Of a stretch of 64,000 nucleotides of DNA, positions 1 to 64,000 are shown piece by piece (the first letter of the stretch is position 1; the number at the start of each line of letters is the position of its first letter). Below the pieces are notes generated by a model, which saw nothing but the letters and a program-made list of their open reading frames with translations, did not search any database and was not told the DNA's origin. The position numbers were made by a program, and so were the translations under genes. Source of the DNA: Rhizobium sp. RM (lineage in GTDB: Bacteria; Pseudomonadota; Alphaproteobacteria; Rhizobiales; Rhizobiaceae). Where the stretch lies: NCBI RefSeq assembly GCF_013390595.1, contig NZ_JACAWV010000002.1:1-64000 (forward strand), written 5' to 3'.

Positions 1-143
1 TGGAGAAGGACGGCCAGGAAACCTACGTCATCAATGCGCAGAACTGCGTGCACTGTAAGACGTGTGACATCAAGGACCCCAACCAGAACATCAACTGGGT
101 TCCGCCACAAGGCGGCGAAGGGCCGGTTTACGCCAACATGTAA
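1..143 (+). CDS. Electron transfer flavoprotein-ubiquinone oxidoreductase, C-terminal fragment
   Basis: Only the last 46 codons lie in the window (reading frame begins at base 3, TAA at 141-143). The peptide contains [16 protein letters not shown] and ends EGPVYANM, the C-terminal ferredoxin-like segment of ETF-QO that holds cysteines of the [4Fe-4S] cluster. ETF-QO is a membrane-associated flavoprotein that passes electrons from electron transfer flavoprotein to ubiquinone during fatty acid and amino acid oxidation. The FAD and quinone domains lie outside the window. The stop codon sits inside a small inverted repeat (CCAACAT/ATGTTGG), and the tail is partly duplicated 72 bp downstream. Confidence 0.9.
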
Positions 144-244
144 TGTTGGTCCGGCGCACACGGACCGCCGTCATCGGGAATGCCCGGCGAAGGGCCTGTA
201 TACGCCAACATGCAATGTTGGCCCGGCCGGTGCGGACCGCGCCT
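114..244 (+). repeat. Imperfect direct repeat of the ETF-QO 3' end (72-bp offset)
   Basis: About 42-48 bases starting at 114 (GGCGAAGGGCC...) recur at 186 with a few substitutions. Each copy contains the palindrome CCAACAT-nnn-ATGTTGG and a following GC-rich stretch. The offset of 72 bases is a multiple of three. In copy 1 the codon at 141-143 is TAA; in copy 2 the matching codon is CAA. The second copy therefore still spells [10 protein letters not shown] in the original frame but lies past the stop. Confidence 0.8.
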
Positions 245-255
245 CGACATCAGAG

Positions 256-287
256 AGCCCGTTCACAGGAATGTGGACGGGCTTTTT
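256..287 (+). terminator. Intrinsic terminator after ETF-QO
   Basis: Stem AGCCCGT/ACGGGCT closes a loop and is followed directly by a T run (TTTTT) at 283-287. It lies about 110 bases after the stop codon. Confidence 0.8.
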
Positions 288-381
288 GCGGTGATTGCAG
301 ATTGCCCTTCAACGACTTACGTATAGGATACGCGCCGACGGGAGCCGCAAGGGTGGCGCGCTTGCGATATGGAGTGAAAGC

Positions 382-1128
382 ATGGCCAGCTCCGAAAGGC
401 TGAAGATCCGTTTGAACGACAAGGCAGGCCGGATTGCCGCTGTTGCGGCGGGCATCATGGTCACCCTGGCGATGACCAGCCATCACGCCGGTGCAGCAAG
501 CTGCCGGACCGATGCCCTTGCGGGCATTGATTGGCGCGAATGCAATAAGAGATTGCTGATGCTGGGAGGAAGCAATCTCGACTCGGCAATGCTGTATGGC
601 ACTGATTTTACCTATACCGACCTTCGTGGCTCGACGCTGAAAGGCGCGAACATGGAAAAGGCGAAGCTTATCCGTACGGCTTTGGGGGAAGCAAACCTGC
701 AAGGCGCCAATCTGACGAAGGTGGAAGCCTATCGTAGCGATTTTACCTCGGCAGATGCTACCAACGCCAAGTTCGTCAACGCCGAAATGCAGCGGGCACA
801 ATTCGAAAAGGCCAAGCTTGATGGAGCCGACTTTACCAAAGCGGAACTCGGTCGCGCGGACTTCGAAGGTGCAAGCCTGCAAGGTGTGAAATTCACTCTG
901 ACGAACCTGTCGAGGGCGCGTTTCGAGGGCGCGACGCTTGGTGGACCGGTCGACTTTTCCAACGCCTTCCTGTTGCTGACAAGGATCGAAGGGGTAGACC
1001 TGTCTTCTGCAACCGGATTGGCGCAAAGCCAGATCGAACTGTCTTGCGGTAATGACAAGACGAAGCTGCCCGCCGGGCTGACCGTACCGTCTTCATGGCC
1101 GTGCGCGGAAGATCCCGAAGACGATTGA
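382..1128 (+). CDS. Secreted pentapeptide-repeat protein
   Basis: The 248-residue product starts at the ATG at 382, preceded by GGAG at 371; an upstream in-frame start at 295 has no good ribosome-binding site. Residues about 12-38 form a hydrophobic signal peptide (KAGRIAAVAAGIMVTLAM, cleavage likely after HAGA). From about residue 65 to 200 the protein carries A(D/N)LxG-type five-residue repeats such as GANLTKV, GADFTKA, RADFEGA and GVKF, which are known to fold into a right-handed quadrilateral beta-helix. Two cysteines flank each end, perhaps forming disulfides in the periplasm. The specific role is unknown; this family ranges from DNA mimics to structural scaffolds. It is flanked by terminators, so it is probably monocistronic. 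Confidence 0.75.
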   Translation: MASSERLKIRLNDKAGRIAAVAAGIMVTLAMTSHHAGAASCRTDALAGIDWRECNKRLLMLGGSNLDSAMLYGTDFTYTDLRGSTLKGANMEKAKLIRTALGEANLQGANLTKVEAYRSDFTSADATNAKFVNAEMQRAQFEKAKLDGADFTKAELGRADFEGASLQGVKFTLTNLSRARFEGATLGGPVDFSNAFLLLTRIEGVDLSSATGLAQSQIELSCGNDKTKLPAGLTVPSSWPCAEDPEDD

Positions 1129-1151
1129 TCGCCAAACGTCTGGAAAGAGAT

Positions 1152-1183
1152 AAGGCCCGTGTAACCTGCGTTACACGGGCCTT
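1152..1183. terminator. Bidirectional intrinsic terminator between convergent genes
   Basis: Perfect 14-bp stem AAGGCCCGTGTAAC/GTTACACGGGCCTT with a CTGC loop, placed between the stop codons of the pentapeptide gene (plus) and the oxidoreductase (minus). Confidence 0.85.
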
Positions 1184-1189
1184 CTGATG

Positions 1190-2206
1190 TCAGAAGCCGG
1201 AGAGCACGACCTTGCCCTTGGCCTTGTTGCTCTCGATCAGCGCATGCGCCTTGATCAGGTTTGCGGCATTGATCGTGCCCAGAACCTCGGTCAGCGTCGT
1301 CTTGATCGTACCGGCGTCTACCAGTTCTGAAACGTGGTTGAGCAGATTGTGCTGTTCGATCATGTCAACGGTCTGGAAGACGGCGCGGGCGAACATCATT
1401 TCCCAATGGATAGAAATGCATTTGCGCTTGAAAGGCATGACGTCGAAGCCGCCTGCCGGATCATCGATCAGCGCATAACGCCCCTGCGGCGCGATCACGG
1501 CGAGGCTGTCTGCAGCATGGACGTCGCTATGGGTTGTCGAAAAGACAAAAGCCGGAGCGCCGATGCCGAGCGCTTCCACTTGCTGGGCAATCGGTTTGCT
1601 GTGATCCACCACATGATGAGCGCCGAGTTCCTTGACCCAATCCATTGTCTCCGGGCGGGAAGCGGTTGCAATGACGGTCAGATCGGTCAGAGCGCGCAAC
1701 AACTGGATGGCAATCGAGCCAACGCCGCCAGCGCCACCAATAACGAGGATGGCATTGGCCGCACCGGGAACGGCGTCCTTGACCCGCAAGCGGTCGAACA
1801 GCGTCTCGTAGGCGGTAATGGCGGTCAGGGGCAGGGCAGCCGCTTCCTCGAAGGAGAGCGTCTGCGGCTTGGCGCCAACGATACGCTCATCGACCAGATG
1901 AAACTCGCTGTTGGAGCCGGGGCGGTTGATGGCGCCGGCATAAAAAACGGCATCGCCCGCTTTGAACAATGTCACTTTTTCTCCGACGGCCTTGACGATG
2001 CCGGCAGCATCGAAGCCAAGCACACGGTATTCGCCGTTTTCCGGTGTCTGGCCGCGTCGAACCTTCGTGTCGACCGGATTGACGGAAACGGCCTTCACCT
2101 CAACCAGAATATCGTGCCCTTTGGCTTCAGGTACAGGCAAATCGATGTCGACGAGAGCATCCTGAGCGGTGATGGGCTGGGCTTTCTGGTAACCGATGGC
2201 ACGCAT
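1190..2206 (-). CDS. Zinc-type alcohol dehydrogenase family (quinone oxidoreductase-like)
   Basis: A 338-residue member of the medium-chain dehydrogenase superfamily. The N-terminal GroES-like catalytic domain spans about residues 1-125; the nucleotide-binding Rossmann motif VIGGAGGVGS is at about 155-164. The ligand residues for catalytic and structural zinc are not evident, as in zinc-free NADPH:quinone reductases. The start at 2206 (MRAIGYQKAQ) follows GGAGAAT; a longer reading to 2341 would run through the divergent promoter and is unlikely. It is divergent from an HxlR regulator, a common arrangement in which the regulator senses quinones or electrophiles and controls the reductase. The physiological substrate is not shown by sequence. 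Confidence 0.85.
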   Translation of the reverse strand: MRAIGYQKAQPITAQDALVDIDLPVPEAKGHDILVEVKAVSVNPVDTKVRRGQTPENGEYRVLGFDAAGIVKAVGEKVTLFKAGDAVFYAGAINRPGSNSEFHLVDERIVGAKPQTLSFEEAAALPLTAITAYETLFDRLRVKDAVPGAANAILVIGGAGGVGSIAIQLLRALTDLTVIATASRPETMDWVKELGAHHVVDHSKPIAQQVEALGIGAPAFVFSTTHSDVHAADSLAVIAPQGRYALIDDPAGGFDVMPFKRKCISIHWEMMFARAVFQTVDMIEQHNLLNHVSELVDAGTIKTTLTEVLGTINAANLIKAHALIESNKAKGKVVLSGF

Positions 2207-2240
2207 GCAGATTCTCCTTTGCTTGTTTGCGTGCCCCTTA

Positions 2241-2260
2241 CTTGATACATATGAACCAAG
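2241..2260. promoter_or_regulatory. Candidate HxlR operator in the divergent promoter region
   Basis: The 20-base sequence CTTGATACATATGAACCAAG matches its own reverse complement at 16 of 20 positions. It lies 35 bases upstream of the oxidoreductase start and 50 bases upstream of the HxlR start, where an autoregulated divergent operator would be expected. Confidence 0.5.
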
Positions 2261-2309
2261 CCCGCAAGAATGCACATTTTTTGACGATACATACAAAAAG
2301 GATACTGTC

Positions 2310-2699
2310 ATGTCCCGTCCACGCGCCAAGCTCACCGGCAACTTCCCCGGATGTCCGGTGGAGTCGACCCTGAGTTTCCTCGATGGAAAATGGAAAGGCG
2401 TGATCCTTTATCACCTCACCAATTCCGGCACGTTGCGCTTCAACGAATTGCGCCGCCATATTCCGAGCGTCACCCAGCGAATGTTGACCAAACAGTTACG
2501 TGAACTGGAAGAAGCAGGACTGATATCGCGCACTGTTTTCCCCGTTGTGCCGCCGCGCGTTGACTACGCGCTGACCCCGCTCGGGGAGAGCATGCGGCCG
2601 GTTATCTCGGCACTCAAAAGCTGGGGCGACACCCATGTCGTTTGCAAGAACGGTGAAAAATATACGCGCATGCCGGACGACACAGAAAAGGCGGCGTAA
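2310..2699 (+). CDS. HxlR-family winged-helix transcriptional regulator
   Basis: A 129-residue protein with the HxlR signature: GCPVESTLSFLDGKWKGVIL near the N terminus, then the winged-helix stretch with RFNELRRHIPSVTQRMLTKQL as helix-turn-helix and the wing GLISRTVFPVVPPRVDYALT. A single cysteine lies in the N-terminal GCPV motif (residue 15), the position of the redox-sensing cysteine in YodB-like and QorR-like members. This is family knowledge; thiol sensing here is inference. It is divergently transcribed from the quinone oxidoreductase-like gene and probably represses it and itself. Confidence 0.85.
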   Translation: MSRPRAKLTGNFPGCPVESTLSFLDGKWKGVILYHLTNSGTLRFNELRRHIPSVTQRMLTKQLRELEEAGLISRTVFPVVPPRVDYALTPLGESMRPVISALKSWGDTHVVCKNGEKYTRMPDDTEKAA

Positions 2700-2764
2700 A
2701 AGCCAGCGCGCGCATTTGTGAGCAATGTCCTGAGAAAAATAACGGGTGAAGACTGCGTCGTGGG

Positions 2765-2783
2765 CGTGTTGCAATGCAACACG
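2765..2783. promoter_or_regulatory. Perfect 19-bp palindrome upstream of uppP
   Basis: CGTGTTGCA-A-TGCAACACG has perfect 9-base arms and a single central base. It is 62 bases before the uppP start codon and 65 bases after the HxlR stop, with a CATAAT hexamer at 2802-2807 that could be part of a -10 element. The size and symmetry suit a dimeric repressor operator; the regulator is not identifiable. Confidence 0.55.
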
Positions 2784-2845
2784 TATTTGCCCCGATTGAT
2801 GCATAATGCTGCGGCATCGATTCGCAAGCAGGGACATCACATCAC

Positions 2846-3682
2846 ATGAGCATCGGTTGGCTTGAGGCCGGATTTCTCGGTCTGTTGCAGGGATTGACGG
2901 AGTTTCTTCCCATTTCTTCGAGCGCGCATTTGCGCATTGCCGGGGAGTTTCTGCCCTCTGGCGCCGATCCTGGCGCAGCCTTTACGGCGATCACCCAGAT
3001 CGGTACCGAATTGGCGGTTCTGGTCTATTTCTGGTCTGACATCATGCGGATCGCCACGGCCTGGTTGCGTCAGAACCTGCGGCTGGGAACTTACGACAAG
3101 TCCGATGCGCGCCTCGGCTGGTTGATTATCATCGGCTCCGTGCCGATCGTGCTTCTCGGCCTGCTGTTCAAGGATGCCATCGAGCATTCGCTGCGCAATC
3201 TCTACATCACCGCTGTCATGCTGATTGTGTTTGGTATCGTTCTTGGCATCGCCGACAAGATCGGTGCAAAGCGCTACAAGCTGAACCAGCTCATCTGGCG
3301 TGATGGCATTCTCTTCGGTTTCGCACAGGCCATGGCGCTCATCCCCGGTGTCTCCCGTTCGGGTGGTACGATCAGCGCCGGCCTGCTGCTTGGCTACACG
3401 CGTGAGGCTGCGGCACGATATTCGTTCCTGCTGGCTGTTCCCGCTGTCTTCGGCTCCGGTTTCTACCAGCTTTTCAAGAGTATCGGCGAAGACAATCCGG
3501 TGGGTTGGGGCCCGACGGCTCTGGCGACAGTCATCGCCTTTTTCGTCGGTTATGCCGTTATCGTTTTCTTCCTGCGACTTGTCTCGACGAAGAGCTACAT
3601 GCCGTTCGTCTATTACCGCGTGGTGATCGGTGTCATCCTGCTTGGTCTTCTGGCCACAGGTGTTATCAACGCTGGCGGCTGA
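2846..3682 (+). CDS. uppP: Undecaprenyl-diphosphatase
   Basis: A 278-residue polytopic membrane enzyme that removes the terminal phosphate of undecaprenyl diphosphate, recycling the lipid carrier for peptidoglycan and other envelope polysaccharides; overexpression in other bacteria gives bacitracin resistance. Family motifs are present: Q15-GLTE19-FLPISSSAHL at the N terminus and PGVSRSGGT at about 167-175 with the essential arginine. About eight hydrophobic segments are visible, and the length is typical. The gene is monocistronic, with a strong palindrome 5' and a hairpin 3'. Confidence 0.95.
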   Translation: MSIGWLEAGFLGLLQGLTEFLPISSSAHLRIAGEFLPSGADPGAAFTAITQIGTELAVLVYFWSDIMRIATAWLRQNLRLGTYDKSDARLGWLIIIGSVPIVLLGLLFKDAIEHSLRNLYITAVMLIVFGIVLGIADKIGAKRYKLNQLIWRDGILFGFAQAMALIPGVSRSGGTISAGLLLGYTREAAARYSFLLAVPAVFGSGFYQLFKSIGEDNPVGWGPTALATVIAFFVGYAVIVFFLRLVSTKSYMPFVYYRVVIGVILLGLLATGVINAGG

Positions 3683-3696
3683 TAGAGGCTTAAGAT

Positions 3697-3724
3697 CTGC
3701 CAGTGCGCTTCTTCGGGCTGGCAG
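3697..3724. terminator. Hairpin between convergent uppP and GNAT genes
   Basis: Stem CTGCCAG/CTGGCAG lies between the uppP stop and the stop of the minus-strand gene. No long T run follows, so efficiency is uncertain. Confidence 0.4.
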
Positions 3725-3745
3725 GATCGTTTCAAGGAGACTGGA

Positions 3746-4207
3746 TCAGCCTGTCTTCGGGCTTCCGATCATAAAAATATCGAGATCGGAAACATTCGGC
3801 TCGATCAGGCTGAAACCCTGCTTCAGATAGTAGGGTGCCTTATCCGATGTGGCGCAGAGATAGCACGACGCATGTCCGCGCTTTTCCGCTTCCAGGCGAC
3901 TTTCCAAAAGCAGCCGTGCCGCAATGCCCTGTCGTCTGAATTGAGGTTCGACCCAGAGCGCGGCAATCCACGGCGCGTATTGCGGGCGTTCGTCGTGATC
4001 GTTCTCGATCACCAGAACGGACCCTGCGTAGTCACCGTTGTCGTGGGCGACGAGGGCGAAGGGAATACGGTCGCTTGCCAGCATCGGCTCCAGGTGTGCA
4101 CGGTAATGTTCAACGGGAATACCGCTATCTGTCCACCAGGCGTTCCAGCCACGATGGGCAACCGTATCCGCAAAATGTGGATGATCTCTCAGGTTCGAAA
4201 TTCTCAT
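3746..4207 (-). CDS. GNAT-family N-acetyltransferase
   Basis: A 153-residue single-domain acetyltransferase. The start ATG at 4207 is preceded by GGGGGA; a TTG 12 bases upstream is the alternative. Residues 82-100 contain the acetyl-CoA-binding pattern ALWVEPQFRRQGIAARLL (Q/RxxGxG/A loop), followed by the C-terminal motif YYLKQGFSLIE typical of GNAT motif B. The acyl acceptor cannot be told from sequence. It stands alone between convergent uppP and a gap before the mgtE terminator. Confidence 0.85.
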   Translation of the reverse strand: MRISNLRDHPHFADTVAHRGWNAWWTDSGIPVEHYRAHLEPMLASDRIPFALVAHDNGDYAGSVLVIENDHDERPQYAPWIAALWVEPQFRRQGIAARLLLESRLEAEKRGHASCYLCATSDKAPYYLKQGFSLIEPNVSDLDIFMIGSPKTG

Positions 4208-4313
4208 GGTTCCCCCCAATACTTGTCAGGCTGCATGCAAGCCCATCGCTTGAATCAGTTTTGCAGTACGCCCTCGTAACTTTATGGAAACACGGATTTT
4301 TCGAGGGGTATCG

Positions 4314-4346
4314 TAAAATTGCCCGGTCGCGTGACTGCGACCGGGC
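4314..4346 (-). terminator. Intrinsic terminator of mgtE
   Basis: The 10-bp stem GCCCGGTCGC/GCGACCGGGC (4321-4346) is followed on the minus strand by a run of T (AATTTTA), 13 bases after the mgtE stop codon. Confidence 0.85.
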
Positions 4347-4358
4347 GGCATTGCTTCT

Positions 4359-5732
4359 TTAAAGCAGCGTGCCGCTGAGAATGACCAGCGCGACGGAGAA
4401 GTAGATCACCAGTCCGCTGACATCCACCAGCGTTGCCACGAAGGGCGCTGACGCGCTGGCAGGATCAAGCCGCAGGCGCTGCAGCACGAAGGGCAGCATG
4501 GAGCCTGCCAGCGAACCGAAGGTCACGATACCGACGAGAGCGGCAAAGACGGTCGCGCCAACCAGCAGCCAGTGTTCGCCGTAATCGTAGAAACCGGCCT
4601 GCTGCCAGACGGTCAGTCGCAGGAAACCAATAGCGCCGAGAATGCAGCCGAGTGTCAGCCCGGTCGGGATTTCACGCAGTAAAACCCGCCACCAGTCCGA
4701 CAGCTTCAACTCGCCAAGCGCCAGCGCCCGGATGATGAGCGAGGTTGCCTGCGAACCGGAATTGCCACCGGATGACATGATGAGCGGAATGAACAGCGTC
4801 AGCACGACGGCTTTTTCCAACTCACCCTCAAAGTGCTGCATGGCGCTTGCTGTCAGCATTTCTCCAAGGAAGAGGGCGGCAAGCCAGCCCGCACGTTTGC
4901 GGATCATATCCGGGAAGCCGATCGACATGTAGGGTTTGCCGAGTGCTTCCATGCCGCCGAACTTGTGCGCATCCTCCGTGGTATCGGCGATCATCGTGTC
5001 GATCACGTCGTCGACTGTTACGATGCCAAGCATGCGCGCATTCTCGTCCACGACGGGCAGGGCCAGGAGGTCGTGCTTGCGGATCAGTCGGGCGACATCT
5101 TCCTGCGACATCATCGGATCGGCCGAAACGAGGCCTTCTCGTGAAGCCACCGAGAGGATCGACGCGTCCGGTTCTCCGGTCAGCAGCCGTCGCAGCGTCA
5201 CCACCTTGGAAAGCGTCTTGTCCTTGGCCAACACATAGATGGCGTAGACCGTTTCACGCGACCGTTCGACGAAACGGATGTGCGAAAGGGTCTGCTCCAC
5301 CGTCCAGTCGTCCGGTACGCTGACGAATTCCGTGGTCATGATGGAACCGGCCGTGCGTGGCGGATACCCCATCAGGTGCTGGATGGAGAGCGCGGCTGCA
5401 CGGTCCAGTCGGGCAAAAAGCCGGCCCCGTGGTCCGTCTTCCATCTCAGCCAGAATATCCGCGACACGGTCGTCGGACATCAGGTTGACGATGGGTGCTG
5501 CTTTTTCGACCGGAAAATGGGCGATGATCTCGGCTGCCTTGTGCAACTCCGGCCGGTCGAGAATGGCGACAGCCTTCGCTTGCGGCATGGCCAGCAGTGT
5601 GGTTGCGGCAGCAACAACATCGAGCGTGTTCAGTTGCTCGACGCGTTCTGCAATGGTGGATGGACCCGAGTTACCGCCACGAAGGAGACGCGCGGCCTTG
5701 CTGGCCCTCTGGGAGAGGTTGTGGAAGTTCAT
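4359..5732 (-). CDS. mgtE: Magnesium transporter MgtE
   Basis: A 457-residue protein with the full MgtE architecture: an N-terminal superhelical MgtE_N domain (about 35-135), a pair of CBS domains (about 138-255; GSIMTTEFVSVP and GIVTVDDVID), a plug helix, and a C-terminal membrane domain of five helices with the pore signature LIMSSGGNSGSQATSLIIRALALGE. Known members are Mg2+-gated channels in which the cytosolic N and CBS domains close the pore when Mg2+ is plentiful. The gene is monocistronic, ends in a strong terminator, and starts after a structured leader (5765-5815) that may regulate it. Confidence 0.95.
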   Translation of the reverse strand: MNFHNLSQRASKAARLLRGGNSGPSTIAERVEQLNTLDVVAAATTLLAMPQAKAVAILDRPELHKAAEIIAHFPVEKAAPIVNLMSDDRVADILAEMEDGPRGRLFARLDRAAALSIQHLMGYPPRTAGSIMTTEFVSVPDDWTVEQTLSHIRFVERSRETVYAIYVLAKDKTLSKVVTLRRLLTGEPDASILSVASREGLVSADPMMSQEDVARLIRKHDLLALPVVDENARMLGIVTVDDVIDTMIADTTEDAHKFGGMEALGKPYMSIGFPDMIRKRAGWLAALFLGEMLTASAMQHFEGELEKAVVLTLFIPLIMSSGGNSGSQATSLIIRALALGELKLSDWWRVLLREIPTGLTLGCILGAIGFLRLTVWQQAGFYDYGEHWLLVGATVFAALVGIVTFGSLAGSMLPFVLQRLRLDPASASAPFVATLVDVSGLVIYFSVALVILSGTLL

Positions 5733-5764
5733 GATTGCTCACCTTTCCGTCGATTCGCCGATCA

Positions 5765-5815
5765 CGGCGAACGCGGTGGTGAGCCGACAGGAGTCGGATC
5801 AGTTCCCGTTCGCCG
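5765..5815 (-). promoter_or_regulatory. Structured leader upstream of mgtE (candidate cis-regulatory RNA)
   Basis: Read on the minus strand, a perfect 9-bp outer stem CGGCGAACG/CGTTCGCCG (5807-5815 with 5765-5773) encloses an inner hairpin CCGAC/GTCGG with a four-base loop (5784-5797). The element ends 32 bases before the mgtE start codon. It does not resemble the M-box consensus that I know, so the class is unassigned. Confidence 0.45.
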
Positions 5816-5995
5816 CTTTCGGCAAAGGCAATCGACTACTACTGTCGCTAGACATCCAATGATGCTCCGTTGAAATCCGCGAGATGCTGCGTCACAGCAT
5901 GCGCGTGGGGAGGTGGTGCGCCTGAAACCGAAAAGAGTCAAGCGCCCGATTGTAAAATTTCAGCAAGGTTGAAAGGCGGTTTCGCCGGGTGGCTG

Positions 5996-6019
5996 AAAAG
6001 CGGCGTTAAGCCGCTTTTT
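5996..6019 (-). terminator. Hairpin spanning the stop codon of the MFS gene
   Basis: AAAAGCGGC/GCCGCTTTT flanks GTTAA, so the TAA stop of the minus-strand MFS gene (6006-6008) lies in the loop. On the minus strand the stem is followed by TTTTC, so it probably serves as terminator. Confidence 0.6.
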
Positions 6020-7250
6020 CACGACGCTCCACGGCCACGGAAACGAGGAAAACGCCAAGGCCGAGAAGCGACAGAACCGCGCCCACATAACCGGTCGAGG
6101 CATAACCGTAACCCATGGCAATCACCATGCCGCCCAGCCATGCACCAAGCGCGTTGGCGATGTTGAAGGCGGAGTGGTTGGATGCAGCCGCAAGCGTCTG
6201 CGCATCCGCAGCAACGTCCATCAACCGGGTCTGTACGGCCGGGCATGCAGCAAAGCCGCAGCCGATCAGGAAGACGCACAGGCACAGCATGAAAGGATCA
6301 TGCGCCGTCATTCCAAAGAGCACCATCAGCACGACGTTAAAAGCGAGCATGCCGCCGATCGTGCCGTTGAGCGAGATGTCGGCCAGCCGCGAACCGACCA
6401 CATTGCCGACATTCATGCCGATACCGAAGAGCGCCAGTACCATTGAGACGGTCGAGACCGGCATCATGGCAACGTCGGTGGTGGTCTTGGCGATATAGCT
6501 GAAGACCGCGAACATGCCGCCGAAACCCGTCGATGCAATCGCCAGCGTTAGCCAGACCTGCACACGCCGGAAGGCGCCGAGTTCGCGCCACAGGCTGGCA
6601 CCTTCCTCCACCTTGTCACGCGGCTGGAAAAGCCACAGCAATGCGACGGTGAGGATGCCAATGCCGCCAACCAGCATGAAGGCTGCGCGCCACGAGAAAT
6701 GCTGACCGAAGAAGGTGGCAAGCGGTGTTCCAAGAAGGGTTGCTATGGTCAGGCCGAGCATGACACGGCCAACAGCCCGCGCCCGCTTGTGGATGGGTGC
6801 CATCGAAGCGGCGACGAGAGCGGCAACGCCGAAATAGGCGCCGTGTGGCAGGCCGGTGATGAAGCGCAGAATGGTGAAGCTGACAAAATCAGGCGCCATG
6901 GCGCTCAAAATGTTGCCGATGGCGAAGATGCTCATCAGTCCCAGCAGCAATGTGCGGCGCGTCATGCGGGCAGCAAGTATGGCAATGATCGGTGCGCCAA
7001 TAACGACGCCGAGCGCATAAGCGGTGATGACGTAACCGGCCTGTGGTACGCTGACGCCATAGGTCGTGGCGACATCAGGCAGCAGGCCCATGATCGCAAA
7101 CTCGCCGGTACCAATGCCAAAACCGCCCGCGGCAAGGGCCAGCTCGATAAGTGCTATGGCTAGGGGCGGCAAGGTGGCGGCTGCTGCCGTCGTGCCAATG
7201 GTTTCACTCTCCGCTCCAAGGCGGACTTCAGACGTGTGCGGCTGACTCAT
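6006..7250 (-). CDS. MFS efflux transporter (AraJ/YdhP-like)
   Basis: A 414-residue inner-membrane transporter with twelve predicted hydrophobic segments. Motif A-like loops (LAARMTRRTLLL after TM2) and the drug:H+ antiporter-1 pattern GLPHGAYFGVAALVAA after TM4 place it with the AraJ/NepI/YdhP group of sugar or small-molecule effluxers. The first 25 residues are a cytosolic tail. The start at 7250 is followed closely upstream by a short dyad (7331-7346). The substrate is unknown. Confidence 0.85.
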   Translation of the reverse strand: MSQPHTSEVRLGAESETIGTTAAAATLPPLAIALIELALAAGGFGIGTGEFAIMGLLPDVATTYGVSVPQAGYVITAYALGVVIGAPIIAILAARMTRRTLLLGLMSIFAIGNILSAMAPDFVSFTILRFITGLPHGAYFGVAALVAASMAPIHKRARAVGRVMLGLTIATLLGTPLATFFGQHFSWRAAFMLVGGIGILTVALLWLFQPRDKVEEGASLWRELGAFRRVQVWLTLAIASTGFGGMFAVFSYIAKTTTDVAMMPVSTVSMVLALFGIGMNVGNVVGSRLADISLNGTIGGMLAFNVVLMVLFGMTAHDPFMLCLCVFLIGCGFAACPAVQTRLMDVAADAQTLAAASNHSAFNIANALGAWLGGMVIAMGYGYASTGYVGAVLSLLGLGVFLVSVAVERREKAA

Positions 7251-7330
7251 GGCGACCTGAAAAGGGATATAAAGAACAGAAAAAAGGGCAAGGCTGTATG
7301 GGAAACAACCTGCCCTGACTGGAGATGCGC

Positions 7331-7346
7331 GGTCATGAAAATGACC
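7331..7346. promoter_or_regulatory. Short dyad upstream of the MFS gene
   Basis: GGTCATGAAAATGACC has perfect 6-base arms around GAAA. It lies 80 bases upstream of the MFS start in the 240-base divergent gap to the lipid kinase gene. It could be an operator; there is no further support. Confidence 0.25.
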
Positions 7347-7490
7347 TTAAGTATTTTCTAACATGGAATAGTGCATCGCGGTAGAGTTATTCGTGGCAAA
7401 AAATTTGCGTTCACGCGATGGTGTTTGGAACCTCATTGGAGGGCGGGCATTTATGCGCCTGTGCGAAGCCTCGGCAGAACCGGATAAGAC

Positions 7491-8405
7491 ATGAAGCTCG
7501 TTGCAATATTCAACCGCGATGGCGGTACCTTCCGCACCACCGACATGCAGGCTTTTTGTGAGTATAGCCGCGACGTTTTCACCAGAGCAGGCCATGAGAT
7601 TGATTGCCGCCCGGTTGATGGCAAGGACATTCTGGCCGAACTCGAGCGTGCTGCAGACGAGCCGGGGATCGATGGCATCATCGCAGGAGGCGGCGATGGA
7701 ACAATCTCGGCCGCTGCCGGTATCGCCTGGAAGCACGGCATCGCGCTTGGTGTCGTGCCGGCCGGAACGATGAACCTTTTTGCGCGCTCGCTGAAATTAC
7801 CGCTCGATATTCGTCAGGCTCTCGATGCGCTCGCATCGGGTGACATCGCCGAAGTGGATATCGCCAGTGCTAATGGCCGCCTGTTCGTGCACCAGTTTTC
7901 GGCTGGCCTGCATTCACGCATGGTTCGCTACCGCAACAACCTTGCCTTTGCCTCGCGTCTCGGCAAGATCAAGGCGAGCGTGCGTGCCGCGATCAGCGTC
8001 ATCCTGAACCCGCCGGTCTTCGATGTGGAGTTTACGGTAAATGGCGAAAAGCAGCGCAGCAAGGTTTCGGCCATCTCGGTGTCCAACAACGAGTTCGGTC
8101 GAAACTCGCTGTTGGTGGCAGATGACATTTCCGGCGGCCATCTTGGCTTTTACCTTACCGATCCGTTGCGCCCCCTCGGAGTTACCAGGCTTGCTTTGGA
8201 CATCATGCGCGGCAAGCTGAAGGAGAACGCTTCAGTAACCGCCATGACGGCAACATCGGTAGAGTTGCATTTCCCTAGGACACGGCACGACGTTCGCTGC
8301 GTGATCGACGGCGAACTCTTGCCGATGGAACGCGACGTCGCACTGAAGCTTCATGCTGGTGAGCTGAAGGTGCTGGTCGGACGCGAATTCTTCACGCGTC
8401 CCTGA
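7491..8405 (+). CDS. Diacylglycerol/lipid kinase family protein
   Basis: A 304-residue protein of the DAGK catalytic domain family (DgkB/YegS/BmrU type). The nucleotide-binding signature GGGDGT is at residues 66-71, preceded by GIDGIIA; the sequence GVVPAGTMNLFARSLKLP at about 87-104 matches the second conserved block (PxGTxNxxAR). Family members phosphorylate diacylglycerol, sphingosine or related lipids on the cytosolic membrane face. No membrane segment is predicted, as in soluble YegS. Transcription is divergent from the MFS gene. The lipid substrate is not known. Confidence 0.85.
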   Translation: MKLVAIFNRDGGTFRTTDMQAFCEYSRDVFTRAGHEIDCRPVDGKDILAELERAADEPGIDGIIAGGGDGTISAAAGIAWKHGIALGVVPAGTMNLFARSLKLPLDIRQALDALASGDIAEVDIASANGRLFVHQFSAGLHSRMVRYRNNLAFASRLGKIKASVRAAISVILNPPVFDVEFTVNGEKQRSKVSAISVSNNEFGRNSLLVADDISGGHLGFYLTDPLRPLGVTRLALDIMRGKLKENASVTAMTATSVELHFPRTRHDVRCVIDGELLPMERDVALKLHAGELKVLVGREFFTRP

Positions 8406-8443
8406 CCGCTCATGTGTGATCTGTCTTCCGAGGCGTTCGGGCT

Positions 8444-9802
8444 CTAGATCCGTGGCAGGTAGGTCCGGTAATCGAAATCGGAGACGGTGCGCAGGAAGGC
8501 AATCGCCTCCTTGCGCTTCGTGTCTGCATAAAGCTTGCGGTAACGGGCTCCGAAAATGCGCGCCATGATCGGGGAGGCGGCAAAGTCCTCGACAGCCGTC
8601 AGAAAATCATGCGTGAGACTGCGTTTCGCGGGACTTGCCTGCCCAGGCTCAGTTTCCGGGCCAGGGTCCAGCCGGTTCTCGAGGCCAAGAAGCATGCCGC
8701 CGAGTATGGCTGCCAGCAGCAGATGCGGATTGGCATCGGCGCCGGCGACGCGGTGTTCAATTCGGGCGGCCGGGCCATTCGCATCGGGAATGCGCACTGC
8801 CGTGCCCCGGTGACCATAACCCCAGTCGATGTCTACGGGCGCAAACGAACCCGGCTGAAAGCGACGGTAGGAATTGGCAAAAGGCGCGAATATCGCCTGG
8901 GCATCCCGCATGGTATTCAACAGCCCGGCACATACGGATTTCAATTGCACGGCCTCGCCGCCCGCCGCATCGAGAACGTTTTTCCCCTGGCTGTCGATGA
9001 CGCTGACATGCACATGCAGGCCCGACCCGGCCTGATCTGAATAGGGCTTGGCCATGCAGGTGGATTTCAGGCCGTGACGCCTGGCTGCATGATCTGCGAG
9101 GCGCTTGAGATAGATACAATCGTCGGCAGCCGCCAGTGCGTCGGCACAGTGCAGCAGATTGACTTCAAATTGGCCGGGACCGAATTCAGCAGTTGTCGCA
9201 TCGGCGGGAAGCCCCTGTATCTTCGCCCAGTCGTTCAGAGTCTGCAGAAAGCCGTCCATCGCATCGGTCGCACCCATGTCGTATAGCTGCGCACCAGTTG
9301 CCTCGCCACGATAGGCAAGGCTTGCGGGTGGTCGGGGTTTGCCCGTTTCACGCCAGTCTCTCTCCATCAGATAAAACTCGAGTTCGGTCGCCACGACCGG
9401 TGTCAGCCCGAGTTCGGCGTAGCGTGTCAGTACATTGGCAAGAATGGCACGAGGGTCCATGAAGCTCGGGCTGCCATCCATTTCGTGCATCGTGGCCAGA
9501 ACTTGCTGCGAGCCGTCCGGCGCCCATGGCATGGGGGTTAGGCTGCGTTGGTCCGCGACGCAAAGACCGTCCGGATCGCCGATCGTCAGGGACAGCCCGG
9601 TGAGATCATCATTGTCATCGCCCCAGATGTCGAGAGACTGTGTCGATGAAGGTAGCCTGACCGCACCATCCCAGATTTTCTGCTCCTTGCCGGGTGGGAT
9701 GCGTTTGCCGCGAAGATCACCATTCATACCCACCAGAAGAATTTCCGTGCGTGGTTGCTGATCGCTCGGGGTGCGGATGTCCGACAGGGATTTCGAGGTC
9801 AT
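8444..9802 (-). CDS. Glutamine synthetase family protein, probable gamma-glutamylpolyamine synthetase
   Basis: A 452-residue enzyme from the ATG at 9802 (MTSKSLSDI, with GGAAAG upstream); an ATG at 9880 behind AAAGGA would add 26 residues. The catalytic domain holds VATELEFYLMERD (metal-binding glutamates), TTAEFGPGQFEVNL, GSGLHVHVSV and ARIEHRVAGADANPHLLLA, all matching the PuuA-like branch rather than GlnA. Known PuuA ligates glutamate to putrescine as the first step of putrescine breakdown. The gene is divergent from a polyamine-type aminotransferase, which supports a role in polyamine or amine catabolism, but the exact amine is inferred. Confidence 0.8.
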   Translation of the reverse strand: MTSKSLSDIRTPSDQQPRTEILLVGMNGDLRGKRIPPGKEQKIWDGAVRLPSSTQSLDIWGDDNDDLTGLSLTIGDPDGLCVADQRSLTPMPWAPDGSQQVLATMHEMDGSPSFMDPRAILANVLTRYAELGLTPVVATELEFYLMERDWRETGKPRPPASLAYRGEATGAQLYDMGATDAMDGFLQTLNDWAKIQGLPADATTAEFGPGQFEVNLLHCADALAAADDCIYLKRLADHAARRHGLKSTCMAKPYSDQAGSGLHVHVSVIDSQGKNVLDAAGGEAVQLKSVCAGLLNTMRDAQAIFAPFANSYRRFQPGSFAPVDIDWGYGHRGTAVRIPDANGPAARIEHRVAGADANPHLLLAAILGGMLLGLENRLDPGPETEPGQASPAKRSLTHDFLTAVEDFAASPIMARIFGARYRKLYADTKRKEAIAFLRTVSDFDYRTYLPRI

Positions 9803-9938
9803 GACTGGCTTTCCGGTTGTTTTCGGCTGCAACGATAAGTCGAAACGGCGAGCCTTGCCAAATCGAATCTGCCCGGCCATGTTCCTTTGCGGCGCGTCTT
9901 TCTCATCGGTTGGCGCCTAATCGGGAGTGTGATCTGTC

Positions 9939-11309
9939 ATGAATGAAATCACCAAAGGGATTTCCAATCTCGCGGCCATCGATGCCGCGCACCACCTTCA
10001 TCCCTTTTCCGACATGGGCAAGCTCAATGCGGCCGGAACCCGCATCATCGAACGGGCCGAAGGCGTTTTCATCTATGACAGCACCGGAAAGAAATATCTC
10101 GATGCCTTCGCCGGGCTTTGGTGTGTGAACATCGGTTACGGTCGCAAGGAAATCGCCGATGCCGTATCGCGGCAGATGAACGAGTTGCCCTATTACAACG
10201 CGTTCTTTGGTACGACCACGCCGCCCGCGACATTGCTGGCGCAGAAGATTGCGTCCCGCGCCGGACCCAGGATGAACCATGTGTTCTTTACCAATTCCGG
10301 TTCCGAAGCGACGGACACCTGGTTCCGGATGGCGCGTGTCTACTGGAAAGCGCTTGGCCATCCCTCTAAGACGAAAATCATTGCCCGCAGAAACGGTTAT
10401 CATGGCTCTACGGTCGCAGGCGCCTCGCTTGGCGGCATGAAATGGATGCATGAGCAGGGCAATCTGCCGATCGAAGGCATCGCGCATATCGGCCAGCCCT
10501 ATTGGTATGCGGAGGGTGGCGATCTTTCTCCCGCCGAGTTCGGTCTCAAGGTCGCGCGTGAACTTGATGCCAAAATCGATGAGCTGGGCGAAGAAAATGT
10601 TGCCGCTTTCGTAGCCGAACCGATCCAGGGGGCAGGCGGTGTGATCGTGCCGCCGGAAACCTACTGGCCGGAGATTGCCCGCATCTGCAAGGCCCGTAAC
10701 ATCCTGCTCGTCTCCGATGAGGTGATCTGCGGTTTCGGACGGCTGGGCTCATGGTTCGGCTACCAGCATTTTGGTGTCGAACCGGATTTGGCGCCAGTCG
10801 CAAAGGGATTGTCATCAGGTTATCTGCCGATAGGTGGCGTTCTGGTATCCGATCGTGTCGCGGAGGTCATGCTGAATGACGTCGGTGATTTCAATCACGG
10901 CTTTACCTACTCGGGACATCCGGTCTGCGCGGCTGCCGCCCTGGAAAACCTCAGAATCATCGAGGACGAAGGTCTGGTGGAACGCGTGCGCGACGATATC
11001 GGGCCCTATTTTGCGGAAGGTTGGAAAAGCCTTACCGATCATGAGGTTGTGGGTGAGGCGGTCAATGTCGGCCTGATGGGCGGCCTGCAGCTTGCCGTGG
11101 ACAAGACGACGCGCAGGCGATACGCGAAACCTGATGACGTCGGCACCGAGGTTCGCAATCATTGCCTGGCAAACGGCCTTGTTATGCGCGCCACCGGCGA
11201 CCGTATGCTGGCCTCTCCAGCATTGACGATCAGCCGGTCCGAAGTCGATCAGATGATGGAAACTCTGCGCAAGGGGCTGGACCACTTGCGCGACACTGTG
11301 AAGGAATAG
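9939..11309 (+). CDS. Class III aminotransferase, polyamine:pyruvate type
   Basis: A 456-residue PLP enzyme. Visible residues include the phosphate-binding NSGSEATDT (119-127), YHGST (154-158), the cofactor-nitrogen aspartate in SDEVICGFGR (D260) and the Schiff-base lysine in APVAKGLSSGYLP (K289). The N-terminal LHPFSDM and the region AGLWCVNIGYG resemble SpuC-like putrescine/cadaverine:pyruvate aminotransferases and other omega-transaminases. It is divergent from the glutamine synthetase-like gene by 136 bases and four bases upstream of an OsmC gene, so probably co-transcribed with the latter. Substrate choice within omega-transaminases cannot be fixed by sequence alone. Confidence 0.85.
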   Translation: MNEITKGISNLAAIDAAHHLHPFSDMGKLNAAGTRIIERAEGVFIYDSTGKKYLDAFAGLWCVNIGYGRKEIADAVSRQMNELPYYNAFFGTTTPPATLLAQKIASRAGPRMNHVFFTNSGSEATDTWFRMARVYWKALGHPSKTKIIARRNGYHGSTVAGASLGGMKWMHEQGNLPIEGIAHIGQPYWYAEGGDLSPAEFGLKVARELDAKIDELGEENVAAFVAEPIQGAGGVIVPPETYWPEIARICKARNILLVSDEVICGFGRLGSWFGYQHFGVEPDLAPVAKGLSSGYLPIGGVLVSDRVAEVMLNDVGDFNHGFTYSGHPVCAAAALENLRIIEDEGLVERVRDDIGPYFAEGWKSLTDHEVVGEAVNVGLMGGLQLAVDKTTRRRYAKPDDVGTEVRNHCLANGLVMRATGDRMLASPALTISRSEVDQMMETLRKGLDHLRDTVKE

Positions 11310-11313
11310 GTCG

Positions 11314-11784
11314 ATGGCCGGACAGGAACACCATTACAGCGTCAAGGTGACGTGGACGGGCAATCGTGGCACGGGAACGACCGGCTATCGCGACTATGAC
11401 AGGGATCATACACTCTCCGCCGAGGGCAAGCCGGATATTGTCGGTTCTTCCGATCCCGCGTTCCGCGGCGATTCCGCCCGCTGGAATCCCGAAGAACTGC
11501 TGGTTGGCTCGCTCTCTGCCTGCCATAAGCTCTGGTATCTGCACTTCTGCGCCGTATCGGGCGTTGTTGTCAGCGATTATGTCGACAGTGCCGAGGGTAC
11601 CATGGTCATGGAAAAAGATGGCGCCGGACGTTTCAGTGAGGTCGTGCTGAAGCCGGTGGTGACGATCACAAAAGGCGACCCTGTCGTTGCACAGGAACTG
11701 CATGAGGACGCGCATGACAAATGCTTCATCGCGCGATCGGTCAATTTCCCCGTTCGCATAGAAGCAACAGTGAAAACGGCCTGA
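11314..11784 (+). CDS. OsmC-family peroxiredoxin
   Basis: A 156-residue OsmC/Ohr-fold protein. The two family cysteines are C70 (SLSACHKLW) and C137 (HDKCFIARS), with E61 in NPEELLVGS. In characterised members, these cysteines reduce organic hydroperoxides. The gene starts four bases after the aminotransferase stop and likely shares its transcript, which could link peroxide protection to amine oxidation (inference). A hairpin follows. Confidence 0.85.
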   Translation: MAGQEHHYSVKVTWTGNRGTGTTGYRDYDRDHTLSAEGKPDIVGSSDPAFRGDSARWNPEELLVGSLSACHKLWYLHFCAVSGVVVSDYVDSAEGTMVMEKDGAGRFSEVVLKPVVTITKGDPVVAQELHEDAHDKCFIARSVNFPVRIEATVKTA

Positions 11785-11806
11785 GGCCGATCAGTCAGGT
11801 CAATTG

Positions 11807-11838
11807 ATGACGCCCGCGCGGCTTCGTGCGGGCGTCAT
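11807..11838. terminator. Bidirectional hairpin between osmC-like gene and amn
   Basis: Perfect 11-bp stem ATGACGCCCGC/GCGGGCGTCAT between convergent stop codons. T runs on either side are weak. Confidence 0.6.
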
Positions 11839-11845
11839 GATGAGT

Positions 11846-13351
11846 TTATTGGAAAGCCGTCTCGTAGAAGCTTCTGAGCTTACGGGAATGCAGGGTTTCC
11901 TTCTGCATGGCTGCAAGCTTCTGCACGGCGCGAATACCGATCTGCAAATGCTGGGCAACCTGTGTCCGATAAAACTCGGTCGCCATGCCCGGCAGTTTCA
12001 GTTCGCCATGCAAGGGCTTGTCTGAAACGCAGAGCAGGGTGCCGTAGGGCACGCGGAAACGGAAGCCGTTTGCGGCGATGGTTGCCGATTCCATGTCGAG
12101 TGCAATGGCGCGCGACTGAGACAGGCGCTTGACCGGGCCAGCCTGGTCGCGAAGCTCCCAGTTGCGGTTGTCGATGGTCGCCACGGTGCCGGTGCGCATG
12201 ATGCGCTTTAGCTCGAAACCTTCGTAACCGGTCACTTCCGCAACCGCACCTTCCAGAGCAAGCTGTACTTCTGCAAGTGCCGGGATCGGCACCCACACCG
12301 GCAGGTCATCGTCCAGGACGTGATCTTCACGCACATAGGCATGGGCAAGAACATAATCGCCAAGACGCTGGCTGTTGCGAAGGCCGGCGCAATGGCCAAC
12401 CATCAGCCAGGCATGCGGACGCAAGACAGCAATGTGGTCGGTAATCGTCTTGGCGTTGGATGGGCCGACGCCGATATTGACCAGGGTGATCCCTGCATGG
12501 CCCTTCTTTTTCAGGTGGTAGGCGGGCATCTGCGGCAGACGCCCCAGCGTCATGTCGGTTTCAGGCTTGTCGGACCCCGCATGGGTGACGATATTGCCCG
12601 GCTCGACGAACTCCGTGTAGCCTTCGCCTCCATCCCGCATCAACTTGCGGGCCCAGGCAGCGAATTCGTCGATGTAGAACTGATAGTTCGTAAAAAGCAC
12701 GAAATTCTGGAAATGACTGGCGCTTGTCGCCGTGTAGTGACTAAGGCGCGCCAGAGAGTAATCGATGCGCTGCGCGGTGAATGGCGCAAGCGGTGCGGGT
12801 TCACCCGGTACCTGATCATATTCGCCGTTGGCAATCAGGTCATCGGTATTGTTGAGGTCCGGCGTGTCGAAAAGATCGCGCAGCGGCACATCCGACAACG
12901 AAGACGCCGCAGAAGCCTCGACATGGGCACCCTCGCCAAATGCGAAGTGCAGCGGAATGGGAGTGGCCGATTCCGAGATCGTCACTGGAACGCCGTGGTT
13001 CTTGATCAGAAGGCCAAGCTGCTCTTTCAGATAGTGCCGGAAAAGCTGCGGGCGGGTAATGGTCGTAGTGTAGACGCCGGGGGCGGTGACATGACCATAG
13101 GACAGGCGTGAATCCACATGGCCGAAACTTGACGTTTCGATGGACGCCTGGGGATAGCATGCGCGATAGCGACCCTCGATGGGGGCTCCCTGCGCCAGAT
13201 CCGTGAAGGACTTGATGAGAAAATTCGTGTTGCGCTCATAAAGCGCTGTCAACGCCTCGACAGCCTCCTTCGGGTCCGTGAACGTCTGTGGCGCATACGG
13301 CTCTGGTGTGATGAAGGAGAGGGGCGGAATCGTGTGCTTTGCTATCGTCAT
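11846..13351 (-). CDS. amn: AMP nucleosidase
   Basis: A 501-residue enzyme that hydrolyses AMP to adenine and ribose 5-phosphate, adjusting adenylate pools. The N-terminal AMP_N domain covers about residues 15-190 and the C-terminal phosphorylase-like (PNP/UDP) domain about 280-470, with GHCAGLRNSQRLGDYVLA and the purine-site sequence AIALDMESATIAANGFRFRVPYG, where the glutamate of DMES contacts ribose in this superfamily. Length matches the E. coli enzyme (about 484). It is monocistronic. Confidence 0.93.
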   Translation of the reverse strand: MTIAKHTIPPLSFITPEPYAPQTFTDPKEAVEALTALYERNTNFLIKSFTDLAQGAPIEGRYRACYPQASIETSSFGHVDSRLSYGHVTAPGVYTTTITRPQLFRHYLKEQLGLLIKNHGVPVTISESATPIPLHFAFGEGAHVEASAASSLSDVPLRDLFDTPDLNNTDDLIANGEYDQVPGEPAPLAPFTAQRIDYSLARLSHYTATSASHFQNFVLFTNYQFYIDEFAAWARKLMRDGGEGYTEFVEPGNIVTHAGSDKPETDMTLGRLPQMPAYHLKKKGHAGITLVNIGVGPSNAKTITDHIAVLRPHAWLMVGHCAGLRNSQRLGDYVLAHAYVREDHVLDDDLPVWVPIPALAEVQLALEGAVAEVTGYEGFELKRIMRTGTVATIDNRNWELRDQAGPVKRLSQSRAIALDMESATIAANGFRFRVPYGTLLCVSDKPLHGELKLPGMATEFYRTQVAQHLQIGIRAVQKLAAMQKETLHSRKLRSFYETAFQ

Positions 13352-13453
13352 GGCTCATTATAGGGAGCCAATTTTCACAGGCAAGCGACAGAAATACGAA
13401 GAAACTGAAAAGAAACGGAAAACCTGACGGGGCCTGTCGGCCAGACGAAATAT

Positions 13454-13627
13454 TTAGCCGAGAGCACCGCGCTGCAGGCTCATCAGCAGCACGAAGCCTG
13501 CCCCCTTGGAGGCGGGGCGCGGGTCAGACTTGTACACTGCAAGACCGGCCACCGGTCCAAGGAAGATCGAAGCGACGAGCGCGAGCCTGATGGCGGAAAA
13601 GAGCGTGCTGGAAAAGCTGTTGGTCAT
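13454..13627 (-). CDS. Small membrane or secreted protein (57 residues)
   Basis: ATG at 13627 with AAGGCGAAG just upstream, TAA at 13454-13456. The sequence begins MTNSFSSTLFSAIRLALVAS and has one hydrophobic segment (about residues 12-31, IRLALVASIFLGPVAGLAV) followed by a short polar tail with SDPRPASKG. The hydrophobic stretch could be a signal peptide or a membrane anchor. It begins 11 bases after the stop of a similar-sized gene, so the two form an operon. I do not recognise a family. Being short, it would be missed by standard length cut-offs. Confidence 0.55.
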   Translation of the reverse strand: MTNSFSSTLFSAIRLALVASIFLGPVAGLAVYKSDPRPASKGAGFVLLMSLQRGALG

Positions 13628-13638
13628 TGTCTTCGCCT

Positions 13639-13815
13639 TTACAATACGACGGGGCAGCTTGAAGCAGGAACGGGGCTCTGCTGGCAGGCAAGTGCTGCAC
13701 CGGCATTCACCCGTTGGAAACTGCGGTTCGGATTGACGACGAGCGAGGCAAAGGACATGGCAAAAATTGCCATGAGCAGCACGATGATTGTAAGGCGGCG
13801 TATCAGCTTGGCCAT
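13639..13815 (-). CDS. Small membrane or secreted protein (58 residues)
   Basis: Start chosen at the ATG at 13815 (MAKLIRRLTI), seven bases after AAGGGG; an ATG two codons upstream (13821) is too close to that site. Residues 2-8 are basic, residues 9-26 hydrophobic (TIIVLLMAIFAMSFASLV), a classic signal peptide or single-span anchor. The tail NPNRSFQRVNAGAALAC has two cysteines, in ALACQQ and ASSCPV. It is the upstream member of a two-gene unit with 13454-13627. Function is unknown. Confidence 0.6.
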   Translation of the reverse strand: MAKLIRRLTIIVLLMAIFAMSFASLVVNPNRSFQRVNAGAALACQQSPVPASSCPVVL

Positions 13816-13935
13816 GTCCATTCCCCTTATTGGAGTTGATAGACAGAGTTTTGCCATAGTTGGACTGAACCGATGCTGAGAACTCGGTTCATATGGCATT
13901 CAGGGAGGTTAATAGGGCCTTTCCCCATTCTGGGC

Positions 13936-13966
13936 CGTTAAAAGATGCAGGGATCGTCTCCCCTGC
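13936..13966 (-). terminator. Intrinsic terminator of the P-loop kinase gene
   Basis: On the minus strand GCAGGG/CCCTGC forms a hairpin followed by ATCTTTTAA, eight bases after the gene's stop codon. Confidence 0.65.
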
Positions 13967-13973
13967 GACCCCA

Positions 13974-14570
13974 TTATGTCAGTGAGGTCTCTGTACGAGC
14001 GGTTACTTCGCTGATGAAATCAGAAATCGCCTCGGGGTCTGTGGCATCGACGACCCGCAAGCCATGTTCCCGCGCGGCGGCAAACATTTCGGTATTTTCC
14101 CTGAGGGATCGCTCGATGAAAGCGTCGATCAATTGCCGTCGATCGGCGTTACCATCATCATAAGCGGATTCGCGGCGCATTCTCTCCAACAGCAACTCGT
14201 TCTCGGCATGGAGAAAAACTCCGGCAACGCTGCGATCGATCAGTGGCGATATATATTCAGGTCGCAAGGCTGCACCCTCGAAAACCGTGAGTTCGCCCGT
14301 GCCAGCCCGCTTGTCGAGCAGGATTTGGATGAGCGGCCAGATATTCTGATGATGGACCCGAAGGAACCAGTGGATCGTTTCGGGTGAAAGGCTCTTATAA
14401 TATTCCTCGACAGGCCCGGGGACGGCTGGCCACGGTCGGCCCGGATGGCGGGCAAGGCTATCGGTGGAAATGGTCTCGCAGCGCAGCTTTGCGCTCAACT
14501 GCTTCGCTAATGTTGTTTTGCCGACATGCGAGGTACCCGAAATCAGAATTGTCGAAAGGGTCACGCGCAT
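13974..14570 (-). CDS. P-loop small-molecule kinase-like protein
   Basis: A 198-residue ATP-binding protein. The Walker A motif SGTSHVGKTT is at residues 11-20; it is followed by ISTDSLARHPGRPW, an acidic/serine motif seen in nucleoside and sugar kinase folds, and by VFEGAALRPEY and a lid-like region LLLERMRRESAYDD. The pattern resembles AAA_33 or 2-phosphoglycerate-kinase-like proteins, but no specific substrate can be assigned. It is monocistronic with a terminator at 13936-13966. Confidence 0.7.
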   Translation of the reverse strand: MRVTLSTILISGTSHVGKTTLAKQLSAKLRCETISTDSLARHPGRPWPAVPGPVEEYYKSLSPETIHWFLRVHHQNIWPLIQILLDKRAGTGELTVFEGAALRPEYISPLIDRSVAGVFLHAENELLLERMRRESAYDDGNADRRQLIDAFIERSLRENTEMFAAAREHGLRVVDATDPEAISDFISEVTARTETSLT

Positions 14571-14596
14571 GTTTCTGCCTCAGTCTTGGTCGGCGC

Positions 14597-14653
14597 GGCG
14601 CAACGATACATAACGGGATAAAAGGGGTCTACCCTCTCGCCATGCGTTGCGCC
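14597..14653. repeat. Inverted repeat with perfect 9-bp arms
   Basis: GGCGCAACG (14597-14605) and CGTTGCGCC (14645-14653) flank a 39-base spacer. The repeat occupies the gap between the DUF2147 stop and the kinase start, both on the minus strand, so it may be a terminator-like or processing structure for the former. Confidence 0.4.
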
Positions 14654-14665
14654 CACCGTCTGTTT

Positions 14666-15004
14666 TTAGAGGCGTGTCCAGGTCTGTGACTTGCACAGCA
14701 CTTTCAGCACACAGCCCTTCATGCTGAGCGAATTGCCTGAAACGGTGCCAGAGCCACTATAGGTCTTGTCATTGGCCGGATCGGTAATGTCGCCGGAATA
14801 GCTATTGCCGGTGCCGCTCATCTTGCCGATCTGTTTTCCAGCGTGCTTGCCGGTCTTCAGCGTCACGCAGAACGCCGAACCGCAAGGAGCAATGGCGGCG
14901 GTTTCGCCGCTGGCGGTTTTCCAGTTGCCTTCAATGGCCTCGCCGGCAAGGGCAGAACCGCCCAGCATGACAAGCGCTGCGGCCAAAATCGTCATTCTCT
15001 TCAT
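14666..15004 (-). CDS. DUF2147-domain periplasmic protein
   Basis: A 112-residue protein from the ATG at 15004, preceded by GGGAGGT. Residues 1-20 form a signal peptide (MTILAAALVMLGGSALA). The mature part starts EAIEGNWKTASGETAAIAPC, the typical opening of DUF2147 proteins (IEGxWxT), with cysteines at four positions that may form disulfides, and ends CKSQTWTRL. It is a small beta-rich periplasmic protein with no established biochemical role. An EcfG promoter is not visible upstream. Confidence 0.8.
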   Translation of the reverse strand: MKRMTILAAALVMLGGSALAGEAIEGNWKTASGETAAIAPCGSAFCVTLKTGKHAGKQIGKMSGTGNSYSGDITDPANDKTYSGSGTVSGNSLSMKGCVLKVLCKSQTWTRL

Positions 15005-15511
15005 ATGGACCTCCCAATCCAGTGTGCTGAAGTCGGTCATACCTTGCGCTTCAGCACGCGCATCTCCTCATGCGAGTGCAGAGATTTATAATTAACGTGA
15101 ACGTAAAAGGAAATATCTTTGCCGCGGATTTTCATGTTTTTCCGCCGACGAGAGACGGGAAGAGCGTTGGCTTCAAAAACGATGTTTGGCGCATGGTTTA
15201 AAAAGGGTTGAATTCCATTCGTAAAGCTTTCGTAAAAATGCGCAGAAAGTCCTTAATTTCCGGGCATCGGCATATTTAACAAAAACCCAACTTTACCAAT
15301 CGTTTGGACTTTGTTTGCGGCCCATTAATCATGCCTTTTAAGCGCCCGTTGAAGGCCCGCTGTCATATTGGGGTCATCGAAAGCGCAGGGAAAACCTGCC
15401 AGCTGGAAGGACGAAAAAAGCCGCAGAAGACGGTGGGTCCGGAAGGAAAAACGCCCGCTCAGAGGCGAAGAAGACAGAACCAACGCAGGTTACGAAACAG
15501 GGATAAGAACA
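15005..15511. other. Intergenic region, 507 bases
   Basis: Relatively AT-rich gap between the divergent DUF2147 and Sel1-repeat genes. Apart from the DUF2147 ribosome-binding site I see only a short open frame at 15304-15525 with highly basic, low-complexity sequence and no ribosome-binding site, which I do not accept as a gene. The Sel1 gene could have a long 5' leader here. Confidence 0.5.
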
Positions 15512-15778
15512 ATGGCACGCTTTGAAATTCGCGACATCGAAATGGCGCTTGCCTCCGGCGAAAGCCGCGTCGAAACTCTTTGCAATCTCGGTCTGGTCTA
15601 TGCGACCGGCCGGGGCGGCAAGGTGGATCTGGTTGCGGCTCACAAGTGGCTCAACATTGCCGCCATTCGCGGTTCGGAACGGGCGGCTTCATTGCGCGCC
15701 GATCTGGCCCGCAACATGAGCAAGGCGGAGCTGGCCGAAGCACTGCGTGCCGCACGCGAATGGATGACCGTTCACTGA
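15512..15778 (+). CDS. Single Sel1-like repeat protein
   Basis: An 88-residue protein. Residues 21-57 (ETLCNLGLVYATGRGGKVDLVAAHKW...) fit one Sel1/tetratricopeptide-like repeat (LG.xYxxGxGxxxDxxxAxxWxxxAA), with the second helix pair incomplete (LNIAAIRGSERAASLRADLA). Sel1 repeats mediate protein contacts. A single repeat is short for the family and may need a partner. It is isolated between a long leader and a convergent aminotransferase. Confidence 0.75.
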   Translation: MARFEIRDIEMALASGESRVETLCNLGLVYATGRGGKVDLVAAHKWLNIAAIRGSERAASLRADLARNMSKAELAEALRAAREWMTVH

Positions 15779-16011
15779 CAATACCGCACTAAAGCCGGCT
15801 GGTTATCTCAGGCCGACCCGCAACAGAACAGCGATTGCCTTCATTTTCCGGCCACGGTTCCTCCAGTCCCGTTACCCGGTATTACACATCGAGCCGCGAC
15901 CAGCAGAAACAAGGCTGGCGCGGTTCTTTTATATTTGGGTTGAAGCTGGCGGAAAAAACGATTCCGCCCCAGCGCGTTACGCCGGCCCGTTGAATCGTTT
16001 TCCGATCATTC

Positions 16012-17124
16012 TCAACCGAGCGCCTTCAGCACTTTCGGCAATGCCTGTTCGAAAAGATCAAGCTTGTCGGCTGTCCCAGCGCTGACGCGGATGCAGCGGT
16101 TCAGCGGTTCGACGCCCGGCATACGAATGAAAACGCCGTGCTCCATGAGACCATCGACAATGCCACGCGCGTAAGCGCCGTCACGGTGGCAGTCGATCGT
16201 CACGAAATTGGTCGCGGAGGGGAGTGGCGACAACCCATTGTCGCGGGCGATCTGAGAGATTCGATCGCGCGCAGCAGAGATTTTACCGACCACTTCGTGC
16301 AGATATTCCTGATCCTTCAAGGCTGCCAATGCAGCGGCAACGGAGACGCGCGCCATGCCGAAGTGGTTGCGGATCTTGTCGAACGCCTGAACATTTCCCA
16401 GCGTGCCGATAGCATAACCAACACGCGCGCCGGCAAGGCCATAAGCCTTCGAGAAGGTACGCATGCGCAATACGTTAGGTTTGCCGATCAGGGCATCGAT
16501 CGCAGGTACCGCGCTTGCCGGTGCGGTTTCGCAATAGGCTTCATCCAGAATGAGAAGGCAGGTTTCCGGCAATGCGCGGGCAAAAGCCACGACCTCGCCT
16601 GCTTCCCACCAGCTTCCCATCGGGTTGTCGGGATTGGCGAAGTAAACCAGCGGCGCGTTTTCCTTAATGACGAGATCGAGCAACCCATCGAGGTTTTCGT
16701 GGTCGTCAACATAGGGCGTTGTCACCAGCTTCCCGCCGAACCCGTTCACATGGTAGTTGAAAGTCGGATATCCGCCGAAAGACGTCACAACCGGCGTACC
16801 CGGTTCGACGATCAGGCGGGCAATTTCACCCAGAAGCCCGTCCACGCCGCCGCCGATCGCGACGTTATCGCGGGAAATGCCGTGGTGAATGGCGAGTGCT
16901 TCCTTGAGTTCATAGTTTTCCGGATCGCTATACATCCATGTGTCGACTGCTGCGTCCCGCATCGCCAGCAATACGGATGGAGCCGGGCCGAAACCGCTCT
17001 CGTTTGCACCAATGCGCGCTTTGACCTCAAGACCCCGATTGCGCTCGATGGCTTCCGGACCAACGAAAGGTACGGTGGAGGGAAGAGAAACGGCGAGAGG
17101 CGTAAGGCGCGAAAAAGCGGACAT
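16012..17124 (-). CDS. PLP-dependent aminotransferase, histidinol-phosphate aminotransferase-like
   Basis: A 370-residue class I/II fold-type I aminotransferase. Start at 17124 (MSAFSRLTPL); reading to 17190 adds a tail without family similarity. Key sites: ANESGFGP substrate loop (40-47), Y66 with SDPENYELKEAL, N167 and P168 in FANPDNPMG, D194-Y197 in LDEAYCE, and the cofactor lysine K226 in RTFSKAYGLAGARVGY. These follow HisC order. HisC makes histidinol phosphate, but paralogues act on other amino acids, and no his genes are nearby, so this may be a paralogue. Confidence 0.8.
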   Translation of the reverse strand: MSAFSRLTPLAVSLPSTVPFVGPEAIERNRGLEVKARIGANESGFGPAPSVLLAMRDAAVDTWMYSDPENYELKEALAIHHGISRDNVAIGGGVDGLLGEIARLIVEPGTPVVTSFGGYPTFNYHVNGFGGKLVTTPYVDDHENLDGLLDLVIKENAPLVYFANPDNPMGSWWEAGEVVAFARALPETCLLILDEAYCETAPASAVPAIDALIGKPNVLRMRTFSKAYGLAGARVGYAIGTLGNVQAFDKIRNHFGMARVSVAAALAALKDQEYLHEVVGKISAARDRISQIARDNGLSPLPSATNFVTIDCHRDGAYARGIVDGLMEHGVFIRMPGVEPLNRCIRVSAGTADKLDLFEQALPKVLKALG

Positions 17125-17270
17125 TGCAGAAATTTCCAGTACCTGTTGAGAAAATCGGCCACACAATAGGTCGAAAAACCGAGTGCGCAAGGCGCGCTTG
17201 GCGCTGCGAAGGCTGCTTTGGAACAGATTTCTTCGCGTGTGGAGACGCGCGCAAAATCATACCGGCATTG

Positions 17271-17618
17271 TCAGGCGCTGGTTTCGAAGCTCAGCCTGCG
17301 CACATGATGCAGGAATTCCGCATCGATCAGCATGTTGAATCCGACTGTGGCCATTTCTTCTTCACGACGGATCAGCGTGCAGCCGATCTCGTCGCGAATG
17401 CCAAGGATTTCGAGATAGAAATTGACCGGCATTTCCAGATGCGGGCTGACCTCGATTTCCGCGCCATAGAGAGAAATGGTGCGGACAAGGCAGCGCATTG
17501 TATTCTTGGCGCTCAGATGATGGCCGATAAAGGTGATCTTGCCGGGGCGGTCAATCTGGAATTTCTCATACATCTCGTCCGGAGCGACTCTTCGGTGTGG
17601 ATCGATATTCATGGCCAT
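17271..17618 (-). CDS. PilZ-like domain protein
   Basis: A 115-residue protein. The ATG at 17618 is five bases after GGGAGG. The sequence begins with an arginine pair (DPHRRVAPDE) and continues with ISLYGAEIEVSPHLEMP (about 48-64), which match the two c-di-GMP-binding elements of PilZ domains, RxxxR and (D/N)xSxxG, although both are degenerate. A c-di-GMP effector role is therefore possible but unproved. Upstream is a 313-base gap to a divergent oxidoreductase. Confidence 0.6.
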   Translation of the reverse strand: MAMNIDPHRRVAPDEMYEKFQIDRPGKITFIGHHLSAKNTMRCLVRTISLYGAEIEVSPHLEMPVNFYLEILGIRDEIGCTLIRREEEMATVGFNMLIDAEFLHHVRRLSFETSA

Positions 17619-17931
17619 CACAACCTCCCAGGCTGTTTTCTTCTTGTTTCCATTTTAGATCATCTTCCTTGCCGGGAACTGAACGAAATACATTCAATTG
17701 ATTTGACCATCATCTGGTCGTCCCCACAGGACTGTGTCGAAGATGATGTTTCCATTCAGAAAACTGGGCGGAAGCAGTGGTGCAAACACATGGAAGGCTG
17801 TTGTGTTCCACTACGGTGCATGCCGCTTCTTCGCCGGTTGACGCGGCCCGTACTTGGCGTTACGCCTTTGTCATACTTATGTTGCGCATCGCTGGAAAAA
17901 CTTTCCGTCGCGATCATTCCGGGAGAAACAT
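17619..17931. other. Divergent intergenic region, 313 bases
   Basis: Region between the PilZ-like gene (minus) and the ferredoxin reductase gene (plus). It must carry both promoters. I see no confident dyad or promoter; a 32-codon frame from about 17743 (MMFPFRKLGG) lacks a convincing ribosome-binding site. Confidence 0.4.
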
Positions 17932-19149
17932 GTGGCGGACAGGCTGGTAATTGTCGGGGCGGGGCAGGCGGCTTTCGCACTGGCGGCAAAACTGAGGGCT
18001 TTAAAAGACCAGCGCCCCATCACCATCATCGGCTCGGAGGATGTTTTTCCCTATCAGCGCCCGCCGCTTTCGAAAAAATACCTGATGGGCGAAATGACCT
18101 TCGACCGGCTGATGTTTCGGCCCGAGCAATGGTATGCGGAAAACGACGTCGAAATCCGCCTGTCCACCTGGGTCGAAGAAATCGACCGTGTGGGCAAGAT
18201 CGTGCGCATGCAGGACGGAAGCACGCTTTCTTATGGCAAGCTCGTTCTGGCCACAGGTGCCACGCCGCGTCTTCTGCCCGCCAGCATTGGTGGCGACCTT
18301 GAGGGCGTTCTGGCGGTTCGTGACAAGCGCGACGCCGACAGGCTGATGCAGGAGATGAAACCGGGTCGCAGACTGCTTGTGATCGGTGGCGGGTACATCG
18401 GGCTCGAGGCTGCGGCTGTTGCCCGCAAACTTGGTCTCGATGTGACGTTGATCGAAATGGCGGAGAGAATCCTCCAGCGCGTCGCCGCAATGGAAACCGC
18501 CGATATCATGCGGGACATTCACGCGGCGCACGGTGTTTCGATTCGTGAAAAGACCGGCCTTGTTCGCCTTGTCGGCATGGATGGCAGGGTCGCTGCCGCC
18601 GAATTGTCGGATGGTTCGACCATTGATGTCGATTTCGTCATCGTCGGCATCGGGGTCACACCGAATGATCGGCTAGCCCGCGAATCGGGAATCGATGTTG
18701 GCAACGGTGTCGTGGTCGATGAATTCACCCGTACCTCCGACAAGGACATCCATGCAGTTGGTGATTGCGCCCTCCTGCCGTGGGAAGAGGGTCAGGTTCG
18801 GCTGGAATCGGTTCAGAACGCTGTCGACCAGGCAGAGGCTGCCGCGACCGTGTTGGCCGGCACCGAACGCCGCTATGAACCGAAGCCCTGGTTCTGGTCG
18901 GATCAATATGATGCCAAGCTGCAGATCGCTGGCTTTAATCTGGGTTTCGATGAAACGCTGCTGCGCCCCGGCGTTCGTGAGGGCAGCTATTCCGTCTGGT
19001 ATTTCCGCCGTGGCCGATTCGTTGCCGTTGATGCGATTAACGACGCCAAAGCCTATGTCACCGGCAAGAAGCTGCTGGAAACCGGCGTAGAGCCGGATCG
19101 CGCCATCCTTGCTGATCCATCTGCCGACCTGAAATCATTACTGTCTTGA
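17932..19149 (+). CDS. FAD/NAD(P)-dependent ferredoxin reductase
   Basis: A 405-residue flavoprotein. GTG start at 17932 after GGGAGA, giving MADRLVIVGAGQAAFALA; the dinucleotide-binding motif for FAD is thus at the very N terminus. A second Rossmann motif for NAD(P)H, LVIGGGYIGLEAAAVARKLG, is at about 145-165, and VGIGVTPNDRLARESGI and HAVGDCA follow. This is the BphA4/rubredoxin reductase class, which moves electrons from NADH to a small iron-sulfur partner. The C-terminal ferredoxin reductase domain (WFWSDQYDAKLQIAGF) is present. It lies nine bases before an aldolase gene and probably shares its transcript; a ferredoxin is not encoded beside it. Confidence 0.9.
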   Translation: MADRLVIVGAGQAAFALAAKLRALKDQRPITIIGSEDVFPYQRPPLSKKYLMGEMTFDRLMFRPEQWYAENDVEIRLSTWVEEIDRVGKIVRMQDGSTLSYGKLVLATGATPRLLPASIGGDLEGVLAVRDKRDADRLMQEMKPGRRLLVIGGGYIGLEAAAVARKLGLDVTLIEMAERILQRVAAMETADIMRDIHAAHGVSIREKTGLVRLVGMDGRVAAAELSDGSTIDVDFVIVGIGVTPNDRLARESGIDVGNGVVVDEFTRTSDKDIHAVGDCALLPWEEGQVRLESVQNAVDQAEAAATVLAGTERRYEPKPWFWSDQYDAKLQIAGFNLGFDETLLRPGVREGSYSVWYFRRGRFVAVDAINDAKAYVTGKKLLETGVEPDRAILADPSADLKSLLS

Positions 19150-19158
19150 GGAATCACC

Positions 19159-19959
19159 ATGCCTGCCCCTGAAAACCGTTTCAAAACCGCCATTCATGCC
19201 GGTAAGCCGCAGATCGGCCTCTGGCTCGATATGGCGGAGGCGATTACCGCTGAAATCGCCGGAACCTCGGGCTTCGACTGGCTGGTCATTGACGGCGAGC
19301 ATGGGCCAAACGATCTGCGTAGCATTATCGACCAGTTGCGCGCACTGGCCACATCGCCGGCTGAGCCCGTGGTGCGTGTACCGGTCGGTGAAAGCTGGAT
19401 GATCAAGCAATTGCTGGATGCGGGCGCGCGCACGCTGCTGGTGCCGATGGTTGATTCGGCCGAGCAGGCGAGCGCACTGGTCAGCGCCATGCATTATCCA
19501 CCGCGCGGCATTCGCGGTATGGGCGCAGCTGTGGCGCGTGCTTCAGCCTTCAACACGATCACCGATTATGCCGATACGGCGTCTGACAATGTGTGTCTTC
19601 TGGTGCAGGCTGAGACGAGGGCGGCAATCGCCGATCTCGACAATATCCTTGCGGTTGATGGCGTGGACGGTGTTTTCATTGGTCCGGCGGATCTTGCCGC
19701 CGATATGGGATATCTCGGCCGTCTGGACGCTCTGGAAGTGCAGGAAGTCATCGAAGCGGCAATCACCAAGATTGTGTCCTCGGGCAAGGCAGCCGGTATT
19801 CTCACCTTTAATGAGACTTTTAACCGCCGTTATCTCGAACTTGGCGCGTCGTTTGTCGCTGTCGGCGCAGATGTGACGGAGTTTGCAGGCGCGCTGCGTT
19901 CGCTCTCTGCCCGCTACAAGGGTGAAACATCGCCGGCGCCATCCAGGTCGGGATACTGA
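19159..19959 (+). CDS. HpcH/HpaI-family class II aldolase
   Basis: A 266-residue metal-dependent aldolase, similar in layout to 4-hydroxy-2-oxoheptane-1,7-dioate aldolase (HpaI) and 2-keto-3-deoxy-L-rhamnonate aldolase. Family signatures: GLWLDMAEAITAEIAGTSGF, DWLVIDGEHGP (catalytic His and Glu region), LLVQAETRAAI (metal glutamate) and GVDGVFIGPADLAADMG (metal aspartate). Known members cleave 2-oxo-4-hydroxy acids into pyruvate and an aldehyde. The neighbouring ferredoxin reductase gives no clear pathway, so the substrate is open. Confidence 0.88.
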   Translation: MPAPENRFKTAIHAGKPQIGLWLDMAEAITAEIAGTSGFDWLVIDGEHGPNDLRSIIDQLRALATSPAEPVVRVPVGESWMIKQLLDAGARTLLVPMVDSAEQASALVSAMHYPPRGIRGMGAAVARASAFNTITDYADTASDNVCLLVQAETRAAIADLDNILAVDGVDGVFIGPADLAADMGYLGRLDALEVQEVIEAAITKIVSSGKAAGILTFNETFNRRYLELGASFVAVGADVTEFAGALRSLSARYKGETSPAPSRSGY

Positions 19960-20011
19960 GCTGACTTATAGTAGTCTGACCGAAGGAGGCATAACCCCGC
20001 GGTCTTATATG

Positions 20012-20188
20012 CTAATCGTCGTTACTGGCGTTGAGTTGTTCCGGCGGAATACCTTCTTCGCCGGAGGCGAGATAACCGTGATTAATCAGCGCAGCACGCA
20101 GAATGCGCTCGATAGCCTCATCATGGCCAATTCCGTGATCTCTCGCAAAGGCTGAGATTGCTTCTTCGATATCGACGCCAAATTTCAT
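20012..20188 (-). CDS. Small conserved-looking hypothetical protein (58 residues)
   Basis: ATG at 20188 with strong GGAGGGGC upstream; stop TAG at 20012-20014. The product starts MKFGVDIEEAISAFARDHGI and continues with GHDEAIERILRAALINHGYL, two amphipathic helices with a DNA-binding or dimerisation look (similar in flavour to ribbon-helix-helix or antitoxin-like proteins), then an acidic tail SGEEGIPPEQ. No family is recognised. It lies convergent to the aldolase gene and downstream of a DUF883-like gene on the same strand. Confidence 0.6.
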   Translation of the reverse strand: MKFGVDIEEAISAFARDHGIGHDEAIERILRAALINHGYLASGEEGIPPEQLNASNDD

Positions 20189-20228
20189 TTTGCCCCTCCG
20201 CCCGTCTCGATAGGTCTATACGCAAATA

Positions 20229-20254
20229 GGCAAGGGAAGTTCTCTCCCCTTGCC
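20229..20254 (-). terminator. Intrinsic terminator after the DUF883-like gene
   Basis: Stem GGCAAGGG/CCCTTGCC, 24 bases after the minus-strand stop codon at 20278. Confidence 0.6.
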
Positions 20255-20277
20255 GTTTTATTCCAGGCTAGTGCTGA

Positions 20278-20619
20278 TTAGCGCCAGCGGTAGAGGCTGC
20301 TGTTGGAAGACTGCTGTTGTGTGCTGGTGCCGACAACGTAACCAATCGCAAAACCAAGCGCGCCGACAATTGTCAGCAATGACGTCGCTGTCGCGGGATT
20401 TTCTTTCACCGCTTCCACGACCTGATGGCCTTGGGTACGTACGTTCTGGGCCGCCTTGCGAACCCGGCCACGTGCTTCGCCGAGCAATTCGGATGCGTCG
20501 TCGCCTGCGTCTTCCACGCGAGCTGAAACAGCCTTTGAAAGCGACGCGATCTGCGTACGAAGCTCCGCGATCTGATTCTCGATCGTTTCTTCAACAACAT
20601 TCAGTCTGGTTTGAGCCAT
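20278..20619 (-). CDS. DUF883/ElaB-YqjD-like small membrane-anchored protein
   Basis: A 113-residue protein. A long amphipathic N-terminal helix (about 10-80, VVEETIENQIAELRTQIASL...) is followed by one hydrophobic segment TSLLTIVGALGFAIGYVVG (about 79-97) and a short polar tail ending SLYRWR. This is the layout of the ElaB/YqjD/DUF883 family, C-tail-anchored inner-membrane proteins that in E. coli are stationary-phase induced and associate with ribosomes. An exact EcfG-type promoter lies 30 bases upstream (20649-20673), so the gene is probably part of the general stress response. Confidence 0.75.
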   Translation of the reverse strand: MAQTRLNVVEETIENQIAELRTQIASLSKAVSARVEDAGDDASELLGEARGRVRKAAQNVRTQGHQVVEAVKENPATATSLLTIVGALGFAIGYVVGTSTQQQSSNSSLYRWR

Positions 20620-20648
20620 GTGAGCACCTCTTTTGTTACCGGTCAGAA

Positions 20649-20673
20649 AACGTCGACGCCGGCGAAAGGTTCC
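20649..20673 (-). promoter_or_regulatory. EcfG/RpoE2-type general stress promoter
   Basis: On the minus strand GGAAC (20669-20673) and CGTT (20649-20652) are separated by exactly 16 bases, the consensus for the alphaproteobacterial general stress sigma factor. The -10 element lies 30 bases before the DUF883-like start codon, leaving room for a short leader with AAGAGGTG. Confidence 0.75.
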
Positions 20674-20848
20674 CTCCTAGCCAAACAAGTTGTACCGCAA
20701 AGGCCGTAATACCGCACCTTTTGTGGGTTTCAGGCTTTATATATAGGCATCGGACAGACATGCTGCCTTGGCCCCAGCCACAGCTTTTTCATTCCTTCCG
20801 CGAAAAAGCCTTGCATTCATTTTTTATACGCAATAATCAGGCCGCACC

Positions 20849-20939
20849 GGAGAGGTGGCCGAGTGGTCGAAGGCGCTCCCCTGCTAAGGGAGTATACGTC
20901 AAAAGCGTATCGAGGGTTCGAATCCCTTCCTCTCCGCCA
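20849..20939 (+). tRNA. tRNA-Ser(GCT)
   Basis: A 91-base gene including the encoded CCA. The acceptor stem GGAGAGG pairs with CCTCTCC, discriminator G and CCA follow. The D arm starts TGGCCGAGTGG, the anticodon loop CTGCTAAGG carries GCT (reads AGC/AGU), there is a long variable arm (TATACG..CGTATC), and the T arm GGGTTCGAATCCC closes the structure. The long variable arm and anticodon identify serine. Confidence 0.96.
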
Positions 20940-21601
20940 TCTGGCTCATACGATCTTCACAGAAGCCATTCTCCAAATTTTAGAGTTTCTGATTTCGCTT
21001 TTTAGCATGGTTGATTTGCTCTGCGACTGAATGCTCGTTTGGGCACGCTCCAGAATTACCTTCGAAAATATCGCGTGATCGAACGGAATGGGAAGACATC
21101 CGCGTTGTTTCCTTTGCGCACGACTCTATCCGGCGTGTGAAGCGAAAAAGGATTTCGTCGAATCGAACTCTTGGATTCGGCATGCACGATTCAGAACGGC
21201 GCTCGTTTTCCACACCGTTGCCGAATCCTCAGTCGGCCATCTGTTGATCGAGTGCGGTGCATTTTTCCCATTTGCCGGCACGAGAACGCGCCGACGCTTA
21301 TAAGTACCGATGCGTGAAAAGGTTATGTTAACTCCGCTAACTAACGGATTCTCAAGGAATTTATTAACTGAACGTAAATCTCTTCGTGTGGCCGCACAGT
21401 GCTGTGTGTTTTTTGAGCAACAAGGCGAAATGAACCAGCCTGTGAAAATGCCTTTCTCGTCGTTTGTCGATTGCAAGCGCCGGAACGTTTTGTATTTTCA
21501 CGAACAGAAGCGAGGCGGTGGATCGTTTGGCTTCTAAAAAACACGGGAATGGGGCAGGGAATGCTGTCCTTCAGCGAAAGTACCCAGACCCTTTTTAAAC
21601 T
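20940..21601. other. Intergenic region between tRNA-Ser and the first porin, 662 bases
   Basis: No accepted gene. The longest frames here give basic or low-complexity peptides without ribosome-binding sites. The stretch is AT-richer than its surroundings and probably holds the porin promoter and a long leader. I see no integrase, attachment-site repeat of the tRNA end, or insertion sequence. Confidence 0.5.
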
Positions 21602-21616
21602 TTGACTGGAGGTCAA
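21602..21616 (+). promoter_or_regulatory. Ribosome-binding site in a hairpin loop (porin 1)
   Basis: TTGAC-TGGAG-GTCAA forms an inverted repeat whose loop and adjoining base hold the Shine-Dalgarno sequence TGGAGG. The start codon follows after one more base. The same element precedes porin 2. Confidence 0.6.
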
Positions 21617-21617
21617 C

Positions 21618-22643
21618 ATGAACATCAAGAGCCTTCTGATCGGCTCCGCTGCGGCTCTCGCAGCAGTATCCGGCGCACAGGCCGCTGACGCTATCGTCGC
21701 TGCTGAGCCTGAGCCCATGGAATACGTTCGCGTTTGCGACGCATTCGGCACTGGCTTCTTCTACATCCCTGGCACCGAAACCTGCCTGAAGTTCGGCGGT
21801 TACGTTCGTTTCCAGACCGACATCAACCGTGGCACTCCTTCCAACGGTCGTACGTCTGACTGGAACTCGTTCACGCGCGCTCAGTTCGAAATTGACACCC
21901 GTACGGACACCGAGCTCGGCGCTCTGCGTGGCTTCATCGGCCTGCGCGGCAACGCTGACGCTGGTTCGGGTTCTTCTTCTTCCGTATTCGTTGACCAGGC
22001 GTTCATCGAACTCGGCGGCCTGAAGGTTGGTAAGTTCTACAGCTGGTGGGACGATGGTCTCTCTGGTGAGGCTGACGAACTGTCCTCGAACGCTCTGTTC
22101 AACTCCGTTCGCTACACCTACGATGCAGGCTCCTTCTGGGCTGGCGTTTCGGTTGACGAACTCCAGGACATCAACGTTGCTGGCTTCAACGAAGCTAACA
22201 ACAACGTTGGCGTTGCACTCGGCGTCGGCGCCAAGCTCGGCGCAGCTTCCTTCCAGCTTATCGGTGGCTACGACACCGACCGCGAAAACGGCTCGGTTCG
22301 CCTGATCGCAACGGCTGACGTTGGTCCGGGTACGCTCGGTCTTGCTGGTGTTTGGGCTTCCGGCGCAAACGCTTACTACAGCGTCTCCGAGTGGGCAGTT
22401 GCTGCTGAGTACGCTATCAAGGCTACCGACAAGCTGACGATCACCCCCGGCGCTCAGTACTACGGTTCGTACGGCCTCGTTTCCTGGGACGACTTCTCGG
22501 ACAACGACGCTTGGACCGCTGGCGTAACGATCGACTACAAGATCACGCAGGGCCTGTCCACGAAGCTCGCAGTTAACTACTTCGACCAGGACAACGGCGA
22601 CGATCAGGTCAAGGGCTTCGTTCGCCTTCAGCGTTCGTTCTAA
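21618..22643 (+). CDS. Outer-membrane porin, Rhizobiales type (copy 1)
   Basis: A 341-residue porin of the Porin_2 family (RopA/Omp2b-like). Signal peptide MNIKSLLIGSAAALAAVSGA with cleavage after AQA, then an acidic start EPEPMEYVRVCDAFG with a conserved cysteine pair (C40, C56), repeated beta-strand pattern, and a C-terminal phenylalanine (RLQRSF) as in outer-membrane barrels. It allows diffusion of small hydrophilic solutes. The first 67 residues are identical to copy 2. Codon use is highly biased (GCT, CTC, AAC), suggesting strong expression. It ends in its own terminator. Confidence 0.93.
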   Translation: MNIKSLLIGSAAALAAVSGAQAADAIVAAEPEPMEYVRVCDAFGTGFFYIPGTETCLKFGGYVRFQTDINRGTPSNGRTSDWNSFTRAQFEIDTRTDTELGALRGFIGLRGNADAGSGSSSSVFVDQAFIELGGLKVGKFYSWWDDGLSGEADELSSNALFNSVRYTYDAGSFWAGVSVDELQDINVAGFNEANNNVGVALGVGAKLGAASFQLIGGYDTDRENGSVRLIATADVGPGTLGLAGVWASGANAYYSVSEWAVAAEYAIKATDKLTITPGAQYYGSYGLVSWDDFSDNDAWTAGVTIDYKITQGLSTKLAVNYFDQDNGDDQVKGFVRLQRSF

Positions 22644-22669
22644 TCGGATCTGATATTAGTCAGTGACGG

Positions 22670-22699
22670 AAAACCCCGGCAGTTTTGCCGGGGTTTTTT
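22670..22699 (+). terminator. Intrinsic terminator of porin 1
   Basis: CCCCGGC/GCCGGGG stem flanked by AAAA and TTTTTT, 27 bases after the stop codon. Confidence 0.9.
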
Positions 22700-23158
22700 G
22701 TTTTGAGTTGATGAAGTGGGCAAAGGGTTGCTTGATTGGATACGCTGAGCTTTCGATCGGTCGCAGAAGCCGTCTGATCCTGTCCGGCTGAGACGTTTCT
22801 GTTATTCTGATTCATTTGCCATAGAATGTCGGCAGGGGTGGACAAAACCACGTTTCCAACGAATCCCTGATCTCACCGCAGCGAAAATCCGGCAATCAGT
22901 GCTTCTAAGGAACCGCTTAGATAGCGGGGCGCGTCTAAGTTGCTGAAATATCTTGTTTATTAATGAATCATTAAGAGCTGAGTGGTTGATGGCTTGAGTT
23001 GTAGCTATTTCGCAACAGCGGAAAGCTAAGGACACCTTACTGTCTCGATTGTGTCACGATTACGATTGCGCGGCGCGTCGGTTTTGGCTCTAATCAGCAC
23101 CATAGGCGGCATGCATTTGATTTGTGCATTCCCACTCGTCGCCTGAGAAATTAGTGTT
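22700..23158. other. Intergenic region between the two porins, 459 bases
   Basis: No accepted gene on either strand. It separates the terminator of porin 1 from the leader of porin 2, so the second copy must have its own promoter here; no box could be pinned down. Confidence 0.5.
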
Positions 23159-23173
23159 TTGACTGGAGGTCAA
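23159..23173 (+). promoter_or_regulatory. Ribosome-binding site in a hairpin loop (porin 2)
   Basis: Same TTGAC-TGGAG-GTCAA inverted repeat as at 21602-21616, one base farther from its ATG (23176). The upstream sequences of the two genes otherwise differ. Confidence 0.6.
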
Positions 23174-23175
23174 CC

Positions 23176-24210
23176 ATGAACATCAAGAGCCTTCTGATCG
23201 GCTCCGCTGCAGCACTTGCAGCAGTATCCGGAGCACAGGCCGCTGACGCTATCGTCGCTGCTGAGCCTGAGCCAATGGAATACGTTCGCGTTTGCGACGC
23301 ATTCGGTACCGGCTTCTTCTACATCCCTGGCACCGAAACCTGCCTGAAGTTTGGCGGTTACGTTCGTTTCCAGACCAATTTCGGTCGTGATGCTTCTGGC
23401 ACGTCCGATTGGAACTCGTTCACACGCGCTCAGTTCGAAGTTGACACCCGCACTGACACTGAGCTCGGTGCTTTGCGCGGCTTCATCGGCTTCCGCGGCA
23501 ACGCTGAAAGCGGTTCTTCCAGCGACAGTTCTGTATTTGTTGACCAGGCTTTCATCGAGCTCGGCGGCCTGAAGGCTGGTAAATTCTACAGCGAGTGGGA
23601 TAATGACCTGAACGGTGAGACAGACATTCTGTCCACCAATGCCCTTTTCAACGCTGTACGTTACACCTACGATGCAGGCGCTTTCTCCGCCTACATCGCT
23701 GCTGAAGAACTCCAAGGTACTAGTTTCGTGGGCTCTTCTGAAACCGACAATAACGTTGGTATCAGCGCTTTCGTTGGTGGCACCGCTGGTCCTGTAACCT
23801 ACTCGCTCGTGGGTTCTTACGACGTTGATTACGAAGATGGCGCGATCCGTGCGATGCTCTTCGCTGACGTTGGTCCTGGTACGTTCGGTCTCGCTGGTGT
23901 ATGGGCTTCTGGCGTTAACGCTTACTACGCAGAAAGCGAGTGGGCTGTAGCGGTTGAATATGCTATCAAGGCAACCGACAAGCTGACCATCACTCCTGCA
24001 TTCCAGTATCTTGGTAGTGTTGCTACGAAGACCGTCGATGGCGACATCGTTGATGCTGATTGGTCGAACAACGATGCTTGGACCGCTGGTCTGACAGTTG
24101 ATTACAAGATCACCGACGGCTTGGCTGCTAAGGTCACCGCTAACTACTATGATGAAGACGGCCAGGACGACGAAGTCACCGGCTTCGTTCGCCTTCAGCG
24201 TTCGTTCTAA
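23176..24210 (+). CDS. Outer-membrane porin, Rhizobiales type (copy 2)
   Basis: A 344-residue Porin_2-family paralogue of the gene at 21618. Signal peptide and first 67 residues are identical; the loops in the middle differ (for example FGRDASGTS against INRGTPSNGRTS near residue 70, and the region around 150-190), and the end GFVRLQRSF is again the same. It uses somewhat more AT-ending codons than copy 1. Paired porins with diverging loops are known in Rhizobiales and Brucella (omp2a/omp2b) and allow different pore sizes or antigenic shift. Confidence 0.93.
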   Translation: MNIKSLLIGSAAALAAVSGAQAADAIVAAEPEPMEYVRVCDAFGTGFFYIPGTETCLKFGGYVRFQTNFGRDASGTSDWNSFTRAQFEVDTRTDTELGALRGFIGFRGNAESGSSSDSSVFVDQAFIELGGLKAGKFYSEWDNDLNGETDILSTNALFNAVRYTYDAGAFSAYIAAEELQGTSFVGSSETDNNVGISAFVGGTAGPVTYSLVGSYDVDYEDGAIRAMLFADVGPGTFGLAGVWASGVNAYYAESEWAVAVEYAIKATDKLTITPAFQYLGSVATKTVDGDIVDADWSNNDAWTAGLTVDYKITDGLAAKVTANYYDEDGQDDEVTGFVRLQRSF

Positions 24211-24236
24211 TCTGATCTGACATCTGTCAGTGAAGG

Positions 24237-24265
24237 AAACCCCGGCAGCAATGCCGGGGTTTTTC
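24237..24265 (+). terminator. Intrinsic terminator of porin 2
   Basis: CCCCGGC/GCCGGGG with TTTTT after, nearly identical to the porin 1 terminator and placed at the same distance from the stop. Confidence 0.9.
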
Positions 24266-24306
24266 TTTGGGCTAGTGTTGATGATTTCGTTCGGCATTCG
24301 GCCAAT

Positions 24307-24333
24307 AAAAAAGCGCCGGACATGCCGACGCTT
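24307..24333 (-). terminator. Intrinsic terminator of the lytic transglycosylase gene
   Basis: On the minus strand AAGCGTCGG/CCGGCGCTT folds over CATGT and is followed by TTTT, 31 bases after the stop codon. Confidence 0.65.
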
Positions 24334-24364
24334 CAGGAAATCAATATTCTTTAAACGATCATAG

Positions 24365-26452
24365 TTATCCCGAACGACCGTGGCGCAGATCGTCGACAAT
24401 GTCGGCCTGTTGGCCCAGGCGTGTCTTATAGACCTGATAGTTCTCCATTACCCGTTGCACGTAGTTGCGTGTCTCCGGGAAGGGGATGCGCTCGATCCAG
24501 TCTACGACGTCATCGATCTGTTTACCGCGCGGGTCGCCGTAGCGGGCGATCCATTCAGGCACCTTTTTCGGGCCCGCGTTATAGGCGATGAAGGTCAGGA
24601 TATAGGAACCACCGAAGCTTTCGATCTGTTCGCCGAGATAATGCGCTCCAAGCGTGGCGTTGTAGCCGGCATCGCTTGTTAGTCTTGCCTGCGTGTAGGG
24701 TAGGCCGTGACGGCCAGCCACACCTTTTGCTGTGCCGGGCAGCAACTGCAGCAGGCCGCGCGCATTTGCGGGGGAAACTGCGGCCGGATTGAAGGCGCTT
24801 TCCTGTCTGGCAATGGCATATGCCAATGCCTTTCCTGAACCCGCAATGTTAGCACTGGCAGGAATGACACCAAGCGGGTAGGCGAGGGCAGCAGCATCGA
24901 TGCCACGGCTGAAGGCCGTCTTGCCGATTTGCAACGACACTTGATGATTGCCGTTGCCTTCCGCCCGTGCGGCAAGAATGGCAAGTTCGCCGGGGCTGTC
25001 GAGTTGATCGGCGAGTGCGCGATAAAGGCTGTCGGCCCGCCAGCCATATCCGGCAGCTTCCAGCCTGTCTATGGCGCGGACCGCTTCACGTCCGGCAAAA
25101 CGCTGTCGGTCTGCACCACTTGGTGATGGGTAGGTGACATTGAGTGTTTTGACACCGATCCGCGCCGCAGCAAGCTGGCCATAGAAGGTGCCGGGATGAG
25201 CGGCGGCCTTGTTGAAAAAGTCACGTGCGTCGCCCGGCCCACCGCGTTCTGCAGCGCGACCGAGCCAATAATAGGCCCTTGATGCCGAGAGGGGCCGGTT
25301 TGATGCCTGCAGTAGCGCGGAGAAATGTCGCGCGGCGGCAGCAGGCTGGTTCAGCGCTCGTAACGCATACCAGCCGGCATGGAATTCCGCGTCGGCAATA
25401 TCCACGGCGGACGTCGCGGAATGATTGGCGACGATACGGTAAGCGCGCGGAAATTCGCCGAGATCGGCAAGACCGCGTGCAATGATGCGCCGCTCGTTCC
25501 ACCATTCGCCCGGATTGACAAGTTTTGCCCGATCTTTCGGCGCCTGTTCGAGAAGCACTGCCGCTTCCGTATATTTCTGCTGGTTACGGAAGTTCTCAAC
25601 GCGCGCAAACAGATAGGCTGCATCGCTACGCCACGACGCGTCGACGGATTCAAGCAGAGCGCTTGCATTGCCGGAACGCTGCAACACTGCGGCCCAGGCT
25701 TTATAAAGAGACTGTGCGTTGCCAAGATCGCCGAAGCGTTTCGCCTGGCTGATTCGGCTACGGTACATCAGGTAGTCCATGCGCGCTTTGTGGTCGGCGG
25801 GCGTGAAGTAACTGGAAAACTGGCCAAGCACCCGGTCTTCCATGTCCTTGTCCATACCTTCGCTGACCCAGAGCTGGCGAAGAAGACGTTGTGCTTCCGT
25901 TGTTTTACCAGAGGCGGCGAGAGCTTGGGCAAGTGCAACCGCACCTTCGGCCGTCTCCGGCCGGCTGCTGCCGAATGCGGAGATAACCTGTGCAGCGGGA
26001 GGATTCTCGCGGTAGAGGGCGCGTTCGGAATTGGCGCGCAAGGTGGCAACACCAGGCCAGCCGGACAGTTCGCGTTCGGCGGCAGCGATTTCTGCGGAAG
26101 GCACATCCCTCTGGCCAGAAACAGCGATTGCCCAGGAAAGGATGTGTCGGTCGAGGCTGCCGGAGGACATTGCGTTGCGAATGGAAAGTGCCCGCGAGGC
26201 GTCGCGGCTTGAAAGCGCGTCGAGGCCTGCCTTAAGGTCGGCGACGTCCTGCGGACGGTTAAGTCGAGGTATCGCACCGGTAATTTCCGGTGTGGCGGGA
26301 ACGAAGGCGGGGATCGTGGGTGCGTCCGGTTTCACGTAAGGAAGCGGTGCGACCGCGCCTTCCGGCAACGGTCCAGCCTGTACGCCCCAGACGGTCGCCG
26401 CAAGGCTCGCCGTCAACAATCCCAGAACTGTCTTTTTCATGGTGCTTTTCAT
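24365..26452 (-). CDS. Soluble lytic murein transglycosylase
   Basis: A 695-residue periplasmic enzyme that cleaves peptidoglycan between MurNAc and GlcNAc with formation of 1,6-anhydro-MurNAc. Signal peptide about 1-26 (TVLGLLTASLAATVWGVQA). A long alpha-helical superhelix (about 65-525) precedes the C-terminal SLT domain, with catalytic glutamate E551 in AIARQESAFNP, then NARGLLQLLPGTA and FIAYNAGPKKVPEW. Length and order match Slt70. Start: ATG at 26452 or the one four codons in (26440); neither has a strong site. Divergent from dapA. Confidence 0.92.
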   Translation of the reverse strand: MKSTMKKTVLGLLTASLAATVWGVQAGPLPEGAVAPLPYVKPDAPTIPAFVPATPEITGAIPRLNRPQDVADLKAGLDALSSRDASRALSIRNAMSSGSLDRHILSWAIAVSGQRDVPSAEIAAAERELSGWPGVATLRANSERALYRENPPAAQVISAFGSSRPETAEGAVALAQALAASGKTTEAQRLLRQLWVSEGMDKDMEDRVLGQFSSYFTPADHKARMDYLMYRSRISQAKRFGDLGNAQSLYKAWAAVLQRSGNASALLESVDASWRSDAAYLFARVENFRNQQKYTEAAVLLEQAPKDRAKLVNPGEWWNERRIIARGLADLGEFPRAYRIVANHSATSAVDIADAEFHAGWYALRALNQPAAAARHFSALLQASNRPLSASRAYYWLGRAAERGGPGDARDFFNKAAAHPGTFYGQLAAARIGVKTLNVTYPSPSGADRQRFAGREAVRAIDRLEAAGYGWRADSLYRALADQLDSPGELAILAARAEGNGNHQVSLQIGKTAFSRGIDAAALAYPLGVIPASANIAGSGKALAYAIARQESAFNPAAVSPANARGLLQLLPGTAKGVAGRHGLPYTQARLTSDAGYNATLGAHYLGEQIESFGGSYILTFIAYNAGPKKVPEWIARYGDPRGKQIDDVVDWIERIPFPETRNYVQRVMENYQVYKTRLGQQADIVDDLRHGRSG

Positions 26453-26758
26453 GATGTGACGGAGTGAGTGGACCGGTGTGCGTTTATTGCTTCATTAACG
26501 GAAATTGACCTTAACGAACCCTTACTTTTGATGGGGCGGTTGCATCAACTTTTATTCATTGCCTCGTTATTGCCGCTTGCCTTGTCCGCGCTCTCCCGCT
26601 TTATGTGCTTGCAGTCCGCAAGGCGGCATTTCGTCGGTGTTTTCGGACGAAATCGCCTTCCTTTGCGCTTGTCGGCTTCAAGGGCTGGCACTAATGTGTG
26701 CGGGTTTTAACCATCGAATGCGGCCGAAGCATGAACCGCTCGGCGCCAGGAGTTTTGC
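26453..26758. other. Divergent intergenic region, 306 bases
   Basis: Gap between the lytic transglycosylase and dapA. It carries the candidate dapA promoter at 26669-26697 and a small hairpin CGTC..GACG around 26630. No gene is seen. Confidence 0.5.
26669..26697 (+). promoter_or_regulatory. Candidate sigma-70 promoter of dapA
   Basis: TTGTCG (26669) and TAATGT (26692) are separated by 17 bases. A start site near 26704 would give a leader of about 55 bases before the dapA ATG. Confidence 0.4.
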
Positions 26759-27643
26759 ATGTTCAAGGGATCCATTCCCGCCCTCATTACCCCGTTTACG
26801 GACGATGGCGCCGTGGACGAACAGGCATTTGCCGCCCATGTGGAGTGGCAGATCGCTGAAGGCAGCAACGGTCTTGTGCCTGTGGGCACGACGGGGGAAT
26901 CTCCGACCCTGTCCCACGACGAGCACAAACGTGTTGTCGAGCTGTGCATCGAGGTAGCGGCGAAACGGGTACCGGTCATCGCAGGCGCCGGATCGAACAA
27001 CACGAATGAAGCGATCGAGCTTGCCCAGCACGCCGAAGAGGCTGGCGCGGATGCGCTTCTGGTCGTCACGCCGTATTATAACAAACCGACCCAGAAGGGC
27101 CTTTTCGCGCATTTCTCGGCTGTTGCCGACGCGGTGAAACTGCCGATCATCATCTATAATATCCCGCCACGTTCGGTGGTCGACATGTCTCCTGAAACGA
27201 TGGGTGCGCTTGTCAAGGCGCACAAGAACATCGTTGGCGTCAAGGATGCGACTGGCAAGCTCGATCGTGTTTCCGAGCAGCGTATTTCCTGTGGCAAGGG
27301 GTTCGTCCAGCTGTCCGGTGAAGATGGCACGGCACTTGGCTTTAACGCCCATGGCGGCGTTGGCTGTATTTCTGTTACGGCAAACGTCGCCCCGCGTCTG
27401 TGTGCAGAATTCCAGACGGCAATGGCGGCTGGCGACTATGTGGCAGCTTTGGAATATCAGGATCGTCTGATGCCGTTGCACAAGGCCATTTTCATGGAAC
27501 CCGGTGTTTGCGGTACAAAATATGCGCTGTCGCAGACCCGTGGCGGCAACCGCACTGTTCGCTCCCCACTGATGAGCTCGCTGGAGGCATCTACCGAAGC
27601 GGCTATAGATGCAGCGCTGAAGCATGCCGGCCTGACAAACTGA
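26759..27643 (+). CDS. dapA: 4-hydroxy-tetrahydrodipicolinate synthase
   Basis: A 294-residue class I aldolase that condenses pyruvate with aspartate semialdehyde, the first committed step of lysine and diaminopimelate synthesis. Catalytic residues are in place: T44-T45 in [11 protein letters not shown]133 in [11 protein letters not shown], and Schiff-base K162 in GVKDATGKL. The start ATG follows AGGAGT. Next to smpB and the lytic transglycosylase, an order common in Rhizobiales. Confidence 0.97.
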
Positions 27644-27801
27644 AGCCTGAAAATAGAGTAGAGGCGCGCAAGCGACTGCTTCTGATGTGGAGCTGTCGAG
27701 CGCGCCTTTTCTTTTCGCCGCGACGATACTAAATAGGATGCATGCACCCGCCCCGGTGGAACATCGCAGGCGCAATAAGAAGAACAAGGGATTGAAGGAT
27801 C

Positions 27802-28278
27802 ATGGCCCCCAAAGGAAGCCAGCGTGTGGTGAAGAAGATCGTTGCGGAAAACCGCAAGGCTCGCTTCAACTATGAAATCATCGACACTTACGAAGCCGGG
27901 CTCGTGCTGACGGGGACTGAGGTGAAATCGCTTCGCGAAGGCAAGGCGAATATCGCTGAATCCTACGCGTCGGATGAGGGCGATGAGATCTGGCTCATCA
28001 ACTCGCATCTGCCGGAGTATCTGCAGGCCAACCGCTTCAATCACGAACCGCGCCGTCGTCGCAAGCTCCTTCTGAACAAGCGCGAAATCAATCGTTTGCG
28101 TGCTGGTATCAACCGCGAAGGTATGACGCTGGTGCCGCTGAAGATCTATTTCAACGATAGTGGACGCGCTAAGCTCGAACTGGCTTTGGCAAAGGGCAAG
28201 AAGCTGCACGACAAGCGCGAGACGGAAAAGGAGCGCGATTGGAACCGTCAGAAGTCGCGTCTTCTTAAGGGCGGCTAA
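27802..28278 (+). CDS. smpB: SsrA-binding protein SmpB
   Basis: A 158-residue RNA-binding protein required for tmRNA to enter stalled ribosomes. Typical opening [20 protein letters not shown], core [21 protein letters not shown], and the basic tail [20 protein letters not shown] that folds into the mRNA channel. Length is standard. It is separated from dapA by 158 bases and ends in a strong bidirectional terminator. Confidence 0.97.
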
Positions 28279-28305
28279 ACCGATCAGTCCCTCACGTTCA
28301 CAAAC

Positions 28306-28337
28306 AAAAAAGCGGCGCTCCATGCGCCGCTTTTTTT
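28306..28337. terminator. Bidirectional terminator between smpB and the chemoreceptor gene
   Basis: GCGGCGC/GCGCCGC stem flanked by A6 and T7, so it works for both converging genes. Confidence 0.92.
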
Positions 28338-28368
28338 ATTGAGTGCTCGTTTGGAAACCTGCGTCTCC

Positions 28369-29868
28369 TCACGCTGCTCGATAATAGGGCGCTGTATAAC
28401 CGGTAGAAGACGATACGTTGAAGCGCGCGACGAGTGCAGCAAGATTGGCGCTGACATCACCCAGATTATGGGTCGCCGCATTGGTTTCTTCCACCATCGC
28501 CGCATTCTGCTGAGTCAGGTGGTCCATGCTGTTGATGGCCGCGCTGATTTCCTGGATGCCCATAGACTGCTCCTGCGCCGCCTTCGTCAGCGACGCGATG
28601 TGCTCATTGATACTGTCGACCTTGTTGCCGATCGTGTTCAGCGATTCTCCGGTCTTGTTGACCAGCGAAACGCCCTGCATCACGTCGGCAGAGGATTTGG
28701 CAATCAGTGTCTTGATTTCCTTGGCTGCTGTGGCCGAGCGCTGCGCCAGTTCGCGCACTTCCTGGGCAACAACGGCAAAACCCTTGCCGGCCTCGCCGGC
28801 TCGCGCCGCCTCGACGCCCGCATTCAGCGCCAAAAGGTTGGTCTGGAAAGAGATTTCATCGATCACGGCAATGATCTGGGTGATTTTCTGCGAAGAGGTT
28901 TCGATGGCGCTCATGGCGTTGACGGCCTCCATCACGACTTCGCGGGAACGTGCGGCCTCGACGGCCGAGCTCTCGACCATCACCTTTGCTTCTTCAGAGC
29001 GCTGTGCCGACAGCCTGGAAATGGTGGTGATTTCCTCGACGGCGGCGGCTGTTTCCTCAAGTGCCGCAGCCTGCTGCTCCGTGCGGCGGGCCATGTCGTC
29101 GGTTGCTGACGTCAGCTCCTGGGTGTTGCCGGAAATCTTGTTCGCTTCATTGACGATCTGCGAAAAGGCATCGGAGAGGTTGCCAAGCGCAGTGTTGAAG
29201 CTCGCCATCAGGCCTTCGAACTGAGGTGCGGTTTTTTCCGTAATGGTCGATGTCAGGTCGCCATTGGCAAGTTTGGCCAACGCGTTGTTCAGAAGCTCGA
29301 GAATATGATCTTGCTCCCGCTTCATCTGCACCTGTTCGGCTTCGACTTTCTGTCGTTCGGCGGCGAGTGCCTCGAGATAGACGGAGATGGAATAGTCCAT
29401 GTCGAGAAGGGCGGCCTTGACGGTGACTGTCAGCGCGTCCTTGAGCTTTCTGGCCTTCTTTTCCGCAAAGATGCCCTTCAGTTCGGATTCGATGACGGAT
29501 TTGATAATACCCTCCAGAACAAGGGCGTAACCGCCGATGTACCAGCGGGGTTCGAGGCCGAGTTTTGCGTGGGTGCGACCAATTGCCGTGACGGCCTGGG
29601 TATAGCTGTCATCGAAAGTGCCGCTGGCAATCCGCGACCAATGCTTCACCTGCATGCTTTTGGCGTGCTGGATATGCGCTTCGCTTGAGAAGAACTTCGC
29701 TGTTTCGGGGACAGCACGCGCTTTGGCGTAAAATGCATCAAGCGATGCATCGAGAGAGCCGGTAATGACGCCTTTCAAACCCGCCAGCGTCTGCCGCTGC
29801 TCACTGCCGAGCCCCAGAAAATCCAGTCTTTCGCCGAGTTGTTGATTGGTCTTTATTTGGCCGGTCAT
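28369..29868 (-). CDS. Globin-coupled methyl-accepting chemotaxis protein
   Basis: A 499-residue soluble chemoreceptor with no transmembrane segment. The N-terminal protoglobin/globin-coupled sensor domain spans about 10-170; the proximal haem histidine is probably H100 in [20 protein letters not shown], which matches the HemAT family pattern. A HAMP-like linker (ANGDLTSTI) is followed by the signalling domain, with the hairpin tip [19 protein letters not shown] and conserved [15 protein letters not shown]. Such proteins sense oxygen or other haem ligands and control CheA. No che genes lie near it. It ends without a CheR-binding pentapeptide. Confidence 0.9.
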
Positions 29869-30035
29869 GTCGATAATCCTGATTTAGTGCCCGTCACCTG
29901 AGCGGCACCGTTAACCGGACTAAGACATCACTATCGTTAACCAAGATATAATTTCGAATATACTGAATTGACGTTTGTCATCTTTGGAACAAATTTTGCC
30001 AGATCGGCAAAGTAGAACACGGCGATCGCGCAAAG

Positions 30036-30069
30036 AAAAAACGCGCCCATCTTTTGATGGACGCGTTTT
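30036..30069 (-). terminator. Intrinsic terminator of the NYN gene
   Basis: On the minus strand ACGCG.CCATC/GATGG.CGCGT forms an 11-bp stem with one mismatch and a four-base loop, followed by T6, starting 24 bases after the stop codon at 30094. Confidence 0.8.
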
Positions 30070-30093
30070 GTTTGTTTTGGCGTTTCGCCGAAA

Positions 30094-30663
30094 TCACATC
30101 GTTTCCGGGCTTTCTGCGTGACGGGCAGGGCGCTCGTTCGGATCGCGGCCAATCTCTGCCTTCAGCGTCATCAGATCGATGAAGTGGTCAGCCTGTCTGC
30201 GCAAATCGTCGGCAATCATGGCAGGCTGCGTTGCCATCGTCGATACGACGGAAACCTTGCGGCCCTTGCGCTGAAGTGCATCGACGAGAGTGGTGAAGTC
30301 ACCGTCGCCCGAGAAGAGAACGAGATGATCGACAGTCTCGGATTGCTCCATGGCGTCGACGGCAAGCTCGATGTCCATGTTGCCCTTGATCTTGCGGCGA
30401 CCGAGCGCATCGGTGAATTCTTTCGCAGGCTTTGTCACGACTTTGTAGCCGTTATAGTCTAGCCAGTCGATCAACGGACGGATCGACGAATATTCCTGGT
30501 CCTCAATGAGGGCCGTATAATAATAAGCTCGCAACAGGTAACCGCGCTTTTGAAACGCTTTCAGAAGCTTGCGGTAGTCGATATCGAATCCCAGGCTTTT
30601 CGAAGCTGCATAAAGATTGGCTCCATCGATGAAGAGCGCAATTTTCTCCCGTGGATCGAACAT
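30094..30663 (-). CDS. NYN-domain (LabA/DUF88) putative ribonuclease
   Basis: A 189-residue PIN-like protein. FIDGANLYAASKSLG near residue 12 holds the first catalytic aspartate, NMDIELAVDAM supplies the middle acidic cluster, and LFSGDGDFTTLVDALQRKG the last. This tetrad arrangement coordinates Mg2+ in known NYN nucleases. The C-terminal tail is polar and may be flexible. The RNA target is unknown. Next to rpoZ (divergent), a frequent order in Rhizobiales. The 282-base gap upstream must hold both promoters. Confidence 0.85.
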   Translation of the reverse strand: MFDPREKIALFIDGANLYAASKSLGFDIDYRKLLKAFQKRGYLLRAYYYTALIEDQEYSSIRPLIDWLDYNGYKVVTKPAKEFTDALGRRKIKGNMDIELAVDAMEQSETVDHLVLFSGDGDFTTLVDALQRKGRKVSVVSTMATQPAMIADDLRRQADHFIDLMTLKAEIGRDPNERPARHAESPETM

Positions 30664-30945
30664 TCCATCCCATTCCTTATTTGGAAGGCCATTACTCTGG
30701 CTTTTCTCATCCGGCCGCGAAGCGAAAAATGCGTTTTCTCAACTTTGACGCATGCCGTTGAATTTTAAGTAAGCTACCTTCCCGCGTATTCCAAGACAAT
30801 TCTCATAGACAATTTTTTCATCAGGCGCCAAAATCGACAATTAAAGTGACATAAGACGCCAAATTCAGGAAAAACTTGAATTCCGTGGCCAATGGCTGTA
30901 TCGGAACCGTTAATCCGCGACATAACGACCCGTAAAGGACAGGCA

Positions 30946-31338
30946 ATGGCCCGCGTCACAGTAGAAGATTGCATTGATAAAGTAGACAACCGTTTTGAGT
31001 TGGTCCTTCTCGCCAGCCATCGTGCGCGCCAGATTTCCCAGGGCTCCGCTATCACGATTGACCGCGACAACGACAAGAACCCGGTTGTTGCACTGCGCGA
31101 AATCGCCGACGAAACACTGTCGCCAGACGATCTCAAGGAAGACCTCATCCATTCGCTGCAGAAGCATGTGGAAGTTGACGAGCCGGAGCCCGATCCGGTG
31201 ACGCTGGCTGCCTCTGCCGTTGCTGATGGCGAAGACGAGGACCTGCCGGAAACCATCAACTTCGACCAGATGTCTGAAGAAGAACTGCTGGCCGGTATCG
31301 AAGGCCTTGTGCCGCCGGAAAAGAACGACGACTATTGA
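30946..31338 (+). CDS. rpoZ: DNA-directed RNA polymerase omega subunit
   Basis: A 130-residue small subunit that helps assemble beta-prime and, in proteobacteria, forms part of the ppGpp-binding site on the polymerase. It begins [20 protein letters not shown], with the core HRARQISQG and [15 protein letters not shown], the alphaproteobacterial version. The C-terminal extension rich in acidic residues (about 80-130) is longer than in E. coli (91 residues). It is 132 bases before rsh, the ppGpp synthetase, the same spoT-operon-like linkage as in enterobacteria. Confidence 0.96.
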
Positions 31339-31469
31339 TAGCAATTATGATGGGATTGGCAGGTGCCGGTTACGGTCTGTCAATCTTTCCCGTCATAATC
31401 TGATCCCTATTGATGCAGCATTGTGCGCTGACCTCGCGGTTGGCGCGCTTTCTTTTTGTGGAATATCGC

Positions 31470-33704
31470 ATGATGCGGCAATACGAACTCGTTGAGCGGG
31501 TTCAAAAATATAAACCGGATGCGAATGAGGCCTTGCTGAACAAGGCCTATGTCTACGCCATGCAGAAACACGGCCAGCAAAAGCGGGCCAATGGCGACCC
31601 TTATATTTCGCATCCGCTTGAAGTTGCCGCTATCCTGACGGAAATGCATCTGGATGAATCGACCATCGCGGTCGCGCTGCTGCATGACACCATTGAAGAT
31701 ACCACCGCCACGCGTGCGGAGATCGATGAGCTTTTCGGTGAAGACATCGGCCGTCTCGTCGAGGGTTTGACGAAGCTCAAGAAGCTCGACCTCGTCACCC
31801 GCAAGGCGAAACAGGCTGAGAATCTGCGCAAGCTGCTTCTCGCCATTTCCGATGATGTCCGTGTCCTGCTGGTCAAACTTGCCGACCGCCTGCACAACAT
31901 GCGCACCATGGAATACATGCCTGCCGACAAGCGCAGCCGTATTTCCGAGGAAACGATGGAAATCTATGCGCCGCTTGCCGGCCGCATGGGTATGCAGGAT
32001 ATGCGCGACGAGCTGGAGGATCTGTCCTTCCGCTATCTCAATCCCGAAGCTTATGAGACCGTCACCAACCGCCTGCAGGAACTGGAAACCCGCAACGAAG
32101 GGCTGATCAAGAAGATCGAGGACGAACTGCGCGAACTGCTCGTTGCGAACGGTCTGTCCGGTGCAGCCGTCAAGGGACGCCAGAAAAAGCCCTATTCAGT
32201 GTTCCGCAAGATGCAGTCGAAGTCGCTGTCCTTCGAGCAGCTTTCCGACGTCTACGGTTTCCGCATCCTCGTCGATGACATCACGGCCTGCTATCGTGCG
32301 CTCGGCATCGTGCATACCCGTTGGCGTGTCGTCCCGGGTCGCTTCAAGGATTATATCTCGACGCCGAAGCAGAACGACTATCGTTCGATCCATACCACCA
32401 TTGTCGGTCCGTCGCGGCAGCGTATCGAACTGCAGATCCGCACAAAGCGCATGCACGAGATTGCCGAATTCGGTATCGCTGCACACGCGCTTTACAAGGA
32501 TGGCGAGAACGGGGAGGGGGATCTTCTCTCGCCGGAATCCAACGCCTATTCCTGGCTGCGCCACACCATCGAATCGCTGGCCGAAGGCGACAGCCCGGAA
32601 GAGTTTCTGGAGCATACCAAGCTCGAACTTTTCCAGGACCAGGTGTTCTGCTTCACGCCCAAAGGCAAGCTCATCGCTTTGCCACGTGGCGCGACCCCGA
32701 TCGACTTCGCTTACGCGGTGCACACCAACATCGGTGACACGACGGTCGGAGCCAAGATCAACGGCCGGATCATGCCGCTCGTGACGCGCCTGAACAATGG
32801 CGACGAAGTCGAAATCATCCGCTCCGGCGTGCAGGTGCCACCAGCCGCGTGGGAAGAGGTCGTCGTCACGGGTAAGGCCCGTTCCGCAATCCGCCGCGCG
32901 ACACGCATGGCAATCCGCAAGCAGTATTCGGGTCTGGGTTACCGTATTCTGGAGCGTACGTTCGAGCGCGCCGGCAAGCCTTTCTCGCGTGAGGCATTGA
33001 AGCCGGTTCTTCATCGTCTGGCGCAGAAGGATGTTGAAGACGCGATTGCTGCCGTCGGTCGTGGCGAGGTGTCGTCTCTCGATGTGCTGCGCGCGGTTTA
33101 CCCCGATTATCAGGACGAGCGCGTGACCGTGAAAATGACGGGCGACGACGGCTGGTTCAATATGCGCAGCGCCTCCGGCATGGTCTTCAAGATTCCCGGC
33201 AAATCCCGCTCGGTTCTCGAGGATGACGGTGCAGCGGAGATGCTCGATGGTCCCGATCCATTGCCGATTCGTGGTCTGTCGGGCAATGTCGATGTGCATT
33301 TCGGGCCTGCCGGCGCGGTTCCCGGCGATCGCATTGTCGGCATCATGGAAAAGGGCAAGGGGATCACCATCTATCCGATTCAGGCGCCAGCGCTTCAGCG
33401 CTTCGATGATGAACCGGAACGGTGGATCGACGTGCGCTGGGACCTGGATGAGGCAAACAAGTCGCGGTTCATGGCCCGTATTCTGATCAATGCGTTGAAT
33501 GAGCCGGGTACGCTGGCGTCGGTGGCGCAGTCGATTGCAACGATCGACGTCAACATCCGAACACTGAACATGATCCGCATCGGTACGGACTTCTCCGAAC
33601 TGGCGCTCGACATCGAAGTGTGGGATTTGCGTCAGTTGAACCAGCTTCTGTCGCAGCTCAAGGACCTTGATTGCGTTTCAACGGTCAAACGTGCCTTCGA
33701 TTGA
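31470..33704 (+). CDS. rsh: Bifunctional (p)ppGpp synthetase/hydrolase, RelA/SpoT family
   Basis: A 744-residue enzyme that makes and degrades the alarmone (p)ppGpp. Domains in order: HD hydrolase (about 20-190) with H48, H72-D73 and EDT in LLHDTIEDTTA; synthetase (about 235-345) with DVYGFRILVD and YRSIHTTIVGP; TGS (about 385-445); helical linker; ACT (about 665-740). The intact HDxxED motif predicts active hydrolase. The start at 31470 (MMRQYELVERV) matches known rhizobial Rsh; the frame upstream to 31410 lacks support. This is the single long Rsh of alphaproteobacteria. Confidence 0.95.
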   Translation: MMRQYELVERVQKYKPDANEALLNKAYVYAMQKHGQQKRANGDPYISHPLEVAAILTEMHLDESTIAVALLHDTIEDTTATRAEIDELFGEDIGRLVEGLTKLKKLDLVTRKAKQAENLRKLLLAISDDVRVLLVKLADRLHNMRTMEYMPADKRSRISEETMEIYAPLAGRMGMQDMRDELEDLSFRYLNPEAYETVTNRLQELETRNEGLIKKIEDELRELLVANGLSGAAVKGRQKKPYSVFRKMQSKSLSFEQLSDVYGFRILVDDITACYRALGIVHTRWRVVPGRFKDYISTPKQNDYRSIHTTIVGPSRQRIELQIRTKRMHEIAEFGIAAHALYKDGENGEGDLLSPESNAYSWLRHTIESLAEGDSPEEFLEHTKLELFQDQVFCFTPKGKLIALPRGATPIDFAYAVHTNIGDTTVGAKINGRIMPLVTRLNNGDEVEIIRSGVQVPPAAWEEVVVTGKARSAIRRATRMAIRKQYSGLGYRILERTFERAGKPFSREALKPVLHRLAQKDVEDAIAAVGRGEVSSLDVLRAVYPDYQDERVTVKMTGDDGWFNMRSASGMVFKIPGKSRSVLEDDGAAEMLDGPDPLPIRGLSGNVDVHFGPAGAVPGDRIVGIMEKGKGITIYPIQAPALQRFDDEPERWIDVRWDLDEANKSRFMARILINALNEPGTLASVAQSIATIDVNIRTLNMIRIGTDFSELALDIEVWDLRQLNQLLSQLKDLDCVSTVKRAFD

Positions 33705-33731
33705 GGCATTCACAGACGAAAGATTGAGCAG

Positions 33732-33773
33732 AAAGGCGGTTGCTATGCGTACAGCGCATGGCAGCGGCCTTTT
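33732..33773 (+). terminator. Hairpin terminator after rsh
   Basis: AAAGGC..TGCTATGCG and CGCATGGCA..GGCCTTTT pair with a small internal bulge, ending in a T run, 27 bases after the stop codon. Confidence 0.65.
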
Positions 33774-33901
33774 CGTGTGTCTGGTCCGAAACGCGGTTTG
33801 AAACTATCTTCCTTTCAGAAATTAAAGACACGACAAGCGGCGTGCCGGTGGAGTTCCACTGATGAGAAACGCCATGTCACAAACCGAAAGGACCTAAAAT
33901 C

Positions 33902-34048
33902 ATGTTTACTCCGCTTCGCAAGTTCGCCCGTGCCGTTCGTGGCAAGACCACCCAGGAACGCGAATTCGAATATCTCAGCGGTTCGGTATCGAACGTTGAC
34001 CTCGAATTCCGTCAGCGCGAAATCGATCGCGGCCTGTTCCGTAAGTAA
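33902..34048 (+). CDS. DUF3563-like small protein (48 residues)
   Basis: ATG at 33902 behind AAAGGA, stop at 34046-34048. The protein reads MFTPLRKFARAVRGKTTQER and ends with FEYLSGSVSNVDLEFRQREI, a pattern like the short DUF3563 family (YLxxSxxxxDLExRxRxxD). It is strongly basic at the N terminus and acidic in the middle. Function is unknown. It is transcribed alone between the rsh terminator and the DUF2062 gene. Confidence 0.7.
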   Translation: MFTPLRKFARAVRGKTTQEREFEYLSGSVSNVDLEFRQREIDRGLFRK

Positions 34049-34159
34049 TGCATTTCATGCATGGCAGATCTTCGCCATGCAGATAGTATGAGGGCGCGCG
34101 GCTTTTCGCGCGTCTCTGAGCCTCTTGGCTGTGCCGCGGCGATGAAATAGACTTGGCTC

Positions 34160-34738
34160 ATGTTGTTTCGCCGCCGTGATCCCGTTGGTTTTTCCGATAA
34201 AGTCCGCGACCTTGTTTGGCCGCGCTCGGGTTTCAGCCGTTCTCTTCGTTATATGAAGCTGCGCCTGTTGCGGTTATCGGCGTCGCCCTATTCCGTCGCT
34301 TCGGGTGTGGCGATTGGGGCCGGTGTCGCATGGACGCCCTTTCTTGGGGTCCATATTATCATCGCCATGGCGCTCGGCTTCATTTTGCGTGCCAATCTGG
34401 TTGCTGCGGCACTCGGTACGACCCTTGCCAACCCGCTGACATTTCCCTTCATTTGGGCGTCGACCTGGGAGCTGGGCCACGTTCTCCTCGGACGGGAGCG
34501 GGCTGAAAGCGCATCCCATGTCGATTTTGCCGCGCTGTTCAGCCATCTCGAATTCCGCCAAATATGGAAGCCGGTATTGGAGCCGATGATCGTTGGTGCC
34601 GTGTTGCCGGCACTCATCACCGCCGTGGTTGCCTACGTCACTGTTTTCAGCCTCATTCGCGGTTTCCGTCGCCGGAAAATCGAAAATCTGGCGCAGCGTG
34701 CTGCCAACCGCAACGCATCTCTGGAGTTATTGAAATGA
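34160..34738 (+). CDS. DUF2062-domain membrane protein
   Basis: A 192-residue protein. Residues about 20-170 carry the DUF2062 signature: [41 protein letters not shown] and [16 protein letters not shown], with about three hydrophobic segments. It is usually encoded near acpS, lepB or cell-envelope genes. No activity is established. Its stop codon overlaps the acpS start (ATGA), so the two are translationally coupled. Confidence 0.85.
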
Positions 34739-35139
34739 TCATCGGTATGGGCAGCGATCTTATCGACATCCGCCGCGTTGAAAATTCGCTGAACCGGTTT
34801 GGTGAGCGCTTCACTCACCGTTGCTTCACCGACATCGAGCGCGCCAAATCCGATGGACGAAAAAACCGTGCCGCGTCGTATGCCAAACGCTTCGCCGCCA
34901 AGGAGGCCTGTTCGAAGGCGCTTGGAACAGGGCTTGCCAATGGCGTTTTCTGGAAAGATATGGGTGTCGTCAATCTGCCGGGTGGAAAGCCGACAATGGC
35001 GCTCACCAATGGTGCGGCAAAAAGGCTTGAGACGATGCTGCCGGCTGGTCACAAGGCCAACATTCACCTTACAATCACGGACGACTACCCTTACGCTCAG
35101 GCATTTGTGATTATCGAAGCCCTTCCTGTTAGCGGTTAA
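34735..35139 (+). CDS. acpS: Holo-[acyl-carrier-protein] synthase
   Basis: A 134-residue enzyme that transfers the 4'-phosphopantetheine group of CoA to acyl carrier protein. Signature [12 protein letters not shown] at the N terminus (metal-binding D8) and [16 protein letters not shown] in the middle (catalytic glutamate). The length is standard. It overlaps the upstream DUF2062 gene by four bases and is followed by a 189-base gap before lepB. Confidence 0.96.
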
Positions 35140-35328
35140 GCCATATTGCCGTTCTATTTGCGGCCGTATGACGGAAGCGCTTCCCTTCGGGCTGGAAAGG
35201 CTCTAGAGAAGTCCCTCGAAATGCGAAAGTGTTTTCAGGTGGAATGGAAACCGGCTTCCCGGCTGGAACCGCAACAGAAAGGTTCCTGCTGACGGGGAAA
35301 TCCGGGCAACAATAAGACAGGTCTTTAA

Positions 35329-36075
35329 GTGTCCGAAAAAACTGAGAAGAAGCAGAACGCTCTCTGGGAAAACGTCAAGGTCATCGTCCAGGCGTTGTTG
35401 CTCGCCATGGTCATTCGCACCGTTCTCTTTCAGCCCTTCACGATCCCGTCCGGCTCCATGATGCCGACGCTTCTAGTGGGCGATTACCTGTTCGTGAACA
35501 AGTTCTCCTACGGCTATTCGAAATACTCGTTGCCGTTCTCGCCGGACCTGTTCTCCGGTCGTATCCTGCAGTTCTCCGAACCGAAGCGCGGTGATGTCGT
35601 GGTGTTCCGCCTGCCGCCGAACCCGGAAGTCGATTACATCAAGCGCCTTGTTGGCCTGCCGGGTGATCGCATCCAGGTGACCAACGGCGTGCTGTTCATC
35701 AACGGGCAGCCTGTCCCGAAGCAGCCGGATGGCGTGTTTACGTCGGACTATCGCGCTGATCCGGGCGCAAACGTTCCGGTATTCCGTGAGACACTCGACA
35801 ATGGCGTAACTTACGACACACTGGACCAGTCGCCGGATAGCCGTGGGGATAACACCCGCGAATTCGTGGTGCCTGAAGGTCATTACTTCATGATGGGCGA
35901 CAATCGCGACAATTCGCTCGATAGCCGCTTCGATGTTGGTTTCGTGCCGGCAGAAAATCTGATCGGCCGCGCCAGCGTCATCTTCTTCTCGCTGGGCAAT
36001 GACACACCGTTCAGCCGCATTTGGGAATGGCCAGCCAACATGCGTTGGGATCGCCTCTTCAAGGTTGTGGAATGA
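35329..36075 (+). CDS. lepB: Signal peptidase I
   Basis: A 248-residue inner-membrane serine protease that removes signal peptides from exported proteins. It starts with GTG at 35329. A single N-terminal membrane anchor (about 15-35) precedes the catalytic domain, with the nucleophile S43 in PSGSMMPTL and the general base K105 in DYIKRLVGLPGD; box E, GDNRDNSLDSR, is near residue 188. It overlaps rnc by four bases, forming the lepB-rnc-era operon that is widespread in proteobacteria. Confidence 0.96.
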   Translation: MSEKTEKKQNALWENVKVIVQALLLAMVIRTVLFQPFTIPSGSMMPTLLVGDYLFVNKFSYGYSKYSLPFSPDLFSGRILQFSEPKRGDVVVFRLPPNPEVDYIKRLVGLPGDRIQVTNGVLFINGQPVPKQPDGVFTSDYRADPGANVPVFRETLDNGVTYDTLDQSPDSRGDNTREFVVPEGHYFMMGDNRDNSLDSRFDVGFVPAENLIGRASVIFFSLGNDTPFSRIWEWPANMRWDRLFKVVE

Positions 36076-36791
36076 GTAAGAGCAAGCCGCTTTCAGTCGA
36101 GGAAATCTCCCGGCTGGAGACGTTGATCGGATATCAGTTCAAGGAAAAGGCCCGGCTCGACCGGGCCTTGACCCACGCCAGTGCGCGCTCCGGCACGACC
36201 GAAAATTATGAGCGGCTGGAGTTCCTCGGAGACCGCGTTCTCGGTCTCAGCGTTGCCGAACTTCTGTTCTCCACCTTTCGCTCTGCAACGGAAGGTGAGC
36301 TGTCCGTCCGTTTGAACCAGCTCGTCAGCGCTGAGTCCTGTGCCTCCATTGCCGATGAAATGGGTCTCCACCTGTTTATCCGCACTGGCGCGGACGTGAA
36401 GCGACTGACCGGCAAGGCGATGCTGAACGTGCGCGCTGACGTGGTGGAAAGCCTGATTGCGGCGATCTATCTCGATGGCGGGCTGGAAGCTGCTCGTGGG
36501 TTTATTCTGAAATTCTGGCAGGGCCGCGCAACCCGCGTTGATGCAGGACGTCGCGATGCGAAGACCGAGTTGCAGGAATGGGCCCATGCAAGATTTTCCG
36601 TTACACCTCTTTATCGGATTGACGACCGCTCCGGTCCGGATCACGATCCACGTTTCACGGTGACCGTGGAAATACCGGGCGTAAAGCCGGAAACGGGTGT
36701 AGAACGTTCCAAGCGCGCAGCAGAACAAGTGGCTGCGACCAGGCTTCTGGAACGCGAAGGTGTCTGGCAGAAGGCCGACACAAAAAACTGA
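36072..36791 (+). CDS. rnc: Ribonuclease III
   Basis: A 239-residue double-strand-specific endonuclease that processes rRNA and regulates mRNAs. The catalytic signature ERLEFLGDRVLGL spans residues 47-59, with the second acidic pair in NVRADVVESLIAAIY. The double-stranded RNA-binding domain fills about 160-230 (DAKTELQEWAHARF). Start at 36072 overlaps the lepB stop; a longer frame from 36021 only reflects the lepB overlap. Confidence 0.96.
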   Translation: MSKSKPLSVEEISRLETLIGYQFKEKARLDRALTHASARSGTTENYERLEFLGDRVLGLSVAELLFSTFRSATEGELSVRLNQLVSAESCASIADEMGLHLFIRTGADVKRLTGKAMLNVRADVVESLIAAIYLDGGLEAARGFILKFWQGRATRVDAGRRDAKTELQEWAHARFSVTPLYRIDDRSGPDHDPRFTVTVEIPGVKPETGVERSKRAAEQVAATRLLEREGVWQKADTKN

Positions 36792-36850
36792 GCGCACAGA
36801 AGAGCCTTGAGGGCGACTGTGCTGAATACCTCTGAACCTGAATGGACATC

Positions 36851-37792
36851 ATGACTGATCTCGAGAACCCTGCCGTATCCGGCGATGACAATAACCTTCC
36901 GACCCGTTCCGGCTTCGTGGCGTTGATCGGCCCGACCAATGCGGGAAAGTCGACGCTGGTCAACCGGCTGGTTGGCGCCAAGGTTTCTATCGTCAGCCAC
37001 AAGGTTCAGACGACGCGCGCCGTGATGCGCGGCATCGCCATTCACGACAACGCCCAGATCGTGTTCATGGATACGCCCGGCATCTTCAAGCCGCGTCGTC
37101 GGCTCGATCGCGCCATGGTCACATCCGCCTGGGGCGGTGCCAAGGATGCTGATGTCATCCTGCTTTTGATCGATAGCGAACGTGGTCTGAAGGGCGACGC
37201 CGAAACCATTCTGGAAGGCCTGAAGGACGTTCCGCAGAAGAAAATCCTGTGCCTGAACAAGATCGATCAGGTGAAGCGTGAGGATCTTCTGAAGCTCGCC
37301 GCTGCGGCGAACGAAATCGTTGCCTTTGATCGCACCTTCATGATCTCCGCCACCAACGGTTCCGGTTGCGAGGATCTGATGAACTACCTGGCCGCCGCTC
37401 TGCCCGAGGGTCCTTGGTATTATCCGGAAGACCAGATTTCCGATCTGCCGATGCGCCAGCTTGCGGCCGAAATTACCCGCGAAAAGCTGTTTTTGCGCCT
37501 GCATCAGGAGCTGCCCTACGCTTCCCACGTCGAGACTGAAAAGTGGGAAGAGCGCAAGGATGGTTCGGTCCGGATCGAGCAGGTGATCTACGTCGAGCGT
37601 GAAAGCCAGAAGAAGATCGCTCTTGGCAAGGGTGGCGAGGCGATCAAGTCGATCTCGTCCGCGTCTCGCAAGGAGCTTTCCGAAATCCTCGAGCAGCCGG
37701 TCCACCTCTTCCTGTTCGTCAAGGTGCGTGAAAACTGGGGTGATGATCCCGAGCGCTTCCGCGAGATGGGGCTGGAGTTCCCGCGCAACTGA
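36851..37792 (+). CDS. era: GTPase Era
   Basis: A 313-residue GTP-binding protein that binds the 3' end of 16S rRNA during 30S assembly. The G1 motif GPTNAGKST is at about 27-35, DTPG (G3) at about 73, NKID (G4) at about 137, and the C-terminal KH-type RNA-binding domain starts at about 205 (IGKGGEAIKSI analogue KIALGKGGEAIKSIS). Start placed at the ATG at 36851, five bases after TGGA; an ATG at 36842 is the alternative. Third gene of the lepB operon. Confidence 0.95.
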   Translation: MTDLENPAVSGDDNNLPTRSGFVALIGPTNAGKSTLVNRLVGAKVSIVSHKVQTTRAVMRGIAIHDNAQIVFMDTPGIFKPRRRLDRAMVTSAWGGAKDADVILLLIDSERGLKGDAETILEGLKDVPQKKILCLNKIDQVKREDLLKLAAAANEIVAFDRTFMISATNGSGCEDLMNYLAAALPEGPWYYPEDQISDLPMRQLAAEITREKLFLRLHQELPYASHVETEKWEERKDGSVRIEQVIYVERESQKKIALGKGGEAIKSISSASRKELSEILEQPVHLFLFVKVRENWGDDPERFREMGLEFPRN

Positions 37793-37879
37793 TATCTCCG
37801 CTGATCTCTCGGGAACCGGAACACCTCCGGCTGGGTTGTTACTGACATAAGTTTCAACCTTTCCCGATAGCGGATATTC

Positions 37880-38632
37880 ATGTCGCCCAAAAAACCGAAC
37901 GGCATTTCCACAACCCCCTGTCAGCACTGTCCCTTGCGGGATATCCCGCATTTCAGGGACTTCTCTTCCGCCGAACTGGATTTCGTTTCCCGCTTCAAGA
38001 CGGGCGAGCTTGCGGTTGAGAGTTCATCGGTCATTCTCATGGAAGGATCGCACAGTGCACACCTCTATACGGTGCTGCACGGCTGGGCCTTCCGTTACAA
38101 GACACTGGAAGACGGCAGGCGTCAGATCCTGAATTACGTACTGCCCGGCGATCTCGTCGGGTTGCAGGGAACGGTAATGGGCGAGATGCAGCATTCCGTG
38201 GAAGCGCTATCTCCGGTTACGCTCTGTGTGTTCGAGCGCTCGCGTCTCAACAGCCTTTTTACTGATCATCCAAGCCTTGCCTATGATCTGACCTGGATAG
38301 CGGCAAGTGAGGAGCGGATGCTGGACAGCCACCTGCTGAGCGTCGGCCGCCGTACCGCGCTGGAGCGGGCGGCCTACCTGATTGCGTTTCTGTATCGCAA
38401 GGCAAAAGCGGTCAATCTCATGAACGGCGACACGCCGATCCCCGTGACGCAGCAGCATGTCGCTGATACGCTTGGCCTTTCCATCGTTCACACCAACAAG
38501 ACGCTTCGCAAGCTTGCAGATCGTGGCCTGATCCGCTGGACGGACAAGGGCTGTCTGGTCCTGGATGATGCAGGACTTGCCGAAGAGGCTGGATGGGACG
38601 ACGACGGAAAAAGCCTCCGGCCATTCATCTGA
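37880..38632 (+). CDS. Crp/Fnr-family transcriptional regulator
   Basis: A 250-residue regulator with an N-terminal cyclic-nucleotide-like effector domain (about 30-150; LYTVLHGWAFRYKTLEDGRR, LPGDLVGLQG) and a C-terminal winged helix (about 170-230) with recognition stretch QHVADTLGLSIVHTNKTLRK. The N terminus has a CxxC pair (PCQHCPLRD) but lacks the full set of four cysteines that binds an oxygen-labile [4Fe-4S] cluster in FNR, so sensing mode is unclear. It stands alone after era. Confidence 0.85.
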   Translation: MSPKKPNGISTTPCQHCPLRDIPHFRDFSSAELDFVSRFKTGELAVESSSVILMEGSHSAHLYTVLHGWAFRYKTLEDGRRQILNYVLPGDLVGLQGTVMGEMQHSVEALSPVTLCVFERSRLNSLFTDHPSLAYDLTWIAASEERMLDSHLLSVGRRTALERAAYLIAFLYRKAKAVNLMNGDTPIPVTQQHVADTLGLSIVHTNKTLRKLADRGLIRWTDKGCLVLDDAGLAEEAGWDDDGKSLRPFI

Positions 38633-38771
38633 TTGTTTTACGACATGTCTTTTTTAAATGACGTGGCTGTCTCAATTTGCGAAATCTGCGGTGATCTCGC
38701 ATCGCGTAAATGCGCGGTGACAGTCATAAAGCGTCCGCCTGGCGGGCTTTATCATTTGGAAAGAAAAAGAC

Positions 38772-39134
38772 ATGGTGCCGCAGCGGGTTGTCATCGTTGA
38801 GGATGAATATCTGGTGGCGCTCGATATCGAAGCCGTTCTCCAGTCCCTCGGAATAGAAACGATCGTGATCGCGACCACCTTGGCGCAGGCGCAGAACGCC
38901 GTGCAGACCGAGCGTCCCGACTGCGTGCTTCTTGATGTCAGTCTTTCCGATGGCAAAAGTTACGACTTTGCCCGCAGTCTTCGAAGCGATGGCGTGCCGT
39001 TCGGTTTTGTCAGTGGCTACAGCGACACGAGCGGATTTCCCGAGGATCTCACGCACGCGCCACTGCTCGGCAAGCCGTTTGGCGAAAACGACATCGCCAT
39101 TTTCATCGAAAAGATCACCGCACCGGCGTCGTGA
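38772..39134 (+). CDS. Single-domain response regulator
   Basis: A 120-residue receiver domain with no output domain. The acidic pair E10-D11 (VIVEDEY), the phospho-acceptor D55 (CVLLDVSLSDG), and the switch K101 (LLGKPFG) are intact. Members of this type in alphaproteobacteria often act as phosphate sinks or partners in phosphorelays, some with PhyR. It is not near a histidine kinase here. It lies between a Crp/Fnr regulator and recO. Confidence 0.85.
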   Translation: MVPQRVVIVEDEYLVALDIEAVLQSLGIETIVIATTLAQAQNAVQTERPDCVLLDVSLSDGKSYDFARSLRSDGVPFGFVSGYSDTSGFPEDLTHAPLLGKPFGENDIAIFIEKITAPAS

Positions 39135-39197
39135 ACCGTAACGTTTTCTCGCCATATCGGTTATGATCGGCTGAATCGAAATTCGGACGACTTCTCT

Positions 39198-39962
39198 ATG
39201 CAGTGGCAGGACGAGGCAATCATTCTGGGCGTAAAGCGCCACGGCGAGACAAGTGTGATCGCCGAGGTGATGACGCGTTCGCGTGGCCGCTACCTTGGAA
39301 TGGTTCGTTCCGGCCGGTCGCGCAGCATGCAGCCGGTGCTGCAGGCGGGCAACAGAGTGGATGTCGTCTGGCGTGCACGCCTGCATGACCATCTCGGTGA
39401 ATACCGCATCGAACCGCTGCAACTGCGTGCGGCGCAACTGATGGAAACCGCAACAGCGGTCTATGGCGTTCAGGCCATGGGCGCCCTGTTGCGGCTTTTG
39501 CCCGAGCGAGACCCGCACCCGCATCTCTATCAGGCTCTGGATATCATTCTCGACAATCTTCATGATCCGGCCGATGCCGGTGAGCTGTTCGTGCGGTTCG
39601 AACTGGCTGTATTGAACGACCTCGGTTTTGGGCTCGATCTTGCCGAATGCGCTGCGACCGGTTTGCGGACCGATCTCGTCTATGTTTCGCCGAAAACGGG
39701 CAGGGCGGTGTGCCGTGCAGCCGGCGCTCCCTATGCCGACCGCATGTTGGCGCTTCCTGCATTTCTGAGTGAAGAGCAGTCAGAGGCCGCCGATTGTGAA
39801 AGTCTTGCCGCTGCGTTTCGGCTGACCGCGCATTTTCTCAACCGGCATGTTTATGATCCGCGGGGCCTCAATGAAAACGCCGCCCGCGACGGTTTCGTGC
39901 AGGCGGCGCTAAAAGCGCTGCAGCGTAAGACCGCGCCGCCGACACTCGACAAGGCGGGATAA
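39198..39962 (+). CDS. recO: DNA repair protein RecO
   Basis: A 254-residue recombination mediator that helps RecR load RecA on SSB-coated DNA. It opens [20 protein letters not shown], the OB-fold domain (about 1-75), followed by a helical C-terminal domain with LAECAATG and [17 protein letters not shown]; the normal four-cysteine zinc site is only partly visible. Length is typical of alphaproteobacterial RecO. It is separated from the convergent MFS gene by 23 bases. Confidence 0.94.
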
Positions 39963-39985
39963 GCCAAGCGGGCGACGACGAGGGG

Positions 39986-41200
39986 TCAGGCAATCGCGGG
40001 CCGCGGTGCCGGCCGTTCCTGGATGGGCCAGTGGACGATGGCGGCAAAGATGCCCATGCCGACGCCAAGCCACCAGACGAGATCGTAGGAACCGAGCTTG
40101 TCGTAAAGGAAGCCTCCGAGCCAGACGCCGAGGAACGAGCCGATCTGGTGCGACAGGAACACTACGCCGCCGAGCATGCCCAGATGCCGCGTGCCGAACA
40201 TGATCGCCACGAGCGCATTGGTTGGCGGCACGGTGGAGAGCCATAGAATGCCCATCACGGCGGCAAAGATCACGACGGTAAGCGGCGTCTGCGGCAGAAG
40301 CAGGAACGCGGTCACGGCGACCGAACGGGCAATATAGATATAGGCCAGCAGGTAAGGCTTGGAATAGCGCTGCGCGATAACGCCTGCCGCCAACGAACCG
40401 ATGATGTTGAAAAAGCCGATCAGCGCCATGGCGATCACGGCATAACGTGCCTCGATACCGATATCGCCGAGATAGGCAGGGAAATGCGCGGTGATGAAGG
40501 CGACCTGAAAACCGCACACGAAAAAGCCGGTTGTCAGCAATAGATAGCTTTTGTGACCCAGGGCTTCTCTCAGCGCCTCGCCAGCCGTCTGCTGGAACTG
40601 TGACTGGGATTGCGTGCCGGAAGACGAGTTGCCACGCATCGGCCAGGCGAGCAGCGGCACGAGCAGCATCATCGCAGCAAGCCAGACCAGGCTGTCCGAC
40701 CATCCATAGGTCGAAATCAATCCCTGACTGATGGGGGCAAACAGGAACATGCCTGCCGAGCCGGCAGCGGTGCCGATACCGAAGGCGAAGGACCGCTGCT
40801 GCGGTGTGACATGTCGGGCGAATGCCGAAAGGATGACGCTGAAGGAACCCGCCGCGATGCCGAGACCCACCAGCACACCACCACCGAAATGCAGCCAGAA
40901 CGGTGAGGTGCCAAACGACATGCAGACAAGGCCGGCGGCATAGAGAACACCTGACATCACCAGCACCCTGCCGGTGCCATATTTATCGGCCAGTGCGCCG
41001 AAAAACGGCTGCCCGAGGCCCCAGAACAGGTTCTGAAGCGCCATGGCGAGACCGAAGGTCGAGCGGTCCCAACCTGTGTCAGCCAACATCGGCAACTGGA
41101 AAAAGCCCATGGCGGAGCGCGGGCCGAAGGTCATCACGGCGATCAGCGATCCCGCGATGATGATAAGCCAGGGCATGCTCTGGCGCGCAGCTTGTGACAT
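39986..41200 (-). CDS. MFS transporter (oxalate/formate or monocarboxylate-like)
   Basis: A 404-residue inner-membrane carrier with twelve hydrophobic segments. Start at 41200 follows GGGAGGGG. The sequence RSAMGFFQLPMLADTGW near TM1, GQPFFGALADKYGTGRVL (motif A) and the helix GFFVCGFQVAFITAHFPAYL (start of the second half) place it in the OFA/MCT-like branch, whose members move monocarboxylates or related anions. No transported substrate can be inferred from neighbours. A 202-base gap separates it from the MOSC gene upstream on the same strand. Confidence 0.82.
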   Translation of the reverse strand: MSQAARQSMPWLIIIAGSLIAVMTFGPRSAMGFFQLPMLADTGWDRSTFGLAMALQNLFWGLGQPFFGALADKYGTGRVLVMSGVLYAAGLVCMSFGTSPFWLHFGGGVLVGLGIAAGSFSVILSAFARHVTPQQRSFAFGIGTAAGSAGMFLFAPISQGLISTYGWSDSLVWLAAMMLLVPLLAWPMRGNSSSGTQSQSQFQQTAGEALREALGHKSYLLLTTGFFVCGFQVAFITAHFPAYLGDIGIEARYAVIAMALIGFFNIIGSLAAGVIAQRYSKPYLLAYIYIARSVAVTAFLLLPQTPLTVVIFAAVMGILWLSTVPPTNALVAIMFGTRHLGMLGGVVFLSHQIGSFLGVWLGGFLYDKLGSYDLVWWLGVGMGIFAAIVHWPIQERPAPRPAIA

Positions 41201-41402
41201 AGGGACCCCTCCCAAGGCAGCGCTGCGCAGGTGATTGCATGCGCAAGAAAAGCTGCGGATTTCAGCAGTATTGGAAGAATTATTATCGTCTGTCGGGTTG
41301 TCTCACCAGACACTTTTCTTGACAGGCTGCATCAACGCCGTTGATGCGGGACCCAGCTTCGACGCTTGTGCAAGAGATGATCCGACAGTCCGCTGCGTGG
41401 GC

Positions 41403-42248
41403 TCAGCCGCGACGTTTGATGGCCCAGCCTTCAGTCCGATCCTCGACGATGGTTGCGACATCGCCAACGGCGATCCGGCCGATACCCCGGGGAGTGACGT
41501 TCCATCCAAACAGCACGCCGGGAACACGTCTATCCGCGGACATACGAATGCGCCCCATGGCCTTCATGGGCGAAGGGACGTCGCGTGAGCCGGTCTGCTG
41601 GTCCTGCGTGGTCATGATGCAGCGCGCGCAGGGTTTGACGAGATCGAGCCGGATGCCGCCAATCTCGATGGCAGACCAACGGTCTTCAGCCCAGGCTTCA
41701 TCGGTTTCCAGCACGATATTAGGACGGAAGCGGTCCATGCCGACGCTGTCTTCACCATTCGCCTGCATATCGCGGTTGAGAGCGGCAAGCGATGCGGTCG
41801 TGGTCACGAGTATCTGGTAGCCGTCCGCGAAGGTGACGGGCGTTTCATTGCCGGTCCATTCGAGGCTTGCGATTCGTTCGGCCGACTCATCGAAGAAGAC
41901 GAGCTTCACATCGCGGCCCAGCCATTCCGAAAGCGTGCCGTTGACCTCATCATCTGCGACTGCGGCATTGACGATGGATTTCCACACCGCCACGTCCATG
42001 CGCTGCCCCGATGCAGCAGCGAAAATCTCGCCCTTGCCATCACTGGAAAACCGCATGCCGCCATTTTCATGGAAGGCCAACAATGTTGCGATGGCTGGCA
42101 ATTCCCGTTGGGTGATGAAATGACCGGAAGGATCGACCAGCATTGCGCGCCGATCGCCCGGCAGGCCTTCGGCGGAAATATCGCTGGCCTGAAGCGGAAT
42201 GCCACGCCCGCTTTTGAGCGGATAGATGTTGAGTTCGGTAACGCGCAT
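41403..42248 (-). CDS. MOSC-domain protein (YcbX-like)
   Basis: A 281-residue protein with an N-terminal MOSC beta-barrel domain (about 1-115; LNIYPLKSGRGIPLQASDI, GLPGDRRAMLVD) and a C-terminal MOSC domain (about 130-275), with the conserved cysteine in LVKPCARCIMTT. MOSC proteins bind molybdenum cofactor; YcbX-type members reduce N-hydroxylated compounds such as 6-hydroxylaminopurine. It sits ten bases after the HD-domain gene stop on the same strand, so co-transcription is likely. Confidence 0.88.
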   Translation of the reverse strand: MRVTELNIYPLKSGRGIPLQASDISAEGLPGDRRAMLVDPSGHFITQRELPAIATLLAFHENGGMRFSSDGKGEIFAAASGQRMDVAVWKSIVNAAVADDEVNGTLSEWLGRDVKLVFFDESAERIASLEWTGNETPVTFADGYQILVTTTASLAALNRDMQANGEDSVGMDRFRPNIVLETDEAWAEDRWSAIEIGGIRLDLVKPCARCIMTTQDQQTGSRDVPSPMKAMGRIRMSADRRVPGVLFGWNVTPRGIGRIAVGDVATIVEDRTEGWAIKRRG

Positions 42249-42258
42249 CGTGCTCTCC

Positions 42259-42903
42259 TCAGATTTCGTCGAGAAACAGGGCCAGCACCTGCTTCAGTCT
42301 GTCGTGACGTTCTCTCGCCATGTCCCGTCCCATCTGTGTCTTGAAGCCGTCGGCGAGCTTGAACAGTTTCGTTTCGAAATGATCGATGGCGAAGGCGCGG
42401 TCGTCGAGTGGCCTGTCTTTTGCCAGCGGGTCGACAGGATCGTAAAGCGCCGAACCCATACGCCCGGCGATGTAAAAGCATCGCGCCGCACCGACCATGC
42501 CGATCGCGTCCAGACGGTCCGCATCCTGAAGGATTTTCGCTTCCAGTGTCTGTGGTTCGATATTGGCCGAGAAGCTGTGAGCCGTAATGGCATGGGCGGC
42601 GGCGTCGATCTTTGTCTGTTGCCAGCCCAGAGATGCAAGAATCTCGCTCGCCTTTTCAGCGGCAAGCCGCGAGGCCTGAGAACGAAGCGGCGAGTTTTTC
42701 TCGACGGCCACGCAGTCATGCAGAAGTACGCTTGCGGCCAGCACATCCCCATCGCCGCCTTCACCGGAATGGATGCGCATGGCATTGCCGAAAACGCGGT
42801 GGATATGGGCAAGGTCGTGCGATCCGTCGCCCACATCAGCGGCATGGGGGATCAATGCTTCGGCAAGCGGTGCGTAGGGGGCAAAGGCGTTTGCGGCAAT
42901 CAT
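42259..42903 (-). CDS. HD-domain phosphohydrolase
   Basis: A 214-residue protein of the HD superfamily (YedJ-like). Metal ligands are GSHDLAHIHRVFGNA (first His pair), LLHDCVAVE (HD pair), ITAHSF, and ILQDADRLDAIG (last Asp), spaced as in characterised nucleotide and small-phosphate hydrolases. The substrate is unknown. It overlaps the upstream DUF2339 gene by four bases, indicating translational coupling, and precedes the MOSC gene. Confidence 0.85.
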   Translation of the reverse strand: MIAANAFAPYAPLAEALIPHAADVGDGSHDLAHIHRVFGNAMRIHSGEGGDGDVLAASVLLHDCVAVEKNSPLRSQASRLAAEKASEILASLGWQQTKIDAAAHAITAHSFSANIEPQTLEAKILQDADRLDAIGMVGAARCFYIAGRMGSALYDPVDPLAKDRPLDDRAFAIDHFETKLFKLADGFKTQMGRDMARERHDRLKQVLALFLDEI

Positions 42904-45659
42904 TCCTGCGGCTTCCGTGTCAGGATTTTCTGGTAGAAAAGCCCGATGCCGATCAGCACGACACCAAGCCCGATGAAGGAAAGCGCCCTCAATACACCTT
43001 CGAGATTGCTCATGTCGATCAGGAATGCCTTGGCAACGGAGATCAGCACGAAAGCGGCTGATGCGATACGCAGGCTGCGGGCGTTAAAGCGCGAGCCAAG
43101 AACAAGCAGCAGCACACCAATAAGCAACCACACCACCGAATAGCTGTAGGTTTCGCCCTGCATGAAACCTTTCCATGCGGCGATATTCTCGCCCTGCCAG
43201 AAACGCCGGACCGACAGTGTCGCCCAGGCAAAGCCGAGTGCAGCCCCGGCAACGGAAAGAATGCTGACATAGCCGGCGGGCCGGCGCCCCCGCGCATAAT
43301 AGGCAAGGCCGCCATAGGCGAGCGCCGGCAGCAGATAGCCGATCAACAGCAGGTTAAGGAACGGAAGGCGCCCGGTATTTTCTCCCGTGATGTACGGGTT
43401 GAGGGTGACGAAATGCATCGACAACACGTTGAGGATGGCGATGATGCCGGCGACCATCGAACCGTAACGGAAGACAGGGCTCGGGCTCTTGAGATCGAGG
43501 GTCATCAGCACACCGGAGAAGCCGATGGTCAGCAGGGTGTAGATCGACTGCTCCCCGAGCGTCGGTATGCTGTCATCCAGCGTTCCACCATTCATGGCGT
43601 GGCGGATGAGGATCGCCACCGCCAGTAGGGCCATAAGGCTGGCAATGGCTTGCAGGAAATTCCTGGCCCGGAAACTCGGCCAGTCACGCAGTAGCCAGGC
43701 CGAGGCAACGGCCAGAAGGGCCGGAATGCCGTAACCGGGTAGAAGCGCATTGAACACTGGCGTGATGCCGAGGTTCTGTGGCCCGACGATGGTTGGCTCC
43801 CAGGCAATGCGTCCCAGAACGCCGACACTGGCGATAGCCATGATCCAGGGCAGGGCGTCCCAGTTGCGATAACGTGTTGCCCACACATAGGCAAAACCGA
43901 GGACCGACAGCAGTACCGTGGTCGCCAACCCTTGCGTCAGCGTGTGCAAGGACAGTGTAAAGGCGGCGAAAGAGCCGACGAGCAGGACATTGAGTGGTGT
44001 ACGGTAGGCTGCGTCACCCTGCCTGTGCAGCCATTCCGCGCCGCCAATCATGATGGCACCAAGTGCGATGCCATAGGCAGCATGCAGGAAGTCACGGCCA
44101 AGATTGCCATATTCCACGAAGCTGGCCGTGCCGAGCCAGACCGGGAACAGCGCGGCGATACCCGCCCATAGAATAGCAAAGTCCGGATCTTTTTTGCCCT
44201 TGCGTTTCAGGAAGGAAAAACCGCAGAGGATGAGCACGGCGCCAAGCAAGAGCGCTGTCGCGATTTCTGCGGTGTATCCTGTCTGAGCCGAAGAAAGCGA
44301 GACCCCGGTGTTTTCGATCAGGCCGATGAAATCGATGCCGTGCCGGGCCATCAGTGAAGCGGCTGCCTGGGCGCCGAGTGCGGCAAAAATTGCCGGCCAC
44401 GCACCGTAATGACGGGCGGCCCCCAACGCTGCCAGCGCTGCAAGAATGGCGGCAACGGGAATGGCGGGGTGAAGGTTGATTGCAGCACTGCTGAACAGGA
44501 ACGCCATTGCCGGCAGGACGGCTGCCAGAGACACGACGAGATTGATTGCCAGCGAAGGTCGCGTCAGCAGTCGCAGGGCGCGCAACGCACGCCTTTCAGG
44601 CTGCGCTTCGTCAGTTGGTGCCGGCGGGCTATCGAGATGTTTGCCGGGCCAGAGCCAGATCGTTCCTGCAATCATCGCAAGCAGGGCAAGTGTTGGCGGG
44701 TTGGCGTCGACGGAATTGGAAGCGAGAATGTAGCCAAGCGCCCAGAGGCCGAGGCCAGCGCTGGCAAGTGCGGCCACCACGGTCCAGCTTTGTCTGCGGG
44801 CCGCGGCTGCGGTCGCCATCCACGACACGGTAAGGAAGATGAACAGTGCCCAGATGTTCGGTGTAGTCGAGGAAATCAGTGCTGGCGTCAGCATCGAACC
44901 AAGCAGGCCAAGCCCGGCCAGAGCCTGGCCGTGCAGCAGGGAAAGGCCGATGGTGGCAAAAGCGACGACACCGAGCAGAACGAAGGCGCTGGCCGGACCG
45001 ATATAGTCATAGATGCCGTAGGCCGCATAGACTACACCGAAGAGTGTCAGTGCGCCCGCTGCGGTCAAGACACCTGGGATCATGGCGTTGGCATAGGTCG
45101 CCGCGATGCCGGGTACGGCTTTGCGACGGATTGCTTCGCCGGCCCCGCCAAGCAGCAGGCCAAAGAGTGCAGCCAGGGCAAGGCGCACGGCCGGGCTCAA
45201 AAGTCCCGCTTCGATCGAATATTTGACAAGGAATATCCCGCCGAGTGCCAGTGCAAGACCGCCGGCCCAGACGGCCCAGCGCGCGCCGAGCAGGCTCTCG
45301 AAGCTTTCCTTGGGTGTGGGCGCTACGACGGTGTCTTCGGCTGGTGCGGAAACCTGGCTGACGCCCGCTCCGGTGTCTTCTTCTGTCGTCGTTTGTGTGT
45401 CGACCGCTTCTGGCGTGTCGTCAGCTTGGAAGGCTGATGCGTCTGTTGCCGCTTCCGCCTCTCGTACTGACGGCGCAGCCTGCCTTTCCGCAACGACCGG
45501 CGCGGTGCCTGCCGCCACGGTTGCGCCACGCGCCATCAACATTTTCAACTCGCGGATGTCGCGTTCCAGCGACTTGATACGCCGCGAGTTGCGGATGCTT
45601 GCGGCAACCGTGTAGATGAAGGCCACGACAAAGGCGAGAAAGAGAAGCGGGATTTCCAA
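42900..45659 (-). CDS. DUF2339-domain large membrane protein
   Basis: A 919-residue polytopic protein. An N-terminal membrane segment (LLFLAFVVAFIYTVAASI) is followed by a short coiled coil (RRIKSLERDIRELKML), a low-complexity region rich in Ala, Thr and Glu (about 45-120), and then roughly twenty-two or more hydrophobic helices, with conserved LLGARWAVWAGGLALALGGIFL at the start of the DUF2339 domain. The role is not known; the family is annotated only by sequence. It lies in a run of minus-strand genes with HD and MOSC. Confidence 0.85.
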   Translation of the reverse strand: MEIPLLFLAFVVAFIYTVAASIRNSRRIKSLERDIRELKMLMARGATVAAGTAPVVAERQAAPSVREAEAATDASAFQADDTPEAVDTQTTTEEDTGAGVSQVSAPAEDTVVAPTPKESFESLLGARWAVWAGGLALALGGIFLVKYSIEAGLLSPAVRLALAALFGLLLGGAGEAIRRKAVPGIAATYANAMIPGVLTAAGALTLFGVVYAAYGIYDYIGPASAFVLLGVVAFATIGLSLLHGQALAGLGLLGSMLTPALISSTTPNIWALFIFLTVSWMATAAAARRQSWTVVAALASAGLGLWALGYILASNSVDANPPTLALLAMIAGTIWLWPGKHLDSPPAPTDEAQPERRALRALRLLTRPSLAINLVVSLAAVLPAMAFLFSSAAINLHPAIPVAAILAALAALGAARHYGAWPAIFAALGAQAAASLMARHGIDFIGLIENTGVSLSSAQTGYTAEIATALLLGAVLILCGFSFLKRKGKKDPDFAILWAGIAALFPVWLGTASFVEYGNLGRDFLHAAYGIALGAIMIGGAEWLHRQGDAAYRTPLNVLLVGSFAAFTLSLHTLTQGLATTVLLSVLGFAYVWATRYRNWDALPWIMAIASVGVLGRIAWEPTIVGPQNLGITPVFNALLPGYGIPALLAVASAWLLRDWPSFRARNFLQAIASLMALLAVAILIRHAMNGGTLDDSIPTLGEQSIYTLLTIGFSGVLMTLDLKSPSPVFRYGSMVAGIIAILNVLSMHFVTLNPYITGENTGRLPFLNLLLIGYLLPALAYGGLAYYARGRRPAGYVSILSVAGAALGFAWATLSVRRFWQGENIAAWKGFMQGETYSYSVVWLLIGVLLLVLGSRFNARSLRIASAAFVLISVAKAFLIDMSNLEGVLRALSFIGLGVVLIGIGLFYQKILTRKPQE

Positions 45660-45707
45660 ACAGAAGCCTCCGGTTATGGAGCTGTTTTTAAATCCTTTTT
45701 CGTCGCC

Positions 45708-47282
45708 TTATGCAAGAGCTGCAGGTCTTTCGGCAACCAGCCAGCGTTGGGCGGCCTCAATGTCTGCAAAACCCAGATCGTGCCCGTCTTCGACCGTTTC
45801 CAGTCCTGCCTGTGCGCCCGTCGCCGCCAGTTGCCGTTGCAGATCCGTCGATCTGTCGCGGTACTTGTCCCGTCCTCCGGCAACAATCAGCAGGTTTTTC
45901 CCGGAAAGATTGGTCTCCGGCCAGACATCGAGAACAGGCATCGGGCGATAAAGCAGCGCATCTCCGGCCAGCTCCGGATGAAGCGCGGCAAATGCCGTAT
46001 AGAAATTGGCGCCGTTCGAATGGCCGATATAGCGCAATTTTGTGCGGTCGAGACCGTAGGAACTGATCGCGCCTTCAATGAAGGCCGCAAAGGCTTCCGC
46101 TTCCGAAACGATATCCTTCTGGTCGAACGAGAAGTTCGGATAACGACGGAACCAGCGCGCAACGCCTTCTTCGGTGCTGCGCCCGCGCACACCGAGAAGT
46201 GTCGCGCCGGGCGCCACGCGATGCGCCAGCGGCATCAGGCTCGTTTCGCTGCCGCCGGAACCATGCAGCAGGACCAGCGTGCTGCCGTCAGGCTGATCGG
46301 GCGTATAGAAGCGGTGGATGAACGGTAATTCCCGGTAAATGACGCGCTCCTCCTCCGGCATGGAAAATTGCGGCAGGGAGACGCGCACGTCTGCTTCATC
46401 CTTCATGAAGAGTGGCGGAATGAACAGCTTTTCACCAAGTCTCTCCACCGGCTCATCCACGTTCATGCCGGGCGCATCGGTTGCCATTTCGATCAGAACA
46501 CCGCCCGGTTCTCGAACATAGAGCGAATGGAAATATTTCCGGTCATGGGCATTTGTCGTGCTGGAGTTCAGCGCCTTGAGGCCTGCCAGAACGTTGTTCA
46601 GGTCGTCCATATCCTCGGCACGGAATGCGATGTGATCGACCGTGCCGGTGCCAGGCGCACTCGACCAGAAACCCGTCGCGTCACGCACGTCGATGATATC
46701 GCCGCTTTCCGAGGTCATGCGTTGAATGCTTCCAACCCGCTCGTCACCGCGATAACCGAAGTGCCGCGAAAGAAATGCTGCGGTTTCCTCGGGAACTTCG
46801 CTAAGCACCGTCGCGCCGTAGATACGGCGAATGCCATCTTCGCGCGAGATGTCTTTCGTTACGTGGACATGCGCGTTGTCGAAAGCGGTGGTGCCAACGA
46901 GCTTGAGGATGATGCCGTCCGGGTCTTTCAGGCGGATCACCGGCTGGCCGAACTCCTCCACCGGCCCTTCGGTGCGGATACCGAATCTCAGAGCGCGCGT
47001 CAGCCAGAAGCCAATGCTCGCAGGATCGATCGCCATTGACACTTCCAGTGTCTGGCCATAGCCGACGCGTCCCTGGCCGCCATCTTCCCAGACGAGAAAC
47101 GTCATCAGCGAGCCGGCGGAGCCGATCTCGTCGCCGTAAATCAGGTGAAGCTGCATTGCGTCTTCAAACCCGGCGGTTCTTTTCACCAGCCGAAGCCCCA
47201 GAAAGCCAGCGTAGAAGTCTACGTTCGCCTGCACTTTGCGGGTGATCATGGTGATATGGTGTATGCCCAAAGCCGAAGTCAT
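45708..47282 (-). CDS. Fused ring-cleaving dioxygenase (VOC) and alpha/beta hydrolase
   Basis: A 524-residue fusion. Residues 1 to about 310 contain two vicinal oxygen chelate modules: LGIHHITMITRK with ligand H9, and TVDHIAFRAEDMDD with a second histidine, ending with GGVLIEMATDAP (E), as in MhqO/LinE-type ring-cleaving dioxygenases. Residues about 335-524 are an MhqD-like carboxylesterase, with oxyanion loop LLHGSGG, nucleophile S422 in GHSNGAN, D472 in AGGRDKYRD and H501 in DGHDLGF. In Firmicutes these two activities are separate neighbouring genes in hydroquinone-resistance operons, so the fusion points to quinone detoxification. That role is inference. Confidence 0.85.
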   Translation of the reverse strand: MTSALGIHHITMITRKVQANVDFYAGFLGLRLVKRTAGFEDAMQLHLIYGDEIGSAGSLMTFLVWEDGGQGRVGYGQTLEVSMAIDPASIGFWLTRALRFGIRTEGPVEEFGQPVIRLKDPDGIILKLVGTTAFDNAHVHVTKDISREDGIRRIYGATVLSEVPEETAAFLSRHFGYRGDERVGSIQRMTSESGDIIDVRDATGFWSSAPGTGTVDHIAFRAEDMDDLNNVLAGLKALNSSTTNAHDRKYFHSLYVREPGGVLIEMATDAPGMNVDEPVERLGEKLFIPPLFMKDEADVRVSLPQFSMPEEERVIYRELPFIHRFYTPDQPDGSTLVLLHGSGGSETSLMPLAHRVAPGATLLGVRGRSTEEGVARWFRRYPNFSFDQKDIVSEAEAFAAFIEGAISSYGLDRTKLRYIGHSNGANFYTAFAALHPELAGDALLYRPMPVLDVWPETNLSGKNLLIVAGGRDKYRDRSTDLQRQLAATGAQAGLETVEDGHDLGFADIEAAQRWLVAERPAALA

Positions 47283-47398
47283 TGTCTCTGCCCCACTGAA
47301 TGTTGTGGTTCTTTCTGTCGCAAGCTGCCCCTGTTCGGCAATCCCGGCAAATGAGAACGATGTGTTTTCATTGTGAACAACGGTGAGGCGGAACTACG

Positions 47399-47413
47399 AC
47401 GCAATCATTGCGT
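47399..47413. promoter_or_regulatory. Palindrome upstream of the dioxygenase-esterase gene
   Basis: ACGCAAT-C-ATTGCGT has perfect 7-base arms about a single centre base, 117 bases upstream of the minus-strand start at 47282, in the divergent gap to the ABC operon. Confidence 0.4.
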
Positions 47414-47449
47414 AGAAACCGGGCGTATTGCCCTTAAAAGTAGATGCTG

Positions 47450-47468
47450 ATGCTTATAAAATAAGCAT
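47450..47468. promoter_or_regulatory. Palindrome overlapping the ABC-operon operator
   Basis: ATGCTTAT-AAA-ATAAGCAT has perfect 8-base arms and shares its last four bases (GCAT) with the long palindrome that follows. Confidence 0.5.
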
Positions 47469-47493
47469 ACAAAATCATGATGATTTTGTATGC
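47465..47493. promoter_or_regulatory. Perfect 29-bp palindrome upstream of the ABC operon
   Basis: Arms GCATACAAAATCAT and ATGATTTTGTATGC (14 bases each) about a central G. It ends 77 bases before the substrate-binding protein start. The ATACAAAAT/ATTTTGTAT half-sites have the look of GntR (FCD/VanR) operators; the cognate regulator is not encoded next to it. Confidence 0.6.
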
Positions 47494-47570
47494 AATTTTG
47501 ACTTGCCTTGACGGGTTGAATTGGTTCTTATGCGACCAATTCAACAAAAACCTTCAAGGGGGAATATATC

Positions 47571-48611
47571 ATGATCACGCGTAGACTGCTGTCTAAAGCT
47601 TTGGCGATCGCAACGATTGGCGTTGCCGCCGGTGTGTCCATGCCGGTCACCAGCGCGCTTGCCGAAACGGCGATCAAGTTCACGCTCGACTGGAAGTTCG
47701 AAGGCCCCGCGGCTGGTTTCCTTCTTGCTCTCGACAAGGGATACTTCAAGGCTGAAGGCCTCGACGTGACGATCGACACCGGCAATGGTTCGGTCGAGGC
47801 GATTCCGCGCGTTGCAACCGGCGCCTATCAGATGGGCTTCGGTGATATCAACTCGCTGATGAAGTTCCTGGACGAAGACCCAAGCCAGAAGATCAAGGCC
47901 GTCTACATGGTCTATGAGCGCCCAACATTTGCGGTCGTTGGCCGCAAGTCGCTTGGCGTAACCGATGATCCGAAGTCGCTGGAAGGCAAGAAGCTCGGCG
48001 CGCCTCCACCGGACGGCGCTTTTGCACAGTGGGCCGCCTTCAAAAAGGTCGCGGGTCTGGATGACAGCAAGATCGCCATCGAGTCGATCGGCTTTCCGGT
48101 GCGCGAACCGATGCTTGCCAAAGGCGATGTCGATGGTGTTTTCGGTTTTGCATTCTCCGTTATCCTGAACCTCAAGAAGCAGGGTATCACCGATGACGAT
48201 ATCTCCACGATCCTGATGGCCGAGCACGGTTTGAATCTGTATGGCAACTCGGTGCTGGTAAACACTGATTTCGCTGAGAAAAATCCGGAAGCTGTGAAGG
48301 GCTTTCTGAAAGCGCTGGCAAAGGGCTTCGCCGATTCCGTCAAGAACCCGGAAGAAGGCGTGGCTGCCGTATTGAAGCGCAACGAAACACTGGACAGCGC
48401 AATCGAGCTGGAACGCCTGAACATGGCCAACAGCATGAACATCAAGACGCCTTACGTCGTTGAAAACGGCATGGGCGGCGTTGATCCTGCAAGACTTTCC
48501 GCCTCCATCGATACGCTCAAGATTTCCATGGGCCTCAAGGGCAACGTTAAGGCCGAACAGGTCTTCGACGCTGGTTACCTGCCGGCCAAGGAAGAGCGCA
48601 TGCTTCCTTGA
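47571..48611 (+). CDS. ABC transporter substrate-binding protein, NMT1/THI5-like
   Basis: A 346-residue periplasmic binding protein. Signal peptide about 1-31 (LLSKALAIATIGVAAGVSM...SALA). The mature part opens IKFTLDWKFEGPAAGFLLALDKGYFKAEGL, the NMT1/SsuA-like fold found in importers for pyrimidine (thiamine precursor), nitrate/sulfonate or riboflavin-like ligands. SVEAIPRVATGAYQMGFGDI follows. Ligand residues cannot be resolved. The gene opens a three-gene operon with an ATP-binding protein and a permease and lies behind palindromes at 47450-47493. No TPP riboswitch motif was seen in the gap. Confidence 0.88.
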   Translation: MITRRLLSKALAIATIGVAAGVSMPVTSALAETAIKFTLDWKFEGPAAGFLLALDKGYFKAEGLDVTIDTGNGSVEAIPRVATGAYQMGFGDINSLMKFLDEDPSQKIKAVYMVYERPTFAVVGRKSLGVTDDPKSLEGKKLGAPPPDGAFAQWAAFKKVAGLDDSKIAIESIGFPVREPMLAKGDVDGVFGFAFSVILNLKKQGITDDDISTILMAEHGLNLYGNSVLVNTDFAEKNPEAVKGFLKALAKGFADSVKNPEEGVAAVLKRNETLDSAIELERLNMANSMNIKTPYVVENGMGGVDPARLSASIDTLKISMGLKGNVKAEQVFDAGYLPAKEERMLP

Positions 48612-48705
48612 ATGAATGCTGTTCACCCGGCCCTGGTGATACCGGGCCGGGTGATTTCGCATTTTTCGTGAATGACAGCTTTGGGGGGCTGAAAAGGGGA
48701 CTTCG

Positions 48706-49494
48706 ATGTCACATCTCGTGGAAATTGATAATGTCGACATGCGCTATGGCGGTGCGGCAGGAACGCTCGCCGTATCGGGCCTGAATCTCAGAGTAGACAA
48801 GGGCGAATTCGCTGCAGTCGTCGGTCCGTCCGGATGCGGTAAATCGACATTGATGAAGCTGGTAACCGGCCTGCACATTCCGCAAAAGGGCAATGTGGTC
48901 GTAGCCGGTCGACAGGTCACAGAACCCGTCTCCATTGTCGGCATGGCGTTCCAGAACCCGACGATGCTGCCCTGGCGCACGACGCTTGAAAACATTCTTC
49001 TGCCGCTCGAGATCGTTGAAAAGCATCGTCGTCGCCTGCGCTCGCACAAGGCGGATTACGTCGCCAAGGCCGAACGACTGCTGGAGATCGTCGGGCTGAA
49101 GGGATTCGGATCGAAATACCCCTGGCAGCTTTCCGGTGGTATGCAGCAACGCGCCAACCTCTGCCGTGCCTTGATCCACGAGCCTGATCTGCTGATGCTG
49201 GATGAACCGTTCGGGGCTCTCGACGCCTTCACCCGCGAAGAGCTGTGGTGCGTGATCCGCGACCTGCATTCTGCGCAACGCGTCACCATTATTCTTGTGA
49301 CGCATGACCTGCGCGAAGCGGTATTTCTGGCCGACAAGATCTTTGTCATGAGTGCACGGCCGGGACGCGTACTGGCCGAACACAAGGTGCCTTTCGCCCG
49401 TCCACGCCAGCTCGGTATCATGTACGATCAGAGTTTCAACGACATGGTACAGGCACTGCACGGCGAGATCGCGCAGGCGAGGGTGGCAGCATGA
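48706..49494 (+). CDS. ABC transporter ATP-binding protein (SsuB/TauB-like)
   Basis: A 262-residue nucleotide-binding subunit that powers the importer. Walker A GPSGCGKST at about 42-50, Q-loop AFQNPTMLPWRTTLENILLP, signature LSGGMQQRANLCRAL, Walker B LLMLDEPFGALDAFTRE, and H-loop VTHDLREAVFLADKI. It overlaps the permease start by four bases and follows the binding protein by 95 bases. The TauB/SsuB class pairs with NMT1-type binding proteins. Confidence 0.93.
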   Translation: MSHLVEIDNVDMRYGGAAGTLAVSGLNLRVDKGEFAAVVGPSGCGKSTLMKLVTGLHIPQKGNVVVAGRQVTEPVSIVGMAFQNPTMLPWRTTLENILLPLEIVEKHRRRLRSHKADYVAKAERLLEIVGLKGFGSKYPWQLSGGMQQRANLCRALIHEPDLLMLDEPFGALDAFTREELWCVIRDLHSAQRVTIILVTHDLREAVFLADKIFVMSARPGRVLAEHKVPFARPRQLGIMYDQSFNDMVQALHGEIAQARVAA

Positions 49495-50309
49495 GCACGA
49501 TCGTTGAAAGCAATATCGCGGAAGAGCCCGCAAAGCCGCTGATCGCCCGCGTCAACTGGGTCAAGGCTGCGCCGTGGCTCTACACGCTGGCCCTGTTTGC
49601 TGCGTGGGAACTCCTGGTCTACGCCCTGAAAATGCCGCCGACCATTCTGCCGTCGCCGACACGCGTGGCGCAGGCGATCCTTCAATATTGGTCGCCGATC
49701 TGGAAAAACTCGCTGCAGACGCTCTATACGACCACGCTCGGATTTGCGCTTGCCGTCGTTGCCGGCCTGGGCATCGGCCTGTTCATCGGTTGGTCGAAGA
49801 CGATCTATGCCGGTCTTTATCCGCTGATGATCGGCTTCAACGCCATCCCGAAGGTCGCGCTTGTACCGATCCTCGTCATCTGGTTCGGAATTGGCACCGT
49901 GCCTGCGGTTCTGACCGCTTTCCTGATTTCCTTCTTCCCCATCGTCGTCAACGTTGCCACCGGCCTAGCCACCATCGAGCCGGAAACGGAAGACGTGCTG
50001 CGCGCACTTGGCGCGAAGAAGATGGATATCATGTTGAAGGTCGGCATCCCGCGTTCGATGCCTTATTTCTTCGGTTCGCTGAAAATCGCCATCACGCTGG
50101 CCTTTGTCGGTTCCGTCGTCTCGGAGACGGTCGCCTCCAATTATGGCCTCGGCAACATGATGAGTTCGGCACAGAGCCAGTTCAATGTGCCCCTGGTTTT
50201 TGCCGGCCTGCTGATGCTCGCCGTCGAAGGGATCGTCATGTACGCGATCATGGCCTGGATCGAAAAGCGCATGACCGGCTGGGCACATCGTTCGACAATG
50301 GGGCAATGA
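49491..50309 (+). CDS. ABC transporter permease (SsuC/TauC-like)
   Basis: A 272-residue inner-membrane permease with about six hydrophobic segments. The coupling-helix EAA motif reads EPETEDVLRALGAKKMDIMLKVGIPRSMPYFFGSLKIA (near 163-200). The N terminus is cytosolic. Start overlaps the upstream ATP-binding gene (ATGA). It is the last gene of the operon and ends in a strong terminator. Confidence 0.92.
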   Translation: MSTIVESNIAEEPAKPLIARVNWVKAAPWLYTLALFAAWELLVYALKMPPTILPSPTRVAQAILQYWSPIWKNSLQTLYTTTLGFALAVVAGLGIGLFIGWSKTIYAGLYPLMIGFNAIPKVALVPILVIWFGIGTVPAVLTAFLISFFPIVVNVATGLATIEPETEDVLRALGAKKMDIMLKVGIPRSMPYFFGSLKIAITLAFVGSVVSETVASNYGLGNMMSSAQSQFNVPLVFAGLLMLAVEGIVMYAIMAWIEKRMTGWAHRSTMGQ

Positions 50310-50327
50310 GGCCACGAAAGATCAAAG

Positions 50328-50356
50328 AAAAAGGCCGGAGCGATCCGGCCTTTTTT
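50328..50356. terminator. Bidirectional intrinsic terminator
   Basis: AGGCCGGA/TCCGGCCT stem flanked by A5 and T6, between the ABC permease (plus) and the MscS gene (minus). Confidence 0.92.
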
Positions 50357-50375
50357 GCATTTAGGGTTATCAGTA

Positions 50376-51197
50376 TCATGCCGTCTGTGCGTTGATTTCC
50401 GCTTTCCAGACATTGAACGCCAGCTTCATCGCCTTGGTCACGTCACGTGTGGTGGTGAAGAAGTTCTCGCTCCGGACCCAGTAACGTAATTTCAGCGTTG
50501 CGCCGTCTGCATTGATGGAATCCACGAAGACAATCGGTGCCGGGTCGAGCAGCACACGGCTTTCGGAGCGCACGACCTTCATCAGCATGTCCTGCGCGTC
50601 TGCGAGATCCTCGTCATTCTTTACCGTCAGGCTAAGTTCGTGGCGGCGGGAGGGGAACCGGCTGTAGTTGGTGATCGGCACGTTCCAGAGCGTCGAATTC
50701 GGCGCCAGACGGTAGAGACCTTCGCTGGTCTTCAGTTCTGTTGCGAACAGACCGATCTCGATGATCGTACCATTGACCGTCGACGTTTCGATATATTCGC
50801 CGACCCGGAATGGACGCAGCACCAGCAGCATGATGCCGGCTGCAATGTTCTGCAGCGTGCCCTGAAGCGCGAGACCGATGGCAAGACCGGCAGCACCCAG
50901 TGCCGCTAGAATGGAAGCTGTCTGCACGCCAAACTGGCCAAGCACCATGACGATAACAAGAACGAGAATGACGTAACGAATGGCTCCGGCAAAGAAGCCC
51001 GCCAGCGTGGCATCAAATCCGCGAATGCGGGAAAGGCCCTGAAACGCCCAGCGTTGCAGGAACGTCGCGGCCAGCCAGCCTACGATGAGCAGCAGAAGCG
51101 CGCCGACCACAGAGAAGGAGTATTGCACGGCCATCGCGCTCGCCTGTCGCAACGCTGCCTGCGATGCGACGATGATATCCGTTGCCTGTTGTTCCAT
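50376..51197 (-). CDS. MscS-family mechanosensitive channel
   Basis: A 273-residue small-conductance mechanosensitive channel. Three N-terminal hydrophobic segments; the pore-lining third helix is near residues 90-115 (ILAALGAAGLAIGLALQGTL), with the glycine/alanine packing pattern typical of MscS, followed by the beta domain (FRVGEYIETSTVNGTIIEIG). Such channels open on hypo-osmotic shock to release solutes. An exact EcfG-type promoter is found 39 bases upstream (51236-51260). Confidence 0.9.
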   Translation of the reverse strand: MEQQATDIIVASQAALRQASAMAVQYSFSVVGALLLLIVGWLAATFLQRWAFQGLSRIRGFDATLAGFFAGAIRYVILVLVIVMVLGQFGVQTASILAALGAAGLAIGLALQGTLQNIAAGIMLLVLRPFRVGEYIETSTVNGTIIEIGLFATELKTSEGLYRLAPNSTLWNVPITNYSRFPSRRHELSLTVKNDEDLADAQDMLMKVVRSESRVLLDPAPIVFVDSINADGATLKLRYWVRSENFFTTTRDVTKAMKLAFNVWKAEINAQTA

Positions 51198-51235
51198 AAG
51201 GTGTCCCGTGATTTTTATTGCAGTTCAGGTTTGGT

Positions 51236-51260
51236 AACGAACGGGCGCCGCGAGGGTTCC
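51236..51260 (-). promoter_or_regulatory. EcfG/RpoE2-type general stress promoter
   Basis: On the minus strand GGAAC (51256-51260) and CGTT (51236-51239) are separated by exactly 16 bases. The -10 element ends 38 bases before the MscS-family start codon at 51197. Confidence 0.75.
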
Positions 51261-51275
51261 GAAAAATGCGGCCCG

Positions 51276-51794
51276 CTAATCCACAAGTGGCAGTACGAAA
51301 GGCACATTGCCGTCCGTATCGGCGCCGCGCCCGATTGCCTTGATCGCCGCAACCAGCCTGCCGTCGCGCCCAAGCAATCGGTCGCCGATTTCGATGATCC
51401 GCGCGTTCGGCGTCGCGTAAGGCGAGGCGGCGCGCAGGCGTGCGGCAAGTGCTTTTTCGTCCTGATCGGGGAAGAGGCTGAGTGCGGCAATAACGGCCGC
51501 CGCAGGGGAGCGTGACACGCCCATCCAGCAGTGGACGAGTAGCGGTGCCGACTGGTCCCACCCGGCTGCGAAATCGATAAGCCGTTGGATATGGGCATCA
51601 TCTGGCGCGACGAGATCGCCGGTTCCCTTGAAGGTAATGTCGTTCATGGCAAGCGTCAGATGCCGCTCGGCTGAAATGACGGCCGGCCGATGGAAGGATT
51701 GCTCCTTGGCAATCAATGTCACCATTTCGCGAGACTTGTGCCGCACCGCCATTTCGGCAATGCGCGACAGGGGAGATACGACAATGGCCGTCAT
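51276..51794 (-). CDS. Tyrosine phosphatase family protein
   Basis: A 172-residue protein of the cysteine-dependent phosphatase fold. The active-site P-loop LLVHCWMGVSRSPAAA holds H88, nucleophile C89 and R95, matching HCx5RS. The general acid may lie in the loop near GTGDLVAPDD (about 58-66). Family members dephosphorylate proteins, lipids or other phosphoesters. Its start overlaps the stop of the upstream HD-domain gene (ATGA), so it is the third gene of a ygfZ-HD-phosphatase operon. Confidence 0.85.
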   Translation of the reverse strand: MTAIVVSPLSRIAEMAVRHKSREMVTLIAKEQSFHRPAVISAERHLTLAMNDITFKGTGDLVAPDDAHIQRLIDFAAGWDQSAPLLVHCWMGVSRSPAAAVIAALSLFPDQDEKALAARLRAASPYATPNARIIEIGDRLLGRDGRLVAAIKAIGRGADTDGNVPFVLPLVD

Positions 51795-52414
51795 GCAGCG
51801 CCGCTCTTATGTGTGTTGCGCAGCGCTTCTATTGTTTCGAAACGCTCGATGAACAGGCGCTGCGCCTCGATTGCCGGCAGCGGAACGATGTCGACCATAT
51901 CACGCGTCAAACCGCGTGGCGTGCCGAAGAATTTTTGCGCCTCGGGAATGGAAAATCCCGCCAGTTCGGTCGCCTCGAAATAGGCGGCAGCCGTGTCCGC
52001 TTTCTTGATCAGGTCCTTCAGATCACGGGTGGGGTGTGGTGGCAGGCCAAAGCGCAGATGAATGGCAGCTTCCAGCCTTTTTTCGACGCTCTTGTAGCCA
52101 CCGCCGACGACCGATTTGAAAGGAGAGATCATGTCGCCGATCACATATTCGGGGGCGTCGTGCAAAAGTGCCATCTGCATGTCTTCGGGCGTCGCATTTG
52201 TGCACATCAGGCAAAAGATCGCTTCGACGACCAGGCAATGCTGCGCCACCGAAAAGGCATGATCGCCCTTCGTCTGACCGTTCCAGCGTGCAACGCGGGC
52301 AAGCCCATGGGCAATGTCGGCAATTTCGACATCGAGAGGAGAGGGATCGAGCAGATCGAGGCGTCTGCCGGACAGCATCCGTTGCCAGGCGCGCGGGCTT
52401 TTCGCAGGCGCCAC
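51791..52414 (-). CDS. HD-domain phosphohydrolase (YfbR-like)
   Basis: A 207-residue HD protein from the GTG at 52414, five bases after GGAGGAC; a reading to 52471 would overlap ygfZ and begins with unrelated sequence. Metal ligands appear in KGDHAFSVAQHCLVV (H52 and H59), ALLHDAPEYVIGD (H85-D86) and a final aspartate in LIKKADTAAAYFEA. The pattern resembles 5'-deoxynucleotidase YfbR. It starts two bases after the ygfZ stop and overlaps the phosphatase gene. Confidence 0.8.
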   Translation of the reverse strand: MAPAKSPRAWQRMLSGRRLDLLDPSPLDVEIADIAHGLARVARWNGQTKGDHAFSVAQHCLVVEAIFCLMCTNATPEDMQMALLHDAPEYVIGDMISPFKSVVGGGYKSVEKRLEAAIHLRFGLPPHPTRDLKDLIKKADTAAAYFEATELAGFSIPEAQKFFGTPRGLTRDMVDIVPLPAIEAQRLFIERFETIEALRNTHKSGAA

Positions 52415-52416
52415 CG

Positions 52417-53265
52417 TCAGTCCTCCGCGCCAGCGGCGGGGTCCGCAACGGGGAAGGAAAGGCCGCTCCATTCGGGCAGGTGCATCGTCACCGCCGTCTC
52501 TCCGGCAAACAGCGGTGTTCCGGACGCAAGAGCATCGGCAACGCGGTCGGTACGAACAATCGCCAGTGCCTTGGTGCCGTTGACGGTCCCGAGTGCGCCA
52601 AATGGCTTGCCACCTGCCGTCATTGCCGTGCCGCTGGCGGGAAGGTCGCCATCGGCTTCAACGATCACAACGCGACGACGCGCTGTTCCACGGTGTTTCA
52701 TGCGCGAGACGACTTCCTGACCGACGAAGCAGCCCTTCTTGAAGGAAACGCCGTCATTGACGTCCATCAGCACATCATGCGGAAAGGCATCCTGCAGGGC
52801 GTAATCATCACCGGATTCGACAATGCCGGTTTCGACACGCAGCGCGTCGTAAGCCGCTACGTCGCCAGACGCGGCGCTACCCGCCAGACGGTAGAGATCG
52901 ACGCTGGCCTTGGCGAAACGGCCGTCCTTCACCGCGCCTTGCGGCGCGGGTTCATTCCAGAACACGCTGACGCCTTCGGCTGCTTCAGCCTTGAGATCGA
53001 CAGGCGCACGCAGTTTGTACATCGTCAGACGACGAAGCAGGGCATCCTGTTCACCGACACCTGTTTCGATAAGGAAGTCGGAACCGTCGCGGGCAATCAG
53101 GAAATCAAACAGGATTTTCCCCTGTGGGGTTAGCAGCGCACTGGCGCGCGCTTCCGCCTCGGGCAAAATCTCGACATCGGTTGTGATGAGGTTGTTCAGA
53201 AATTCCGCAGCACCGGTGCCGGAAACTCTGATCAGGCGGCGGTTGGCAAGAAAAGCGGAGGGCAT
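52417..53265 (-). CDS. ygfZ: YgfZ/GcvT-like folate-binding protein
   Basis: A 282-residue tetrahydrofolate-binding protein involved in assembly or repair of iron-sulfur clusters. The diagnostic motif KGCFVGQEVVSRMKHRG is at about residues 176-192, with the active cysteine. The N-terminal half has the GcvT barrel fold (FLNNLITTDVEILPEAEARA, LTPQGKILFDFLI). First gene of a tightly packed three-gene minus-strand unit with an HD protein and a phosphatase. Confidence 0.92.
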   Translation of the reverse strand: MPSAFLANRRLIRVSGTGAAEFLNNLITTDVEILPEAEARASALLTPQGKILFDFLIARDGSDFLIETGVGEQDALLRRLTMYKLRAPVDLKAEAAEGVSVFWNEPAPQGAVKDGRFAKASVDLYRLAGSAASGDVAAYDALRVETGIVESGDDYALQDAFPHDVLMDVNDGVSFKKGCFVGQEVVSRMKHRGTARRRVVIVEADGDLPASGTAMTAGGKPFGALGTVNGTKALAIVRTDRVADALASGTPLFAGETAVTMHLPEWSGLSFPVADPAAGAED

Positions 53266-53441
53266 GGCTTCACCGTTCGGTTTGTCTGAAGCGCCGGACC
53301 TCCCTGCGGATGCCGCAGAGGGACGCTTCTATCCATCTGTTTCCACGCAACTTCAAATAAAACGACGAGCGCTTTTCAGGAAGTTGCCTCGTTTCGCACA
53401 GTTAGGATTTTTGCGCGCAGACGGCAAGCGCCGGACGACCC

Positions 53442-54215
53442 TCAGTCGCCCGCCGTGAAAAATTTCCATTTACCGTCAGGCGAAATGCCGATGCGGTAGA
53501 AGCTGTAGTTGCCGAACTCCTGCATATCGGCCAGGTCGCCGGCCGTGATGATGCGCAGCAATTCCACCTTTTCCGGTGCAGTCAGCGTATTCAGCGCTTT
53601 GCCAGCGAAATAGGGGAAGACGTAGGCTTCATCCGGTGTGCCAGCGTCCATATGCGCATAGCCGGTGGACAGCAGGTCAATGATGATGGCCAGAACTTCG
53701 AGACCGTCGGGGTCGCCGGAGAAACTTTTCAGGGCCGCAATCGGATCGTCGTCGTCACTGCCTTCGATGCGTGCCTGATTCGAACCGGATGTGATCAGAG
53801 GGCGCAGCTTCTCGATATCGCCCGAAGCAGCGGCGTCGATGATCTGCTGGCGAAGCTTGCGAACGGCTTCCGGAGCCTTGCTGAAATCGTGCTCGACCGT
53901 CACCGACATTTCCGATGCACCATTCTGGGACGCCGCTGCCGCATTCGAATTGGCAGATCGGTCAACCAGCGGGTCGGGCATCGGAATGCCTTCCGAATCA
54001 CCTTCGACTTCGTCGGGTTCGGGTGCCTGTTCCTGCCCCTGTGCCGGCTGCTCGCCGGTCTGGGCCTGCGGCGCGTTCTCAGCACCAGGTGCCGGTTTCA
54101 ATTCGGACAAGGCAAATGCGAAATTGGGCGTGACGGCCGACACAACCGTAACGGCAAGCAAAATTGAGAGGGCGGCAGAAGACCGCAAAAGCCTCTTGCT
54201 CAGGCAAGACATCAT
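53442..54215 (-). CDS. Secreted hypothetical protein with acidic/Pro-Gln-rich linker
   Basis: A 257-residue protein with a signal peptide (about 1-34, LLRSSAALSILLAVTVVSAV). Residues about 38-80 are a low-complexity Ala/Gln/Pro/Glu linker (GEQPAQGQEQAPEPDEVEG), followed by a conserved-looking globular part (about 105-257) with EAVRKLRQQIIDAAASGDIE, DPIAALKSFSGDPDGLEVLA and YSFYRIGISPDGKWKFF. I do not recognise a family. It lies 13 bases after a short hypothetical gene on the same strand. Confidence 0.7.
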   Translation of the reverse strand: MMSCLSKRLLRSSAALSILLAVTVVSAVTPNFAFALSELKPAPGAENAPQAQTGEQPAQGQEQAPEPDEVEGDSEGIPMPDPLVDRSANSNAAAASQNGASEMSVTVEHDFSKAPEAVRKLRQQIIDAAASGDIEKLRPLITSGSNQARIEGSDDDDPIAALKSFSGDPDGLEVLAIIIDLLSTGYAHMDAGTPDEAYVFPYFAGKALNTLTAPEKVELLRIITAGDLADMQEFGNYSFYRIGISPDGKWKFFTAGD

Positions 54216-54228
54216 AGAACTCCGGCTT

Positions 54229-54486
54229 TTACTGTATCACCCGCTGCGGCGAAAACTCGCCAGCAAGCATCCGCTGGCGTAGCGATTCCAGCATGGCTTC
54301 CGCGCCAGCTTCACCGTGGATACGGATGGTCTCGCGCATGGCCAGAGCGATGGCGGCATCGGCGATGATTTCCGGCTCGATGCCGTCTGCCATGCCGTCA
54401 GCCCAGGCTTCGTTCTGGTGTTCCAGAGCGACCTGCATCTTTTCGTGCACGATCATATCGTCGATTTCGTTACGGCTTGTCTGCAT
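54229..54486 (-). CDS. Conserved-looking small hypothetical protein (85 residues)
   Basis: An 85-residue, acidic, mostly helical protein: MQTSRNEIDDMIVHEKMQVA, then EPEIIADAAIALAMRETIRI and LESLRQRMLAGEFSPQRVIQ. It has neither signal peptide nor membrane segment. The start is preceded by a weak AGGATGA-like site. No function known. It is co-directional with and close to the secreted protein at 53442-54215. Confidence 0.65.
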   Translation of the reverse strand: MQTSRNEIDDMIVHEKMQVALEHQNEAWADGMADGIEPEIIADAAIALAMRETIRIHGEAGAEAMLESLRQRMLAGEFSPQRVIQ

Positions 54487-54591
54487 CTTTCATCCTCGAC
54501 AGGGCGGGCAAGTCGTTACCACCCTGTTAACAACACTAACAGCCTTTTATCAAAACGGCACAGGCTGCGGCGAAAAGAGGTTAATAAATCC

Positions 54592-55029
54592 CTAATTTCC
54601 GAACCTGGACGCGATTTCCTGCGCGAGTGTTGCCCCTTCGTTACGGTAGTTCTCTTCTGCCACGACCGCGGCCTGCGTGCAACTGGTGTGAATAGCCGCA
54701 AAAGAGCGGTATCCACGGTTGAATGCAGCAGTCATTCTCTGACGTCGTTCCGGCTCGTTGGCCGTATCGGCCGCCAAAAGGTCGCTCATGGGTTTGCGCC
54801 AGTCTTCAGCGCCGGGAGACGGGCACAATGTCCTCAGATATTGCACAGCTCCCAATATTTCCGAAAGCCGCGCCAGTTTGTCGTCATAGGGAGCAGGCTT
54901 GTTGGGTGCTGCCGACGCCGGTGCTGTCACCTTCGGAGACGTGCCAACCTGCTGCGCTACGACAGCGCTGATCGACCCGCCAAAAGCGAGACTTGCAGCA
55001 AAAAGGGACAGGAAAATGGTTTTCGGCAT
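54592..55029 (-). CDS. TIGR02301-like periplasmic protein
   Basis: A 145-residue protein with a signal peptide (about 1-25, IFLSLFAASLAFGGSISAVVA). The mature region contains LARLSEILGAVQYLRTLC, WRKPMSDLLAA, GYRSFAAIHTSCTQAAV and ENYRNEGATLAQEIASRFG, the order seen in the alphaproteobacterial TIGR02301 family. Two cysteines probably form a disulfide in the periplasm. No function is established. Start placed at 55029 rather than farther upstream because the signal peptide begins there. Confidence 0.7.
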   Translation of the reverse strand: MPKTIFLSLFAASLAFGGSISAVVAQQVGTSPKVTAPASAAPNKPAPYDDKLARLSEILGAVQYLRTLCPSPGAEDWRKPMSDLLAADTANEPERRQRMTAAFNRGYRSFAAIHTSCTQAAVVAEENYRNEGATLAQEIASRFGN

Positions 55030-55118
55030 CGTAATCGCGTTCTGCCCCACACATACTCGTGAACACCCGGCGGGCCGCCGACCGGTTCTAAATAATAGCG
55101 ATTCTGGCTGGTATGCAA

Positions 55119-55535
55119 TCACCGCAGGATGCGTTCGGCACATTCTACAACGCTTTCGGGCGCTGGCAGGCGGCGTATTTCGTCCAGCGTGAACCATCCG
55201 GCCTCAGCCGCATCATCACTCGCCGTCGCGATCACGCCTTCATCCGTCTCTACAGTAAAAACAGAGAGAAAATAATGGCTTGTCAGCGTGCCTGATTCGT
55301 TGCGCGACGGCAGGTCGTATGTGGCAAACAGCTCCGGTTTGCGGGCGACGATGCCGGTTTCTTCCTCGAGTTCACGAAGTGCTGTCTGCGCTGGCGTTTC
55401 GCCATCCTCACCCCGTCCACCGGGGAAGGCGAACATGTCTCTGGATGGCGGATTGATGCGGCGGATGAGAAGCAACCGGTCGCCGTTGCGAACAATGGCA
55501 GAAGAAGCGGCGCGCGGTTTTATGCGGATTGTCAT
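55119..55535 (-). CDS. NUDIX hydrolase
   Basis: A 138-residue pyrophosphohydrolase. Start taken at about 55535 (MTIRIKPRAASS); an in-frame ATG at 55598 would add 21 residues without similarity. The Nudix box GGRGEDGETPAQTALRELEEETGI carries the Gx5Ex7REUxEExGU pattern. Position after the box (LFATYDLPSRNESG) and a short C-terminal tail fit ADP-ribose or nucleotide-type Nudix enzymes, but the substrate is open. Divergent from ynfA. Confidence 0.9.
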   Translation of the reverse strand: MTIRIKPRAASSAIVRNGDRLLLIRRINPPSRDMFAFPGGRGEDGETPAQTALRELEEETGIVARKPELFATYDLPSRNESGTLTSHYFLSVFTVETDEGVIATASDDAAEAGWFTLDEIRRLPAPESVVECAERILR

Positions 55536-55666
55536 GAAAAGATGTCGCCTCTTGCTCTGTGCCGGACCATGCCGGTAAACGGTATGTGCATTGTTCATCG
55601 CGCGTCCATGACACTATCATTTTCGCCGGGGAATCGATTGTCACTCTGCACACAAAAGACGGTTGA

Positions 55667-55990
55667 ATGAAGGTTTATGTCATCTACGCCGCGGCAGCCC
55701 TGGCGGAAATCGCTGGCTGTTTCGCGTTCTGGGCCTGGCTAAAGCTCGACAGGTCCATTTGGGTTCTGGCTCCCGGCATGGTGGCGCTGGCAGCTTTTGC
55801 ATGGTTGTTGACGCTGGTGCCGAGCGAGGCAGCAGGACGGGCCTATGCCGCGTATGGTGGGATCTACATTGTCGCATCGCTTGCATGGCTATGGGGCGTG
55901 GAAGGGCATATGCCCGATCGTTGGGATGTTGCAGGCGGCGTCGTCTGCCTTGCCGGATCGGCTCTCATCCTTTTCGGTCCAAGGGTTTAG
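55667..55990 (+). CDS. ynfA: YnfA/UPF0060-family membrane protein
   Basis: A 107-residue protein with four hydrophobic segments, resembling small multidrug resistance-type transporters. It starts [20 protein letters not shown] with the conserved glutamate E14 in the first helix and has [20 protein letters not shown] in the middle. Length is typical of the family. Function is not established. Thirteen bases before the HMCES gene, so possibly co-transcribed. Confidence 0.9.
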
Positions 55991-56002
55991 AGGGCAACAC
56001 TC

Positions 56003-56764
56003 ATGTGCGGACGTTTCGTATTGACCTCGACACCGGAAGAGATTGCCGAATATCTCGACCTGATAGGGCTCGATACCTTCCCGGCCCGATATAACATTGC
56101 GCCGACGCAGCCGGTCATTGTGGTAATCGAGGGGGAACGGCAGGAAAAAGGCAGCAACCTGCCGAACCGTCAGGCCGTTCTGGTCCGCTGGGGTTTTTTG
56201 CCAGGTTGGGTGAAAGAACCGAAGGATTTCCCGCTTCTCATTAACGCCAGATCTGAAACGGCAATCGGCAAGGCGTCCTTCCGTGCAGCGATGCGTCATC
56301 GACGTGTGCTGGTGCCGGCAACCGGCTTTTATGAATGGCGTCGGCCTCCGAAAGAGGAGGGCGGCAAACCGCAGCCTTATTTTATCCGTCCCAAGCGTGG
56401 CGGCATCGTCGCCTTTGCTGGTTTGATGGAGACGTGGTCGTCTGCTGATGGTTCGGAAGTTGATACGGGGGCGATCCTCACGACCGCTGCCAATGCAACG
56501 GTCGGGCGCATTCACGATCGCATGCCGGTGGTCATCTCGCCAGAGGATTTCAGCCGCTGGCTGGATTGCAAGACGCAAGAGCCGCGCGCCGTTGCCGACC
56601 TGATGAAACCCGTCGAGGACGATTTTTTTGAGATGATCCCCGTCTCGGACAAGGTGAACAAGGTCGCCAATGTCGGCGCGGATCTGCTTGAAGCTGTTGA
56701 GGAAAAACAACCTCTGCCGAAGGTCAAACCGGCAAAAGACAACGGCCAGATGTCACTCTTCTAA
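56003..56764 (+). CDS. SOS response-associated peptidase (HMCES/YedK)
   Basis: A 253-residue DNA-abasic-site crosslinking protein. The initiator methionine is followed by the catalytic C2 in MCGRF, which on methionine removal forms a thiazolidine link to abasic sites in single-stranded DNA. Other conserved blocks: RYNIAPTQPVIVV, NARSETAIGKASFRAAMRHRR, PATGFYEW (catalytic Glu) and RIHDRMPVVI (catalytic His). A lysine-rich C-terminal extension ends GQMSLF. Often called SRAP. No LexA-type operator was found. Confidence 0.94.
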   Translation: MCGRFVLTSTPEEIAEYLDLIGLDTFPARYNIAPTQPVIVVIEGERQEKGSNLPNRQAVLVRWGFLPGWVKEPKDFPLLINARSETAIGKASFRAAMRHRRVLVPATGFYEWRRPPKEEGGKPQPYFIRPKRGGIVAFAGLMETWSSADGSEVDTGAILTTAANATVGRIHDRMPVVISPEDFSRWLDCKTQEPRAVADLMKPVEDDFFEMIPVSDKVNKVANVGADLLEAVEEKQPLPKVKPAKDNGQMSLF

Positions 56765-56781
56765 AGTAATGACGCCGAAGT

Positions 56782-58074
56782 CTAGTTGCTGCGCCCCATC
56801 TTCTGCAAACGCTCCTCGATCATGACATCGGAATAGACGCGGTTACGGCCATTCGCCTTGGCAAGATAGAGAAGCTGATCGGCGGCATTGAGCTGATTGT
56901 CGAAAGGTTCGCCCTTTTCGATACCGACCACGCCAAGCGAAATCGTGAGCGCCAGTTCGCTGCCGCTCAGCTTTTGTCCATTCGCCTCGACATGGGCGCG
57001 CAATCTCTCACAGAACTGGTAGGCAGAATCGGCATCGAGTCCGCGCAGGAATATCGCGAATTCCTCACCGCCGAGGCGGGCAGGGATATGACGTTCGCCC
57101 TGGCACATGTCGTTGAGAAGATCGGCAAGCTTTTTCAGCGCCCTGTCGCCGGCGTCATGGCCAAGCGTATCGTTGATCTTCTTGAAATGATCGATATCGA
57201 GGATGGCGACCGCGCCGTTCTCGTCGTCTCTGTTGATGATGTCCATCAATGCCCGTGTGCGATCAAAAAACGAACGGCGGTTGGGAAGCCCGGTCAGATG
57301 ATCGCGCTCGGCCAGTTCCCGAAGCCGCTTGAGCTGTTTCATCGTTTCGATGTTGTTGTCGATGCGGCATTGCAGTTCTTCCGGCACAAAAGGCCGGTAG
57401 ATGAAGTCGGATGCCCCAGCTTTCAGAAAGCTTGCCGAAAGAAGTCGATCCGACGACGACGAAATACCGATGATCCGCAGATCCTCCGACGAACGGCTGT
57501 CGCGAATACGGCGCGTCAGTTCATAGCCGTCCATGTCGGGCATGTGGTAGTCAGTTAGAACAAGCTGAATCGACGGCTCGCGTGCGAGAATTTCCAGTGC
57601 CTGCTTGCCGGAATGAGCTTCACTGACCCTGAAGTTCTGCCGCTCCAGAATTTCCACCAGTCCCGAACGCGCACTTCTGGCATCGTCCACGATCAGAACG
57701 GAAAATTGCCTGTTGGTCAGGATACGGTCCACGGTCTTTACGACTGCGTCGACGGTGCGGTGACCATCCTTGACGATGTAATCGATGATCTTCTTCTCGG
57801 CGTAGCGGCGGCGCGCTTCCTCATCGACCGTGGCGGTGAAGACGATCGTCGGAACCTTGTGGTCTGCCAGAAGCCCAAGAATTTCGCCCTTTGGCGCGTC
57901 GGGGAGGTTCAGGCCGGTAAGTGCGAGGGTGAATTCGTTGGCAACGAGCAGAGATTTCGCCTGTTTCATGCTGTCGCAATGAACGACATCGGCCTGCGTT
58001 TCCTCCGCCAGCCGCTTTTTCAGCAGCATGGAAAGCGCAACAGAATCTTCAATCAGAAGGATTTTATCCAGCAT
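56782..58074 (-). CDS. PleD-like diguanylate cyclase with two receiver domains
   Basis: A 430-residue protein. First receiver domain (about 4-120) has E9-D10 and the late K102, but the usual phospho-aspartate is replaced by G54 (LALTGLNLPD). Second receiver (about 126-245) retains D175 (LVLTDYHMPDMDG). The GGDEF domain (about 260-425) has the active form LGGEEFAIF, so it should make c-di-GMP; the RxxD inhibitory site upstream of it is missing. Layout and receiver degeneracy resemble Caulobacter PleD. Confidence 0.92.
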   Translation of the reverse strand: MLDKILLIEDSVALSMLLKKRLAEETQADVVHCDSMKQAKSLLVANEFTLALTGLNLPDAPKGEILGLLADHKVPTIVFTATVDEEARRRYAEKKIIDYIVKDGHRTVDAVVKTVDRILTNRQFSVLIVDDARSARSGLVEILERQNFRVSEAHSGKQALEILAREPSIQLVLTDYHMPDMDGYELTRRIRDSRSSEDLRIIGISSSSDRLLSASFLKAGASDFIYRPFVPEELQCRIDNNIETMKQLKRLRELAERDHLTGLPNRRSFFDRTRALMDIINRDDENGAVAILDIDHFKKINDTLGHDAGDRALKKLADLLNDMCQGERHIPARLGGEEFAIFLRGLDADSAYQFCERLRAHVEANGQKLSGSELALTISLGVVGIEKGEPFDNQLNAADQLLYLAKANGRNRVYSDVMIEERLQKMGRSN

Positions 58075-58475
58075 AACCGTCCTCCAAGCCTCCTGATGGC
58101 TTGTTCCCAGGATTCACACACCATGCCCAAGGGCACCAGACAGATCTGGAGCTTGGATGGGTCCGCCATAAGGCAGAGAATCACGAGAGCAATAACTCAT
58201 GAGTGTAGTCGTAGTGTAAGGACGGTCGCAGGTACAGCCTGCTTGCAGGGGTTGTATATTTTATCGAGAACGCAAGGCCATTCTCGACAAAAGCTTGGCG
58301 TTATCGAAAAGACGCCTGGAAAATATCGAGCATTGATTGAAATGCCTGCAGTAAAAAGGGGAGAGTTTGTTGGCCCGATTGTCAGCGGGCCATCTGTTCT
58401 TTTTCTGGAAGATGCGGAACGTCACCTTGTCTCGGCAACGGCAATATCCCAGCCAATCGTGAAAAATCAATGTTT
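58075..58475. other. Intergenic region, 401 bases
   Basis: Gap upstream of the GGDEF gene. It holds several short inverted repeats, such as TCGAGAA/TTCTCGA around 58264-58287 and TGGCCCG/CGGGCCA at about 58371-58392. The second is followed by TCTGTTCTTTTT and might terminate a small RNA transcribed rightward, but no promoter could be defined. No gene is accepted here. Confidence 0.35.
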
Positions 58476-58607
58476 TCAGGCGGGCTTTGCGGTCGGCTTG
58501 CGCTTCAGCATCAGTGCTGCAGCAGCAACAGCCTTCAGTCCAAGCGGGCGGTAATGGCTGTTGAGGTCGGTTTTCTGTTGCGCGTCGGCGGTTGTCTTGT
58601 TCGTCAT
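58476..58607 (-). CDS. Small hypothetical protein (43 residues)
   Basis: ATG at 58607 preceded by GGAGAGAG, stop TGA at 58476-58478. It begins MTNKTTADAQQKTDLNSHYR and continues RPLGLKAVAAAALMLKRKP, an alanine-rich helix with basic flanks, ending TAKPA. No signal peptide or known domain. The ribosome-binding site and clean helix pattern support a real gene; the overlapping longer frame at 58261-58671 looks non-coding. Confidence 0.5.
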   Translation of the reverse strand: MTNKTTADAQQKTDLNSHYRPLGLKAVAAAALMLKRKPTAKPA

Positions 58608-58769
58608 GTCTCTCTCCAGATGTTCCCCGATCGCTTCCGGCGATCTGCGTGGGAGGCTCTTTCGATTGCAATCATGACGGATTCGAGGCGGAAAGAATCG
58701 AAACCGGTGTTTTCAACCTGCGACATTTTGCGCCTCGAAAACGACGCGTGGAAAGCCGTTGATTGTGGG

Positions 58770-59633
58770 TCAGATGCCGCGATCGAGACCGTCGCCGCCA
58801 TCCGCTTCGCTATGGCCGTCTTCCTCGATCGTCAGCGTGCCGTAACGGCGGTGCCACAGGCGGGCGCTGAAAGGAATGAAGACGAGATAGGCGGCGACCG
58901 TCAGAACCAGCACTTCCCAGGTAAAGCTCATCAGCATGGCCACATAAAGCACGACGACGAGGATCATCGGCAGCACCAGATCGCGGCGAATGCGGCTTGC
59001 CTTGCCGGACCAGACAGGAAGGCGGCTGATGAGGAAATAGCCGATCAAGACCGTGTAAGCTGCAGCGATATAGGCGAATGTCTTGTCTGGCTCTACGCCG
59101 AGGAAGCCGAGATAGACGGGCAGTAGCACGAGCATAGCACCCATAGGTGCGGGCACGCCGACGAAAAACTCTGCCTGCCAGGGCGCCTTCACGGCGCGTT
59201 CGATCATGACATTGAAGCGGGCAAGGCGCAGACCGGCGGCGATCACATAGATCAGCGCGGCGATCCAGCCGAATGAGCGTGCCTGATCGAGCAGATAGGC
59301 ATAAACCACCAGGGCAGGGGCGACACCGAAGTTGACGATGTCGGCAAGCGAGTCCATCTGCTCGCCGAACTTCGAGGTCGCCTTCATCATCCGCGCAATG
59401 CGGCCGTCGATCCCATCGAGAAATGCGGCCAGCAGCACCATGCCGACGGCAAGTTCGAAGCGGCCTTCAAAGGCAAGGCGAACGCCGCTCAGACCAGCGC
59501 AGATGGCCAGAACCGTGATGAGATTGGGAACGACGAGCCGAAGGGGTATTTCCCGCAACCGCGGACCGCGGCCGCTGTCGTTTCTCGCATCATGTTTTTC
59601 GTTCTGCAGTGGCTGCGATGCCGGCGTTTCCAT
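58770..59633 (-). CDS. pssA: CDP-diacylglycerol-serine O-phosphatidyltransferase
   Basis: A 287-residue membrane enzyme that makes phosphatidylserine, the precursor of phosphatidylethanolamine. The CDP-alcohol phosphatidyltransferase signature DGx2ARx8Gx3Dx3D reads DGIDGRIARMMKATSKFGEQ and continues MDSLADIVNF (near residue 85). Several hydrophobic helices follow. Start chosen at 59633, nine bases after GGAAGGG; an ATG at 59639 is nearly as good. Psd lies 22 bases upstream in the same transcript, a common psd-pssA order. Confidence 0.93.
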   Translation of the reverse strand: METPASQPLQNEKHDARNDSGRGPRLREIPLRLVVPNLITVLAICAGLSGVRLAFEGRFELAVGMVLLAAFLDGIDGRIARMMKATSKFGEQMDSLADIVNFGVAPALVVYAYLLDQARSFGWIAALIYVIAAGLRLARFNVMIERAVKAPWQAEFFVGVPAPMGAMLVLLPVYLGFLGVEPDKTFAYIAAAYTVLIGYFLISRLPVWSGKASRIRRDLVLPMILVVVLYVAMLMSFTWEVLVLTVAAYLVFIPFSARLWHRRYGTLTIEEDGHSEADGGDGLDRGI

Positions 59634-59655
59634 TACCATGCCCTTCCTGTTTACG

Positions 59656-60354
59656 TCAGCCGCGACGGCTGATCGTCGGGCCTTTGTCAGAACCGAATTC
59701 GGCAAGCACGGTTTCCCCTGCAATGGCCGTCTGACCGACGGCGACGCGCGCCTGGAAGCCTTCGGGGAGGAAAATGTCGAGGCGCGAACCGAAGCGGATA
59801 AGACCGAAACGCTCACCGGCGTCGACTGGTTCATTCGGTTTTACCCAGCATACGATGCGGCGGGCAACCATGCCGGCGATCTGCACGACGCCGACCTTGC
59901 CATGCGAGGTCTCAATCACCAGGCCGTTGCGCTCGTTGTCTTCCGACGCCTTGTCGACTTCCGCGTTCAGGAAGAGGCCTGGACGGTAAGCGACATTGAC
60001 GATACGGCCGCGCACCGGCGAGCGGTTCACGTGGCAATTGAAAACGTTCATGAACACCGAAATGCGCACCATCGGTTCCTTGCCGAGTTCCAGCTCAAGC
60101 GGCGGAACGACGGTCTGGATTGCCGAAACCTTGCCATCGGCCGGGCTGATGATCAGGTCGTCATCTTGCGGCGTCACACGCTCGGGATCACGGAAGAAGT
60201 AAGCGCACCAGGCCGTCAGCACGAGGCCGACCCAGAACAGCGGTTCGGCTATCCAGCCGAGCACCAGCGAGGCGACGAAGAAGGCAGCGACAAAAACGTA
60301 GCCTTCTTTGTGGATCGGCACGATGGTGTTGCGAATGGTGTCGAACAGATTCAT
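59656..60354 (-). CDS. psd: Phosphatidylserine decarboxylase
   Basis: A 232-residue pyruvoyl enzyme that converts phosphatidylserine to phosphatidylethanolamine. The self-cleavage site is the GS of RFGSRLDIF near residue 190; other conserved parts are [27 protein letters not shown] and [14 protein letters not shown]. This is the short proteobacterial type II form. Start at 60354 ([13 protein letters not shown]), because the longer frame to 60474 begins with unrelated sequence. It is followed by pssA. Confidence 0.94.
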
Positions 60355-60507
60355 AAGATTCCTTGCTCCAATTTTCGTTTGCCGCCCGTACAGGTTGCCG
60401 CAATGCGACCTCATCTGTTGCGGGATGCGACAAATCTTGCATAGCTGGTTACAGCCAAACATCGCGCCCGGCAATGGATTCCGGTCGTCGGCCGTAGTTT
60501 ATGCCCG

Positions 60508-62394
60508 TCAATGCGCGGGTTCACCTCGATCGACGACACCAAGATCGTCCGTCTCGCGCACCTGCCGCAGCCGTTCCTCTGCCTGGATCGCTTCGCGCTG
60601 ACGGCTCCACATCGAGGCATAGAGGCCACCGGCCGCCATCAAGGTGGCGTGATTGCCGCGCTCGGCAATGTTGCCTTCTTTCAGAACGATGATCTCATCT
60701 GCGCCGATTACGGTCGATAGCCGGTGGGCGATGACCAGTGTGGTGCGGTTTTTCGAGACGATATCCAGCGCGCTCTGAATTTCCTGCTCGGTGTGGGTAT
60801 CGAGCGCTGAAGTTGCCTCGTCGAGAATGAGGATCGGTGGTGCCTTCAGGATGGTGCGAGCGATGGCAACACGCTGTTTCTCGCCACCGGAAAGTTTCAG
60901 GCCGCGTTCGCCGACCATGGTGTCGTAACCGTCAGGCAATTTGCCGATGAAAGCGCTGATCTGGGCGGCATTCGCCGCAGCCGTCAGATCTTCGTCATTT
61001 GCCGAGGGGCGACCATAACGAATATTGTAAGCAAGCGTGTCGTTGAACAGCACAGTGTCCTGCGGAACCATGCCGATCACGGAGCGCAGGCTCTTCTGCG
61101 TCACATCGCGCACATCCATGCCGTCGATGGTGATCTCACCCTGCTGGATATCGTAGAAACGGTAGAGCAGACGGGAAATGGTCGATTTTCCTGCGCCTGA
61201 CGGGCCAACGATAGCGACCGTCTTGCCGGCCGGCACGTCGAAGGAGACGCCCTTCAGGATCGGCCGTTCCGGATCATAGGCAAAGTGGACATCACGGAAG
61301 GAAATCGCGCCCGGACCGGTTTTCAGATCCACGGCGTCCGGCTTGTCGACGACCTCGGCCTCGACTTCGAGCAGGTCGAACATCTGCTCGATATCCGTCA
61401 GTCCCTGACGGATTTCGCGATAGACGAAACCGATGAAGTTCAACGGTACGGAGAGCTGCAGCAACAGGGCGTTGATGAACACGAAGTCACCGATTGTCTG
61501 TTCGCCGCGCTGCACGGCAAGTGCTGACATGACCATCATCACCGTCGAGCCAAGGCCGAAGATGACACCCTGGCCGAAGTTCAGCCAGCCGAGCGATGTC
61601 CAGATCGAGATAGCGGATTTTTCATAGCGGGCCATGGCAGCATCGAAACGCTGCGCTTCCATGGTTTCATTGCCGAAATATTTGACGGTCTCGAAATTCA
61701 GCAGCGAGTCGATCGCTTTGGTATTAGCCTCGGTATCGCTGTTGTTCATCGTGCGGCGGATGGAGATACGCCAGTCACTCGCCTTCACGGTGAACCAGAT
61801 ATAGGCCCAGACGGTAACAACGGTCACCAGAACATAGGTGAAGCCGTAGGTTACCCAGAAGATGATGGCCGTCAGCAGGAATTCGATGAAGGTCGGTGCG
61901 GAGTTGAGAATGGTGAAACGAACGATCGTTTCGATCCCCTTCGTTCCGCGTTCAATGATGCGCGAGAGACCACCGGTCTTGCGCTCGAGATGGAAGCGCA
62001 AGGAGAGCTGGTGCATGTGCACGAAGGTCTTGTAGGCAAGCTGGCGTACGGCGTGCTGGCCGACGCTGGCGAAGAGTGAATCTCTAAGCTGGTTCAGACC
62101 GACCTGGATGATCCGCGTCAGATTGTAAGCAATGACAAGCGCGACGGCGCCAAGCAGCAGCGCTGGCAGAAGGCCGGCCATATCCAGCTTGCCATTCAGC
62201 GCATCGGTTGCCCATTTGAAAAAGTAGGGGACCGAGATCAGAACCAGCTTGGCGACGACCAGAAACACGGTCGCCCAGACCACCCGCATCTTCAGGTCCA
62301 TACGACCTTCAGGCCACATATAGGGCCATAGATTGACGAGGGTCTGTGTCGGATTGCTGGAATCCGCTGATATGGTCTTTTTCTGCACTGTCAT
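60508..62394 (-). CDS. Atm1-type ABC exporter
   Basis: A 628-residue half-transporter with an N-terminal six-helix membrane domain (about 35-320) and a C-terminal ATP-binding domain (about 355-600). Walker A GPSGAGKST, signature LSGGEKQRVAIARTI, Walker B ILILDEATSALD and H-loop IAHRLSTV are present. The membrane domain carries IIERGTKGIETIVRFTIL and TIGDFVFINALLLQLSVPLNFIG, matching the Atm1/HMT1 clade, whose bacterial member from Novosphingobium exports glutathione conjugates and supports heavy-metal tolerance. The gene is monocistronic. Confidence 0.92.
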   Translation of the reverse strand: MTVQKKTISADSSNPTQTLVNLWPYMWPEGRMDLKMRVVWATVFLVVAKLVLISVPYFFKWATDALNGKLDMAGLLPALLLGAVALVIAYNLTRIIQVGLNQLRDSLFASVGQHAVRQLAYKTFVHMHQLSLRFHLERKTGGLSRIIERGTKGIETIVRFTILNSAPTFIEFLLTAIIFWVTYGFTYVLVTVVTVWAYIWFTVKASDWRISIRRTMNNSDTEANTKAIDSLLNFETVKYFGNETMEAQRFDAAMARYEKSAISIWTSLGWLNFGQGVIFGLGSTVMMVMSALAVQRGEQTIGDFVFINALLLQLSVPLNFIGFVYREIRQGLTDIEQMFDLLEVEAEVVDKPDAVDLKTGPGAISFRDVHFAYDPERPILKGVSFDVPAGKTVAIVGPSGAGKSTISRLLYRFYDIQQGEITIDGMDVRDVTQKSLRSVIGMVPQDTVLFNDTLAYNIRYGRPSANDEDLTAAANAAQISAFIGKLPDGYDTMVGERGLKLSGGEKQRVAIARTILKAPPILILDEATSALDTHTEQEIQSALDIVSKNRTTLVIAHRLSTVIGADEIIVLKEGNIAERGNHATLMAAGGLYASMWSRQREAIQAEERLRQVRETDDLGVVDRGEPAH

Positions 62395-62431
62395 GTTTCA
62401 CTCCGCACTCTGCCGGAATGCCGACAGCAGG

Positions 62432-62458
62432 ACGGCGGCTTTTTGGGGAAGCCGCCGT
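62432..62458 (-). terminator. Hairpin downstream of the LysM gene
   Basis: Ten-bp perfect stem ACGGCGGCTT/AAGCCGCCGT with TTTGGGG loop, 44 bases after the minus-strand stop at 62502. There is no T run on the minus strand, so it may instead protect the mRNA end. Confidence 0.5.
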
Positions 62459-62501
62459 TTGTCAGATAGGAATATTCCCTGTTGTTCGCAATGTTTGCGC
62501 G

Positions 62502-64000
62502 TCAGGAGCCGCCCTTGAGCCGCTTCCGGTGCAGTTCCTCGGAATTGGGCAGGGCCGTTTCCGGCACACCGAAAATCTGGCCGGGCTCGATCAGGTCAGG
62601 GTTTTTGATCTGGTCCTGGTTAGCAAGATAGATCGTAGTGTAACGCACACCCTGACCGTAGAGCCGGCGAGAAATCTGCCACAGCGTATCGCCGCGTCTG
62701 ATGATGACGCTGTTTTCGCTCTGGGCGAGAGGTGCCTGTTCGAAGGTCTGCGGGCCGGCCGGTGCTGCGGGCGCTGCCGGTGCGGAAATGTGCAGTTCAG
62801 CCAGATGGCTTCCGAGCGATGCAATGCCCTTGCCGATCGCGTCGACGTCTCTCGGCAGTGCTTCGACGGATGCAAGCAAAGTGCGGGCCTTTGCAACGAC
62901 ATCGTTCACGAAGGCTGTAAAGCCAGCATCGGTTGTCGCCGCAGTCCGGAATTCGGACAGCGATCGCAGCGCAATGACGACAGCAGAGCGTGCCGCGACA
63001 GCTTCATCGAGCGCCGGCTTGTTGCCGTTCTGATAAAGGTTGCTCAGAATGCCGAATGCCTTGGAAACGCCGGTGCGAAGATTTTCGAACGCCACTCGGT
63101 CGCTCGCAGTGCTCTGGTTTTCGGCTGGCACCGCACCTGCCGCCGGAACGGAAGAGGCAGCGGGCGTCTGCATTGCCACCGTTGCCTGATCGGCACCTGG
63201 ACGTTCAAATGGAACGCGGACGCGAACCTTGACAGCTCCGGTTGCGTCGAGTTCTTCGACAGTAATGGTGTGGCTTCCAACAGAAAGTTCGACATCGCCC
63301 TCGATCACGAAATGTCCAGACTGTTCGGTGGTGCTCTGGCCGATCTGTTTATCGTCGACGAGCGCACGAACAGTCGCACCTGCAGGCGCCGAACCGGCGA
63401 CGAAAATCTTGGAACCCTCAAACTCGACAGCGGAGACCTGCACGCTTGCAGCGACGGCTGGTGCAGCCGGTGTTGCTGGAGCCACAGGGTTTTGGGGCGT
63501 GGTCACTGCGGCGGGGGTGGCGCTGTCGGCTGCGGGCGGGGTCTGCGGTGCGGCGTTGGGCGCTGCTTCCGGCATGGCCAGAACACGGCTCGGTTCGCCA
63601 GGCTTCGTCACCATGGCAAGCAATTCGCCCTTGGAGCCATCTGGAACGGAAATGGTCGCGACTTCCTCAGACTGTGTAACCTTTCCGGCGGCGTCGGTTG
63701 TGCGCAACGTCAACTGGTGGTCGCCAGGCGGCAGCGGATTGTCGAAGACGGCGGCGAAGTCGCCGGTCGCGTCGATGGTGGTCTGGGCAATGACCTTTTC
63801 ACCGTTCAGAATTTCGAGCTTCGCGCCGGGCTGAGCCTTGCCTGCAACAACGGCCGATCCATCCGGCTCGACGCGCAGCACATCAAAAGTGGGAAGCTGT
63901 GCGGCATCCGCTGCAGGTTCGGCAGGTTTTGCCGGCTCCGCCGCACCATTGTCCGTTCCGGCGAACACACCGGCCAGACGACGGATGTGGGCAGCGGCAG
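62502..64000 (-). CDS. LysM-domain protein with bacterial Ig-like repeats, N terminus outside window
   Basis: The minus-strand frame stays open to the window edge, so about 499 residues are visible and the start is missing. Two related Ig-like beta modules (GSAVVAGKAQPGAKLEILNG... and GSKIFVAGSAPAGATVRALV...) flank a Pro/Ala/Thr-rich linker (about 130-180 from the visible start). The C-terminal LysM domain holds IIRRGDTLWQISRRLYGQ and IYLANQDQIKNPDLIEPGQI, which binds peptidoglycan. The protein is probably anchored or secreted in the periplasm. In Rhizobiales it is a typical conserved envelope protein; its partner is unknown. Confidence 0.85.
   Translation of the reverse strand, partial: AAAHIRRLAGVFAGTDNGAAEPAKPAEPAADAAQLPTFDVLRVEPDGSAVVAGKAQPGAKLEILNGEKVIAQTTIDATGDFAAVFDNPLPPGDHQLTLRTTDAAGKVTQSEEVATISVPDGSKGELLAMVTKPGEPSRVLAMPEAAPNAAPQTPPAADSATPAAVTTPQNPVAPATPAAPAVAASVQVSAVEFEGSKIFVAGSAPAGATVRALVDDKQIGQSTTEQSGHFVIEGDVELSVGSHTITVEELDATGAVKVRVRVPFERPGADQATVAMQTPAASSVPAAGAVPAENQSTASDRVAFENLRTGVSKAFGILSNLYQNGNKPALDEAVAARSAVVIALRSLSEFRTAATTDAGFTAFVNDVVAKARTLLASVEALPRDVDAIGKGIASLGSHLAELHISAPAAPAAPAGPQTFEQAPLAQSENSVIIRRGDTLWQISRRLYGQGVRYTTIYLANQDQIKNPDLIEPGQIFGVPETALPNSEELHRKRLKGGS

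Follow-up and report, generated by a model that had tools for sequence, protein, structure and literature searches.

A gene that carries a ring-cleaving dioxygenase and an esterase in one reading frame raises two questions, namely, whether the joined form is genuine and whether it is the MhqO/MhqD pair of quinone-resistance operons in a single chain. The gene lies in the window (the whole stretch of 64,000 nucleotides that was analyzed), and its host is a plant-associated bacterium. That the two activities share a gene, as the first-pass annotation of this DNA had claimed, is confirmed: one intact frame at exactly 45708 to 47282 on the minus strand starts with ATG, has no internal stops, and encodes 524 amino acids, and both halves have significant matches (Table 1). 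Residues 4 to 311 match MhqO (PDB 3oaj; E about 3.5e-53 to 7.2e-53), and the dioxygenase half also matches 4huz, annotated as a 2,6-dichloro-p-hydroquinone 1,2-dioxygenase (E 1.7e-28 to 4.6e-28); residues 315 to 517 match Mll8374 (PDB 3b5e; E 1.7e-41 to 6.6e-41), and the hydrolase half also matches a carboxylesterase (PDB 2h1i; E 4.4e-26). A Pfam scan of the 524-residue protein recovered PF00903 as the sole family (E 5.3e-13, in two stretches) and none for the hydrolase half. The NCBIfam MhqD model NF047577 spans residues 326 to 512 (E 1.7e-24) with 86.6 bits against a curated cutoff of 325, and judged by its sequence this half is a relative, not an equivalog. The AlphaFold model has a mean pLDDT of 58.9, with 235 residues below 50; because these fall chiefly in the dioxygenase half, we did not read interdomain geometry from it.

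Table 1. Coordinates of the fused gene, its parts, and the upstream palindrome
Feature	Position	Strand	Remarks
Fused dioxygenase-hydrolase gene	45708..47282	-	524 aa, 57.6 kDa
VOC dioxygenase half, MhqO-like, residues 1-302	46377..47282	-	Matches to 3oaj, 4huz
Linker, residues 303-324	46311..46376	-	Joins dioxygenase C-terminal tail to hydrolase N-terminal start, both conserved
Alpha/beta-hydrolase half, MhqD-like, residues 325-524	45711..46310	-	3b5e, NF047577
D216, beside ligand H217	46635..46637	-	His in MhqO, PcpA, unfused pairs
H246, aligned with His of catechol 2,3-dioxygenases	46545..46547	-	Column comparison
Near-perfect palindrome, 13-bp arms	47465..47493	.	Between fused gene and divergent ABC transporter

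The first-pass annotation had also raised the prospect that most relatives keep separate genes and that a frameshift joined them here, but this fails within the genus, where a search of 61 genomes found a full-length one-frame match in 36 of 37 same-genus genomes, the gene's own included (rows counted by eye). Together with the reexamined loci, which were fused in 32 of 32 same-genus cases and in all of the best 80 of 512 matching relatives (Agrobacterium, Rhizobium, Pararhizobium, and other Rhizobiales isolates), this rules out a frameshift or assembly artifact. In the 37th genome (G010, locus L060) the frame changes where the hydrolase begins, so the two halves are out of register; this frameshift in a fused-lineage copy could be either a true split or a sequencing error. 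Other truncated or frameshifted members were found in G092, G145 (second copy), G216, G236, G274, and G1361, and a few match rows have a stop near the 3' end of the match. Full-length one-frame matches, again counted by eye, were present in 88 of 297 genomes of the family sample, 32 of 397 of the order sample (19 of them outside the family), 2 of 385 of the class sample (own included), and 13 of 398 of the phylum sample, all inside the class; among the matches listed for the phylum sample, none outside the class was full length. The count across alphaproteobacteria that the first-pass annotation proposed thus finds the fusion frequent in Rhizobiaceae, including Agrobacterium, Rhizobium, and Sinorhizobium, and scattered across other alphaproteobacteria. 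Plasmid records of Shinella, Sinorhizobium, Paracoccus, Rhizobium, and Leisingera also hold full-length single-piece matches, and since five of the ten best plasmid rows name the match, each only as "VOC family protein," annotation overlooks the hydrolase half.

To place the joined form among its relatives, we extracted both halves from 271 records (193 fused, 44 split, and 34 VOC only, a redundant set) and thinned the tree sets to 112 rows (78 fused and 34 split), leaving out the frameshifted or truncated L060, L063, L074, and L134 and near-copies of Agrobacterium and Rhizobium. All fused rows fell on one side of a single branch in both the dioxygenase tree (SH-aLRT 100) and the hydrolase tree (SH-aLRT 99; the program flagged long branches), which is most simply explained if two adjacent genes were joined one time only; a single origin of the joined form thus seems likely. 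In a tree that included references and VOC-only proteins, the fused clade had 100/100 support, and its stem was long, at 0.94 changes per column. It grouped with unfused proteins of alphaproteobacteria (support 96/95), to the exclusion of B. subtilis MhqO, and the tree singled out none of them as its sister. The nearest relatives are unfused alphaproteobacterial dioxygenase and hydrolase pairs (e.g., in Pseudoroseomonas), which have ∼38 to 43% identity and the same order but are two genes, carry H216, and have a divergent LysR gene at 13 of 23 loci. The separate-gene state anticipated for relatives is therefore real, with 21 distinct unfused pairs in this nearer group; their gaps range, by called starts, from overlap to 175 bp, and the two genes share a reading frame in 8 of the 21. 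Unfused dioxygenases end in IEAVLPxL before the stop and unfused hydrolases begin M...LSFxHRF, and these ends match those of the fused linker (LPQFxxPxxxRxxxRxLPFxHRF), which combines the one's tail with the other's start. Two further candidates were rejected: in-frame stop read-through as an intermediate state, since the junctions viewed have an ordinary stop, spacer, and start, and a second independent fusion event in Paracoccus denitrificans H26, which BLAST matched in a single piece (98%) but where a stop separates the halves.

Conservation is higher in the linker (0.825 over residues 303 to 324) than in residues 1 to 285 (0.741) or 325 to 518 (0.669), but 81 of 496 windows of linker length are conserved as highly, so the linker is well conserved without being exceptional. 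That conservation exceeds both half means yet is not extreme would suit a neutral fusion in which the halves work independently or one is inactive, with no coupling implied; we consider this highly improbable, because the metal ligands and the catalytic triad are retained, six linker residues (P304, P309, R313, L319, H323, and R324) are invariant across 35 fused representatives of <75% identity, and the splits seen inside the fused lineage are frameshifts only (G010 and G092).

The active-site comparison covered 145 distinct fused proteins together with 36 split and 33 VOC-only ones. The metal ligands H9, H217, and E265 align with those of 3oaj and 4huz and are kept in 145 of 145 distinct fused proteins, save H9 in a frameshifted copy (L074), and R248 and Y255 are kept across all three sets. 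The hydrolase triad and GxSxG motif are present, with S422 in 145, D472 in 144, and H501 in 145 of the 145 fused proteins. The first-pass view that all catalytic residues are intact thus stands for the metal ligands and the triad but not for the second sphere, which has changed at D216 and H246. Position 216 is Asp in every fused protein (145/145) and His in all 34 genuinely unfused pairs; His accounts for 34 of the 36 split rows, the two with Asp (L060 and L063) being frameshifted members of the fused lineage. Position 246 is His in 144 of the 145 fused proteins (Lys in L099) and, outside the fused set, in L060 and L063 only, while unfused homologs carry R, K, I, V, or L there. Two proteins are possible intermediates, a fused one (L099, in G528) and a stand-alone dioxygenase (L266, in G143), both with D216 and K246.

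A comparison of the fused proteins with the 21 nearer unfused pairs, from which 13 paralogs were left out, found fixed differences at positions 27, 38, 44, 45, 63, 110, 127, 216, 306, and 394. Among these, N38, Y45, F63, and H216, common to 3oaj, 1zsw, and the unfused homologs (4huz departs from 3oaj and 1zsw at position 38), have given way in the fused lineage to G, L, L, and D, and because pocket residues common to MhqO, PcpA, and the unfused homologs have been replaced, hydroquinone specificity should not be assumed. PcpA/LinE-type (chloro)hydroquinone 1,2-dioxygenases (4huz) have metal ligands, R248, and Y255 aligned in the fused half, but positions 216 and 246 are His and Lys in PcpA, and the matched chain has no hydrolase domain. 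H246, Y255, and E265 line up weakly with catechol dioxygenases (domain E 0.0055 for 9wgj and 2 for 3lm4). Catechol 2,3-dioxygenases (3lm4 and 7q2a) have a His where the fused half has H246, and the same Tyr/Glu spacing, but the sequence similarity is weak, and their first metal ligand sits in a different VOC module. A PROSITE-like pattern for the type I extradiol His-Tyr-Glu signature near the C-terminal ligand, with weak alignments behind it, matched 105 of 145 fused sequences; the 1 hit among 36 split sequences was a frameshifted member of the fused lineage, and none of the 33 VOC-only sequences or the 3 references matched. By their spacing, H246 and Y255 are presumably the counterparts of His248 and Tyr257 of homoprotocatechuate dioxygenase. 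Tyr257, His200, and His248 guide that enzyme toward proximal extradiol cleavage (PMC6308299). As far as sequence can tell, the gene is a real, conserved fusion of single origin, predicted to be bifunctional, with a re-tooled active site.

Whether it acts on the substrates of MhqO and MhqD is a further matter. The MhqO/MhqE and MhqD proteins of Bacillus and Staphylococcus quinone-resistance operons belong to the same two families, in the same order and with ligands and triad kept, but they are encoded by adjacent genes rather than one chain, identity to MhqO is 35%, D216, H246, and other pocket residues differ, and no MhqR-type gene was recognized beside the window gene. In Firmicutes, mhqE and mhqD are induced by quinones and MhqE/MhqO is described as cleaving quinone-S-adducts, while MhqD of S. 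aureus only "might" act in quinone catabolism (PMC6798810). The same genome holds an unfused VOC/hydrolase pair (C11, L058) with a gap of 130 bp, whose hydrolase shares 27% identity with the fused hydrolase half. It also holds a third MhqO-like gene (C24, L057), which has a LysR gene divergent from it but no hydrolase gene next to it. These paralogs are nearer to B. subtilis MhqO (3oaj) than the fused half is (41% for C11 and 44% for C24, against 35%), so the fused gene is an extra, diverged member of the family; the naming of an MhqO/MhqD pair was right in outline as to families but wrong if taken to mean plain MhqO and MhqD joined.

A single chain would make the halves equimolar, and the fusion may do nothing more than fix a 1:1 ratio in an enzyme that detoxifies hydroquinones or quinones with MhqO/MhqD substrates. 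The homology of both halves and the quinone-type neighbors in some lineages fit such a role, but the four pocket replacements, the two further MhqOs in the genome, and the canonical MhqO that often adjoins the fused gene (8 of 34 loci) make it unlikely. Within 6.5 kb of 34 diverse fused loci we found genes for pirin (9), MhqO-like VOC proteins (8, one of which, at L064, is part of an unfused pair), FMN_red quinone-reductase-like proteins (4), GST (3), and SDR (3), and none of these occurred in 23 unfused loci examined; a divergent LysR gene, found at 13 of those 23, was seen among the fused at L239 (the one at L064 is on the far side of the unfused pair). These counts are biased, since the queries were picked for recurrence in fused loci after viewing them and L235, L237, and L238 are near-copies, and the Fisher values (0.008 for pirin, 0.016 for MhqO-like VOC, and 5e-6 for LysR) are descriptive. 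Gene order is SDR, fused gene, NAD(P)H-dependent oxidoreductase, and ring-cleaving dioxygenase on S. meliloti pSymB and GST, fused gene, NADPH-dependent FMN reductase, ring-cleaving dioxygenase, and LysR in Paracoccus sp. TOH; pirin genes flank the fused gene on both sides in Leisingera, and a catalase gene lies upstream of it in Rhizobium sp. WL3. Counting against a quinone role, the neighbors in the window (a divergent NMT1-type ABC transporter at 47571 to 50309 and a downstream DUF2339 protein gene), the same neighbors at Agrobacterium loci, and those at Rhizobium loci (e.g., L210, L171, and L189, where sensor-kinase/response-regulator genes, read from sequence, lie close upstream in the same orientation) are not quinone enzymes.

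We infer that H9, H217, and E265 would hold a metal, Fe(II) or one like it, in the N-terminal half, and that this half would cleave the ring of a substituted dihydroxybenzene of catechol or hydroquinone type, after which the C-terminal serine hydrolase (S422-D472-H501) would work on the ring-opened product. The single chain may also channel that product to the hydrolase, as the first-pass annotation suggested. Most likely the cut would adjoin a carbon bearing OMe or SR; on chemical grounds, cleavage between C-OH and C-OMe or C-SR would provide the hydrolase with an ester or thioester. Alternatively, the hydrolase may cut a C-C bond of a semialdehyde or ketone product. The role may be to detoxify or use plant-derived phenols and quinones. 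This proposal as a whole, with ring opening and hydrolysis of the product (perhaps a (thio)ester) by one bifunctional enzyme that serves to detoxify or use phenols or quinones, has in our judgment an even chance of being right. Extradiol cleavage of 3-O-methylgallate yields CHMOD, a 6-methoxy-6-oxo compound (a methyl ester), and the enzymes proposed to act on it next are DesC and DesD (PMC8091115). This precedent would make an oxygenase-esterase fusion sensible, and the GST gene that lies immediately upstream in three lineages (L244, L247, and L271) would fit with a thiol adduct. A bolder version holds that the fusion moved the dioxygenase from hydroquinone- to catechol-type second-sphere chemistry and that the enzyme opens O-methylated or glutathione-conjugated dihydroxybenzenes beside the substituent and hydrolyzes the (thio)ester at once, freeing methanol or glutathione. 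We regard this as a long shot; if true, the second-sphere shift together with ester or thioester hydrolysis would explain why MhqO-type dioxygenases are frequently paired with a carboxylesterase.

The role of that accompanying hydrolase is unsettled in the literature, and a 2025 Paenibacillus paper proposes C-C hydrolysis for it (PMC12673573). The same paper treats three mhqO genes of Agrobacterium sp. B1 alongside a separate hydrolase gene, and its abstract, the first part of its Results, and its Discussion do not mention a fusion. Its proposal for mhqOD, a 17-fold increase of one Agrobacterium mhqO on soda lignin (PMC12673573), and the compatibility of H246 with catechol cleavage (from weak alignments) would suit catabolism of lignin-derived aromatics, in which C-C or ester hydrolysis would come after extradiol cleavage, as has been proposed for Paenibacillus mhqO/mhqD and DDVA. 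Against this, the mhqO genes that it describes as >40% aligned with Paenibacillus MhqO resemble the unfused homologs (41 to 44% to 3oaj) more than the fused one (35%), and we find such a role quite doubtful for the fused enzyme. In the open-licence literature we found no paper about a dioxygenase-hydrolase fusion and nothing relevant on LinE acyl chloride. The one-chain form offers a clean test of whether the two reactions are consecutive.

In the upstream region, an aligned block resembling GTTCAC...AACACA.CGTTCTC, within 47283 to 47400, recurs 60 to 100 bp upstream of the fused gene when 15 relatives are aligned; a strict pattern for it matches 3 of 22 loci only, and we claim no motif. The palindrome (Table 1) is a candidate operator that may or may not be linked to the fused gene; both of its half-sites, TTGTATGC and GCATACAA, are present in 6 of 15 aligned Agrobacterium-type upstream regions, and one of them is present in 2 more.
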